Assembly (NCBI GenBank): GCA_025677825.1
Contig: JAIXMO010000011.1
Location: forward strand, 159,001 to 223,000
Reading direction: 5' to 3'
From: Helicostylum pulchrum
Taxonomy: Eukaryota > Mucoromycota > Mucoromycetes > Mucorales > Mucoraceae
DNA: 64,000 nt
Part shown: piece after piece, positions 1 through 64,000 of the stretch
Position numbering within the stretch: position 1 is the stretch's first letter
How the letters are laid out: every line of letters begins with the position of its first letter
Notes under the pieces: model-generated
The model's database searches: none
What the model was told of the DNA's origin: nothing
Seen by the model: the letters and a program-made list of their open reading frames with translations, nothing else
Position numbers and translations under genes: made by a program

Positions 1-297
1 ATGGGATTATTTAACGCCCCTTATTAAGAAATAATTCGTAATTTTTATTTCACAAAAAAAAAAAAGCTATCGAAACACCGCCATCATTTGCTTTTTCTCT
101 TACGCCAATGGTTTATTTGCGGTTATACTTGACCGAACTTTCCGGATAAACAAACTACGAGAAAAAGCGAACTCACATTTTTTTTTGTTGCTTTCGTTCT
201 TTTCTTTCTCTGTATCTACTTTAACCTTTTTTTTTTAAAAAAAAAGGGGGTCCCTGGTTATATTAACGCTACCGTACTTATTTTTTAAAAACACATC
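1..297. other. AT-rich upstream region
   Basis: No coding signal seen. The stretch holds A and T homopolymers and pyrimidine-rich tracts and ends just before the ATG of the regulator gene at 298, so it is presumably its promoter and 5' leader. No TATA or CCAAT box stands out. Confidence 0.5.
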
Positions 298-3268
298 ATG
301 TCTGGAACTTGGAAACCAAACACTTACGAGGGTCAAACTTTAGCAAGTCAAATCGAAAAGACGAATAGAGAAATAGCAATAATGCCAGAGCATCGTTATC
401 AACACATTGCTCCTTATGGAGGTATTCCTAATACGAATCGACCTGAGAACAGGCGCGTGGGAAGGGCCTGGTAAGGGAAAAAAAAAAAAGTCTTGGCAAT
501 ACTGAATTTATTTGACTAAAAAAGGGTTTTTTTTCTTCTTTTTACTTTATTAGTGATGAATGCAGAAGGAAAAAGATTAAATGTGCTATACTTCAAGGAT
601 CCAAATCCTGTAAAAATTGCATTTCGTATCAAAAGGGGTGTACATATAACACCAGGTAGAGTGTGCGGTTTTTTTTCTTTTGTCTTGTAATACTTACTAT
701 TAGCATAGTGTTAAAAAACGAGGACCACCAAGAGGGTAAACAAATGCATAATTTTGTTTATAAAGTTTGAGTTAATTTTATTTATTTTTGACAGGTATAT
801 TGGAACATTAGAAAACAGACTTCAAATAATCGAAGGACTTATCGACGGTATGTCAACTAACAAAAACTCATCACCTACATCCGCCGCCACAACATTATCG
901 AATAAAGATGATCCCAACAACAACGATACGCCTATATACGACCAAGACCGTATACCCCGAAAGAAGCCAAAGTTACTAGCAGAGAATGAAAAAGCAGCAC
1001 CCGAACCCTCTATTAATCCTAGAGCTCTACTTGAAGCTGTTAAAAGCTACACTCTTCCATCTGAAGGACGATTTATTAGCGGCTATAATACATCTCACTT
1101 ATTTACAAGGATGCATATGCAACATAAAGAACTACTCATACGCAGCGGCATTGACATCCAATCCAGCAAAGACGGTGAATATATGCGAGTGAAAAAAATA
1201 ATTTCTGCAGACGATAAGAGACAAGAACAACTTTGTGAGTTAGTTAAACTTGGTGTGATTCGATACACAGAGACAGTTCAAAATATCAATGATTGGATTT
1301 GGACTGTTGCTGGTATTAGAAAAGAATTAAGTGATAGATTAGTTCGAATGTAAACCAAAAAAAAAAAAAAAAAAAAACCAGAAAAGTCAACTAACAACAA
1401 CATATAACAGTTACTTTAGATATATTCACTCTCTTCTTCCTGTTATCAACAAAACCGAGTTTTTAGAAGAATATAGAGGTATTCGACCTTGTTATCCATC
1501 GGGCGCAATACTGAACGCTATTTTCGGTGCCTCAGTACGATACATTGATAACTGTAAAAAGTTTGCCGACTCGGATCGCTTAGATGACGGCAAAACTTGG
1601 GATTTCCATGAAAAACTTTCGGAAATGTTGTTTCAAAACTTGATTATTTTTATTAAAGGAAAATATGTTCCTAGTCTAGCTACAATTCAGGCTATCGTCA
1701 TAGCTCATAATCATTCTGCAAATGTAGAAAGCTGGAGCTCAGGATGGCTTCTTAATTGTGTTGTAAGGAACTCTCGCCTAAAAAAAAAGCTTTCTTTCGC
1801 TAATACATAATTTCTGTTATTATAGGCTGTTCGAATGGTAACAAAAAAAAAAAAAAAAAGTACAATTGCAAAAAAAAATATTCGTGCTAAGCATTTCTTT
1901 AGAGTCAGGATATTGGATTACATCGATCAAGTGAAACTTGGAATATATCTCAAGAAGAAAAAGAAACGCGAAGAACAGTTTGGTGGTCAGTTTATATACT
2001 TGATCGTTGGCTTTCTTCTGGTACAGGACGTCCGTTAACTATATTTGACGAGGTAAGTACCCATGATTTGTATACATACCACCCCTAATCCTAATAAATC
2101 TCTAGGATTGTGATGAACTTTACCCATCTGAAAATGTTAGCCTCGACGAAATTATGGACGTCATGACCGAAAAGTCTCAACACTTGCCTCGATTCCCTTC
2201 ACTTGACAAAAAAGCCGCCGCCAAAGTAACCGATACTTTCATTCCATTAAATCAACCTTTTCTTCACCTCTTAAAACTCTCTGAAATTTTGGGCCAGATT
2301 TTACAGGGATTGTATACACCGCAAGCGAAAAAACACAGTGCAAAACACGGAAGTGATGCAGTGGTTGCCTACCTTGATAACGCCTTGTCTAAATGGCGTG
2401 CCTCTTTACCTCCTTTACTTGAGATTTCTTCTGCAGGAAAACGAAGTTTACTAGAGCAAGACCACGTACCTATACTTTCCATGTCTGGTAAACTTTTTAT
2501 TCCCAATTATTATATACACAACCTACTAAAACTAACAAACCCTCCTACAGGTCTTCTTTGTCTATCCTATTGTACCAGTCTAATTTTGCTACACCGACCT
2601 TTTATCGAGAAACAAGACGACAATCGAAAATCAAAGCTTACTTCTCAAGGAGCACTTACCATCTGTACAAACGCCGCTATCCGTATTGTCGAAGTATCCG
2701 AGAGCATGCACTACCGCGACTTTCTCATGGTTTCCTGGGGATTTGCCCTATACCCTGTTTTCACCGCTACACTTATCCATATCCACAACTCGTCTAACCC
2801 GGACTCGATTGTGTCCGACGTGGCCAAATCCAACCTGATGCGTTCATTAGCGGTTGTAGACAAGTTATGTTTACTTTCACCCATGGCTTCAAAAATGGGC
2901 GTCATCTTGAAAAAAGTGGTTTCACTGAGCCCTGTGTTTGTCGATAATCCCGAGTTCTTACAGGCGTTAGAAATAGACAAAACGCTGCTACATAACCACA
3001 CACCCAGTTTAACAACACTGAGTGAACTGACACGAGATTCTTCGACCGCGTATAAGACGGTAATAGGCGGTGGTAATGACGAACAAAGTACATGGAAATC
3101 CATGGAAAAGGCCACTCTCTTTAAAAACCATTGGTTTATTAATAACGGGCCGTCTCATAAACCGAGATTAGATAATCTTACTTCCATCTCTGATGATGGA
3201 AGCTGGATAGATCAACTATATATACCTTCACAATCCGATGCGAATTATAAAGGTAACAGCTAATAACT

Positions 3269-3319
<51 letters not shown>

Positions 3320-3804
3320 GGAAACACAATATACTAAACTCTTTATATCACTATTCAATAGATGATAACAATGTATCTTCTAATTTACCATTTATACAAC
3401 CTATTAACGCCGATATTTTCTCTATTCGACAGTTTGGACTAAACATGTTGAACGGAGACTTCCCTTCCTTTGTATCTGACCAAACCTTTCAAACTACTAG
3501 CACATCACAACAATCATTTTCACAACAGCAGCAACCAGCGCCGCTGCCACCGCCGCCTCAATCACCGTTTGCATTATTTGACCTCTCTGAGCCTTCGTTC
3601 CCTTACTTTTACGGCGCGCCCGTTTCAAACGATACAAACCAACAAACCGCATCTGTCAACAGTGTGAGCACTGACGATCCTTCTGCCATGTTTCGTAACC
3701 GACCTGATAATCCGTTTTGGAACATGCCCAGTAGTATGGAAGTCGAAGACTGGCATGCTTATTTACTGCCACATCTTGAAAAGCAACAACATAAACCGAT
3801 TTAA
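298..3804 (+). CDS. Zn(II)2Cys6 transcription factor with fungal-specific (MHR) domain
   Basis: A nuclear DNA-binding regulator of the Gal4-type zinc cluster family; target genes are unknown. Proposed exons are 298-470, 554-655, 709-735, 795-1349, 1411-1762, 1826-1837, 1903-2052, 2106-2487, 2551-3252 and 3362-3804, giving 2898 nt and 965 residues in frame. The zinc cluster is assembled across the first intron: ACDECRRKKIKC followed by Cys-X2-Cys and a last Cys, then the KKRGPPRGY linker and a short coiled segment (GTLENRLQIIEGL). The middle region carries fungal-specific domain motifs (VWWSVYILDRWLSSGTGRPL, LILLHRPFI). The C-terminus is Gln/Pro-rich, as in activation domains. The KRGPxxGY linker recalls the Rgt1/xylanolytic-activator group, but orthology is not claimed. 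Oddities are a 12-nt exon and a 47-T run inside the last intron. Confidence 0.88.
3271..3317 (+). repeat. 47-nt uninterrupted poly-T tract in an intron
   Basis: Positions 3271-3317 are all T. The tract lies inside the last intron (3253-3361) of the Zn2Cys6 gene, far enough from the acceptor to be an extended pyrimidine tract. Its length is probably variable between strains and prone to sequencing error. Confidence 0.9.
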
Positions 3805-4143
3805 AATATATAATTTTTTTTTTTTATTTGTAATAATAATTTGTTAAAAGGTATATGATTCTTTTTTTTTTTTTGTTAGTTAAAAAAAAAGGGAGGGAGG
3901 GGGAGGAAACCACTTTCATTGTAATGTTTTACATGCTGTACAGTTTTTGTTTTGTGTAATTAAGTATTTACATGGTATACTTTCTAGTTGTTGTTTTTAC
4001 TAGTTTAGAATTGATTGTTTGTTGGTATCAATTTGATTTGTAACTGTACATTATGTATAGGCTTTGTTTTAGTATATTGATTCTTATTTTTTTTTAGTTG
4101 TAGTATAATTGATTCTTCGTTGTTGTTATCGTTGTTCTATCTT
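3805..4143. other. Convergent 3' spacer
   Basis: The spacer lies between the tail-to-tail regulator and DnaJ genes. It is AT-rich with TTTTTTTTT runs and TGTA-rich 3'-UTR-like sequence; no open frame or RNA gene was seen. Confidence 0.5.
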
Positions 4144-5789
4144 TTAGAAATCATCTTCACTATCAATCAATTCATAGTGTCCGTTTCTTTCGTTACCAGA
4201 ATCATGTGGGTTCACTGGTGTATTTGTACTTTGAATATTGATGTATGCGTCCTCACTATTACTTTCGTCGTCGTCTTCATCATCATCAATCACGATCGCA
4301 TTCTCTTTTGCTTCACGTTCCTTTTCCGTCATAAACAACTCATTAATTACTTTTCTGTCATCTACCGATTCCGGAATATTGACGAAATTCGGGAACACCA
4401 CATTGAAAGTGACATGAATATCACCGCATGCATTATTGACGCTCATAAAGATAGGCATGCCATCACCTGGGATGATAATTTGGGACCCTGGCTTTAATAC
4501 AGTGCCTGGCGTTTGAGAGATATACACAGGCCTTCCATCCAAATGCTTAAACGCGGGTCTGCTGCCGTAGCCCAAGATAGCATCGCGCAAGTCGACATTC
4601 AACTCCAAGTACAAGTTATCGCCTCGTCTCTTGAACGCACCGTCGGCAGATTCAACACCGACCAGCACTTCAATGACTACATCGCCTCGTGTGACGCCGT
4701 CAGGCATAACGTTTCCACGGTGATTGACTTTCAACGTATGGTAATTATGAATTCCTTTGGCTACTGGGATATGGAACCCGCGCTCCTTGCGCTTCTTTCC
4801 TTTACAGTCCTTGCATTTTGAGTATGTTGTAACTTTACCTGTGCCAAAACAAGTTCCACAGGTGTGCGAAAGGACAACTCCCTCTCCTACGCAATAAGCG
4901 CATTTATGAGTTTTTTCAATTCCATTTGCATGTCTAACAAAGATATATATTAGAAAAACCTCCCCTCCGTTTTTTTTTTAAAAAAACTTTACCCTTTACA
5001 AGTATTACAATGAATAGTTTCAAAATATTTTACATGATGTTGTGCTAACCCAGTAAACGATTGGTTTAACGTAATACGAGTAGTTGTTTTAATATCGTAA
5101 TCAGATCCTATTTAAGAAAAAAAAAAAAAAGAAAAAAAAAAGAAAGAAAGGAAAAAATGTGTTAATAAATCCGAGTTCGTTAGTTACTTCACTTACTTTT
5201 TGGTGGTGGAGGCGGTGGTGAAGGTGTTCGTGGCGGTGGTGGTGATCTAGGGAAAAAATGTCCAGTGGGTGCTGCTTTTCGTCGTTTGGTGTAATTTGGA
5301 GCATCATTCGTAGTAAAACTCGACCTGTATCTCGAACTGTAGCATGATCCGTTACTGGATCCTGCCGCTGCTGTACGAGCAACCAATAGCTCAGCATCAT
5401 GTTTTCTTCTTGATTCTACGCCTGATAAAGTATCATACGCGTTTCCAATTTCCTTAAACTACGTACAAACATAAATGAGTGTGTGTGTGATTTATATATA
5501 ATTTTTTATTATTTTACCTTTTCAGCTCCTTGAGTATTTTTATCCGGATGAAATTGCTTGGCCTACGCAGCACAAAGGAAAAAAAAAAAGGTTACTTTTT
5601 TTTAACTCGTGTTTTAAAATATTTACGTGTATTTGTGTTTATACCATTTTAAGATACGCCTTAATGAAATATTATGTTAGTTTTCGCTGTAAAAAAGTAT
5701 TTTTGTAGCTGCAATAATAGTACCTTTCGAATCTCGTCTTGTGAAGCTAATTGACCGATTCCAAGAACCGTGTAAAAGTTTACAGTCAT
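4144..5789 (-). CDS. Class A DnaJ (Hsp40) co-chaperone
   Basis: A J-domain protein that stimulates Hsp70 ATPase and holds unfolded clients. Minus-strand exons are 5724-5789, 5645-5659, 5518-5562, 5197-5458, 4993-5107 and 4144-4933, 1293 nt and 430 residues in frame. Residues 1-65 form the J domain with an intact HPD (AKQFHPDKN). A linker with a Pro-rich stretch (PPPPRTPSPPPPPP) stands where class A proteins usually have a Gly/Phe region. Four zinc-binding CxxC repeats follow (CNTCKG, CAYCVG, CGTCFG, CKDCKG), then the C-terminal substrate domain (GDVVIEVLVG, GDGMPI) and an acidic tail (IDDDEDDDESNSED). There is no signal peptide and no CaaX box, so it is probably a cytosolic/nuclear or mitochondrial member; the start at 5789 opens directly into the J domain. 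The second exon is only 15 nt. Confidence 0.9.
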
Positions 5790-6161
5790 TTTCTTTTTTT
5801 TTGGCGCTTAGTAATGGATAAAGTAAATTAACAACAAAAAAAAAGTCGGTTGATGAGTTTTTTTTTAAAAGAAAAGTGGTTGTTTTATATAGTGTTCTGA
5901 ATAAAAGGTGGTTGTTAAACAGAAGAGGAATGAGTACAAAGAAAGAAGAGAGAGAGAGAGAGAGAGAGGGGAAGCAGTAAGAAAATGACAGAGGGAAAAC
6001 AAAGAGGCGTTTTAATTCTAGGCGTGACTGGCTTACCCAAATGAATCTCTTTTTTTTTTTTTTGGTGCGGTACGGCGAGTGTGAGGGGGGTGGGAGGAAG
6101 GTGTACATACAAAGCGCATAGCCAGGCAAGCCCCTATTTCTGTTCTTTCTCTAAATTTACA
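5790..6161. promoter_or_regulatory. Divergent spacer between DnaJ and eS25
   Basis: A shared upstream region for two head-to-head genes. It contains a (GA)n microsatellite at about 5948-5968 and a poly-T/poly-A background. No TATA element could be assigned with confidence. Confidence 0.45.
5948..5968 (+). repeat. (AG)n microsatellite
   Basis: About ten AG dinucleotide units in the divergent promoter. On the opposite strand it reads as a CT-rich pyrimidine tract, common upstream of ribosomal protein genes. Confidence 0.85.
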
Positions 6162-6761
6162 ATGGTTAGTATTCATCATACAATATAGAGAACATGAGAA
6201 TATAAGATTGGATTCATCAAAATGGTTGAAGAAGAAGAATGGATTGATCAATAGATGTGTTAGATTCGACTACGTATAAAAAAACATCCATCCAAAAAAT
6301 ATCGATTTTATTTACAACATATAAGGATCCTGTCGTTTATTTTGCTTTAACCATTTCGAAGAGCTCAATTCTTATTCATGTCTATTTAAAAAAAAATAAA
6401 AAAGAAAAAAGAAATCATTATTGACACTATAAAAAAATAGGCTAAGAAGGACGTTGTCGGTAAGCCCAGTTCCTCCTCTGGAGGTAAGAAGGCCAAGAAG
6501 AAGTGGTCTGCCAAGAAGGTCAAGGATAAGTCTAACAACATTGTTATCCTCGATAAGCCCACCTACGATCGTTTGTTCAAGGAAGTCCCCACCTACAAGC
6601 TCATCTCTCAATCTGTTTTGGTTGATCGTCTCAAGTTGAACGGTTCTTTGGCCCGTATTGCCATCCGTGAACTCGAAGCTCAAGGTTTGATCAAGGCCAT
6701 CTCTCGCCATCACGCTCAAGTTATCTACACTAGAGCCACTGGTGATGAAAAGAAGGAGTAA
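6162..6761 (+). CDS. RPS25: 40S ribosomal protein eS25
   Basis: A small cytosolic ribosomal subunit protein on the 40S head, needed for some IRES and tRNA-site functions. The body exon is 6441-6761 and reads [17 protein letters not shown], then [20 protein letters not shown] and [17 protein letters not shown], which is the full eS25 winged-helix core. The start is inferred: the exon opens at an acceptor (AAAAATAG) in phase 0 and the best upstream partner is ATG at 6162-6164 directly followed by a GTTAGT donor, making a 276-nt first intron after codon 1. The total is 324 nt and 107 residues, the normal family length. Codons are GC-richer and biased compared with neighbours, as expected for a highly expressed gene. 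Confidence 0.93.
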
Positions 6762-7290
6762 TTTTTTTTTTTTTACCTTTTTTCTATAAATATTAAACTC
6801 GATTTTATTTAAAAATACATTATACTGTGCTTTTTCTTTGTGGTAATACTTTTTAAAGGGGGATAATAGTTAAAGGGAATATTTAAGGGTATCAAAAAAA
6901 AAAGTAGGGGTCTAACTATGTTTTTCATACAAAAAAAGAACTGCAAAAAGTTTTTTTTTCATGTATTTTTTCGTTTTTTTTTTGCAAGTATAAAAAATTG
7001 TGCGTACAGTTGGTTAAGCGTCAATTAGTTTAAAAAGGACCAAATGATAACTAAGGCCAATGCACCGGCTAACATACAAAGATGTCAAGCACGTTGGTTT
7101 GATCATGGGGATGAGTAGCGCGGTATGGCCCATTGGTGAAGATTCGCTTATACCACGACTCTGCTCACGCCCGTCTTTAAAAGAAAAACAAAAACCTTTT
7201 TTTCACTTTTTTGCTTGCCTTTTTATATTCGCAAAAAATCGGATATTTAATAAAAAAAATAGTAAAAGTAGTCCCTTCCTTTATTCACTT
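6762..7290. other. Spacer between eS25 and moaC
   Basis: AT-rich 3' sequence of two convergent genes with A/T homopolymers. The only compositionally distinct part is the GC-richer block at about 7050-7180, listed separately as a possible noncoding RNA. Confidence 0.45.
7050..7182. ncRNA. Possible structured noncoding RNA (unidentified)
   Basis: A block of about 130 nt is clearly GC-richer than the AT-rich spacer around it, yet no frame resembles a known protein. It can form a stem between GGCCAATG (7055-7062) and CGTTGGTT (7092-7099) and another between GGTATGG (7122-7128) and TTATACC (7148-7154), both with G-U pairs. It is followed by A- and T-rich sequence. I compared it by eye with U1-U6, U3, 5S, SRP and tRNA consensus elements and found no match. 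Either strand is possible. Confidence 0.25.
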
Positions 7291-7830
7291 TTATAAATCT
7301 GATTTCCATGGTCCACTTTTACCACCAGTTTTTGATACAACCCGAATATCTTGAATCACCATTTCTTTTGTAGCTGCTTTACACATGTCATACACAGTTA
7401 ATAAAGCTACACTTGTAGCTGTCAACGCCTCCATCTCCACACCTGTTTTTCCAGACGTCTGAACGACTGATTCACATTCCACGCTCCGCTTCGCATCGTC
7501 TAACCAAAGTCGGACGTCAATGAGACCAAGCAGCAACGGATGACACAACGGAATTAAATTCGAGGTAGCTTTGGCAGCTTGAATGCCTGCAATTTGCGCT
7601 ACCGTTAATACGTTTCCTTTCATTGAATGTACCTGATTATCCTTTAATAACTTGTAAGCCTGATCTGGAAGTACAATTCTACCAATTGCTTTAGCTTCTC
7701 GTTTCGTGGGTGTCTTGTCCGTAACAGAAACCATGCGTGCTTCACCTGTATCAGGGTCCGTATGCGTTAATCTTGGTTCCTCAGCGTCTGCTTTGGTAGA
7801 GTAGTAGGACCTTTGGTGTGCCCATTGCAT
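7291..7830 (-). CDS. moaC: Cyclic pyranopterin monophosphate synthase accessory protein, MoaC (MOCS1B-like)
   Basis: Converts the MoaA product (3',8-cyclo-GTP) to cyclic pyranopterin monophosphate in molybdenum cofactor synthesis. Conserved family blocks are visible: GNVLTVAQIAGIQAAK, TSNLIPLCHPL, SGKTGVEMEALTA, YDMCKA and a C-terminal KTGGKSG. From ATG at 7830 the protein has 179 residues. The frame stays open upstream to an acceptor (CGTTAG) near 7892 with Arg/Ser/Tyr-rich codons, so a further 5' exon, perhaps starting at ATG 8009-8011, may add a mitochondrial presequence (…QRYSSRTIPTYLL…). It lies directly downstream of moaA on the same strand. In filamentous ascomycetes the two are one fusion (cnxABC); here moaA has its own stop. 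Confidence 0.9.
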   Translation of the reverse strand: MQWAHQRSYYSTKADAEEPRLTHTDPDTGEARMVSVTDKTPTKREAKAIGRIVLPDQAYKLLKDNQVHSMKGNVLTVAQIAGIQAAKATSNLIPLCHPLLLGLIDVRLWLDDAKRSVECESVVQTSGKTGVEMEALTATSVALLTVYDMCKAATKEMVIQDIRVVSKTGGKSGPWKSDL

Positions 7831-8098
7831 GGCCGGTGCAGACAGCAAGTAAGTGGGGATAGTTCGACTTGAGTACCTTTGCTTTACAACTAACGAAAAA
7901 AAAAACAATACAAAACAGAAAAAAGAAAAAGAATTGCGTCAATAAAAAAATATATTCTGCAAATTTATACCATTACAACAGAATACAACTTTTTTTTTGT
8001 TTGTTTTGCATAAAAAAAAAGAGATAAACGAACGATAAAAAGGAAGGGGAGAGGGGTATGTAAAAAAAAAAGAAAAAGGTTCAATTGTAATGATATTT

Positions 8099-9495
8099 TT
8101 AGCCTCCAATAAGAATCATGGGTCTATTCTTTCTTGAAGCCAATTCAAACATACCAGCATGTTGCTTCTTCTTCTTCTTTACTGCAGAACTAATAACCTC
8201 CACAAGTTCTTCGTCCGTCTTTCCTTGACGAATCAAGTCACGTAACGATACTTCAGTATTTCCAAACAAACATACTTTAATATTACCGTCTGCAGTGATA
8301 CGTAACCGGTTACACGTCCCACAAAAGTGGTCTGTCATTGACGTGATAAAACCTAATTTACCTTTATATCCAGGTACTTGAAAATGCTAACAAAAAAAAA
8401 AAAAAAAAAAAAAGAGAGTTTAATACATTTGAACAAACTTTTTTAACTTTTATATATATATTACCTTTGTTGTATCATTGGCACCATCAGTTAACTTGTC
8501 AAGTTTACCGTACATGGATTCAATGCGATCAATGAGTTCCTTAAAAGGCACCAACTTGTTTTGATTCCACTTGTTACCATCAAACGGCATATACTCAATG
8601 AACCGAACATTGACGGGCCGATCTTTGGTATACGCCGCAAAGTTCATGACCTCTTGATCATTGATACCACGCATTACCACCGTATTAATCTTCACATGCG
8701 GCATGCCTAGCTTCACCGCTTCATCAATGGCACCCACGACCTTGTCAAACCCTCTTCTTCTTGTCATGATTTCAAACAGATGAGGGTCCAAGGTATCCAG
8801 ACTGACATTCAGCGTGTCCAACCCTGCGTCTACAAGAGCAGGTAGCTTTCGCTTTAATGCGATACCGTTGGAAGTGATGGCTAGACTCTTTAACCCGTGT
8901 TGCTTCAGCGCGCCTAAACCTTGCACGAGCTCAATAATATCAGGTCGAACTGTAGGCTCGCCACCTGTCAATCGGATCTTGGTAACACCTTGACTGACAA
9001 ACAGTTTTGCTAAATGAAGAATCTCTTCCTTCTTTAAAAGGTTGTCAGAAGGTGAAAGTGGGACGCCTTCTTCTGGCATGCAGTAAGTACCTATGTTTTG
9101 TTTGTGTTATCATATGAGAAAAAGGGGAGGGTTTTTTTTTTAAGGTTTTTTTTTTTAGACGTTACATCGAAGATTACAACGCTCGGTAATGGAAATGCGA
9201 AGGTAGTCGTGATGTCGTTGGTAAGTATCTGTTAAAACGTTAGATCGGGTACGAGTAGGTTCAGTACTCGTGTTGGCGTAAACGGTCTAAAATAAAGAAC
9301 AATGAGTTGCGATGACTAATGTGCGGTAAAATATGTATAAAAAACCTACTTTAGGGACTATCGCAGCCTGACATAAATTATGGCTCGTGTTAATAAGTCT
9401 ATACAGAATATTACAACAATTGAAAAAAAAAAACTCACTTGAGTACTGTATAGATAACCCTTATTTAATAGCAACGAAACTCTTCTTGACAACAT
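8099..9495 (-). CDS. moaA: GTP 3',8-cyclase MoaA (MOCS1A-like), radical SAM enzyme
   Basis: Catalyses the first step of molybdenum cofactor synthesis with two 4Fe-4S clusters. Minus-strand exons 9439-9495, 9350-9367, 9166-9286, 8465-9090 and 8099-8386 sum to 1110 nt, 369 residues. The N-terminus [19 protein letters not shown] is a classic mitochondrial presequence. The radical SAM motif CNLRCTYC is completed across the GTAACG intron; LTGGEPTVR and the C-terminal cluster ligands FCGTCNRLR…VCLFG follow. The protein ends in Gly-Gly, the tail known to be required in human MOCS1A. The second exon has only 18 nt. No donor was seen before the stop that would splice it into moaC, so the two parts look like separate or bicistronic units. 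Confidence 0.93.
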
Positions 9496-10042
9496 GTTTA
9501 CGAAGGGAGAAACAAAAACAACAACAACAAAAAAAGTCTCACACTAAAACTTTATTTTCAAAAAGAGATGAAACTTTATGGTACACAAAAAAAAAGGTTG
9601 TTTTTACGCAACCTGTCAAATCTGTTTAAATCAACAAGTAAAAAAAAAAAGCAGTACTGTCAAGATTAAATCAAGTTTTACATAGATATGAGGAAGATGC
9701 TCCCTTGCGCGCTAGTAAAAAAAAACCAGGGAATGCAGTAGTATTTTAGTATTGCTAGTTGTCAACACTAGCTTCTTTGCTCTCCCCTCCCCTTTTTCAA
9801 GATCCTTGATATAAAGGAGTTTTTTGGTGTTAAACTCGTTTTATGGATAAGAACTCCTAGAAAATCTCTCCTACAGCAGAATTTTTATTTTAGAATTTTT
9901 AGATACTTGTTGATATATAGTTTATTCAGGTATTAAAAAAAGGTTTTTTTCTTTTAGTTCTTGTGTGTATAAGGGGATGGAAAGAAAGAGGGCAAGAATA
10001 GATATTATAATTATAAAAAAAAAGGAAGAAAAAAAAAAGAGA
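9496..10042. other. Spacer upstream of moaA and downstream of the LIM gene
   Basis: AT-rich sequence with many A runs. Includes the moaA promoter on its left side and the 3' end of the LIM gene on its right. No open frame with conserved features and no RNA gene was seen. Confidence 0.45.
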
Positions 10043-10405
10043 TTAAAGACGGCCCATATGTTCAGGTTGACCCTTCACTAGAAAAGAGAAAAAGAAAAAA
10101 GTTAAAAAACAATACAAAAAAAAAAAAAAAAGGTTTTATTCTTTACTTGGTACTACAATAGCTTGAAGCTTTGGAACATGTTTAGGACAAAAGAGTTCGT
10201 TATCATGAAAATGAAAATTAGCAAGTGTTAAACGACAACCTTCTTCTTTGCACTATAAACAATTTAAGGTTTATATAAAATGTATGATGGGAATGCTTTT
10301 ATATATATTTTTTACCTTGAAGCAATTTTTATGATATACACGACCGTTGGCTTCAATCTTTTCGATAACATATACTCTTCTTGTGCAACTTGGGCAATGA
10401 TCCAT
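10043..10405 (-). CDS. Small single LIM-domain protein
   Basis: A 76-residue protein made almost only of one zinc-binding LIM domain, probably a protein-interaction adaptor; partners unknown. Minus-strand exons are 10316-10405, 10147-10252 and 10043-10077, 231 nt in frame. Ligands are C4, C7, H25 and C28 for the first zinc, then C31, C36, C52 and H55 for the second, reading CPSC…HKNCFKC…C…CPKH. The C31-C36 spacing (four residues between) is wider than the usual two. The tail is VPMKGQPEHMGRL. It is too short for an open-reading-frame search to catch and was assembled by hand from splice sites. Similar single-LIM proteins occur in animals and fungi, but I cannot assign an orthologue. Confidence 0.78.
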
Positions 10406-10517
10406 AATAAAAAATAAAGTTGAAGAAAGATTAATGATAAAGAGAGAGAGAAAGAAAGAAAGAAAAAGAAAAGGAAAAGGAAAAGGAAAAGAAAAATACA
10501 GTCTATTTTATTTTAGA

Positions 10518-10520
<3 letters not shown>

Positions 10521-10554
<34 letters not shown>
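10521..10554 (+). repeat. (CA)17 microsatellite
   Basis: Uninterrupted CA dinucleotide run in the divergent spacer upstream of the LIM gene; likely length-polymorphic. Confidence 0.95.
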
Positions 10555-10561
<7 letters not shown>

Positions 10562-10740
10562 TGAGAGAATAATGTTACGTCTGTATCTAGTTTTGGCTTG
10601 ATCATTTAATTCAGAAAAAAAAACTCCTTATTTTAATGGTAGTACAACAACAAAGAGAGTATAAATTTCGAGGCGTTATTTCATGCCGACATCGAAATGT
10701 TTGTTTGTGTGTGTATATCATGTAAGTGACGGGCTTTTCA

Positions 10741-10783
<43 letters not shown>
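10741..10783 (+). repeat. Compound (TC)13(AC)n microsatellite
   Basis: A TC run passes directly into an AC run about 300 bp upstream of the CCDC6-like start codon. Such pyrimidine tracts can act as promoter elements, but that is inference. Confidence 0.93.
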
Positions 10784-11080
10784 TATTCAATCACTTCTTT
10801 ATATATCAACCTTATTTTTTCTTTCTCTTTTTCTCTTTCTCTTTTACCTTTACACAAGAAAAAAAAATATCTTTTTTTTTTTTTCTTTTTTGATCCCCTC
10901 ATTTTTATTCTTTGTTGTCAACACCCATCCTTTTTTTTTTTTTTTTTATAACTATCCCGTATTGCGTCTGACCCTGCTTTACATTTTGCTTTCATCATCA
11001 TTATAATAATCTCGTTCTATTCAGAATCCCCTGAATTAAAGACAACATATTAATAGATATACCATATTTACGTAAAGACC

Positions 11081-12721
11081 ATGATGGATACACCTTACAA
11101 TTTAATTGAAGAGGATGGTGGTACCACCACGTGTACCAATACCACAGTACATCAACCCGAAAAGATGACACCTTGTATTGTACGTTTTATATATATATAA
11201 AAGTGTGTGTGTGAATTGGAATTATTTATTTATTTATATAATCACAGGATAATAGACAGATTCAGAAACATTTAGAGGAGCAAAGGTAAGAACAGAAAAG
11301 TCAGTGCAGGTAAATAGAATAATACTGATATTTTGTTATTTTAGTCCGCTTGACAATCATAGTACAATTGAAAATATCAACTCACTGCGACAGGCCACCA
11401 AAGAATTGCATGCAAAGTACTCTCTTGGTGCTACCAAACTAAAGAAACTGCAATTCGATTTAGAAATGGAACAAGGACAAATAAATATTTTACGTCATGA
11501 AAACCAATCATTAAAGAAGAAAGCAGTTCAAGTATCTGCACTTACTGAACAAGAAGAAGAATATATTAGCAATAAACTATTGAAACATATTACCGGACTA
11601 AAGAAGGAAAAGGGAGAACTGTTAATTAAAGTAGAACAAGAAGAAGAATATCTCACCAACATGCTGCAAAAGAAATTAGTTCAAGTACAAAAAGAAAAGA
11701 TTGATTTAGAAAATGCTTTGGAGCAAGAACAAGAGTACATGGTAAACCGCTTACAAAAGCAATTGGATATTCTTCGTCAGCAACAAACTTCTCCATCATC
11801 CTTTTCTTCTCGTGTTTCTGATACTTCATTATCTCTCCCCGTGAGTCCCGCTATTACTGGGATCGGGTCTTCTCCGTCTTTAGGGTAATTTTTCGTTTTC
11901 TTCATTTGTATATATTTAAAACCTTAATACTTTATGCATATTTTTTTTTTTAGTCCAAAGAAATGGATAGGTGGCGATATCATGCCTCAACCTTCTGCTC
12001 TTGTAGATGTACTAAAAGCAGAAGTCAATCATCTTCGACAAAGGGCTTTAGAAATGGAAAAAGAATGTAAGTTTTTTTTTTTTTTTTTTTTTTTTTGCAC
12101 TGCTATTTCTTCTTAATATGTATATATTTAACCTATATATACAAATTGCAGTTATTCAGAAACAACAACAGTGTAACAAGTACAAGAACGAATTAATTCA
12201 TTACAGAAAAGAAAATAATTTACCCCTGGATGACATTACAGATGATGGGTAAATATAACACACATATATTTTACTTTTTTTGACTCTTAAAAATTTATTT
12301 TTAGACGTTTACCACGCGTGTTTCGTTCCATTCCACCTCCTTCACCTAATGAAAGGCAACAAGTATGTGTATATAGAAAACCTTAATTATTTATAGCACT
12401 AATTTACTTTTTTATTATTAGACTCGCCGCTCTATATCCAATTCATCCACTAGATCAAACGCTCCTCTTAACTTGAGCCAATCTTCTTCTACAACCACAC
12501 TCGAACACCTGTTATCCTCGCACAGCTCCGTCTTACCTCAGGCCATACCCAGTACAGCTAGCAGCAGCACGAGTTATTTTACAGGCCGATCTTCCCCCTC
12601 CGTTAGTTCCTCCGCCAGCAGCAGCTTTCAACGAAAAACTGACCTGTCTTCAAGAAGAGTTTCGGCTGGTTTGTTTGGTTTAAATGCTACTCCTCCTCCA
12701 CAACATCCTCCGCCATTGTAA
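11081..12721 (+). CDS. CCDC6-like (DUF2046) coiled-coil protein
   Basis: A predicted cytosolic/nuclear coiled-coil protein. Animal CCDC6 is a checkpoint-linked phosphoprotein; the fungal role is not established. Exons 11081-11179, 11248-11285, 11345-11884, 11954-12066, 12152-12248, 12305-12362 and 12422-12721 give 1245 nt, 414 residues. The family signature is the repeated heptad unit: EQEEEYISNKLLKHITGLKK, EQEEEYLTNMLQKKLVQVQK and EQEQEYMVNRLQKQLDILR, roughly residues 115-205, followed by a Ser/Pro linker (SLPVSPAI), a second short coil (LKAEVNHLRQRALEMEKE) and a Ser-rich tail. The spacing and wording of these repeats match CCDC6 closely. The first exons (NTTVHQPEKM…) are not conserved by eye. 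Confidence 0.85.
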
Positions 12722-12797
12722 TTTTTAAAGTACCGTTTTTATTTTTGAAAATAAAAAAAAAACCAGCTTTCCTTTTTTTTTCTTTTTTTACGTTATT

Positions 12798-13242
12798 ATG
12801 GATAGCGACAAGTGTTTTGATCCTGTAAATACACAATAGTTACATATAAAAAAAAAGAAGCTATTTTGACACCCCTCATTATTAGGTCACTGTACAAAAA
12901 GTCTTTAAACAAAAATGGAAAAATGAAAACACAAAAAGTTTGTTGTTTCTAATGAGCATAATAATAAAAAGACTCATTTTTTCTGCTCTCTAGTAAATAA
13001 AGATGCTTTACACCTTTCATGTGAGTTTCTTCGCTTATTTGTCATTGGTAATGTTAAAAAAGGAATAACAAAAAAAAATAAAAAAAATAAAAACGCGTTA
13101 TGTAAGCTAAAAAACGGACAACAACATTGTAGAGGCATTTCATCGATCTTCTGAAGAACAAGATGCCATGTTGCCACCTACCCTCAAACTCGAACCTGAA
13201 CACTTGGAAAGAATATTACCTCAACTTTTATTAGATTTTTAA
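12798..13242 (+). CDS. MHF2: CENP-X / MHF2 histone-fold protein
   Basis: A tiny kinetochore and Fanconi-pathway histone-fold protein that pairs with MHF1/CENP-S to remodel branched DNA with FANCM and to build the inner kinetochore. I assembled it by hand: exons 12798-12824, 12886-12937, 12994-13047 and 13133-13242 total 243 nt, 80 residues, matching the usual ~80. The reading is …VQKVFKQKWKNENTKINKDA then LHLSCEFLRLFVIEAFHRS, and the protein ends LEPEHLERILPQLLLDF, the diagnostic CENP-X C-terminus. Donors are GTAAAT, GTTTGT and GTAATG; acceptors are ATTAG, CTCTAG and TTGTAG. It starts 76 bp after the CCDC6-like stop and ends 22 bp before the stop of the opposing gene, so transcripts likely overlap. 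Confidence 0.88.
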
Positions 13243-13264
13243 ATAAAAAACAAATAAAAACATT

Positions 13265-14803
13265 TTATCTTCCATTCATTGAAGACCTACTACTACCTGG
13301 AGCACTTCTACGACTTGATACACGACGTAACGGACCGTTATATTTCTGTCCAAAAGGAGGAGGCATCATATCACTATACCCATTCATCATTGGAGGTGGA
13401 GGTCCCATATTACTTAGAGACATTTGGTGCAGCATCATTTGAATATCTTGATCTTCTTCTTGAGCTAATTGTCTAAACATCATTTCGCGTTCATCTTCAT
13501 CATCCGAGTTTGGTTGACTTGACGTGTACCTTGGTGGTTTGTTACGGTACATGGGACGACTTGGTTCGTTATACGGGTCCATCATCCACGGCTGTCTTGG
13601 CCCGTACCCTATAGGTGGTGGGGGAGGTGGCGGAGGAGGAGGAGGAGGAGGTGCTTGCATCATTGGATTTGGACCCATAAAAGAAGGCGGAGGACCATTA
13701 AATGGCGGAGCACCATTAAATGACCCAGCAGGCGGAGGTGGTGGTGGCGGAGGAGGAGGTGGTGGATGCGGTCCATACTTTCTTCTTGAGTAATACTCAT
13801 CTTCCATATCATCTTCTTCATCTGACCTTTGTTGATTGTCCTGATAGAACCTATGCATATTATACGCCATCATCTCATCTTCAAACCTCCCATTATTACT
13901 ATTACTACTACTATTGTTCAAGAAATGAGGTGGATGAGGTGGAGGAAACATAGGATAAAGCGGTGGCATATATCGATTAGCATGATTTCTGATCGGAGAG
14001 TAATCACCAAAAGAAGTTGGTCTTCTCCTATTTTTGTTATTGTTATTGTTGTTGATATTTTCGGAATGAATGATTGCATCAGGTGATTCGGGCGCGTAAT
14101 TGGGTTCGTTGCCCGTTACACCACCATCTTCATGAATAAAGCCTGTATTTTCATTATCGCTTGTAGGTTTGGATATTGACCTAGACCTATTGCTAGGCGA
14201 TTTATGGTGGTAAGGGCGACGCATCCCGTACGGTTTAATCACGTCATGAGCCAACATATCAGGTGATGATTGGTTACATTTAAGCTCTTCCAAATATTGT
14301 ACACGAGCAGTAATATGTCTTAATCTTCTTTGCAAATCGAGTTTCTCCATATGAAATTGATGACTCATGGCTTCTAGATCGTTACGAAGAGCCATATTCT
14401 CGTCAATAATAGCATGCACTTCACCGATCGATAACTGATCTACTCTTAACGGAGGAGGAGGAGGTCTATTGTTGGGCGAATCTGGATAGAATGAATTATT
14501 GTTACGGTACTGTGGAGGTAATTGACGATGACGATGATTATCATAACCTTGTTGCTCTTGTCGATTCTTTCTATTGTCTGCAGGTCCCTTTTGATATTGT
14601 ATATCCGATTGAGATGTACCACGTTTATGTCTATTCACTGGAGGCTTTTGTTGTTGTTGTCCGCTGGTATTATTACTATTATCTTCTGCCCAAGAAGTAG
14701 AAGGTGCAGATTTAGATATAGTAGGTACTTCGTTTGCATATTCACCTACTTTTTGTTCTTCATGATACCTTTTGTTCTCTTCTTCATGTATATCCTTTGA
14801 CAT
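13265..14803 (-). CDS. Polyproline, coiled-coil low-complexity protein (function unknown)
   Basis: A single-exon protein of 512 residues, start chosen at MSKDIHEEEN because the upstream in-frame Met codes only for a hydrophobic/Phe-rich and Lys stretch from T- and A-rich leader. It has an acidic/charged N-terminus, a disordered Gln/Asn/Arg region, a short coil (residues ~150-185: IIDENMALRNDLEAMSHQFH), Asn repeats, an acidic DEEDDMEDEYY patch, and two runs of 12-13 prolines separated by a Gly/Asn/Pro linker, similar in style to FH1 or WASP-type profilin-binding regions. No FH2, WH2 or WH1 domain is present. A role near actin is only a guess from the proline runs. I do not recognise the family. 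Confidence 0.8.
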   Translation of the reverse strand: MSKDIHEEENKRYHEEQKVGEYANEVPTISKSAPSTSWAEDNSNNTSGQQQQKPPVNRHKRGTSQSDIQYQKGPADNRKNRQEQQGYDNHRHRQLPPQYRNNNSFYPDSPNNRPPPPPLRVDQLSIGEVHAIIDENMALRNDLEAMSHQFHMEKLDLQRRLRHITARVQYLEELKCNQSSPDMLAHDVIKPYGMRRPYHHKSPSNRSRSISKPTSDNENTGFIHEDGGVTGNEPNYAPESPDAIIHSENINNNNNNKNRRRPTSFGDYSPIRNHANRYMPPLYPMFPPPHPPHFLNNSSSNSNNGRFEDEMMAYNMHRFYQDNQQRSDEEDDMEDEYYSRRKYGPHPPPPPPPPPPPPAGSFNGAPPFNGPPPSFMGPNPMMQAPPPPPPPPPPPPPIGYGPRQPWMMDPYNEPSRPMYRNKPPRYTSSQPNSDDEDEREMMFRQLAQEEDQDIQMMLHQMSLSNMGPPPPMMNGYSDMMPPPFGQKYNGPLRRVSSRRSAPGSSRSSMNGR

Positions 14804-15163
14804 TTTTTTTTTTTTTTCAGTTAAAAAGAAAAAAAAAGGGAAAAGGAAGACGCAAAAAAAAAAAGAGGGGGGAGAGAAAGTTACATGTGTAAATATAGAA
14901 TAAAACAAATAAATAATAATCGGATCATCCGGGTTTGTTCAAGTTGTAATACACTTATTACATTGAAAAAAAACCAATTACCATATATGGACATTGAGCT
15001 ATATAAATCAAAACTCAAACAAGTCCGGTCCGGAACAAGAAAAAAGAGTGCGTTTTTTTTTTTCATTGAACGGTTGGGAGCCCAGCAAGTGTACAAGCAA
15101 TCCATCACCTCAAAGATGATTGCACCTCCTCTTTCAGCTCCCATAAGCACCCATTATTAAACA
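14804..15163. promoter_or_regulatory. Divergent spacer upstream of the polyproline gene and eL24
   Basis: A head-to-head region. It has poly-A/T runs and a 91-codon frame (14885-15160, +) with no family resemblance, and a near mirror frame on the other strand; both look like chance frames in leader sequence. It must contain both promoters, but no TATA or CCAAT box was assigned. Confidence 0.45.
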
Positions 15164-15955
15164 ATGAAGTAATGTATCGATCTAAACCATCACAGATGAA
15201 AAAAAAAATCCATCAATTTTACTTGAAACAAAACAACAGATGAACTGATGGATATTTTGCGATTTTTTTTTTTTTTTTTTTATTACTGTAGGCTTGAGAT
15301 TTGCTCCTTCTCTGGTCACAAGATTTACCCTTCCAAGGGTAAGACCTACGTCCGTATTGATTCTAGGTAACGTATTCTACACATTGCTCAACTTTTATAT
15401 ATTTTTACTGACTGTCATTTTCATTTTTTTTTAGAGTAAGCGAACTTTGTCAAAAAGAAGAAAGAAAGAAAAAAGGGAAAAAAAATATACTAATGTGATT
15501 TTTTTTTGTAGCATTTCCGTTTCATCAGCGGAAAGGCCTGTTCTTACTTCATTCAACGTTTGAACCCCCGTAAGATCAAGTGGACTGTCATCTACCGTCG
15601 TTTGAATAAGAAGGGTATGCAAGAAGAATTCCAAAAGAAGCGTTCTCGCCGTACCGTCAAGCACGAACGTGCTGTTGTCGGTGCCTCTTGGGATGCCATT
15701 CGTGCCAAGCGTAACCAAAAGCCCGATGCTCGTGCTGCTGCTCGTCAAGCTGCTATCTCCAAGTCCAAGGATGCCAAGAAGGCCGCTAATGCTGCCAAGA
15801 AGGCTGCTACTCCTTCCGTAAGTTTTTTTATAAAATAAGGGAAAAAAAACCATTGTACTCAATTTTTTTTTTACATTGTATAGGGTTCTCAAGCTAAGGT
15901 TAGCAAGCAAGGTGCTAAGGGTTTCGCCCCTAAGGCCGCTGCCACCTCTCGCTAA
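15164..15955 (+). CDS. RPL24: 60S ribosomal protein eL24 with a one-nucleotide exon
   Basis: A large-subunit cytosolic ribosomal protein bridging to the 40S subunit. Exons are 15164-15168 (ATGAA), 15292-15366, 15435 (single A), 15512-15817 and 15884-15955: 459 nt, 152 residues. The body is unmistakable: LEICSFSGHKIYPSKGKTYV, IDSR-H-FRFISGK, LNPRKIKWTVIYRRLNKKG, KKRSRRTVKHERAVVGASW and an Ala/Lys-rich tail. Splicing straight from 15366 to 15512 breaks the frame, giving a stop after about 17 codons. The intervening DNA contains two complete introns, 15367-15434 (GTAACG…TTTTAG) and 15436-15511 (GTAAGC, TACTAAT branch, TTGTAG), that leave one A between them and restore AGA-CAT (Arg-His), the expected family sequence. 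An assembly indel is the main alternative. Confidence 0.92.
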
Positions 15956-16225
15956 ATTGTCACTTTTTTTTTTTTAATTAAAAAAAAATAAACTATTTTA
16001 AACAAAAAGAAGTTGTTATATCTTAAAAAAAGTCTTTTAAGTTGAAAGTGTTCCTGTAAAAAAAAATTGTGTGTATGTGGTACCATATATTGGACGTTGT
16101 ATAAGGATAGAAAGTGAGAAGTTTCGATTGCACCAAAGTGTATTACGAAATAAGGAAACCATTTTGAGCGACCTTGTTTTTTCACATAGTATCTTTTTTT
16201 CCCATCACTTTTTTGTACCTTTTGT

Positions 16226-16502
16226 TTAAATCAAGTATTCTCTTTTCCATGCATGCTTTGAGCAAAAATCATGCTGCTGACATTTAATCTTTTTTTTTAT
16301 ATTCAAGTATGTAGTAGAATTGGTTGGATACAAAAAGAAAGAGTTATCACCTTCATCAAGGGCATTTTCTATATACATTTGGTATATTTACAGGCAGAGG
16401 CAAGATAATTATATACTTCTTACTTGATATTCCAGTGTCTCCGTTCAATTCCAGTAGAATTGCATGGTAGGGCTGTCAAAGCTCTTTGATATTCAACGAA
16501 TT
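16226..16502 (-). CDS. Possible exons of a small unrecognised gene
   Basis: Two minus-strand blocks join in frame across a plausible intron. Block 16424-16502 follows a CTATGTAG acceptor and reads EYQRALTALPCNSTGIERRH; a GTAAGA donor and a TATATAG acceptor lead to block 16226-16368, which reads NALDEGDNSFFLYPTNSTTY and runs to a stop at 16226. The frame is also open further 5' to about 16530. I could not find a convincing start exon or match any family. It may be the 3' part of a small gene, a decayed copy, or a chance frame. Confidence 0.3.
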
Positions 16503-16644
16503 CTACATAGTCTTCTACGGTATTATTAATATCTTATTCTTAGTATACATAATTGGTCCTGTTTCATTCTGTGTGGTTGTTTAAAAATATAGTGCCTTTT
16601 TTTTTGTAAAATATTTTTATTCGTCGCTATGGTGCCGAGATTTT

Positions 16645-16658
16645 GTCACCATGGTGAC
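16645..16658. promoter_or_regulatory. Perfect palindrome GTCACCATGGTGAC
   Basis: A 14-bp perfect inverted repeat in an otherwise AT-rich spacer. The half-site layout (GTCACC…GGTGAC) is close to the X-box bound by RFX/Crt1 proteins, with one mismatch per half-site. Binding is an inference. Confidence 0.35.
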
Positions 16659-17296
16659 TCGTTCAAAAATAAAAATAAAATGGCTACAAATGCCGAGAAT
16701 ATTAAACTAAACATAGCTGGAATAAATGCAATTTGTCATTTTGTGAGCCCACGATGGAAAAAAATAAAGGGAAATCCATGTTTCCAGAATTGAATACCTA
16801 AACAACTATTGGGTAGGGAGTTTACGGCCATTCCATCTACCGAAAAACGAAAAAAAAAGTTTTTTATTCCCAGTAAGAAAAAATTGCACATCAAAATGCT
16901 TAGTAAAAAACTAGTGAAAATAGAATGGTTGCACATATTTTTAGTTTTTTTTTAGAAAAAAAATAATCTGTGTAGAGTTTTAATAGCATTATATGCCTGG
17001 CTCGTATTCTGTAATGATGTGCGCAGTTTCGCTTTTTCCCTTTTTCTTTTTTCTGTGTAGCAACGATGATGGAGTGTGTTTATCCGAAAGAGGGAACATA
17101 AAACATCCGCAAAAGCTATTTCTCTTTTTTGCTACTCCACGTGGTACCAAAAATTAAAGTACAGAAGGGGACAAAAAAAAAAAAACGATATTTTTTTATA
17201 TTTGACTCACTTTTAACCTTTTCTTTTTTTTTTTTCCTTCCCCCCCTTTTTTTTCTCTCTTTCTTTTTGGTGAATGTATTTTTTATAGGTAAATAA

Positions 17297-17320
17297 ACAC
17301 ACACACACACACACACACAC
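17297..17320 (+). repeat. (AC)12 microsatellite
   Basis: Uninterrupted AC repeat about 50 bp upstream of the flippase start codon, likely within the 5' leader. Confidence 0.93.
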
Positions 17321-17371
17321 AAAAATATGTAAATTAACCAGCAAAAAAAAAAAAAAAAGATTATATTAGAA

Positions 17372-20300
17372 ATGAAAATATCGCCTCGATCAAATATGTT
17401 TTTAAAAAGAAAAAAAAAGTCTAATAACCATGGCGACGAAGAAGAGGAGCAACAAGACGACGGCTTAAGACGCATGGAAACCAATTCCTCGTATATGCAG
17501 CTACGCCGAAACATTTACGTCAATATGAAGCTACCTTCATCCGAATACGACGACGACGGAAACCTGATTGAACACCACTATCCCAGTAACCGAGTCCGAA
17601 CTGCTAAATACACACCATTATCCTTCGTTCCCAAAAACCTCTTTGAACAGTTTCGTAACGTTGCCAATTTATATTTCTTGTTTCTAGTTATTTTACAATG
17701 TATACCCTTATTTGGTGTCACCGAACCTGCCGTATCCGCCTTACCACTTATCTTTATTCTCGTCCTTACCTCTATTAAAGATGGTTTTGAAGATTTCAAA
17801 CGAAACCAAAGTGACGATAAAGTCAACAATTCCAAAGTTTTAAAACTTGTAAATTGGTCAAACGTCAATATTCCTCCCGTCACAAGAGGTTCGTGGTATT
17901 ATTTACACGTCATCTTTGGTTTTTTTTCCGTCTTATCGGGTTCAGACAACAAATATGCACACTGTTACAGGCACGCCAAATCTTCTGCAAAAAATAGCAG
18001 TAATTCATTACTCCCGCCCTCCTCCACCACTACTAATACAACAACAAATATCAAAGCCTCAGAAGAGAGATTACCACTCACCGAATTAGACGCTGCTGGA
18101 TCCAACTCCAATGAATTACTAACCCCTCCACCAAAGACTTTAATGACCACCGTTCGAAAAAGATCAGATACCATTCGCTCCAATATGTCCAGTATGTTCA
18201 ATATCATGAACAACGATAAAAAGCCTTATCGACCAGGTACCATTCCTCACTCTGTATTATACCGAGTTTCTACACGCGACTCATCTGCCGTCCAACCGCA
18301 GCAACCGCAGCAACCACTGGAACCGATTGAAACCAACGGTCGACCGTCAACAACCTTAAGACCTGTTCCCACCAAACCAATCAGTGATAAGTGCGCTGAC
18401 GCATTTCCCGGTGATCCACCTGCATCCAATTGTACAGTGCATTGGGCCAACGAAAAATGGAAATCGCTTTGTGTTGGAGACTACGTTAAACTTGAAAACG
18501 GACAAGATATTCCAGCTGATATTGTTGTATTGTCTACATCGGAAGCAGATAATGTGTGTTATGTCGAAACACAAAATTTAGATGGAGAAACGAATTTGAA
18601 GCAACGTCAAGGTTTGCCAGGTACAGCAGGTCTGTGTAGTGAACATGACTGTGAACGTGCACGTTTCTATATCGAGAGTGAACCGCCTCATGTAAATATT
18701 TACCAGTATAATGCTGTCTTACGTTGGCAAATTGACGCGGATGAAAACGATACTGTAAGGTCCGGTGTTGCCCATGAAAAGGCTGATGCCGTTACTTATA
18801 ACAATATCTTGTTGCGTGGTTGTATATTGAAAAACACAAAATGGGCCATTGGTGTTGTTGTTTATACGGGTAATGATACCAAAATTATGATGAATACAGG
18901 TCGTACTCCATCCAAGAGAAGTAAAATGGCCAAGGCCACTAACCCTCACGTAAATATTATAAATAACTTTATTTTTTATTTATACATCTTAACTCCTTCC
19001 TATTTTAGGTAATTGCAAATTTCGGCATTTTAGCCATCATCTGTATCGTTAGTTCCATCATGGACAGTGTACAATTTTACGGCAGTGGTTCTTCTAGATA
19101 CTTTGACTACGGCATTGAAGGAACCAGTGGTTCCTTCTCTGGCTTTGTTACATTTTGGTAATCATGATTAAAATCTCGGACTTTTTATAATTGTAAATTG
19201 ATTATTAATACATTAAATTTTAGGGTTACACTCATTTTGTATCAAAATATCGTACCAATTTCTCTGTACATTTCTGTGGAGATTGTAAAAACCTTAGTAG
19301 TAAGTTATATAAGTAAAATTATTACGTCATCTTTTCCCTAATTAGACTTTTTTTAGGCTTATTTTATCTTTGCCGATCTCGATATTTATTACTCAGAAAC
19401 AGATACGCCGTGTATACCTAAAACTTGGAATATTTCTGACGATCTCGGACAAATTGAATACATCTTTTCCGATAAAACAGGTACCTTGACACAAAATGTA
19501 ATGGAGTATCGTAAATGTACAATCAACGGTATCTCTTATGGTATCGCTACAACCGAAGCAACCATGGGTGCATTAAAGAGACAACAATCACGCCAATCTC
19601 AAACCAACATCGATCCTCACGAAACCGGGTTAGACATGGATAACTTGGAACAAACTTTGGATATGGATGAAATGAATCGACTTCGTAGCGAAATGTTTGA
19701 TAAACAAGCAAATCTGTATAAAAACGATCATATTGGACCAAACCCTACCTTTGTCGATCCTAAACTATTCGACGATTTAGCAGATGAAGCTTCAAAGCAA
19801 TCCAACGCCATTACACATTTCTATCAATCATTAGCTATTTGTCATACTGTCATTGCTGAACAATCCGATGAAGAAAACCCTGATTTTATCGAATACAAGG
19901 CCCAGTCTCCTGACGAAGCTGCTCTCGTAGCTACTGCCCGAGACCTAGGCTTTGTTTTCGTTCGTCGTGACTCAAACAAGATACATGTTAAAATCAAGGG
20001 CGAAGACAAGGTCTTTGTCTTATTAAACGTGTTAGAATTCAACTCTACCAGAAAAAGAATGAGTGTCATCATTAAACCTGAAGATAGTGATCGTATTGTT
20101 TTACTTTGTAAAGGTGCTGATTCCGTCATCTATGAACGTTTGTGTACTGACTTTGGTAACCAAAAAGAATTGGCAAAGGATCAAGAGGACTTGAGAGAGT
20201 CTACCAGTAGAGATTTAGAGGAATTCGCAACTGAAGGTATTTATATATATGACTTGGTAGTAAACACAAAAAAATACTAAATTTACTTTTTTTTTAAGGT

Positions 20301-21941
20301 CTTCGTACACTTTGTCTTTCTTACCGTTTTATTTCTCCTGAAGAATACAAGCCATGGAACAAGAAATTCCAAGAAGCTGCTTCTAGCATTCATCAACGTG
20401 AAGAACGTCTTGACGCCGTAAGTGAAGAAATCGAGCAAAACATGTTGTTAATGGGTGGAACCGCTATTGAAGACAGGTTGCAAGAAGGTGTGCCTGAAAC
20501 CATTGCTGAACTCGCTAAATCCGGTATTAAATTATGGGTATTAACTGGCGATAAAACCGAGACTGCCATCAACATTGGTTTCTCTTGTAATTTACTAACA
20601 ACCGATATGGAACTGCTTGTTTTAAGCACATCCAATCGTGAAGATACGGCAAAGTTATTAGAAGACACATTAGACCGACTGGTTGCTGAATCCGGCCAAG
20701 ACAAGAAGTACGCTTTAGTGATTGACGGTACCACGCTCAAGTACGGCTTGGAAAACGCTACACGTGATAAAGTCTTATCGCTTGGTATGCGTTGCGCAAG
20801 TGTCATTTGTTGTCGTGTGAGTCCTAAACAAAAAGCGCAGGTTGTAAACCTTGTGAAGAAGGGTCTCAAGGTCATGACGTTGGCTATTGGCGATGGTGCA
20901 AATGATGTTTCCATGATTCAAGAAGCCAATGTAGGTATTGGTATTTCCGGTGTGGAAGGTAGACAAGCTGTCATGGCTTCCGATTACTCTATTGCTCAAT
21001 TCAGATTTTTACGAAAGCTTTTATTGGTACATGGGCGTTGGTCTTACCTTCGAATTGCTGAAATGATTATGGGCTTCTTCTTTAAAAATGTTGTATGGAC
21101 TTTTGTCTTGTTTTGGTACCAAATTTTCTGCCAGTAAGTTTCTTTTGTCTGTACGTGTATATCAATTTTTAACTAATTTTTTTTAAAAAAAAACTATAGA
21201 TTTAACGGCTCAATGTTGTTTGACTACGCTTTGGTCACCTTATATAACGTTGTCTTCACTTCCCTTCCAATTATCTTTTTGGGTATCTGGGACCAAGACG
21301 TGAACGCCAAGATTTCACTTAAATATCCTCAGCTTTATCGTATGGGTCTTCGTAACGACAAGTTTAAAATCAAGAAATTCTGGCTCACCATTGTCGATTC
21401 TATATTCCAATCCGCCGTTTGCTTCTTTTTCCCTTACATGTTATTAGTGGGCGGTGCCATCGACCCCAACGGATTTGACTCTAGCGGTCTATACGAAATT
21501 GGTACCATTGTCTCCAGTATCAGTGTCTGTGTAGCCAATTTCTTTGTTGCTCTTTCGTTGTACAGCTATACATGGATTCAAGCCCTTATTATTTTCCTGT
21601 CCATTTTGGTCTACTACATTTTTGTAGCCGTTTACTCTCAATTCAACACCTTCATCTTTGCAGGCCATTTACGTCTCTTTGGTACAGGGTTATACTGGCT
21701 AATCCTCATATTGACTTGTGTTACTTGTTTCATCCCACGTATCACCGCTGAACATTACATTCATCAATACCATCCGTATGATAACGATATCATCCGAGAA
21801 ATTGAACTCGTTTTAAATGCTGACAAGTATAATCACGCCAATGATAGTATGGATGTAGATGCTGATGCTGAATTAGCGTCCGGTTCCACTCAAGCTTCAC
21901 AATATCAATACAGTAAAGATAAAGAAGTACCTCGAACATAA
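17372..21941 (+). CDS. P4-type ATPase phospholipid flippase (Dnf1/Dnf2-like)
   Basis: Moves phospholipids from the outer to the inner leaflet of plasma or endosomal membranes, normally with a Cdc50-type partner. Exons 17372-18949, 19009-19157, 19224-19299, 19357-20236, 20299-21133 and 21200-21941 give 4260 nt, 1419 residues. Visible motifs in order: N-terminal P4 signature (NRVRTAKYTPLSFVPKNLFE), actuator-loop DGETNLKQR, PISL in M4, phosphorylation site DKTGTLTQN, nucleotide-binding EYKAQSPDEAALV and FNSTRKRMS, LWVLTGDKTETA and the hinge GDGANDVSMIQEA. Hydrophobic M7-M10 segments follow, and the tail is disordered. A Ser/Thr/Gln-rich insertion of about 140 residues (about 17970-18400) sits before the actuator loop, as in Dnf1/2-type proteins. 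The start could also be the Met at 17396. Confidence 0.94.
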
Positions 21942-22270
21942 AAAAACATGGATTCCCCTCTCCCCCCCACCCTCACCTTATAATTTTGTTTACCCCCTAC
22001 ATTTAAAACTTATTTATTGTATTTCTTTTTTTTTTTCCTTTCATCTTTTTTGTACTATACTTTAATAATAACTATAATAATAATAACCATAGTGTCTATA
22101 AAAAGACTAGCGTCCCTGTTGTGTTATACCAAGACACATGTATATGTTAAGCTTACTAGATGTTAAAGCAATAGTAAGCAAGGTGAGCACAAGATTTTTA
22201 TTATTATTGATAAAACGACTTCAGTAAAAAAAAAACACAATAGAAAGCATTTCCCAAGGGAAATTAAAAG
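21942..22270. other. 3' flank of the flippase gene
   Basis: T-rich presumed 3'-UTR, then AT-rich sequence. Nothing else recognised. Confidence 0.45.
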
Positions 22271-23220
22271 ATATAATAAGCTAATTATCACTATTCTTTG
22301 GTTCATCCACTTTGCCAAAAGTATCATGGGAAAGAAAGTAACCTGCATTACGTTGGGGATGATGGTCAATAGTTAAATCAGACGGAAAATCAACTTCCTT
22401 TTCTTCAGTATCTTCTCTTTCAATTGGTCCCTCAGTCGGTTCTTCAGTTGAATCTTCTTCTTCTTCTACTGCTTCATTGTATTTCTAGATATAAAATACG
22501 GTAGTTAGATTTAATATTCACTTAATGTAAATGTATATTTACAATTGACATTGTTGTCACCAACCGAGATAAACGTATTTCCAATGTGGGAACAGGAGCT
22601 TTTTCTTGTCCCCACCTCCGTCTGCTAACAATTATAAAAAAAATTAACCTTTCAATTCTAAATGAATTGGTTTCCGTTTACATTCATAATATACCTGTTA
22701 AACTAAGTTATTTACAAGCTGCTTCGCGTCAAGAGTAAGATTCTTATCTTTGGATATTGTTCCCAAAGCGTTGAAATATTTTGACGACAACGCGCTTGGT
22801 TTAATTTTTCTTGTTCTGTTAAGCCATTAGCCTAATTTTCAAACGCTTCTAAGGACCAAACGGCAAGTGAGTTCTTAGCAAAGAAAAGAAGAGAAGAGTC
22901 ATCGCCTGTGTAGGAATACTTGTAACTTGAGTAATCCATTAGTAAGATTTTCCTATACATTTACAAAAAAAAAAAAAAAAGAGAAAGATATTGCAAACGA
23001 CCCCTCATTCCATAATACCTACGGTTTGGTTTTTAGAAATACGTAAATTAGAATGAGACAAAAAGCAAATTAGCGGCATTTTTTGAGGATGTGCCTGTAT
23101 AAGTGGATCCCATAATAATTTGGCGGAATTCATGGCCTTGTGCTAGCTTTTGCCCGGCAGGAACCGTATCCTTTTGTACGAAGATAGAGAAAACGGAAAT
23201 ACTAAAGAAAAATAAATATG
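22271..23220 (-). pseudogene. Unrecognised, probably decayed coding fragments
   Basis: Minus-strand stretches with protein-like sequence are scattered over several frames. Near 23060-23190 there is PLICFLSHSNLRISKNQT, overlapped in another frame by VPAGQKLAQGHEFRQIIMG. Near 22850-22960 there is YKYSYTGDDSSLLFFAKNSL, then WSLEAFEN, followed by an in-frame TAG before NGLTEQEKLNQARCRQN. After an apparent frame change comes SKDKNLTLDAKQLVNNLV. Near 22540-22640 there is WGQEKAPVPTLEIRLSRLV, and an acidic tail ends at a TAG at 22282-22284. I could not connect these blocks with introns into one open gene: one stop and at least one frame shift remain. It is either a pseudogene or a gene whose splicing I misread; the family is unknown. 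Confidence 0.4.
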
Positions 23221-23497
23221 ACTTCCTTTAAAAAGTGCACATATAAAAAAAAAACTTACAAATGGTGGTATGCATTGTATTTAAGGAAAAAGAAAAGTGA
23301 TTTATTTTTTAAAAAAAGAGATAGAATAAATACCACTTTGGCTGATAAAATGGGTCTATTTAATCTTTTTTTTTTGCACACATGTTTCGTGCAAGAAATT
23401 CAAAAAATAGAGCGTGTAACAAAAAAAAAACAAATTGGTATCAGTAGATGTAAAGGTGCCGACGAGCTGAGGACAAAAGGGAAATTGTCTTGCCTTT

Positions 23498-24012
23498 AAT
23501 GGTAAATAGACAGATACACAGACGGTAAATTAGATAAGTCTATGGTATCTGGAGTAATATGAGGAAATACATATTGGGTATCTTGAATATTTATAATTTT
23601 AGTATCAATTGGTCTTTTTAAGACGCGTTTATTGGTAGGAGGAGTAGCATCATCAGATACAGTTGATGAGGAGAGACTTCTTTTCTTGGGAGGGTTAGCG
23701 GCAAGTACAGAGGTACCAGAACCAGAAGCAAGATGTCTTGTTTGTACTAATTTGGGCTTAGTAGATACTTGAGAAGACTTTTTGGCATTAGTAGCTGGCG
23801 AAGCAATATAAGGACCATTGAGTTTGATAATGAGAGAGGAAGAGAGGTCAGGTAAAATATTAATACCGCTTGGGTTCTTTCTGAAGACTTATATTTCTTG
23901 GTAAATGAAAAATGTTTAACTAGCCGAAAAGGTAACTTTCATACTTTGAAATTGCATCACGTAGGAACCAGGATTTGCTCGCAAGTCCATCGAGATACAT
24001 TTGCGTAGTAAG
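23498..24012 (-). pseudogene. Unrecognised coding block, possibly part of a decayed gene
   Basis: A minus-strand frame open for about 130 codons without an ATG (about 23498-23885) begins FRKNPSGINILPDLSSSLII, continues through a Ser/Lys-rich low-complexity stretch (PPKKRSLSSSTVSDD) and ends LPSVYLSIYH-stop. Upstream at about 23925-24000 a second frame reads MDLRANPGSYVMQFQSMKVT and stops soon after. A GT…AG connection between the two was not convincing. The basic, Ser-rich part could be nuclear. The proximity and same strand of the 22.3-23.2 kb fragments suggest both may derive from one ancestral gene. Function unknown. Confidence 0.4.
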
Positions 24013-24539
24013 GATAAAAAACTAAATAAAAAAGATGAGAATCAAAAGCTTCCTAATATGGAAAAACGACACCTAACTACCTCTTATATTTCAAATTTTT
24101 TTTTTTGCTGTCACCCACTTTTGGAGCATCAATTGTTATGATTCTGATGAAGCAAAGAAATGCGTATGAGATGTCAGATTAAAAAAGGTTATGAATTTAT
24201 AGGGGTTTTCGCTGAAGAAAAGCAAAGAGCACTAGTATTTTTTTTTTGAAGGTAAAAGAGGTACGATTGATTGCGTATTCCCTGCAAAAAAAAATCTATA
24301 TTGTCCAGTAAGTGATGGAAAGTATGAGAAAAGTGAAATTAATATTAATGGGTTCCAGACCAAATAAGAGAGATATTTATAGCACTTGCTTTCAAAAAGT
24401 ATGACACCCTACTCCAGTGTACTCCCTCCAGTGCACATAAATTATGTAGTGATAGGTAATACTTATTTTTTATGACGATATTTCATAAAATGATAAAAAC
24501 CTGGTGAGAAAATAGGTTAATGAAAATGTCAGCAGTGAT

Positions 24540-25269
24540 AGCGCTGAAAAAAGCAAAAAGAGAAATTTGATTGAGGATTCAGAAAAAGATGTCGAAGAAA
24601 AGAAGCAACGAAAGAAGGAAAAAGTAAGCATATCAATCATACTCGCTTCAATTTCACTCAATTGTTTCTTCTTCAGGTTGATTCCATTTGGAAAGATTGG
24701 ATAACTTTTCTAAGTAACGAAGAAAATATCGAGATATTTCATCCGTATAGGTAATAATAATAATAATAATAGTAGTAATAAAAGCACATCGATTCATTAA
24801 TCAATTGATAACAGCCCTGAGTTTCATCATGTCATTCGACTCGGCCGTAATGTCTCCTGGAGACCAAATTTGGGCCCAGACATATACTAATGAGCCATTT
24901 GGAAGAAAAGAAGGATGAAGAATTCCCTCTTCCTAGTTTTACGGTTGATTATTTAAATCTGGTGGTTGACAGTGTAAGATGACACGTATTTTTCATATTT
25001 TTGCTGACAACATCTTACCTTAATAAACCAGGTAAAAATATATTTTTAATTTTAGGGGATTGAGAAGAAGCATTATCTATTTTCTTTACAAGTTACATTT
25101 TTGGATTTACCACAAATCAGACAGTTTTCTCTCGAATACATCAAATACATATCGTATATATCAGCAACTTTCATATCTATCAGACTTAAATCAGTTTTCG
25201 GCTGTTACAAAAATGAGGGTATCTAAACTTTCCGTCCCCAACTTATATGGCAATATAAAACCACCTTAG
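24540..25269 (+). pseudogene. Unrecognised, frame-disrupted coding fragments
   Basis: Plus-strand blocks joined by plausible introns read a Lys/Glu-rich segment (EKDVEEKKQRKKEK), then after a CTTCAG acceptor VDSIWKDWITFLSNEENIEI and FHPYR, then PEFHHVIRLGRNVSWRPNLG. Here the frame stops at TAA; TNEPFGRKEG continues one frame over and EEFPLPSFTVDYLNLVVDS in the third frame. A final block reads KKHYLFSLQVTFLDLPQIRQ and then switches frame to SDLNQFSAVTKMRVSKLSVP, ending at about 25269. Repeated frame changes in otherwise protein-like text point to a decayed gene. An unusual intron set cannot be excluded. Family unknown. Confidence 0.4.
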
Positions 25270-25629
25270 AAAAGTCACCAATGATTCAAAGCATAAAAAA
25301 ACGAGACGTCAAAGATAAAACATCATCATAGACATCCTTACCAACATCCTCCTCAGCAAAGAAAATAAGTATTTACTTTTTTTTTATTAACTTTACATTA
25401 GACTTTATATTTAAATTTTTATATCTTATATCGCCAAGTTTTTTTTTTTTAAAAAAAAACTGCCTATGTTAAAAAACACTGCGAAATTAATTTTTGGGGT
25501 TTTTATTATGGCTGTGTAAAGTCATTCCGTGCATGTAGTGTCGCCCGTTCAATAACGTTTTAACTATAAAAATAAGCCTGGTTCACATTCTTTTTTTTTT
25601 TTTCGTCTTTCTTATATTTATTTTACGAA

Positions 25630-26326
25630 ATGCTCAAAACACGATCAGCGTTGCAACAAGTATTTTTCCAAAGAAGATCCTTTACCGCCTCTGCCATTCA
25701 CTTTAAGAGTACTACACTTGGTTGTACGTAAACGAAGCTATTTTATTTCTTTAAAACACATGACTGACGTTTTTACTGTAGCTCATCCCAAGTTACACGC
25801 TCACCCTTTCGACAACAACAAGTACGCCGTTACATATGTCTCTAGTGACGATTTAAAGAGTTCAAAGCTGGACCCTGAGTTAATTATCGGTTGGAGTTCA
25901 GATAAAGACAAACTGGACCCAAAAACCTTTGTTGAAAATAATAAATTTTCCAACTTTTTGACAAGTGTATTAAAGGAGAACATTCATAAAGTAAACGATA
26001 CCAATTTAAAGGCTATGGCAGATTGGCAAAAGGAAGGGTAAGCACAAGAATTTTTTATATTTATCGAAAATAACTCGCTGATACGATTCTATTTCAGATG
26101 GTTGCATATTGGTGATGAACGTAATCCTGCTCCTTGGGGTCGTATTAACTACCCTGAAGATATTATTGGTAGTGTTGAAATTAATGCTGGTGTCATTAAG
26201 GAAGGATCTTACCAAGCAATGCCTACTCATCGATTAATGACCAATAATGGTATCTTTCAACTTTCTGAGCCCTTGACCAATCTCGTTATTGCTGAAGCTA
26301 AAAAGAAGGCTTCTAATGCTAAATAA
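25630..26326 (+). CDS. Conserved fungal protein of unknown function, probably mitochondrial
   Basis: Exons 25630-25723, 25782-26037 and 26098-26326 total 579 nt, 192 residues. The N-terminus MLKTRSALQQVFFQRRSFTA is Arg/Ser-rich without acids, a typical mitochondrial presequence. The body has no catalytic motif I recognise. The C-terminal part (GDERNPAPWGRINYPEDIIG, then a TYR/THRLMTNNGIFQLSEPL block) resembles a short conserved fungal domain of the form 'R-N-P..GR…P-(E/D)-D-I-(I/F)-(G/A)-S', seen in uncharacterised ascomycete and basidiomycete proteins. It lies divergent from nothing obvious and upstream of another mitochondrial gene in the same orientation. Confidence 0.82.
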
Positions 26327-26642
26327 ACCATTGTACAATAATAATAATTAACAAATCGAATACTATTTGTGCATTGCGTTTTTTGACTTTTACTGTTTAA
26401 TGCATTGATGAGATGAATCTCTGTAAATATATCATTATCGTTATTACTTCTGTCAATTACTTATCAAGTTGGACAAATGATCCCCACTTCTTTGTGACAG
26501 TTTTGGTACACATTTAACTGAAAACAGAGTCACTATCCGGGGTTGGACTGGCGAGTTTTCAAAAAAAAAAAAAGAAAAAAAAAACCTTGACAAGGGCACA
26601 ACAAATAACCTTTCTTTTTTTTTTGTATATACGTTTTTGTAA
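26327..26642. promoter_or_regulatory. Short spacer between two mitochondrial-protein genes
   Basis: Contains the 3' end of the upstream gene and the presumed promoter of the Bot1-like gene. A/T homopolymers only; no motif assigned. Confidence 0.4.
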
Positions 26643-27584
26643 ATGCAGTCCACACGATTGTTTGCACCAGCAACCGCCCTTTTCAGAGGCATTAGAGTTG
26701 CTCCTTTCACCACTACCAACCAAAGATTTTTTTCTGTTACAAACTTGCGTCAAAATGAAGAGACACCAAAGACCCCTGAAGCTGAAGAAGTTGTTGAGGT
26801 AGAGGAAGAGGTAGAGCCAATCAAGCTCTCCAGAAGAAGACGCAGATTTCATGAATGGGTTCAGGGTAGCGGTGCTAAATACGGTCGTCCCGCTAAGGGT
26901 ACCACCAACTATTTAGGTACTTCCAACGTACGTTCTTACTCAACAAGTCAAGGAATACGTACATAAAAAAAAACTAACTTTTTTTTTATATGTAGCCTTT
27001 CCCCAACAATCCTTTATTCCAACCTAGACCTCCTCTTTCTGACGCTCGTCGTCAAGAAATTTACAACACTTTTGAATCTGATCCCGAAAACATGACTATT
27101 CGTAAGTTAGCTACAAAGTACGGTGTTTCATTGAAGCGTATTGAAGCTATTTTAACGCTCAAGGCATCAGAAAAAGAAATGGAAATGAATGTAAATATAC
27201 ACTGGATAAAAGAGAGAGAGAGAGATAGAGAGAGAAAGAGAACTTATATATGTATATATTTAGGGTATTTCTTTACAAAAGAAATTTGCCAAGGGCATGG
27301 AACAACTTATGGGAGTGGATAAAACAGTTGACTTATTGAAGGAACCCTTGACTGATATTTTCCCTAGTGTTGGTAAGCCCAAGTTTAAGACATTAAAGGA
27401 AGACTCTACATTTGGACCAGAAGATGCAGCAAAGGTTCTTGGTCGCATACCCTTCAAGGATCTTGAAAGACGTGTGATTGTATCAGAAGAAGCTAAATTA
27501 TCTGTACCTACAATCAAAAATATTTCAGAAACTGATAAAACTGTCAAGCGTACCAAATTTGTTATTGTAGATACTAGCTCTTAG
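26643..27584 (+). CDS. Mitochondrial small ribosomal subunit protein, Bot1/mS45-like
   Basis: A component of the fungal mitochondrial ribosome small subunit ('eukaryotic mitochondrial regulator' family; S. pombe Bot1, yeast Mrps35). Exons are 26643-26916, 26997-27190 and 27264-27584, 789 nt and 262 residues. The first intron donor GTACTT at 26917 was chosen because it is the one that keeps the frame, giving TNYLAFPNNPLFQPRPPLSD. The presequence is Arg/Thr-rich (MQSTRLFAPATALFRG). The family signatures are RRRRRFHEWVQGSGAKYGRP, the helix-turn-helix-like MTIRKLATKYGVSLKRIEAI and KKFAKGMEQLMGVD. The length matches the family. An acidic patch (EEVVEVEEEVEP) follows the presequence. Confidence 0.87.
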
Positions 27585-27699
27585 ACTTTATTTTTTATTT
27601 TATACATTTATATTTTTTTAAGCATACAAATAAAGAAGAAAAAGAAAGAAAAAATATATGCGTGTACCTTATTTATTATTGCAAAAAAAAAAAGAAGAA

Positions 27700-30600
27700 T
27701 TAAATGATTTCATACTCTTCATCTTGTGATTTATGAGAGTGTAAACTAGCGATTGATCTCCTTTTACTGCCGGTATCTTCATTAGGGGCTAAATGATCAG
27801 GATAGGCCATATTGGTCGCCAATTTCTTTCCTTCAATAAACAGGGCCTCGAAGATTTCATGACCAAGTCCCTTTTGTCTTTCTACAGCTTCCTTTTCAAG
27901 CTTAAAGGTGGCAGGGAATGTGGTCTGGATAAAATGATCGAGACGATCTTCTGTAAGGATAATCATACGTAAAGAAGGGAGTGTTATTTCGATCACTGGT
28001 ACTTCCGGTCCCATTAAGGCATTATGAATCATTAACACATGTTTAGCGAAATAAGATGAATCGTGTGGGTTCATATCTAGCGTTAAAACAGATGCCAACG
28101 ATTCAGCAACTTCTTTACTGTTTGAAGTTTCAGTACTGAGTATAATAAAATTACGAATGGTATCCCAAGCATCGAAATCAACTTCCAGCGTGTTCATTAA
28201 CCAGAATAATTCTGTAGCCATTGTATGGAGATCTTCATTATTCAAGTGTAGGGACTTATCTTGATTATACAAGGAGAAGTAAAATGATGCCTTTGATAAG
28301 ATATCCTACAGTATATATTAGAACCAGCAGAAAAAAAAAAAATTAATTTAAATAGTTACCCCGCGAAGAATTTCTCCTAATTTACTCACTGCATCTGCAA
28401 GTGTAATACCAATATCTGATTTAAAGTAATTAAATAATCGAAGTATAAAAGATCCTGAAACTTCTTGAATCACTTGAGCGTTTTGGGAATTATCGCTGCT
28501 ATTTACATTAATAGGTTTAGCCCATGTCGTCATATTTTCAATCATCTTAGTAAATGCTGTCAAATCCATTTCGGTCTGTTCATTATTTCGTTTAGCGTAA
28601 TACAACGCACCAAAGAAATAATCATAAATATTAGAGATCTCGTCGGGTCCAAAGTTGGCTGTATTCTTGATATGTCGTAACGCGTTACGTTTTGTAAATG
28701 ATTCAACTCCACCGATAATCTTGAGCTCGTTTTCTTTACGGTATTTGTTGATCTTTGCAGACGTCACTTTACCAAAATCTGTATACTATAAATAATTGTA
28801 AGTTAAATGTAAATAAAAATATATAAATAAAGTTTACTTACTGCTGAAACTATCAATTGTTTAAAAATAGCGTATTTCTTGGCATAATCTTGATCTGTTG
28901 TGCCTGCTGGTAAATTTAATGACGCAAAGAAATTCTTGACAACAACAAGTAATTCGGAATCGTCATTGATAGTGCAAAGTTCTTTTTCGTGAGTTTTTAA
29001 TACAGCTACAAATAAAGAAAAAAGCAATTAATATATGTATGTTTTTAATCTCTTTTAATAATAATAATAATAAAAAAAAAGTTGTCTCTTACCAAGCCTA
29101 GAACGGAACAAAAAAAAGGAGAAGTTAATAAAGAACATTCTTTTTTTAGAAAAAGAAGACTTACGCAATTTGAAAGATAATTTTAGGGCCTTCCATAAAG
29201 AAACAATCCAAAATACGGAAAGCAAATGGCAAAGGCATCGAATTAATAAATAATGTAAGGAACCATGGTAAACAAGCTACAGAAAGTTGAATGTCCTTTT
29301 CTTTGAAATGTTCCGTAATAGTTGGTATATATTTTGCTACCAGTTTTTCAAGTACTACTTGATCCAGTAACACGCCGTACATAGTTGAGCTGTAATATCC
29401 TGGACAAAGGTGATCAACTAGTGTATTTAAAGTCCAAAATGCCTGTTCTTCTGTCATATAACTAACACCTTTTGTCAGTACATGAATATAAAAATAATAA
29501 AATAAATAGTAAATACATACATAAGTAACGATGAAGCAACAATATTCATTGCTTGACAATAACCAATTTCGGGATTTTTCCATGAGTAAGCTGTCAAAAC
29601 TCTACGCAATCTGTCAATTCCTTCTGAAGACTGATAAGCAGCATATTCAGGAAGGGATCTGTGTAAATCTTTTTCAATATCTTCCATTGATAAAGAAACT
29701 TCATCCTTATGACTTTCCAATATACTATCATATAATCCATGATTGGCAAATCGAAGGTAAATTGAACCAGAACAAATTTCCCAAATTTCACCTCTTAATG
29801 CATTAGGTAAACCACCTCTGACCATTTTAGTAAACGCAAATGGTTTCTTGCATAACGTAAGATTTCTGCCATTTTCTGTAAAAAAAAAAAAAAAAAATGG
29901 CTGTCATTTAAGCGTGCATTGTTTACTACAAATAAACAAAAACCAAACCAAACATACCGTTAAAATATTTAATCCAAGATTGTGTTTTTCTACTGTCATC
30001 ATTTGCGGTGGAATCACTTTTATATCCAAATTGAAGTCCAAGCCCACCGATAGGTTCGGATATATGAATGGGCCCTTCTGGCGTTTGTAATAATTCTTCT
30101 GATTTACACGTAGTCAAAAATAATCGCAAGGATTTCTTCATCTTTACTGCATTTGCTTCTAGCCCTGATTTTAATGATTCACAGAATTTCTCACATACAG
30201 TTTTCTCAGCCTAGAAAGTACAAAAGAGAGTTAAAAGATGATATTTCAAGGAATAAATATAAATATACACATACATCAACTTTTAAGTAATGCAACATTT
30301 TATGCCATGTTCTAAATGATAATGCAGTTTTGTGATGATCATCATTGATTCTTTCAAAACGAGTTACTGTATAAAGAGGAAGAATAAACGAGAATTGTGA
30401 TTTCCCAATTTCAGTCATAGAAGAAACATCAGTTGACTCAAACGCCAAGAAATTTTGAGACAGGTACAGAGTACCGGGGTACATATGCTTCCTGACAAGT
30501 ATCGACATATGACGCTTGGTGGTATCGTCCGGGTCCGTATCGCACATGTAGCACACACTGATTTCATCAATCACTTGTTCTGTTTCGGGAAGTCTAAATA

Positions 30601-31927
30601 ATTGACGAAACGTTTCATTCTTCTTTCGGTGTTGTAGAATGTTTTTTAATGGGTTATTGGGGCTACTACTGTATACGCCTGAAAGTCTTTTATCATCAAA
30701 CGCTGGACTGGGTGATCGATCAATTACTTCCGCCTTAAATGCGTTGGAGTTGGAACTCTTTAATAATCGATGAACTGAATCGCCTGTGAGTTGGACTAAA
30801 AGATCGTATACCTATGTTTGTTTGTTTATATCTTTTTTGTAACATTCGATACTTTTTTTTTGTCTTACCTCATCCCGATTAAACATGTTTGTAAACATGT
30901 ACTATATTAAATATATATATATATCAGTATAAATAGTTATATATGTATTTATATATCTTTTTATACCTCTTGATTATCCTTGGTAGTTACCCTCATACTA
31001 TGTCTAAATAACTTTCGAACGGGTTCCTTAAATATATCCTTTATATCCTTTAATTCGAGCAACACTTTTAATTCAAATCCAAGCAAGTAAGAATAAAATG
31101 CTAAATAATTCTCTGATATATACATCCATCCTTGTCTACTATTACATGCGCATGAATAATCTAATACAAAAAAAGTTATCAGTGTTTTATAATTTATAGC
31201 TTTATTTCTACTGTTCTTACAATTTACAAGTCTCTCAGTTTGAGATACGTTAAATGTTCGCCTAAAAGTTCGGGAGGCATTTCGAATGATATCATCGAGT
31301 AAAAGGTCATCTGTGTCATTATCTTTGGTAGCACAGAAACATTTAATGTACAGTACTATAAATACCATATATATTTATAAACTTACTTGTAATTGTGGAT
31401 GATACGATTGTATTCATTTGTTGGATAACCCATTCTTCTTTTGCATAAGGACCGGGAATACCTTCTAATAGAGGTAATAAGTATACTTTAATCCAGTCCC
31501 AAGCCTCTTCAATGGTTTCTTCAGAATCTGATGCTGCTATTTGTAAACAAGTAACATTAGGCTCTCTTTGAAATAAAATACGATACGGTGCTTGCTTTGC
31601 GTCAAATCTACAAAAAAGAAAAAAAGAGGGGTTTATTCGTTGTTTCAAAAGAGGCACACACACACACACAAAGGATAAGGTTCTTACAAGTTTGCTATCG
31701 TACTCAATACGCTTTTAAATATAGTGTTGCCGGGCTCTTGTGATTTTTGAAGCATAAAGTATTGGTTTTGTTGCTCGATAGTCCAAAACGGTACCAACGT
31801 ATTGTCGGTCGAAGTTGGTAAAGTAAAAGTCTAATACAAGAGTTAGAGTTTAAAGAAAGTTTTTTTTTTCTTTTTGATAAAGATTTCTTCTTACGTTTTT
31901 CGGTATCTTGTTTAAACCAGCAGACAT
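27700..31927 (-). CDS. GRAM- and TBC-domain Rab GTPase-activating protein (TBC1D8/9, Gyp2/Mdr1-like)
   Basis: Predicted to switch off a Rab GTPase in membrane traffic. A many-exon gene of roughly 1,050-1,100 residues; the start ATG at 31927 opens MSAGLNKIPKN. Order on the minus strand: an N-terminal domain (APYRILFQREPNVTCLQIAA), a first GRAM domain (about 31000-31150, GWMYISENYLAFYSYLLG), a second GRAM domain (about 30350-30570, YPGTLYLSQNFLAFES), a TBC domain (about 29170-29825) and a helical C-terminal region with EF-hand-like placement. The TBC catalytic pair is intact: the arginine finger in IEKDLHR and the glutamine finger in GYCQ. The N-terminal wording follows TBC1D9. It is head to head with SZT2 and tail to tail with the Bot1-like gene. 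Confidence 0.88.
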
Positions 31928-32180
31928 ATTTTTTGTTGTTGTTGTTGTGTATAAAAGTAAAAAAAAGAAAGGGCAAATCAACTTGTTTATTTATTCTTTT
32001 TTATTTTTCAAGAATTGCTTAGGTTCCCGCAGCCAAACAAGCAGTCTTCATCACGTGTATCAAAGCGAAGTTGTTGCTGTATTGTGATGCGTGTGTTACC
32101 GTCAATGGGGGTTTTTATTTCTCACTGCACTTTTTTTTTTTTACAATTATATTTTTTTCCTTTTTTAATATATTTTTGAC
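31928..32180. promoter_or_regulatory. Bidirectional promoter between the TBC GAP and SZT2
   Basis: 253 bp between two start codons facing away from each other. It contains ATCACGTGTAT (E-box CACGTG core near 32053) and T-rich tracts. CACGTG is a common bHLH site in fungi; function here is inferred. Confidence 0.5.
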
Positions 32181-35100
32181 ATGTCTGAACATGGCTCAAA
32201 TACATCTTTTCCGGAGAAATCTCTAACTAATAGTCCGGAACAAGAGAGTTCGTCTAATTCACCTAATGACAACCAAAAAGTATTTATCCCTTTATTTTAT
32301 CGCTATTTTTTTTTTCCTTTCCTTCTAGGGACACTAACTTTCAAAAAAAAAACTTTTCTTTTTAAGCTGATAGAGGCTAAAACCGCCGTTATTTTGTTCA
32401 AGAACTCGCGACTCAGTACCAAAAATGAATATACACAGTGGTTATTAAAAATGCTGTATCAACCCTGTGCTAGAAAAGATGAAGACGTAAGCTTAAGAAA
32501 AAAAAAAGTTATACCCGTCTTTTTTTTTGACATAAAGTGAGGTATTTTTTTTTATATAGGGAAAAAATGTTTTATACTTGTCTAGAAGCAGAAGAAAGAT
32601 TTGGGCATCAGATTTTTTTATCCATCAAGGTTTGTTTAGTTTTATGTGATTAGATCTATTTTAACGCTTTTTTCTAGACCCTTCCAGAATCGACATTGTA
32701 AATAGACACAAAGACCAATTATATGTAATTACACCAAAAACTACAATCTTGACATTAGCTCAAGATAACCGACTTGTCTATATTATTGATTTAAGTTCCA
32801 GTCTAGCCACTGTAGGAAACACTCGTTCAGATATATTACTATCCGAAGTTTTTGATACGTAAGTAAATTTTATTGATGATTAAAATATAAACAATGACAC
32901 AAAATAAATATATAGGCTCAAGAATTCATTAGAAGGTTTGGTACAACCTTTCTCAATGCAAGTTTCACCAACTGAAAAAGTTGTGGTAATTTTTTTTTTT
33001 AGACAACAACAAAAAGAGATCTTTGCGTAACCAAAATATTTCTATTTAGATTCAACCTTCTTTACGTTTAACAGTAATGGCTGATTGCTCTCAATTTGCT
33101 TCAAATGTCAATGTTATACCTATGCTAGTCGAACACCCAACCATGCGAGTATTTACTCAAAATGTTATTATTAATACAAGCAATATACATATCATCATTC
33201 GAAAACTACGATCGGAATTTCTTGCATTTCAAAACGATACAACACAATTTAGAAAATCAATGAAAAGAAATAGACCCAATATGGGATACGACTTAGACGT
33301 AGGAAACGAAGTAGCACCACCGGGAGGTGTAGGTGTCTTGGACGCCACCTCTTTTTTACAGCATGTGAAACCTAAATCTTATTCTGCAGATTCCACACCT
33401 TTAATGCCAGATAACAACACATCATCAAATCGCTTACATACTTCCTCTTCAGATACAAATATTGCTCAAAAAGGCAAAGAAACGGCGTATCACTCTTCAA
33501 AAAAGGAAGTATGGGGTATAGGTAAATCAGGGGCCAACTTGTCTCGTATTTTACATGCCGGTCATTTCGCTCTCAAGCTATTACCGAAGGAAGGTCGCGC
33601 GCAACTGATATTAATTACAGACGGCGCAATGAAATCCAACGTTCACGATAACACATTTGTACGTCAATTTGCAGAAGAAGATATCACCTGTCATATTATT
33701 CAAATCGGATACGCTAGTAGTTTTGTACCAGGTAGAAATTTTGGGTTTGTACCAGATACGGAGATCCTTCAATTCTTGGCTCGAGCAACCAGTGGTACAT
33801 TTATGTATTCCGAAAAATGTCTCACCAAAGTACCCACCACAAACCACACTGAAGATGCACAAAAGACATACCCTACTGTTCAATTCGTCGATTTAAATAA
33901 GGCTACGCATATATCAACGCCCAATATTTATCATCGTCAATTTTTATTTAGAGAGACAGTATTGACTAGATACCATCATTCCGAATTTATTCTGCAAGCC
34001 GAAAAAGATTCGGGGATACCTCATCGAAGAGATAATTTGGAAGCCAATAATGAATTGAGGGATAGATTTAATTTTCCTTGGGACCCATACGCAAAACCAC
34101 CTGAAGGAGATTGGCGTTTATTAAAGTATAGGGAGTATACTTTACCTTCCGAATTCTCGCATATTATTGCCGCACGTGCGCGTGAGGGTTTTACTTTGCA
34201 ATCCGTTACTTTCGATGATGGTACAGGTTCAAGGTACGACGATTCTGGAATTAATAATTTAGAGGCCCCTGATTTTTCTGCCGTTAGAAAGGAACGCATT
34301 CAGATCGTCATGATGATGCGTTGGCAACCAAATATTTCAATCGAGTATAGAATTCGTGCTACTTGGCTTCCAGCTGTCATCGGTAGTTGTAATTACAAGG
34401 ACCAAGATTTGTTAATGTCTAGCAGTATCTTTTCTCGCGGAAAGGCGCCTCGTGCTGAAATCTTTGTTCGAACCGATGCAGGCTTTGCTCACATGCTACA
34501 AAACTGGGATGTATTCAGAAGAAGGGCTCAAATGATGGGAGTAGTCACCGGTTCCGTTTACTTTGGCGAAACCTATACTGCACCCATGTACTCAAAGATT
34601 GAAAAACTCAGGACGTATCTGGTAGATATTTACGAGAGTGATGAGGTTTTAAAGACAGTCATTGGGTTTCCAAGTAAGTTTTGGATGAGTGTAAACAATA
34701 ATAATAATGATCAAGCTTCCAATTCACGATCGGAAACTCCCAACAGCAGACCGGGATCGGCGCAACAAAAGACGCACTTTATTGATTCGTTTAAAGATTA
34801 TTGGGAGAGAATGAATCATTCAGAAGCCCGAGCAAGAACAAGGTCTTGGTATGACCCAGGGTGTATCGATTTGTTAGTAGGCGATATCTCACCTTACATG
34901 ACGCCAAAGCTAACATCTACATCAAATCAAGATTTTGTATTTAATGTGGAAGAGGATATTTTGTACATGGTAGCCAATGTAAAACAAGTGATGCATGAGT
35001 GGTCTGATTTTGAGGCTAAAGATGGTACATTTGTTAAAATGATGCATAGAATTATGACCAGTCCTGCTACGACGGATGAGCAAAATAAGGATTATTTTAC

Positions 35101-38100
35101 GGCTTCCTTGATCTATCCTCCTTCCTTTTGCGAACTACGTGTGAGACATGAATACGGCCGTTTAATTACTCTACGCTTATTGTTTTTCAATGTCGATATT
35201 CTGGTTAGGAATAGAACAACTGAAAATTTAGTTCATTTATTAAAAACGACTGACGGTACCAAGGCCCCATGCAACATGATTTGTGAGCGTCCTTTCTCTC
35301 GTCTATTAATGAGAGACCCCAAGCATTTCGCTGACGCCGTCATAGAACCTAACCCTGAAACGCCTGGAGGTGAAAGAGCCCTTGGCAGTTTAACTAAAAC
35401 TCATAGTCGAACCAAGGCCTGGTATTTACCTGTAGCCATGTGGTTAACAAGCGAATACATTGTACGCGATTATTTACGACATATGACTTGGTCTTGGCAA
35501 ACTGATAATCACCAAGACGTTTATCATAGAGAGAATAAGATGATGCCTATTCATGATTTGGCATTTCAATTTTTATGTCAAGTTCGGCTTGATCAGGTAA
35601 CGTATAACCGTCGTATACAATAATAACAAATACTAAAAAAAAAGTCAAAAATAGGGTTACCAACTTGTCTCTCCTCGACCGGATAGTACTCATTTCTATC
35701 AAGAAATTCCACTCCCTAACCGAGATGGTAAAACTACCTCACTTTGTGCTATTCAATATTTCGTATGGAAAGATTCTGTGACAGGTAAAATAACAACAGA
35801 ATTATGGATGGAACCTAGCGGAAGCTTTGATTATGACCAGTACGAACTTGTCAAACGTTGGACGTTTGAACCAGATCGAAAAACCATTTCCCAACTTGTT
35901 ACATTCGATCAAATTCATGCAGTGGGCAGGTCGAAGGGAGTAGGTGATTTTAAAGATAAAAAGAAAGGAAGTCAACATACACCAAAATTACCTGATGAGG
36001 ATACGGCTGTTATGATGCTTCCTCAGTTATTCGACGTAGCTTCTGTACTAAGATCCAACAAATTCGTGGTTGCCTCGTTTAAATCGCCTCAGTATAAAAT
36101 GACATCCTTACTTCCCATCAAATTGAAAGCTTTTACACCTACACCTGTACATTTTAATGATAGCTCCAGCTTTCAAGACCATAGTAGTGATCAATCTGGT
36201 AACTCTACTCCTGCTTCAAAAAACAAAGGGTTCTCATCAAAGTCGCATCGCTATCTGCGCCGCCATGCAGCTGCCAGTAATTTAGAGACGCCCGTAATTG
36301 ATTCACCTATACCTATTGAAACACATCGTTTGTTTAGTTTCAGACCTGATGCTCTATTGAACAAAAACAAGGAGGTGATTGCAAAACTGGATGTGATATT
36401 ACAAAACTATGCACTTTTACACTACTTCGTCGAACGCTCTCTCGATTATATTTCTAATGGTGAAATCCTCATGTCTCATCACGATGTCGGTGCAGCATTC
36501 TGGCAAGACTTGAAAGGTGCTCTGCAGTCGGTGGCTAAAGAAGGCGAGATCTCTAGTACTGGCTTGATTCCTGATCTTCGAAAGACACGTTGCTTTGTCA
36601 AAATATTTGACCCTCGCTCGTTTGTTGTTATCCTGTTTCCTAGTTTAGAATCCGTTTCGACAGGTTTACTAAAACTGCAGGAAGAAAGCGAGTCTAATTC
36701 AATTTCAACAATTCAGAAATGTAAATCTTTAGACGTCTTTATGTTCGAATGTGTTCGACAGAAACCCATGAAACCTACAAAGAATGATATGCCTTTTGGT
36801 AACCCGTTGGAAGAAGATAATCGTAGACGTATTGAAAATATAATTGAGGGACATGAAAAGATTTCTATAAAACCTATCAAGTACCTGATTCATGAGTCGG
36901 ATGGTCTGGGTGTTATGCTTAGACCCGAATTGTTTGAAGGCGAGTATAGTACTTGTCAAAGTCAAGCTCAACTTACGGAACGAGTGCTTCGTGTAGCCCA
37001 GGATATTTCTCGTGATTACTCAAACAGTTTTCTGAAGTCGTTTTATACCTGTTTAATGAAGGGGTTTATGGTAGATGAGGACGACCTTAACAAGGTGCTT
37101 GAAGTATGCAATGAGTCTACTATGGATATTGAAATCACCGAGTTTGTAAATGCCATGACTATGCAAAGACAGGAACCCATTAATAGCATTCAAGATTCAG
37201 AAATTCAAGGAAAATTCGACTCTATTTTCCAACAATATTTTGAGCCTGTTCAAACAAAGAGAAATGTTGGATCCAATCTCTTTTTTTACAAGCCGCCATT
37301 TAATAGAAGTGATAGTATTAATTCGCGTCAAGAAAATCTATCATTTGATGACAAAATATCTTACATTGTCAACTTAGTCGCTCATTCTCAGACACCTTTA
37401 CTTATTCGCTTGTATGCAGTTTATAAAAATTGCTTGACCACAAACTCTGAAAACGCTACGTATTCTGAAATTGTTGTTCCAATCACTTCTATCCCAACTT
37501 CATTCTCTGGAAAAATGTCTAACGGAGAAGAATTTGATTTAGAACAGAAAGACCTCGTCATTGACGAAAACTTTCCTCCTAAAACTGGAAATACCAGAGT
37601 CTATCTTCAAATTGTTTGTCTCAATATGTCTCGGTCAGTATTGGACGATTATGTAATTGATGATAATATTTTATCTTCTTCTGCAGAGTAAGAAAATGCA
37701 TGCATATTATGTTGTCGTTGTGGCTAATTTGAATTTTGCTTTTTTTTAAAAAAAATAGAAATTTAGTGCAGTCTATGAAATCACAGCCGGAATGTTTTCA
37801 CTCCCTAAGCCAAGATCAACAAATTGCATTAGCCGAAACTGATTCTCGAGTAAACTGGTTATTGAAAGAAGAAACGATTCACAGTCTTTTAAAGCTCCCT
37901 ACAATCACTGTATCTACGCTTAAATATGTTGAAGAGCAATTACGTGCTCCTACTCCTTATGTATGCTATGAAACGTCCATCACTATACCTTTTCAATTCG
38001 TTAAAAACTATGCCGAAAGTCGAACGGTTTTCATTAATGAACTTGAAAAAGATAGATGCTGTAGACGAAACGAAAAGTATCGATTGAAACGTCTTGGAGA

Positions 38101-41100
38101 TTACTTTTATGTATGTGAAGATTCTATTTACAACATGGGAGAAGAATCATCGTATTCGAATAGCGCTTCACCTATCGTAACCGATAATTCACCTGTATCA
38201 GAGTCTTTGATTGATACCAATTCGAACGACGATTTCTGTGATGGGTTGGGTATCAGTATCACTCAATTTGTTGAAAGAGAAGAGGAGGAAGAAGAGGATG
38301 ACGAGGACAAGTCTCCGGGAACTCCTATGAATAAAAGACCGTTGTACTGGCTTATTTTGATGCCTCACGAAAAATATATTCAAATATACTTTTACAGCAA
38401 GATGCAGACGCTCAACGCTGGATCTGATATACTGAACCCAGTGAAAGAAAAAATCAAAGCGGTCCAAGAGCGTACCAATCGTTTAATTTTGTTAAATTAT
38501 TTACAGGAAACACGTATTTGCAGGTAACTAAAATAAATAATATCACTGCCAAAATACATACTAATTCTATCGTTCATAGTAAATATCTCGAGGCTCCTAG
38601 TGACGATGAAAAATCCAAAGCGTATTCAGATGAAGATGAATCTGAGGAAGACGATGCAAGCGAAGAAACAATCACTTCTCTTAACTCGGTCAATTTTGAA
38701 CCTGGTCAATTTTCTTGTCCATTAGTGTTTACTAAACGATTCCCATTGCACTGGCGATTACAACCCAATGTTGCCATTAAATTTCTTACGACAGATGTGT
38801 TACGTTTATTTACAGTCATTAACAAGCCAAATATGTTTGTTATTGAAAGAGATGAGTCAATTGTATACTGTAAAATATACGAAGAAACTATTGGTGGTGA
38901 CACTGAAGGATCACCAGGAACGGTGTATGGATCACCAGTGCAAACCCTATCTGGGAAGAACACTGAAGATGATACTTTGACATTGGTTGCATGTAATACC
39001 CCTGATACAGCTTCTAAACGTGATTTTAATATGACATCCTCAACTTCGCCCCGAAACCGATCCACCAATAATTCGAGATCTTCTTCAAATGAAAAGCGAG
39101 AGCTTGTTCTTGAGGTTTACGGTATAGATCTTCCTCCTTGGATCGAAAAAGAGTTTGTCAATTTGATTGATAACAGACTTGTTTCCCAAATTACATTAAA
39201 TGAAATACAACAGTACTTTGTTAGAAATTCAACTTCTAAACCAACACCGGCTGTAAGTAAAAAAATAATAACCGTATTATAGCATTATTAAAAATTGATT
39301 TTCTGTAGGATGTCGAATTTATTCTACCTACCAAGAAACCTCCTACACATAGAGAGATGTTGCGTATACCTAGTCTGGTTAATAGCCCGTATATTCTTTT
39401 ACAGTACTTTAAAAAATCTTTACTTGTTGATAATATTCGCCCGTTAACAGGGCCGTATGTAAAAAAAGTCTTAGAAAAATATACCAGTACTGCGTTCTTG
39501 ACAAAAGATTTCGATTCTGTTCAAGATGGCGCTAAGCGCGAATATAAAAGGTATACAAATATATTAGAAATGGTATATCACGTATTTATTTATTTTTTGA
39601 GTAAAGTGCCGACGAAAGAGCTCAAACGATCCACCCGGAAGCTTTCTGTTTCTATTATAATTGTACAAAACGCTTACCCGGTGCTTCGTCTACTTTAGAA
39701 TTATTAGCAGGTCAAGGTATGGCCGGTATATGTTTAACTCTTTTGAACGAATCAGGCGTACCTATTACTTCTATCGTGGAGGATAATAGCTCAGGTGGGA
39801 ATTTTGATCCAGAGGCTATTCACGACTGTCTCGAAGAAGAGTTCCGGGAAGCTACCGTTGGCACTACTTACAATCATATATGGGTAGATATATGGGTTAC
39901 TGGAGGAGTAGATGGAGATGCGCTGATGCATCACATCTATGAATGCTATAGGAGAAGTCTCTGCGATTACTTTATCGAAAAGACAGTAACAATTGATTTG
40001 AGTGCTGCTCTTTCGCTTGACGGTGCCTTACAAAAGGCGGTTTTTGAAAAATCGGAAGGTCGTCTCAGCACTGTGTTAAGAAAGAAATTTATTGAGTCTG
40101 TTCTTTTCATCTTGAGAAAATCATCTGAATTGAAAAATCCTACAGTATACTCTATGGATACCGAAATACAGACTACGCCATGGTGTATGGACGATCTTGT
40201 GCGCTATTTGGACGTTGAGCTTCGAAACATTGACCCAACCCTTAGACCTACTGTAGCTTGGACTTCTTTGGGTAACTCTGTATGGGGAGAGAATGACGAC
40301 ACTGCGTATCCTAATAGTAACTGGGAGTTGTACAGAGGCTTCAAGTACCGTCAGCGTCAAAAGCTAGAAAGTAATATCCGTCTAGTTGCTATTAGTGGAT
40401 TGGACGAGTTTGTTGAAAAGCTAGGAAGCGTTTCAGACGCATTTGTTCATGATAGACGGCCTAGTACTGGAAGTGATGGCTTAAGTAATAAAAGTAGATC
40501 AAGAAGAAGCTCAGGAGACTCTGATAATACTGATGCTAGTCAGAGGAAACTAAAGGTAGAAACTAATGATCATTCGAGAGCTTCCAGCGCACTATCAAGT
40601 TTAGGACTTTTAAGCAAGAATGGACCTCAATTAGATGCTAAAAAGCACTGCTTTATGATTATGACATTAGATGTTCACAGACTTTCTATTTACACTTATA
40701 ACTGGTCAGAATCTGTATCTCAGGATCTCTTCAATGGTCTGTTCCGCGTAGCCAATCGACAAGAAGCACGTAATAAGATCATAACTAATATTTTACATCA
40801 AAAGATGGGTTTGTTTCATCATACAACACCAATGAAAAGTGTTGTCGAACAGTTCTCCACCACTGCTGCACAAACTTCTAGTAAATCTTTATCTTCGAAC
40901 TTGATGTCCGGTAGTACAAGCTACTCCGCCTCAACACCTCTTATTCAGTTAACTTCGCCAAAACTTTCTAAAAAGAATAATAGACAATACGAGACAACAA
41001 ACAAACAAGATTCTACTCCTTCCTCTAGAACCCCTAGTGGCGTTCGACGTAACAATAACAATAATCCTCCGTCTATTAATGCGGGGTCTGTGGCCGTTAG

Positions 41101-43157
41101 TATGCTTGATTTGAAAGATATGATTGCGTTTCCTACAACTGCCCCTTCGCGGGAGGTTTTGAAAACACCGAAAATAGGCGATACAACACCAAATATAAAT
41201 AGTCAGCTGATTGAGCAAGAAAAACATATTGATAGAATTCTTCAAAAATCGTCTATACGAAACGCGGAATTAGATCATGCTTTGATGGATTCGATTACTG
41301 ATTCGGTAGCGGATACCATTCGTAGTAAAGATTTCGATATCTTACGACGTCATGGTCAACCTTTCTTGGAAGCGTTCTTAAGACATGCCAAAATACAATC
41401 TGCTCACCGCAAAGCATTAAAAGTATATTTAAAATGGAGAAAACGTTACGGAGATCCTCAAGCAGAAATCGATTTGACTGAAAGGCTATCTCGTCCCGAG
41501 GTTTCAACAATTATGCGATCTTCTCGAATGCTTCACTTTTGTCGTACACCACTTATATTCTGTGATCCTGAAAAGGATTGGTCCAATTTGTTAGAAGGAT
41601 CTTCGGGAAGAGCTGAAGTTATCGAATGGTTTAAAAATATGGGTAGATCTTTGATGGCAGATTATGCTAAATATCTTGAAGGAGCAGACATGCAGCTGAT
41701 CGACTTCGCCAAATCTGACTCTAGAAATTGCGAAAACCAATCTACACTCATAACATCTAAATTTAGCTTGGGTAAAAAACTGACAGTAGAGTGTCCTCCT
41801 ACCTATTTGTTACGTGTATTTGAAGGTGGATCTATTATTTGCGAAGCTCGATTAACTAGCGTATTTGTTTCTGTGACACTATACACATTACATCGTCAAT
41901 ATGGGAGACTGGATTACAACAGGTTCCGTCATGAATCTAGAATGAAGAAAAGGACAAACTTCAAAAAATTCGAGGAAAATTCTGGCCACTTCAAGCAAAT
42001 GATTCATATAAACTCATTCGTCTATGATTTCCAATTAAATTATATTCAAAAAATGTTGCTCAATCTTTCCAGCGTACCTGCAGATTTGGATATGTTATCT
42101 TTTGTCCGCCGATTTGCTCGCATTAATCAACAACCATCACGCTATTCAAAAGATCGTATTATCCATGGATTTTACCAGTTTGAGGTTGGGAATATGAGTC
42201 AAAGATCATTCTTTGAGAATCTCTTTAAAAATTCCCCTCGACATGGTTTATCGAATGTTTTGTCTAGTAATGGCTCTTCTGCTGCTTCTGTTTCAAGTAC
42301 GGATTTATCTTTTATGGAAAATCATGACCAAGATCAATCAAATTGGAAATACACTTTACTTATGTGCCCACCTATTGATTATAATAATGATGAACAATCG
42401 AATGACGATAACAAGTCACTAACAAGTAAAATAATTATAGAGTATTTTATTCTCGTTGTCTATCAAGGGCATGTATCACCGGATTCTATGACGAAAGCCA
42501 GCTGGATAAAAACTAAAAATACGCCGGGAAATCTATCCCATCTTTCATTTCGAGAAGAAGGTTTAACTTTGTCAGATATTGTCTCCGGCGCTAGAGTAAG
42601 ATTAGATGGAATTGTTTCAGAGGTAATATCATGTAAAATACTAGCTACTAGGTAATAATGGTTTAATAATTTTACATTTTTGATAGGTTATTGTTAGAAA
42701 CAAGCGAGTTCACGACTGGAGTAAACTTTACAATACAGACCTCAGCTTGAAAAAAAATGTTCGTACTGTTCCTGAACATCCTGAATTAGTGCAGCTTATG
42801 AGTGAATTTGATCGTATAGATATTACGGAAGCGGATGATAACATTGCATTAATATTTAATATGAAGCTAGATTGGAATGCTGCGTTGAACACCGTAAAGC
42901 TATTGACAAAAAGTAAATGGAAAGATTTCCATGAAGGAGGCCGTCGCCATTTGTTATTGTATAGCGCAAGATATATGGACTTTATGATTCATTTGAGGGT
43001 TGATTCTGGAAAAAAGGTCCAAGGGTGGTTGGTAAGCCGAGAAAAACGAGCAGATAACACCGAGTTTGAAGGTGCAGAAAGAGAACAAATGGCAAGTCTA
43101 GGCAAAATATTTTATTATTACATGTGGAGAATTATCGCTGGTAGAACATGTATCTAA
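32181..43157 (+). CDS. SZT2: SZT2-like giant protein (KICSTOR complex subunit)
   Basis: In animals SZT2 is the scaffold of KICSTOR, which recruits the GATOR1 GAP to lysosomes and so restrains TORC1 when amino acids are scarce. This gene encodes about 3,390 residues in about a dozen exons; the longest open blocks are 33077-35616, 35657-37688, 37758-38524, 38581-39252 and 39610-42622. Family features by eye: N-terminal LVYIIDLSSSLATVGNTRSD, a von Willebrand-like region (RAQLILITDGAMKSN… and FGFVPDTEILQFLARATSG), EYRIRATWLP, the middle helical block RVNWLLKEETIHSLLKLP, KPNMFVIERDESIVYCKIYE and a C-terminal 'helical' part ending at 43157. A 56-nt intron (38525-38580, TACTAAT branch) restores the frame between two large blocks. 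Yeast has no SZT2; presence in a Mucoromycota-like fungus suggests ancestral KICSTOR. Remaining partners are outside this window. Confidence 0.9.
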
Positions 43158-43618
43158 AAATAAAATAAAAAAGTAATTATTATATAACACATGTCCGTCT
43201 AACATGGTATTGTTGGTGGGTGTACAATATATACTTATTAAAGAAGGAGCAAAAAAGGGAGCTAAAAAAAGTAACAGTAAAGAAAGATTTAATAGGGGAG
43301 AAATATTATAAATACATGTAATAAGGGATGATGAAAAAAATAAGGGATTCGGAATGTACGATTTTTTTTATATAGCGTACTTCTTTATTATTTATTACTG
43401 CTGTAATACGTATATATTGCTTTACCAAACATTGGATAGATTAAAAGAAGTTGATAAATTATATGTGAAAGAGGATATACAACAGGGACATTAAAGTATA
43501 GTTAATAATCCATTCCTGTCCTAAAATTAAATAAAATATAAAATACTTTAATTTCTCTTCTCTTCTTCTTCTTCACATTTTACTTTTTAAAGTTTACCAT
43601 TATCATAAACCCGTAAAA
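43158..43618. promoter_or_regulatory. Spacer between SZT2 and the glucan synthase
   Basis: 461 bp of AT-rich sequence with a CTTCTTCTTC tract just before the FKS start. It presumably holds the SZT2 3' end and the FKS promoter; no specific motif assigned. Confidence 0.45.
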
Positions 43619-46600
43619 ATGACCGGTGATTATTCAGAGAATATTAATAATAATCAACAATACCATTATACTAGTGAGCAGTTACCTAGATTAAATAATG
43701 ACAACGACCAATACCGAAACCCCCATCAGCACCCTCATCAACATCCACAACAACAACATCATCATCATCAACAGCAGCAGTATTATCAACAGCAACATGC
43801 CGTAGACATAGAGCAATACCATTCAACGTATGTTTCTTAACCACAATAAGTTATTATAAATTCATCCCTTAACTCCCCTTATTTTTTATATATATTTATA
43901 GTCAAAGTTCATCTAATGTCTCATCGTCGCCTGGTAATAAATTTAATTTCTTTTTTTTTTGCCAACACTTGCATGTATTAACTCCTTGACTCCTATGTAT
44001 AGCAGGCATTTTTCAGCTTAATAATCACACTCCTTTGCCACAGCATCAATTTGATCAAGATAATCCAACTTCCTATGCACAATACGACGGTTCTTCTGAT
44101 ATGGAATGGGTCGATTCTTCGTCATCAATTAGATATGAATTTCAAGAAAATCAACAACCCCCACCACAGAGCGTAGTAGATGTAGATTTATTTAATAACC
44201 TACGAGGTGATATTCATAGTTCTAGTAGATACCTTCGGTGTGCTCCTTCTACCGAATCTCTAGTAGCTTTATTAGAAGCAAAGCGAACTCGAACTCCAAA
44301 GGGAGTCAACGCTTCATCAGTTCGATCTCCTACCCCTTCTACACCCTTTCCATCAACCCATGATTTATCATCTGAAACACTTGTAAACGGCCCTCATAAC
44401 AGTGTACTTTATCCTGCATGGACAACCGTTGCCCATTTTCAAAATTTACCTTCATTAAAACAAATTCAAGATATCTTTGTATCATTAAAAAACGCTTATG
44501 GGTTCCAGTACGATAGTATGATGAATATGATTGATCACCTTATGGTTATGTTAGACTCTCGCGCTTCTCGTATGACACCGGCTCTAGCTCTTCTAACATT
44601 ACACGCTGATTATATTGGTGGCCCTAACGCTAATTATCGTAAATGGTACTTTGCAGCACAATTAGACTTGGACGACGCTATAGGTGACAAAAATGCTGCT
44701 ACATATGTTGCAGAAAACCAAGAGAATGCGTCTATTGATCAAAACCAGCAACAAACTTTAACAGAGGCAGAAAATAGCTGGAGGTGTAAAATGGAAGAAG
44801 CCTCTGATCTCGATCGTGTTCGACAACTAGCATTATGGCTTATGATATGGGCTGAGGCTTCGGTTATTCGATTTTGTCCAGAGACATTGTGTTTTATATT
44901 TAAATTGGCAGACGATGCAGTTGCAGAAAAATTGAATGGACCCGTGGTGCCGGAAGGACATTATATGGACACTATTATATCACCTCTATACGACTTTGTC
45001 AAGGACCAGGTCTACAGAAACGACAAGTTTAACAACTCAATAAGAAGAGACAGAGATCATGCAAATGTTATTGGCTACGATGATGTGAATCAACTTTTTT
45101 GGTATCCTGAAACTATCTCTCGTTTGGCTCTAAAAGATAAATCAAAGCTTATGGCAATCGCACCTAATTTAAGGTATGATTCTTTGGGTGAAGTGAATTG
45201 GAAAAAGGCATTTCAAAAAACTTTTAAAGAAAAAAGATCTTGGATGCATTTGGCGGTGAATTTTACTCGGATTTGGATCATTCATATTGTTTCTTTTTGG
45301 TATTATATCGCAGCAAACTCTGGTATACTCTATCTTGACAGTAACAAGGATATTGCTGAGGAAGAAACATCCGTTAAAATATCTATGGCTGCTCTAGGAG
45401 GTGCCGTAGCTACGTTATTAGTGATGCTGGGAAGCTTTGTTGAGTATATTTATGTTCCTTTAAATTTTCAAAGAGCAGGAATTTTATCGCGGCGTATGAT
45501 TTTGCTTTTTTTCATACTCATTTTGAACGCTGGCCCATCTGTATATTGTATCAAATTTAATCGATCGGGTAACCTGTCTATGGCCGTAGCTTTAATTCAT
45601 CTTTTTGTCAGTCTAGTTACAAGTATATATTTTGCCATTATCCCCCAGTCTCGCCTCTTCATTCGAGCTTCTAAATCAAAAGACGAGCGCAAAACGCCAG
45701 CAAGTCAAACCTTTACAGCTAGTTTTCCGCATTTGAAAAGAACTGACCGCTTAATATCAATTGGTCTTTGGTCCTGTGTCTTTGGTTGTAAGCTTTTAGA
45801 ATCTTACTTCTTTATTGCTCTTTCCTTCAAGGATCCTCTCAAGGCTATTGCTAACATGAAAGTGCTCGAATGTAAAGATGCTATTACGGGTTCTATTTTA
45901 TGTACTTATATGCCCTCGGTCTCGCTTGTACTTATGTTATTGATGGAGCTAGTATTGTTCTTCTTGGATACTTATCTATGGTACGTTATTTGGAATACTG
46001 TATTTTCAGTAGCGCAATCTTTCTATCTCGGTATTTCCATATGGAGTCCATGGAGAAATATTTTTTCAAGATTACCTAAAAGAATATACGCAAAAATTTT
46101 AGCTGCTTCCGAGCTCGACGTTCAATTGCATCCAAAAGTACTCTGCTCACAAGTATGGAACGCTCTTGTTATTTCAATGTTCCGCGAGCACTTATTATCT
46201 CCTGATCACGTTTCAAAATTACTATATAGACAGGTAATGAAACGACTTTTATTTTTTATTTTTTTTCATTTATTAAATATTATTATTAGGTTCCTGGCAT
46301 CGGAACAGACAAACCTTCTTTGAAGACTCCTAATTTCTTTGTCTCTCAAGAAGATGTTGCATTTAAAACCGAATACTACCCGCAAAAAAGTGAAGCAAGT
46401 CGTCGTATGCAATTTTTCGCACAAAGTCTTACTACACCCATGCCTGAATCGTTACCCATTCCTAATATGCCTACGTTTACAGTAATGACCCCGCATTACG
46501 GAGAAAAGATTATTTTATCTCTTCGAGAAATTATTCGTGAAGAAGATAAAAATGCTCGTTTGACTTTATTAGAATATCTCAAGCAATTACATCCTTTCGA

Positions 46601-49600
46601 ATGGGAGAATTTTGTCAAGGATACAAAGGTATTAGCCGACGAAGATCCGGACCAACAACATCAAGATGAAAATACTACTGTCAAATCCCAGTCTAATATG
46701 AGCTCTGCAACTGACGAAAAAACCGAGAGACAACACAAGATTGACGATTTACCATTTTATTGCGTTGGTTTCAAGTCTTCTGCTCCCGAATATACTTTAA
46801 GAACAAGAATTTGGGCCTCTCTTAGATCACAAACTTTGTACCGTACAATCACTGGTTTTATGAATTATCAAAAGGCCATTAAACTTCTCTATCGTGTAGA
46901 GACTCCGGAACTAGGAAGCCATGGAAACCCTGTAATTGACAGTAGTATTTCCGAAGTAGAATTGGAACAAATGGCGGATCGCAAATTCAGGTTTATTATT
47001 GCTATGCAAAGATTTACGTCGTTTAACGCCGAAGAAAAAGAAAGTGTCGAATATATTTTGAAAGCTTATCCTAACCTTCAAATTGCTTATCTTGAACAAG
47101 AAAAAATACCTCGCCAAGACCCTAACGATCCAATAAAGTTTGACTCTGTATACTACTCTGCTCTTATTGATGGCCATTGTACTGTAAATTCTGATGGTGC
47201 ACGGACCCCAAAGTATCGTATCAGATTACCGGGCAATCCTATCTTGGGTGATGGTAAATCTGACAATCAAAACACAGCTTTAATCTACTACCGTGGTGAA
47301 TATCTTCAATTGATCGATGCTAATCAGGATAATTACCTAGAAGAATGTATCAAGATTCGTAACGTACTTGGTGAGTTTGAAGAAATGCATCCAACCAATG
47401 AGTCTCCATATGCCAGCAATCCTGCTGGTAAAAGTCCTGTTGCTATTGTAGGTGCGCGTGAATATATCTTTTCTGAAAATGTTGGTGTTCTAGGTGATGT
47501 GGCTGCTGGTAAAGAACAAACTTTTGGTACATTGACTCAGCGTATCATGGCAACTATTGGTGGAAGGGTAAGATATAAAAAAAAAATATGTAAACTCATT
47601 GTACTTACAACAAATCTCTTATATTTTTAGCTTCATTATGGTCATCCGGATTTCTTGCATGCTATTTTCATGACGACGAGAGGTGGTGTTTCTAAAGCTC
47701 AAAAAGGTCTTCATTTAAACGAAGATATTTATGCCGGTATGAACGCTTTTGAGAGAGGAGGACGTATTAAGCATGTCGAATACTACCAGTGTGGTAAAGG
47801 TCGTGATCTAGGCTTTGGGTCTGTTCTTAACTTTGTTACCAAGATTGGTACCGGTATGGGGGAACAAATGTTATCTCGTGAATATTACTATCTTGGCACA
47901 CAACTTCCATTGGATAGATTCCTGACATTTTTTTATGCACATCCTGGGTTTCATATCAACAATATTTTTATTATGTTATCGGTCCATATGTTCATGTTCG
48001 TTTTACTATTTGTTGGTGCAACTAGTGTACCGTTAACGTTGTGTGAATTTGACATTAATGCTGGTCCTGATTCTCCTCAAAAACCCGACGGCTGCTTCAA
48101 TTTGAATCCTGTATTTGACTGGTTAAAGCGTGTGGTTATTTCAATCTTTGCTATTATCTTTGTTGCCTTCTTACCGCTGTTTTTACAAGAGTTAACTGAA
48201 CGAGGGTTTTTTCGCGCATGTAGTAGGCTTTGCAAACATATGCTATCCATGTCACCCTTCTTTGAAATTTTTATTACTCAAACGTACGCTAATGCCATTT
48301 TAAACAATTTATCGTTTGGTGGTGCTCAATATATTGGTACAGGTCGTGGTTTCGCTACCGCCCGACTTCCTTTTTCCTTGTTATATTCAAGATTTGCAGA
48401 TACAAGTATGTACGTCGGTGCAAGAATGTTTATGATCTTGTTCTTTGGATCGCTGGTATTATGGATACCCCATCTAGCGTATTTCTGGATTACTGTCATG
48501 GCTCTAGTTCTTTCGCCATTTGTGTTTAATCCTCATCAGTTTTCCTTGACGGATTTCTTGGTAGATTATCGAGAGTATATTCGTTGGTTGTCCAGAGGTA
48601 ATGGAGTGACAAATGATAATTCATGGATTGGATTCTGTAGATTTACACGTATGCGTACTACGGGTGTAAAGAGGAAGCAACTGGGTGACGAAAAGGTCAA
48701 ACAGCAATCTCGTGCTAGACTAGGTGTTATATTATTCTCGGAAATTATACTTCCACTTATCTTGGCTATACTTTGTACAGTTGCATACATGTTTATCCGC
48801 AGTTTTGATCCTGAAGATAATACTAAGCCTTATGAAGGTCCAAGTGCTCTACTTCGTGTCGGTATTATCGCTTTTGGTCCCATTTTATTAAATGCTGCTG
48901 TTTTAGCCATATTATTTATAGTATCTTTGTCAGGTGGATGTATTGCTTCTTTATGTTGTGGTGTCAAATTCGGTGCTACAATTGCTGCAATTGCGCATGG
49001 TTGGGCAGTTATAAATTTTATTCTCTTTTTTGAGATATTGTACTTTTTAGAAAATTGGAATTTTACGCATGTGATTTTGGGTATGATTGCTGTGGGTTCT
49101 GTACAACGGTTTATCTTTAAGTTAATGACAGTGCTATTGTTAACACGCGAGTTTAACGGAGATCAAAGTAATCAAGGATGGTGGACTGGCCGCTGGTATG
49201 GTCGTGGTGTAAGTTTTATATTTGACTATACACCATTATCTTAAAACTAATTTTTTTTATCTTTTTTTTTTAGCTTGGATGGTATGCGTTTACACAACCA
49301 CTTCGAGAATTCGTATGTAAAACTGTAGAAATGAGTTTGTTCGCTACGGATTTTATTATGGGTCACTTTATTCTCTTCTTTTTATTCCTAGTCTGCCTTA
49401 TTCCTGGCATTGATAAATGGCATTCGCTCATGTTATTTTGGCTGAAGCCTAAAGAACAAATTCAAGAACCTATCTATTCGGCATCGTTGAAATCCAGGCG
49501 AAGACGCATTGCAATATTTTACGGATTTTTGTTAATTGTTTTATTCATACTCTTTGCTGGTTTACTGATTGCACCTTCCATCTTAGGTCCACGCTTAAAT

Positions 49601-49624
49601 CTCAAAATATCATTACCCATTTAA
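43619..49624 (+). CDS. FKS1: 1,3-beta-glucan synthase catalytic subunit (GT48, FKS)
   Basis: A plasma-membrane synthase that extrudes 1,3-beta-glucan for the cell wall, the target of echinocandins. About 1,890 residues, six exons with introns near 43829, 43936, 46234, 47570 and 49210. A Gln/His-rich cytosolic N-terminus ([17 protein letters not shown]) precedes the FKS1 dom1 region ([20 protein letters not shown]), a first group of membrane helices, the large cytosolic catalytic domain ([40 protein letters not shown]) and a second helix group. Hot-spot 1 (45811-45837) reads FIALSFKDP, differing from the drug-sensitive Candida form FLTLSLRDP at four sites. Hot-spot 2 (48117-48140) reads DWLKRVVI. 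The start at 43619 is the first ATG in a long open frame. Only one FKS gene is visible here. Confidence 0.95.
45811..45837 (+). other. FKS echinocandin hot-spot 1
   Basis: Codons for FIALSFKDP, aligned by eye to Candida albicans FLTLSLRDP (positions 641-649). The Ser at the position of S645 is retained; Leu642, Thr643, Leu646 and Arg647 are replaced by Ile, Ala, Phe and Lys. Confidence 0.75.
48117..48140 (+). other. FKS echinocandin hot-spot 2
   Basis: Codons for DWLKRVVI, aligned by eye to Candida albicans DWIRRYTL. Five of eight residues differ, in a membrane-proximal segment. Confidence 0.65.
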
Positions 49625-49898
49625 AATAAAAAAAAATAGAAAAAGAAAAAAAAAACTCTTTTTCTTGTATTATATACCACTCTCCTTTAAACAAAAAAAC
49701 ACGCATATACCGTCGATTTTTTTTTTATTAGTTTGACCTAATTTGTTTTTTTTGAGTTTGTCGATTTTTTTTTTACCTAAGGATATGTAAAGAGAAAATT
49801 TATTATTGAACAAGTTGAATAGGTTGATTTCGTTGATTTTTGTCTCAAAAAAAAAAGAAAGATGGGTGAACAATTTTTTTTAAAAGAAAAGGGAAAAC

Positions 49899-50783
49899 TT
49901 ATTGAGGTGGGGGAGGACGTTGATTCCATCCAGGTGGTGGTGCACCTCTTCCAGCTCCAGGGAAACCTTGAGGAGGCTACATAATGAAAAAAAATAATCA
50001 GTACCGTATTTTTAATATTTATATTGATAGTTATATATATTTACCATGCCAGGACGGAAACCTGGGGGAGGCATACCAGGAGGAGGACGGAAACCCATTG
50101 GTGGCATACCTGGAGGAGGACGGAATCCTTGTGGGGGCATACCTTGTGGGGGCATACCTTGAGGCATACCTTGTGGAGGCATACCAGGCATAGGGGGACG
50201 ACCGTAAGCGACGGGAGCACCTTGATAACCAGGTCTGGGTTGCATCATCTAAAAAAAACACGCTTAATACACTAAAATAAATAATTTACACGTCTCTATC
50301 TACTTACACCAGGAGCAGGTCCACCAACACCGCGTACAGGACCAGAAAGACCGGCCATAGGAGCACCCATTGGGGGAGGAGCGGCAGGTAAACCACGTCC
50401 CATAGGCTATAACGCAAGTAAAAATAGTTTAGCAAAAAGAATACACGACAATATACATATATATATATAAAACTTACTCTTCCCATACCAGGACCAGCCA
50501 TTAAACCAGGACCTCTAGATCTAATATCATCTGTAGATGGAGGAGGAGGACCATCAATACTCATGCTGACAATGGTTTCACCTCTCAAAATAACGAGACC
50601 TAAGGTTCTCTTTTGTTCGAGATTTGCTGATGAATTATCTTTGGCGGTCTTGTTGATTTTACGGAATTCTTCACAATCGGCTAAAACGAGGTTCATGTGT
50701 TTATCGAAAGCTAACATTTGACCAGTCAAAATACGTGAATCAGACAAGGTGATTCGAAGCCTGTAGTTGACTATGTTGGACAT
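49899..50783 (-). CDS. SMB1: Spliceosomal Sm protein B (SmB/SNRPB)
   Basis: A core Sm-ring protein of U1, U2, U4/U6 and U5 snRNPs. Minus-strand exons 50478-50783, 50308-50406, 50045-50248 and 49899-49976 total 687 nt, 228 residues. The N-terminal Sm1 and Sm2 motifs are clear: LRITLSDSRILTGQMLAFDK…NLVLADCEEF and KRTLGLVILRGETIVSMSID. The C-terminus is a proline/glycine/methionine-rich tail of PPGMPP-like repeats with GRG arginines, typical of SmB and a likely site of arginine methylation. The start Met (MSNIVNYRLRI) is the first in the Sm fold. It is transcribed away from uS8m, which shares its upstream region. Confidence 0.93.
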
Positions 50784-51269
50784 TTTAGAACTTCTAGACG
50801 ACTAGTATAAAATTTCAAGATTAGTAAACTACCGTTTATTTTTTTTGAAAAAATATATATAGATGTGTATATCGAATAGGATAACTGTCATTACCATATT
50901 TCACAACTAATCTTCTTTTTACTATGAACTATGTGTAGTAATAAAAAAAAGAGTTTTTCTTTAATATTAGATTATTAAAGAAAATGTGTAGAAAGTGTAT
51001 TAGAAAAAAAAAGAAATTCACGTCTGTTTAAAAAAAATATTCCTTTTCACACTTCTCTCAACCACGCACTCACCTTCAAACCATCTCCGCTATTTCTTTT
51101 TCTATACCTCTGTGGCTTATGGCTGCGTCATGCTAACGAATGATTGGCTGCACCAAAACCATTTTTTAAAAAATAGGTCCAATACACATACCCCCAGTTC
51201 CAAAATAAACCTGAATTTTTTAACTTTTTTCAATTTGATTTAAACGAAAATAAAAAAAAGAGTTTAACA
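50784..51269. promoter_or_regulatory. Divergent promoter of SmB and uS8m
   Basis: 486 bp between two start codons. An inverted CCAAT box lies at 51143-51147 (ATTGG, in a TGATTGGCTG context), and a TGCGTCAT element, resembling a CRE/bZIP site, at 51124-51131. Both are common fungal promoter motifs; use here is inferred. Confidence 0.45.
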
Positions 51270-51731
51270 ATGCCTCGCGTACACGATCTTTGTGCTAGAA
51301 TTCAAAATGGCTTCCGTGCCAGACTTCAAACTATTGCGATACCCGAGACAAAAATGAACTTGGCAGTTTCCAACATCCTTTACAAGGAAGGATTTTTATC
51401 TTCTGTCACTCGTGGTAATAATATTGCACCTGATCAAGCATATACCCCCACCACCAACGAGAATGTTGCCACTAGACGTCTTTGGCTTTCTCTCAAGTAC
51501 AAGGAGAACAACCCTGCATTATCTACTTTATCCCTTGTCAGCAAGCCTTCCAAGAAGGTTCACTTCACTGTCAACGAACTTAAAAATGTCGCTAGTGGAA
51601 GAAGAGCTCAATTTATTAAACCCCTTCAACCTGGTGAAATCGCTATTGTAAACACTAACCGTGGTGTCTTGGAGTTGCAAGAAGCTATCGAAAAGAATGT
51701 AGGTGGTGAGCTTATCTGTCGTGCTACATAG
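51270..51731 (+). CDS. MRPS8: Mitochondrial 37S ribosomal protein uS8m
   Basis: The mitochondrial counterpart of bacterial S8, binding the central domain of the small rRNA. Single exon, 153 residues, near the size of the ye­ast protein. Conserved parts are the N-terminal LCARIQNGFRARLQTIAIP, SNILYKEGFLSSVTRGN, RRLWLSLKYKENNPALSTL, KPSKKVHFTVNELKNVASG and the uS8 C-terminal IKPLQPGEIAIVN…GGELICRA. The insertion pattern (NNIAPDQAYTPTTNENVATRR) follows yeast Mrps8 and not the cytosolic uS8/S22. Like the yeast protein it has no obvious cleavable presequence. Confidence 0.93.
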   Translation: MPRVHDLCARIQNGFRARLQTIAIPETKMNLAVSNILYKEGFLSSVTRGNNIAPDQAYTPTTNENVATRRLWLSLKYKENNPALSTLSLVSKPSKKVHFTVNELKNVASGRRAQFIKPLQPGEIAIVNTNRGVLELQEAIEKNVGGELICRAT

Positions 51732-52021
51732 ATTTTTCTATTTAGTATCTACTTTTCTTTTTTGGCTTTAACCACTTTTCCAATGTAATATATAATGCGC
51801 CCCGCACCCTTTTTCGACCTTTTAAAAAAAAAATTAAATAAAAATAAAAAATCTAATTAGAAACTTGTTATTGTTATGTATGTGTCGTAATGTGATGCAA
51901 TCGGGTGCATAGCGGTTATTATTTTGTCTTTTTCTTAATTGGGAGACAAAGAAAAAACAGGTTTCGATTTATATCTAGCAACAACAAAAAAATAGCTTCG
52001 CATAACTGGTCTATTTCACTT

Positions 52022-52086
52022 TTGCTAGGCAATATACGTTGCTATGCAGTATTGGTTGCTAGACAGTATCCGTTGCTAGGCAATTG
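52022..52086 (+). repeat. 17-bp tandem repeat, four copies, RFX/X-box-like
   Basis: Units start at 52022 (TTGCTAGGCAATATACG), 52039 (TTGCTATGCAGTATTGG), 52056 (TTGCTAGACAGTATCCG) and 52073 (TTGCTAGGCAATTG, partial). Each has the core (G)TTGCTA…CAAT/CAGT, and units 1 and 4 form the near-palindrome TTGCTAGGCAA, which matches the X-box bound by RFX/Crt1 winged-helix factors (GTTGCTAGGCAAC type). It lies about 475 bp upstream of the NmrA-like start and 290 bp downstream of uS8m. Confidence 0.85.
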
Positions 52087-52368
52087 TTAATTTCTCCACC
52101 AGCAATAATTCTATTCGTCTGTAACTTAAATAACTGTAATGTCGAACAGGATTCGACTCATTTATCCTACCAGTTTTAACCGGGATATTATTTGGCGATA
52201 TATTTTCATCTTGTTTAATATATCCTGATTCTCTGTTGTATAGCACTATTTTAGCTTGATGCATTGCGGCTCAACTTGCTGTTTGTTTGAAAAATAAATA
52301 AATAAAAAAAGTACTGTTGTACCAAACGTCAAAAAACCTGATGCCTGGGAAGTGTATTCTAGTTCTTT

Positions 52369-52370
<2 letters not shown>

Positions 52371-52400
<30 letters not shown>
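52371..52400 (+). repeat. 30-nt poly-T tract in a promoter
   Basis: Uninterrupted T30 about 160 bp upstream of the NmrA-like ATG. Poly(dA:dT) tracts of this kind exclude nucleosomes in fungal promoters. Confidence 0.92.
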
Positions 52401-52403
<3 letters not shown>

Positions 52404-52476
52404 CACACTATATTCATAAACTAGAATATGACAAGCCGTGAGATACTCTTAATCAGCAGAACCATTGGAAAAAAGA

Positions 52477-52484
52477 TATAAAAG
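52477..52484 (+). promoter_or_regulatory. TATA box of the NmrA-like gene
   Basis: TATAAAAG, 78 bp before the start codon, a good position for a fungal TATA element; an inverted CCAAT box lies just upstream. Confidence 0.6.
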
Positions 52485-52561
52485 AAGGTACGATTTCGAC
52501 TATTTCCATTTTTTTTTCTTTACTCAATATCTCATTTTATTAAGTACCAATCTAGTTAACA

Positions 52562-53727
52562 ATGTCTCAACAAACTACCTCAAAGAACGTCTGTGTTATT
52601 ACCAATGTCGACTCCTTGCTCGGTTATGCCTTGGCTTATCGTTTTTTGGAAGCTATTCGTAACAATGAAGACCCCTCTGCTGATAGCAAGCGCAAGATCC
52701 GTATTCTCTGTCGTGATACTCAAGGACTTGAATTGAAGCGTCTTGAAGATATGGGTGCTGAATTGATGAAGGTCAATTACAAGGAAGAAGAGAAGCTTCG
52801 TGAAGCCATGAAAAATGTTCTTGCTGTTGTTCTTATTCCTGAGAACTCTTCTGATCGTCTTAAGGAAGCTGAGAACTTGCTCAAGGCTGCCAAGCATCAA
52901 GATGTTAAGCATGTCGGTTTGATCTCCTTGTAGGTTAATACAGAAAAAGTTCTAGTGTAAACCCATAACACTAATTTAAATATTTATTTTTGTATAGCGT
53001 TGGTGTTGATCGTATTCACAAGTCCGGTGAAGATGCCAACTCTCACGAGTTCCGTAACATGAAGGAATATCATCAAATTGAAAAGATGGTCAAGGAATCT
53101 TTCGGTGGCAACAAGCATTGTATCGTTCGTCATCAAGTCTTTAACCAACTTTATTACTTCATGGCTCCTCGTATTGAAGGCCAAAACCAACTTCTCCTTC
53201 CTGTCAAGAAGGATGCCAAGTGGGGCTCCGTCAACATGATTGACGTTGTTGAAGCCATCCACAATTTAGCTCGCAAGTCTCATGAGCAAGCTCGTAGCAA
53301 CACTTCTGATACTGATCCTTTCTTCAACAAGAATATCTACGAACTTACTATGGAACGTACTATGACTGCTGAAAATATGGCTCGTGAAATTGGTCAAGGT
53401 TTGGATCGTGAAGAGATGCGCTTTGAAGAAATCTCCGGAAGTGACTTCAGAAAATACCTCGAGAGCATGAAGGAAGATAAGAGATTCAAGGAGCGTCCCG
53501 ATGCCCATGGTGATCCCAGAGAAGGTCGTGATGGTTGGTGGTCTATCCCTATCGGTAAGTTCCTCAATGATCAAAACATTGAAACCATGGTCGAATTCTG
53601 GCGCTTGGCTTGTAACGGTCAACAAGATGTTCACTCCGATGATCTTCATAAGCTCTTGCAACGTCAACCTCAAAACTTGAAGCAATATTTCAAGACCAAC
53701 CGTGAGCAATTCAGACGCTTTAAGTAA
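52562..53727 (+). CDS. NmrA-like NAD(P)-binding protein
   Basis: A member of the NmrA/atypical short-chain dehydrogenase-like fold, which often senses NAD(P) rather than catalysing a reaction. Exons 52562-52929 and 52998-53727 give 1098 nt, 365 residues. The first strand reads VCVITNVDSLLGYALAYRF, where the family normally has a GxxGxxG dinucleotide motif; here only one Gly remains. Further features are IRILCRDTQGLELKRLEDMG, VKHVGLISF, and an NmrA-type middle part (HCIVRHQVFNQLYYFMAPRI). There is no catalytic YxxxK pair I could see. Codon use is strongly biased like ribosomal protein genes, and the promoter has a TATA box, so expression is probably high. Substrate unknown. Confidence 0.8.
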
Positions 53728-54079
53728 ATCTTTTTACTCTTTAAACACTTTCTGTGTTTGTTATAAAAAAAAATACAAATAAAAACTTTCTTTTTTTTGT
53801 CTATTTCTTCTAAAACGTGCACTTTCACTGATGTCATTTTAAAGTTCGTTCCAAATTGAGATATCCATGACGACATTGTAACACAAAAAGCTGTAAGCTC
53901 AGCAAGTTTTTTTTTCTTTCTTTCTTTTTTTTTTTACCGTCACATACACAAACAATTGGTCTATTTATCCTTTTTTTTTTTTTGCAAAAAAGAAAAAAGC
54001 CTAGCCTACTCTTTTTTTTCCCTTCTCTCGCCCCCCCCCCCCCTTTTTTTTCAACCCATTTTTCCCTATTTAATTTGTA
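53728..54079. other. Spacer between the NmrA-like gene and the phosphatase
   Basis: 352 bp with a C10-T8 run near 54030, a poly-T tract and pyrimidine-rich presumed 5' leader of the phosphatase. Minus-strand frames here are low complexity. Confidence 0.45.
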
Positions 54080-56624
54080 ATGAGCCTGACTTTTGAGTCG
54101 CCAACACATCGAGTCAATGGAGCAAGTGAAGCATATTTTACTCCGTTGAACATGCCTTCTAATATGAATACAACAACAACAACAACAACTAATACTACTA
54201 CTACTACTATCGCAGAAGAAAATACGGCTAGTACACCTTATTATACTGCACCTATTACTCCTGGTCTTCATCAAGACTTTTTAAATGCCATCCAAGCTCG
54301 TCATTCAGCACAACCTACAGTTCTTACGGGAGTAGTAGCAAGTCCTGTAGTTGAGAATACTGGATTTTCTTTAAACATGGGTTCTCTTGCTAATCGAAGA
54401 CAACCTTCAACTAATAGCTCAACGACATCAAGTTTACTTAAACCTGTTGATTCAGATGGACTAAAGCAAATATTAATTAAATACAAAGATAAGGAAGACT
54501 TGTTGATCGTATTGGATGTACGCTCGTTTGTTCAATTCTCTCACTCTAAAATCCGTGGTGCTATTAACGTATCTATACCTAATACGATTTTGAAGAGACC
54601 TACTTTTACCTTGGATAAAGTGTATGAAGCAATTGTATTAGACAGTGCTCGTGAAAAACTAAAGTGTTGGTCCAAAGCTGAATGTATAGTATTTTATGAT
54701 CAACAATCTCATATTTTACAAGAAAATACGGCGTCTGCTTATTTAGGTGCTAAACTGATCCGAGCAGGTTTCAAGGGCCAGTTAAATTATTTAAAAGGTA
54801 ACACAACATATTACACATGTAAAAAAAAAAAAAAAAATTGAAAACTAATATTGTATATAAAATAAGGTGGTTTTGAAAGTTTTTCTGTAAGAAACAAGGA
54901 ACTATGTGAAGCATCTATAACTACTAGTTCATTCCAACAACAACAACAAAGATTAATGATGGCGTCTTCTTCAGTAGCGTTAGGACCACCTACTAGTGTA
55001 GAAGGAGGGTTTAATCTTAGTTTAAATAATACATCAATTGGTAATCGTAGACCTAAATTACGTTTAAACAATTTGCCTATGGCTACTCCTTCATTAGGTC
55101 CCTTTACTGCACCAATGCCTCAATTTGAAAATCAAGCATTTAATCCATTCTTTTCAAATATCCGTCAAAACATGGAACTGTCACATGGACCAATTCGTGA
55201 AAGATTTCCTATTAGACTGCCATCCAAGTGTAACGTAGATCCCAATAATAACTACCACGTTCAAGTTGATTCAGTGCCACGCTGTGTTGCAGGAGGTCAC
55301 ATGGATTCTAAGCAAAGGCTCTTTAAAGCTCCGGATTGGTTACAATCCACTATTAAAGAAAATGGTGCTCAAATACTTGCAGAAACATACGAAGTACTTA
55401 TAATCTTCTATTTTTTTAAAAGTACGAAAAACTAATTTTTCTATTTTTTTTTTTCTAGAAACTGGAAAGAACTGAACAAAGAAGACTACAAAACATCATG
55501 CATTTTCACTCCAAGCACACTGATAACCCCTCTGAATATCCATTTAGTATTGTTGCTGGTATTGAAATGGGCGCATTGAATAGATATACCAACATTTGGC
55601 CATTTGGTAAATTATAATTATTATTATGGTTATTATTTTCGAAACTAACACTCACTTTTTATATGTAGAATATACTAGAGTTAAAATTCGTAACCATCAA
55701 GTCTCGGATTATATTAATGCTAGTTACGTTCAATACATTGATAGTAATGAATCTGCCTCTGATGCTAGACCTGATCAAGTGAACACCGAATCAGTAAAAG
55801 CAATGACGGATTGTGTTAATAAGGAAAATACAAATGAATACCGTAGATATATCTCTACTCAAGGTCCATTACCTGCTACATTTAATGACTTTTGGCAAGT
55901 TGTTTGGGAACAAAATTCACATGTAGTAGTCATGTTAACTAAAGAGGAAGAAATGAATAAGGTAACTCGACTCGTTTTTTTATGTGTTTATTATTGGTGT
56001 ACTTATTTGTATTTATAGATTAAATGTCATCGTTATTGGCCATCTATTGTAAATACGCCTACTAAATATGGTGATATACTCATTACTTTAACAAGTGAAT
56101 CCGTTCATCCTGTACAAAGCATATCTGAGGATGATCACCCAATCAATGAAGATGATGTAGTTATTGTACGTCAATTAAATCTAGTCAACGAAAAAGAAGG
56201 TACAAAGAGACAAGTAACACATTTACAATACACGGGTTGGATGGATTTTGGTGTACCAGATAACCCACTTGGCACTCTTCAAATCATTCAAATGGCTGAT
56301 AAAGCACAGGCTTCCTACACTACCGAAAAGAGTAAGCCCGGGCCAATGATCGTGCACTGTTCAGCTGGCTGTGGTAGATCTGGGGCATTTTGTGCAATCG
56401 ATACAGTTCTTTATCGTATCTCTATGAAAAAGGATGTTGAATCTGTATCCGATATTTTGTTACAAACAATTTCACGTTTTAGAGAACAGCGTCTTAGTAT
56501 GGTTCAAACATTACGTCAGTTTGTATTTTGTTATGAAGCTATTTGGTGGTGGTTTCTTGGGTATGGTCTAGATAAATCCATTGATACGAAATCAATTGAT
56601 GATAAAATGGATACTTCTTTATAA
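54080..56624 (+). CDS. Protein tyrosine phosphatase with N-terminal rhodanese domain (Ptp2/3, Pyp1-like)
   Basis: Probably dephosphorylates a MAP kinase, as yeast Ptp2/Ptp3 and fission yeast Pyp1/Pyp2 do. Exons 54080-54797, 54867-55393, 55459-55606, 55669-55961 and 56019-56624 give 2292 nt, 763 residues. A Thr-rich disordered start is followed by a rhodanese domain (about residues 135-245: [20 protein letters not shown]…[16 protein letters not shown]) with basic ILKRP, a possible MAPK-docking element; its catalytic Cys loop is degenerate ([11 protein letters not shown]), so it is not an active sulfurtransferase. The PTP domain has YINASYV, the signature [10 protein letters not shown] at about 56354-56383 and a Q-loop-like region. 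The general-acid loop reads WMDFGVP, where most family members have WPD; the Asp is kept. Confidence 0.92.
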
Positions 56625-56937
56625 TAGAATTCGTTTATATATATATATATACGCCTTTCTTTTTTTTTTCCTTTTTTTTGCTGCATTTTTTTTTTTTTGC
56701 TTCTTCTTTCTAGTTTTATTGTACAATAAAAAAAAATTATACTCTTTTGTTTTTTTTTTTTTTTACATTTAACAAGTGAAAAGAGTGTGAGTGAGTAATG
56801 TGTGTTTGTGTGTGCGTGCGTGCATGAGGATTGACTTTATTACAGAATGGAAAAAAAAGGGGGGAGAAGGAATATACAAATAAATAAGAAAGGAGTTGAT
56901 ATATATATAAAAAATGATAAGGTATAGTGAAGTTTTT
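56625..56937. other. Convergent spacer between PTP and Mdm34
   Basis: 313 bp of T- and A-rich 3' sequence with TATATATATATAT and GTGTGTGTGCGTGCGTGC repeats; nothing else seen. Confidence 0.45.
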
Positions 56938-58496
56938 TTAAATTGTTGTATTCCACCGAATAATTCGTCTTTTACTAGTCTTTTTATGTTTTGGTCTCGA
57001 GTCTACTTTGATCGTATGAGGCAGTGATCTAAATGTTGAATGTTGAATTATATGAGCAAAAGGTGATATCGTATGATTGACACTAGCCAAGTGAGCTAAC
57101 TTAGCAGCTATTGAATTTTCTTTTGGATTTAAAATAATATCCTCATCCATTGCCATCATAGTCAATGCTTTCTCATACACATTGGTTGAAGGTAACTCTG
57201 GTCCTTCACGCACGTACCATGGTGCATTTTCGTCATCCGCATATAATTCATGCGCTGTAACAGATACGACTTCTTCTTTTTCTTCTTTGGCTGCTGCTGC
57301 TGCACTCGGCACCTTGTCTGATTCAAATTCAGAATAAGGCGATGTTTTTAATGCAGCAAATCGACTGCTATAAAGTGCATTGAGTGTGGATAAATTAGCG
57401 GCAGTAACAGGTACACCGCAACTCGTATCCTCTGCAAATAAAGGATATTTTTCATTGGTATTAATAAAATAGAGATCACTAAAACTACTGAAACAAGTTG
57501 GACTTTGAACTAACGGTGATAGTCCATCTAAAAATGAAGGAGTATTGTTATTACTGTAAAGTGGCGGTGTTCTTGTTAAATCCGGCATAGAAAAAGTATC
57601 AAACTTGTTGGAGCTGGATTGATTTAAGAAGCTTGTGTTTAATTGAAAGCCTGGATCAGAGAATACAGAGCGAGCCGCCATGGAGATTTTCTTCTTTTGC
57701 TGTTCTTGTTCTTGTTGTATTCGCCTTAATTGCTGTGCTTGAATCCACTCTTCGTGCTTTTGCTTTTCTTGTTGCGATTGTATATGCCTTAAGCTCAAGT
57801 TATGGATCATCACTGGTAAATCTTCTTGGAATAAATTCCTCAATTGATTTTCAATTTCACGTTGTAAGAAACTACGTACACTCGTGACGCTATCGAATGT
57901 TGAACTGACGATAATACTTTCCAGCGGATCGTTTTTAAATACAAGTGTGATTCCCTTTGTTTTTGATACAACTAGTACGACTATCCCTCTTAATTTTAAG
58001 TCGCTGATTCGTAATAGCATAGGAACTACTAACGGCTGATCTGCAGCCAGTACGCTTGGTCGAGTGTGCCGGGGTAAATCGGATTCTTTTGCATGCATTG
58101 GATTGGCCTTAATAGTATTTATAAGACAATATGCTTTTTTACGACTGTAACAAAAAATTATCACGTGAATATAACTTACTTGAACTTTTGTTTGAATAAC
58201 AATATAAGCGTCTCCACAGTAAGTCAATTTAAATATTCCTCTAAATTTGTCTGTTGATAACTCGCCAATCTCTAATATTTCCAAGTCGGGTGCCTTTAAA
58301 TAATTATAATTTAGATTTAATTTTCTTACTGTATTAGTATCATCCTTACTGTAGTTCCCATATTCAATTCTTTTACGGATATATGGTCCACAATATTCTT
58401 GGGCTTGTTGCCTTTATTTAAAGCCGCTTCTAGCTGTGAACGTGCTTCTTTATAGAACTCTGAATCGAATTCAGGCCAGTTGAACCGAAATGCCAT
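56938..58496 (-). CDS. MDM34: ERMES complex subunit Mdm34
   Basis: A mitochondrial outer-membrane component of the ER-mitochondria encounter structure that moves phospholipids between ER and mitochondria. Minus-strand exons 58350-58496, 58180-58293 and 56938-58107 total 1431 nt, 476 residues. The N-terminal MAFRFNWPEFDSEFYKEARS and the SMP-domain sequence (LEILEIGELSTDKFRGIFKL, DAYIVIQTKVQANP, LRISDLKLRGIVVLVVS, DPLESIIVSSTFDSV) are diagnostic. The SMP domain ends about residue 190; a basic coiled helix (QQEKQKHEEWIQAQQLRRIQ) and a long disordered C-terminus follow, ending in the basic tail KHKKTSKRRIIRWNTTI. The start matches the conserved Mdm34 N-terminus exactly, which fixes the first exon. 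Confidence 0.95.
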
Positions 58497-60301
58497 TTAT
58501 ATAATGTAAGAGGAAAAAAAAAGTAAAGAGAGAACAATCTATTTTTATCATTAAAAAAGGGAAAATAAATCTTTTTTTTTTTTTTGCGGGGTCGTAAGGT
58601 TTAAAAAATTGCGTCACAATAAAAAAAAAAGACGAAGATCTGTGTACACACACACATACTATACGTTTATACAAAGACTTTTTTTATTCGTATACTTTTT
58701 TTTTACTTTTTTACATGAAATAAAAATTCAACTCAGTATATGCTTCGTTTTACTCGTTAAATGCAGCATTTAAAAAATATCGAGAATTTACATATCAAGT
58801 ATATTCACACGTGTTGCCAATAATCCTTTTTATAAAAGAGTGAAGATGCATTTCTGTTTTAACGCACAAAAGTAATTCTAGATATCCGGGTTGGCCCTTT
58901 TGTTCGCCTCAAACAGTTCCTAATTTTGCCCTGGAAACAAATTAATTCAGGTACCATATTTCTTTTGTTTCCCTAACGACCAAAATGTGATATTCAATTT
59001 TTCATATGACTCAAATAACATTTATTTTTTATGTTATTCACATTAAATCGAATGCTTCGGTTATCCCCTCTTTTTTTTTTTACTAACCATTGGTTTAATT
59101 AGGTAATGGGCTGAACTTGTTTACTTTTTTCTTTTTACAACGAAAACGGTAGTCAGACTGTTACACAAGCTTATCACCAGCAGCCGTTGCCTTATCAGAT
59201 GAAGTAAATGGAATTAAACTGTAATCGTCTGAAATGAAAAACTGAAACGAAGAGCAAATATAAATTAAGTTGTAAAACAAGCTACTTTTTTATTTTGGCT
59301 ATGATTTGTCATCCGTAGTTGTATTTTCTTTTTTTACAAATTGAAAAAAAAATGGCGTGCAAGACGCATGAAATACGGGATTTGAATAGACACGTCCAAT
59401 GGACACACGGATATATGTGCGTATAAATTTTATTTATACAAGGAAAGCTAAACTTTGTATGTATTACTTCCCTTGCAGCTCATTTTTTTTTAAACTTTAA
59501 TTCTACTCTTGAGATACATGTTTCGATGTATGCTGTTTCTTGCCACAAATTGGCTATTTTTGCCCAAAAAGAATAACAACAAAAACCAACCGTGGGAATT
59601 TGCACTTGGACTTCAATGAACAAGTCGTACACAAAAAAAAAACAAACTAAATATGCGGTGGTTTAACTATAAGACCTATACTGCACAGTCGTTCCAAAAA
59701 AAGCGCGAATGAAAAGACAGTAAGGGTATCACTAGATATCCCTTATAATATCCCTTATACAAAAGGTATAAAAAACACACGAATTTAAACACCCAAAAGC
59801 CAATACAACTGCTCGTGATAAAATATATAAAAAACCTGCATAATTCTTTTACTTTTTATATTGATAAAATAGCTTTTGCTTGTAAAAAAAAGATGAGTAA
59901 AAATAAAATATTATAGTAATAACCTGCTGTTTGGACTTCATACCACTATACAAAGTGTATTCAATAAAATGCTCTCTATTAAAGACGCCAGATCACTTTC
60001 AGTGGGTGTTGCTGTGTAACCCGTGCAAATAGGCAAAACCGAACGTTAGAACGACTGAATACACTGGGTCCCATGTTAAGATTAAACTTTTTTTATTTTG
60101 AGCCTTAAGCCATTACTGCTACGTAAGTTAAAAAAAGTAAACATTGTAGATTTTTCATTTTTTTAAAATGTTTTTTTATTTTACATATAAACGAGAATTT
60201 GTTTTTGTTTTTAAGAAATTTCTATACAAGTAATAAATCTTTTTCGAAAAGAAAAAGGGAAATAAGAGAAAAAAGAGTGTGTATTTTTTTGGGGAGATTG
60301 T
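58497..60301. other. 1.8-kb AT-rich intergenic region
   Basis: No supported gene. There are many homopolymers and short frames only. The single stretch that reads like protein is at 59133-59204 (+), FYNENGSQTVTQAYHQQPLP, without a start or splice partner. No tRNA, rRNA or repeat was recognised on either strand. It must contain promoters of Mdm34 on the left and the 3' end of PDX1 on the right. Confidence 0.45.
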
Positions 60302-61509
60302 TTACCATCCACGCTTGGCGAACTTTTCGTTTTCTTGTAAATCATCCAAGTTGATACCAACCATGGCTTCACCAAGGTTCTCAGAGACCTCAGCTAAGAC
60401 CTTAGCATCGGTGTAGTGGGTAACGGCTTGAACAATAGCCTTAGCACGCTTGGCAGGGTCACCAGACTTGAAGATACCAGAACCAACAAAGACACCATCA
60501 CAACCCAATTGCTAAAAAAGTATAAAACAAAATGCATCAGTTCGGACGTTCAAAATAAAATAAAAAGGGCTTCAAAGTTACACGGGTTTTTAAAAAAACC
60601 CCCCCACCCAAAAAAAAAAAAAAAAAATAAAAAACTTACCATCATAAGAGCAGCATCGGCAGGGGTAGCAACACCACCAGCAGCAAAGTTAACAACGGGG
60701 AGACGACCGAGCTTGGCAGTTTCCTTGAGTAAGTTGTAAGGGGCTTGAATATCCTTAGCATAAGCATAGAGTTCTTCATCAGTCATGACAGAGGCACGAC
60801 GGATTTCAGTGGTGACAGTACGGATATGACGAACAGCTTCAACAACGTTACCGGTACCGGCTTCACCCTTGGTACGGATCATAGCAGCACCTTCGTTAAT
60901 ACGACGGAGAGCTTCACCAAGGTTCTTGGCACCACAGACATAAGGGATCTTGAAGTTGTGCTTGTTAATGTGGTTAGCTTCATCAGCAGGGGTCAAGACC
61001 TCAGACTCATCAATATAATCAACACCAATAGACTCGATAATTTGAGCTTCAACAAAGTGACCGATACGGACCTTGGCCATGACGGGAATAGTGACAGCAG
61101 CCATAATCTCCTTGATCATTTGAGGATCAGACATACGAGCAACACCACCTTAATTATTATTATTTTGGTTAGTATAAAAAAAAACGCGAAAGTTTTTTAA
61201 TATGTATTTTAAACTTACCGTTCTTACGAATATCAGCAGGGACACGTTCCAAGGCCATAACGGCACAGGCACCAGCCTCTTCAGCAATTCTGGCTTGTTC
61301 AGCGTTAATGACATCCATGATGACACCACCCTATAATTTTTTTTTTTTGATTTTTTTTTAGTATTTTCTTTATAAAAAGAAAACTTTTTAAAACTAACCT
61401 TCAACATTTGAGCCAAACCAGCCTTGATGCTGTAGGATTGACCATCAGAACCGTTCTCTTCGGTCTTGTTAGAGTGGAGGTTAGCGGGGACAGCGAAAGA
61501 AGCAGACAT
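60302..61509 (-). CDS. PDX1: Pyridoxal 5'-phosphate synthase subunit PDX1 (SNZ)
   Basis: Makes the PLP ring from ribose 5-phosphate, glyceraldehyde 3-phosphate and ammonia supplied by the glutaminase PDX2/SNO, which is not in this window. Minus-strand exons 61399-61509, 61219-61330, 60640-61148 and 60302-60511 total 942 nt, 313 residues. The TIM-barrel motifs are all present: [40 protein letters not shown], the Schiff-base lysine in [14 protein letters not shown], the second lysine in [28 protein letters not shown] and the phosphate-binding [14 protein letters not shown]. Codon use is biased toward C-ending codons, like ribosomal genes. The start, [12 protein letters not shown], precedes the usual poorly conserved first 20 residues. 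Confidence 0.97.
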
Positions 61510-61572
61510 TTTAATTTTTTTAGAATAAGGGAGAAAAAAAAAGAAAATCCTACCAAAAAAGATGCATTCTGC

Positions 61573-61580
61573 TATTTATA
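61573..61580 (-). promoter_or_regulatory. TATA box of PDX1
   Basis: On the minus strand TATAAATA lies 64 bp upstream of the PDX1 start codon, a suitable distance. Confidence 0.55.
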
Positions 61581-62378
61581 TGGTACCCTAATCTTTTTTT
61601 TTAATTTGGAGCTTAAAAAAAAATAATTACGGGAAATTGACAGTGAGTAATCCACGCCAGATTATTGGATTATATTCACGTGATTGTGTGAAACATCTTT
61701 CTTTTCTGAGTCATTTTCCATACACGTACATAATAACTTTTTTTTATGTGTGTAGATCTACGATGTAGTGATCAAGTATTACTCATTTTATAATAACACG
61801 GCATAAAAAAAAAGTAGCAGTAGCGAGATTGTGATGTTTTTTTTTTGGCGTATGACCTTTCCTGTTATATCCTTTTTTTTTATTCCCTGTTTACCATCTT
61901 TTGCTTATTGTGCGCCCTCAATGGAAGATGATGATGAAATACGTCTTCCAAGATCAGCTACAGCTGTCACAGATTAACCGTCACCTTAGATTTTTTTTAA
62001 ATGAAGTTTACATCTTCTTGCTTAAAAAAAAAATCCCAAAAGGTTAAAGAACGGTTACTTTCTGATTTGCACTAGTACGATTGTTTATTTCTCACGTAAA
62101 TATTCAAACATATTTCCAATTATTAATCAGGTAGCACCGAAAAATATTTAAGACATTTTTTTTTACAAGAGTTCGGAAGAACAATATATTGCTATAAAAG
62201 TATTTCTGAAACAAGTTAAAAAGCGCTTATTTTTTCAGATTATGCTTGATTAAAAAAAGTAGCCCATTAAAAAACAAGAGGCGATATCTTTTTACAAATG
62301 CACCAGTCATTTATCATACATCTAAAATTAAACAGCGGTGGATCAACTGGCAAAACTCGTAGCACCTTAATGTATAAT

Positions 62379-62392
62379 CCCGCTTTTGCGGG
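62379..62392. other. Strong short hairpin CCCGC-TTTT-GCGGG
   Basis: Five G/C pairs with a T4 loop in an AT-rich spacer, followed by GGAAAAAAG. It looks like a small transcript-stabilising or folding element; purpose unknown. Confidence 0.6.
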
Positions 62393-62991
62393 GGAAAAAA
62401 GTGTGATTATAGAGAGACTATTGAAGAGGAACGCATTGATCAGGGAAAAAAAAAGGGAACCCAATGGAATACTAGTTTAATATAAATCCCAAGGTGCGTG
62501 GCCTTTTTCTTTATAGATCAACATAAATGTTTATACGTACATGTTGTTGAGTTACATACAAAGAATGTGATATTCGTAAACCTATTAGTAAACAAATAGC
62601 TTTTATGATATGTGGTCCGTATAAAGTATAAGACTACTCTTGACTGGTTTTGATGTAGAAATGGGTACAGAATGATTGATTTCAAGTACTATGCATTTGT
62701 CATCCATATGGAAACACTATACGAGCGGGAAAAACCTACTGCTTCGAACCAGTCAAACGAACTTTTTAGCTATCCGCGGAAGACGAGAGTTTCCCTTAAA
62801 CCAGCATCTTTTTTTTTAACATTTTTTCATACAAAAACTTGAGAAGTAACAGGATATACAATTATCCCAACAAATTCGATTACACGAAAAAAGATTGGCC
62901 CGGACTACTGTACGTCATAATCAGTGCTTACATGAAAAAAAAAAGTATTCATCGTTTTTTTCGTATTTAAAAAAAATTAAAAATTAAAAAA

Positions 62992-64000
62992 ATGGTTCGA
63001 GCAGACCGACACATACCAGATGTATTTGACCAACCTCATTTATTCGATCCTCCCAGCAATTGTGAAGATGACGACGCAGAGCCCATGTTGGCATCCACTA
63101 CAGTTTACAAAACCTATATTCGAGGCTCTAACAATACCCTAAAAATTATATATCTGACGCTATGTCTAGCCGGGTAAGTGCATACATATACAATGAAAGA
63201 TAATTTAAATAACAAAAACATTTATGTACGTGTCCTATCAGACTTCAATTTACTTGTAAGGAAAAAAAAAAGATATAGAGAGAAAAACTCGTTAAATACA
63301 TACTCACATACTGTATTTTGTAGGGACGGTAGAGATGGCTTATGGTACACCGTACTTACTTTCTCTCGGGTTAACAAAATCATACATGTCACTTGTATGG
63401 ATTGCAGGTCCTTTATCAGGTAAATAAAAAAAGGGGGAGCGTAGATATGTATGTATGCAAATTATGTAATACAAATAAAACTATAGGTCTTATTATGCAA
63501 CCTGTTGTCGGGGTTCTATCAGATAGTTGTAAATCAAAATGGGGAAGACGAAGACCATTTTTAGTAGGAGGAAGTATTGTTATGGTACTTAGTCTACTGG
63601 CTATTGGATGGACCAGAGAGATAACATGGTTTTTTACAAGAGCTGAATCGGGAGATACATTTAAAACAGTTTCTTTAATCGTTGCTATTGCGTCTATATA
63701 TGTTCTGGACTTTAGTGTCAACTGTGGTAAGTACACTTTTATTTCATTTTATTTTATTCTGGAGTTACTAAGTAAAAAATAGTGCAAGCGTCTTGTAGAG
63801 CTTTGATTGTGGATTCTTTACCTACTTCACAACAAGAGGATGGAACGGCTTGGGCAGGAAGAATGGTTGGGTTAGGTAACGTCGCAGGATATTTTATGGG
63901 CTACGCAGATCTTGTCAAAGTGTTTCCTTTCTTTGGAAATACGCAATTAAAAGTGCTGTGTGTGTTTGCTACCATTGTACTCTTATTATGTGATTTTATT
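62992..64000 (+). CDS. Glycoside/H+ symporter of the SUC/SLC45 (GPH) family, 5' part
   Basis: A plasma-membrane major-facilitator transporter for sucrose, maltose or related sugars with protons; the gene continues beyond the window. Exons seen are 62992-63172, 63324-63418, 63486-63724 and a final one from about 63782 to the edge. The cytosolic N-terminus is acidic (NCEDDDAEP). TM1-TM2 read TVEMAYGTPYLLSLGLTKSY and LVWIAGPLSGLIMQPVVGVL, followed by the family motif SDSCKSKWGRRRPFLVGG in the TM2-TM3 loop (the RRRPF block is diagnostic of SUC/SLC45 carriers) and the TM4 block VQASCRALIVDSLP. The introns fall in phases that keep these segments joined. Fission yeast Sut1 is the nearest characterised fungal relative I can name. 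Substrate is not predictable from this part. Confidence 0.9.

Follow-up and report, generated by a model that had tools for sequence, protein, structure and literature searches.

Analysis of a 64,000-nt stretch of the Helicostylum pulchrum genome (the window; its contig, C13, has 721,015 bases, and the genome comprises 32.2 Mb in 168 contigs) showed an intact gene for ribosomal protein eL24 in which, very probably, a single A serves as an internal exon between two GT-AG introns that are one base apart and would be removed by ordered splicing. An earlier note, written from the DNA letters, had proposed this exon. The three eL24 copies of the genome and an enumeration of the alternatives support the proposal, which is very likely right.

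Structure of the eL24 gene

The gene is on the + strand and starts with a 5-nt coding exon, ATGAA (15164 to 15168); the same ATGAA|GTAA boundary is found in both other eL24 copies. Intron 0 (123 nt; 15169 to 15291) is followed by exon 2 (75 nt; 15292 to 15366), which ends with GATTCTAG and leaves an incomplete codon (...GAT TCT AG). Intron 1 (68 nt; 15367 to 15434) has a weak donor, GTAACG, the acceptor TTTTTTTTTAG, and a candidate branch site, TACTGAC, at 15406 to 15412. The one-nucleotide exon, A, at 15435 completes codon 27 (AG+A = Arg). Intron 2 (76 nt; 15436 to 15511) has the donor GTAAGC and the acceptor TTTTTTTTGTAG, and contains a 34-nt purine run (15452 to 15485) and a candidate branch site, TACTAAT (15488 to 15494). 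Exon 4 (306 nt; 15512 to 15817; CAT TTC CGT TTC at its start), intron 3 (66 nt; 15818 to 15883), and a last coding exon of 72 nt including the stop (15884 to 15955) complete the gene. Both complete introns were verified in the sequence with the coordinates, donors, and acceptors that the earlier note had given, as was its TACTAAT site for the second intron. The coding exons (5+75+1+306+72) add up to the 459 nt that it had counted and encode 152 amino acids.

With the A included, the protein reads Arg and then His-Phe-Arg-Phe, which that note had recognized as the family sequence. It matches Pfam PF01246 at 98 bits (cut-off, 27), and residues 1 to 152 match the solved eL24 chain 7pzy_7 (L24A; E, 1.1e-43). 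The corresponding motif, V[RK]xD followed by x[FY].[FLI], was kept in 112 of the 114 sequences from outside Mucorales, Umbelopsidales, and Endogonales among the matches listed in two eL24 protein searches (P0051 onward).

Upstream of all three eL24 copies there is a TTCCGGACCG element, located in the window at 15026 to 15037 on the - strand, the opposite orientation there. One one-mismatch match to TTCCGGACCG was present in the 64-kb window compared to 0.05 expected, and 5 of 100 shuffles had one too; it might conceivably be a promoter element.

Reading frame and chance occurrence

Exon 2, ending in phase 2, and exon 4, starting in phase 0, are together one base short. The 145-nt span between them contains just one AG-N-GT, and this is TTTAG-A-GTAAGC. 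If the A is left out, the frame stops after codon 43, in line with the early frame loss that had been predicted for this gene, and retention of intron 1 or intron 2 leads to early stops as well.

The chance occurrence of such a site was estimated from 20,000 dinucleotide shuffles of the span. The bare AGNGT is not rare; it appeared in 9.4% of the shuffles of the window span and in 9 to 50% over the copies. The more specific YAG-N-GTRNG, with about 40 nt of intron room on either side, appeared in 0.11% of the window-span shuffles (fractions of 0.0011, 0.0152, and 0.0102 for the window copy and the C1 and C2 copies described below). These three values are not to be treated as independent and multiplied, because the copies share descent.

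The same arrangement in three gene copies

Two further eL24 copies were found in the H. pulchrum genome, on C1 (L007) and C2 (L008). Both have the 5-nt first exon and the same four intron places as the window copy. First, a TAG-A-GTA(A/T)G block is present in all three copies, with GTAAGC (window), GTAAGT (C1), or GTATGT (C2) after the A. Second, the coding sequence is 459 nt (152 amino acids) in all three, and each requires the A. Third, the spans between exons 2 and 4 are 145, 208, and 219 nt long (window, C1, and C2, respectively), and AGNGT occurs in them once, once, and twice; use of the second site in C2 would leave one intron shorter than the required minimum of 45 nt. All three copies are under purifying selection (Ks, 0.22 to 0.34; Ka/Ks, 0.025 to 0.064). 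Alignment of introns 1 and 2 between the copies exceeded shuffles modestly (z, 1.2 to 2.9), meaning that these introns are not fully saturated. The copies do not amount to three independent chances since they are paralogues related by descent.

The earlier note had worried that the +1 shift might be an assembly or sequencing indel. A base error would produce such a shift, and the gene sits among homopolymers. However, the C1 and C2 loci show the same +1 need and the same block, and the deposited models of many other species also depart at this junction. Because three separately assembled copies (C13, C1, and C2) agree in both respects, an indel is excluded unless the same error was made three times, and its probability is negligible.

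Other ways of splicing the span

In each copy, we enumerated the single GT-AG introns of 45 to 300 nt that have their donor in exon 2 or the span and their acceptor in the span or among the first 60 nt of exon 4. Three such introns per copy keep the frame, and all of them delete residues (KTY|HFRF, KTY|ACSYF, and DSSGK). Within 40 nt, none of the three copies has a single intron, GT-AG or GC-AG, that preserves the length. AT-AC pairs were found only in C1 (-11) and C2 (+37), at unrelated offsets. When the outer sites were fixed and a middle exon of 1 to 30 nt was allowed, the A was the sole solution in the window copy and in C2; C1 has one extra solution, a 10-nt exon that inserts residues. 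The 1-nt A is thus the only middle exon of 1 to 30 nt common to all three copies, and among the enumerated canonical splicings, only the one-nucleotide exon keeps the family protein.

Two of the frame-keeping introns correspond to deposited models. In one, the donor at 15367 is paired with an acceptor (ATCAG|C) that lies within the next exon, so that DSSGK replaces DSRHFRFISGK. This GT-AG join is in frame in all three copies and is used by one deposited Mucor mucedo model (P0015), but it removes RHFRFI, part of the motif kept in 112 of 114 sequences, and gives no account of the shared TAG-A-GTANG block. P0015, although from another species, scores 78.1 bits against the Pfam family compared to 98 bits for the protein with the one-nucleotide exon. 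Moreover, CATTTCCGTTTCAT(C/T)AG is preserved in all three copies with a third-position change only, while the introns differ. A transcript with TCTAGACATTTC would be incompatible with this join, which we regard as very unlikely.

In the other, a donor inside exon 2 (TAC|GTCCGT) is joined with the acceptor at 15511, which yields KTY|HFRF. This join too is in frame in all three copies, and it is identical to P0003, the deposited model of the window gene, which was reproduced exactly by a start at 15248, reading to 15349, the donor GTCCGT, and a join at 15512; 11 of the 49 deposited models with an altered junction (see below) show the same type of pattern. Against it, the join drops VRIDSR, which forms the remaining half of the motif found in 112 of the 114 sequences, and lowers the Pfam score to 70.6 from 98 bits, and GTCCGT or GTTCGT is off the donor profile of the genome (A at the third intron base, 0.89). 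It resembles the detour of a gene finder round an exon beyond its model, and a transcript with GTCCGTATTGATTCTAGA joined to CATTTC would be incompatible with it. The chance that it is the true structure is slighter still. The 5-nt first exon, ATGAA in all three copies, is a likely source of wrong deposited starts such as that of P0003.

A single noncanonical intron, either TA-AG from 15368 or GT-TA ending at 15510, would also give Arg (AGG) and keep the length, and the TA-AG offset is present in all three copies. Yet none of the copies offers an equivalent with GT-AG or GC-AG ends inside 40 nt, and the internal acceptor-A-donor block stays unexplained, making such an intron highly improbable. 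The one-nucleotide exon is the reading followed below.

Splice signals and order of intron removal

Splice sites were compared with a reference set from 264 kb of the genome, in which 91 of 173 candidate introns (median, 70 nt) were kept after selection by coding potential and then splice-score refinement. Since this set was selected by splice score, low percentiles of weak donors are partly built in. A stricter intron finder, which kept 20 introns and found intron 3, was replaced by this looser one; none of the window's eL24 introns, intron 3 included, is among the looser finder's picks.

The acceptors before the A, scored in their spliced context (A then C), are at the 97th, 62nd, and 68th percentiles of the 91 introns for the window, C1, and C2, respectively, and the donors after it at the 37th, 62nd, and 13th. 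The intron 1 donor of the window copy, GTAACG, is weak, with 3.5 bits (1st percentile of the score-selected set). In all three copies, intron 1 has ACTRAC at the corresponding place, and intron 2 has CTAAT in the window and C2 copies. No CTRAY branch motif was found near the end of C1 intron 2, which weighs little because CTRAY is present in just 25 of the 91 reference introns. By U2-type criteria, the ends and acceptors fit, the exceptions being the weak donor of window intron 1 and C1 intron 2 without the motif.

Each intron may be recognized separately by the major spliceosome (intron definition), with introns 1 and 2 excised one after the other. Sequential removal would follow from the argument in PMC4674806, by which simultaneous splicing is very unlikely for two introns separated by one base. 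If intron 1 were removed first, the donor context AGA|GTAAG would be unchanged, as the AG at the end of exon 2 would take the place of the AG at the end of intron 1. If intron 2 were removed first, the acceptor TAG|A before the A would be left intact. Both orders thus appear workable, and splice-site strengths point to no consistent order across the copies.

Intron 2 of the three copies contains purine runs of 34, 31, and 26 nt (window, C1, and C2), at the 99th percentile of the 91 introns, compared to 2 to 18 nt in the other eL24 introns (the longest, 18 nt, being in C1 intron 1). The run is possibly a splicing enhancer. We treat it as a lead rather than as evidence, given the common descent of the paralogues and the readiness of simple repeats to expand. 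A match of C83 (L006) to intron 2 was rejected; it is just an A/G-rich low-complexity stretch. Separately, the Absidia glauca model P0044 contains the peptide KTKQKKGAEK, seemingly intron read-through, which hints at a comparable purine stretch.

Deposited eL24 models in related fungi

Protein hits were representatives of 90%-identity clusters, and the first search was evaluated on the best 120 of 268. Among these, 68 models were assigned by genus placement to Mucorales or Umbelopsidales, and 49 of the 68 differ from the family pattern at the junction, covering 37 of the 47 species labels in the two orders; these are counts over related species, not independent ones. The 19 intact models (of 68) may be either correctly modeled or from lineages without the arrangement. 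All 41 other named fungi in the same list are intact at the junction. In 15 of the 49 altered models the upstream exon was lost or misread, which the neighboring 5-nt exon might also cause, and removal of these cases gives a stricter count of 34 of 53.

A second search (best 120 of 1268) added 65 new hits, of which its pattern flagged 8; 7 of these have the standard length and one, P0126, is altered. Over the listed matches of both searches, altered models thus make up 1 of 93 other named hits (P0126) and 1 of 23 unnamed sequences (P0120, Umbelopsis-like), although more may be missed elsewhere because only the best 120 are listed and shortened proteins rank lower. Five sequences without the IYP anchor (P0160, P0162, and P0167, named; P0165 and P0173, unnamed) have the intact pattern and were counted as unaltered. 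The single Endogonales model listed (P0107) is altered as well. P0126, from Acaulospora morrowiae, reads DNK|KLNPRK and is 15 residues short, and it is the sole altered named model outside Mucorales, Umbelopsidales, and Endogonales among those listed. Invariance in a 20-sequence alignment was not used as evidence, as all its members were chosen among models intact at the site.

Some altered models carry suggestive traces of the arrangement. For instance, those that continue past DSR read V-R, V-S, or V-C (P0008, P0010, P0079, and P0117 among them), which would fit AGA followed by a donor GTNNGN. Two others translate exon 2 in a frame shifted by one base: P0026 (Mucor saturninus) reads ...VLILGKY and P0030 (Choanephora) ...VLTPGKL, both resembling ...VLILGNV, the off-frame translation of the window gene. 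These two may reflect AG followed directly by GNAAR, a phase-2 donor, and not AGAGTAA, which would stop. The arrangement is probably old, common to Mucorales and Umbelopsidales, and widely misannotated. The viral and genome contig collections searched yielded no confirmed DNA of a related fungus, and outside the H. pulchrum genome, its conservation is judged from protein models.

RLP24 and the probable origin of the two introns

RLP24, a ribosome-assembly paralogue according to record titles, provides a control. In both H. pulchrum RLP24 copies, L010 and L014 (- strand), a single intron, of phase 0, follows the first 81 nt (27 codons), and this is the position of eL24 intron 2 (5+75+1 = 81 nt, including the A). 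Among the best 120 of 5425 hits, 48 of the 49 named Mucorales and Umbelopsidales RLP24 models are of the family length at the junction; the exception, P0236, begins at the junction. The Endogonales model P0237 is regular; the comparison used the 49 named models of the two orders alone. The difference from eL24 is large (49 of 68 versus 1 of 49; Fisher P, 6e-16; stricter count, 34 of 53; P, 4e-12), relatedness of the models being ignored. Since the RLP24 models are regular in the same orders, the trouble seems to reside in eL24 rather than in these genomes as a whole.

The simplest reading is that intron 2 is probably the older one, predating the split of eL24 and RLP24, and that intron 1 would have been inserted later, one base upstream, in an ancestor of Mucorales and Umbelopsidales. 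Intron 1 is probably the newcomer because RLP24 shares just the intron 2 position. Independent gain of an intron at the same place in both genes is the competing possibility, and it retains some probability.

Implications

Exons of one base lie at the minimum size that the spliceosome can define. The eL24 gene is expected to be highly expressed and has three paralogues, meaning that the order and efficiency of intron removal should be easy to follow by ordinary RNA-seq. If the exon spans two orders, which the deposited proteins suggest, a conserved ribosomal protein is wrong at one place in many public proteomes. The comparison of eL24 with RLP24 also provides a clear case of apparent intron gain at a distance of one base from an older intron, and such a gain followed by loss of the older intron is a plausible route to apparent one-base intron sliding. 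A more speculative and unlikely idea is that the exon arose once, before Mucorales and Umbelopsidales split, and was kept in nearly all copies as a frame switch. A skipped base would then lead to the stop after codon 43, and splicing efficiency, aided by the purine stretch, would tune eL24 through mRNA decay.

Comparison with known systems

The earlier note had stated that there are a few known examples of 1-nt exons in plants and fungi, and the cited papers bear this out, naming three nuclear genes with such an exon, APC11, VPS55, and CYP621A (PMC4674806, PMC8831610, and PMC12940212). The 2026 Fusarium paper (PMC12940212) calls its own case the "second" known; the 2022 paper PMC8831610 already had VPS55 besides APC11. 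In the parts available, PMC9702816, PMC10808074, and PMC12409088 cite APC11 only. A mitochondrial case is described for placozoan cox1 (PMC5436844), and the "microexon" in the available text of a Mortierella paper (PMC4462047) is a mapping option. Among the open-licence papers listed, none deals with a one-base exon of Mucorales or of eL24 in its title or at the start of its abstract.

Among systems with adjoining introns, the stwintrons of fungi also need consecutive excision. As described, however, the internal intron of a stwintron splits a splice signal of the external one and nothing is retained, whereas the eL24 introns are complete and leave one base. We rejected eL24 as a stwintron: each intron has its own donor and acceptor, and in all three copies the reading frame is lost when the span is excised as a whole. 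Recursive splice sites, or ratchet points, are similar in that an acceptor abuts a donor and removal is stepwise. They are not known to retain any base; eL24 differs in retaining one and in having spans of 145 to 219 nt rather than long introns.

A close parallel is APC11, which has a constitutive one-nucleotide exon in Arabidopsis and other land plants that annotation missed (PMC4674806 and PMC8831610). As in eL24, a single-base internal exon lies between two introns, for which the authors suggest sequential removal (PMC4674806). APC11 is a different gene in plants, and its exon was demonstrated by transcription and translation assays, whereas eL24 is a core ribosomal protein with three paralogues in a fungus, known here from DNA. 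The VPS55 exon, directly 5' of the donor GTRAGT, is likewise a conserved 1-nt exon; it is kept over a large clade of land plants and absent from annotations, and some plants reportedly have two transcript forms (PMC8831610). It is kept by only one of two flowering-plant paralogue clades, in contrast to eL24, where all three paralogues keep it. In Fusarium CYP621A, a case that its authors describe as the first in fungi, the exon was inferred from a frame mismatch and confirmed by SRA reads (PMC12940212). Like eL24, it is fungal and was recognized from a frame mismatch, its span being about twice that of a normal intron, but it belongs to an ascomycete P450 family of one genus with the base G, as opposed to the base A in Mucoromycota. 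Judged from gene sequences and protein models, the eL24 exon is thus probably a new example of a kind already known, with an unusually broad distribution.
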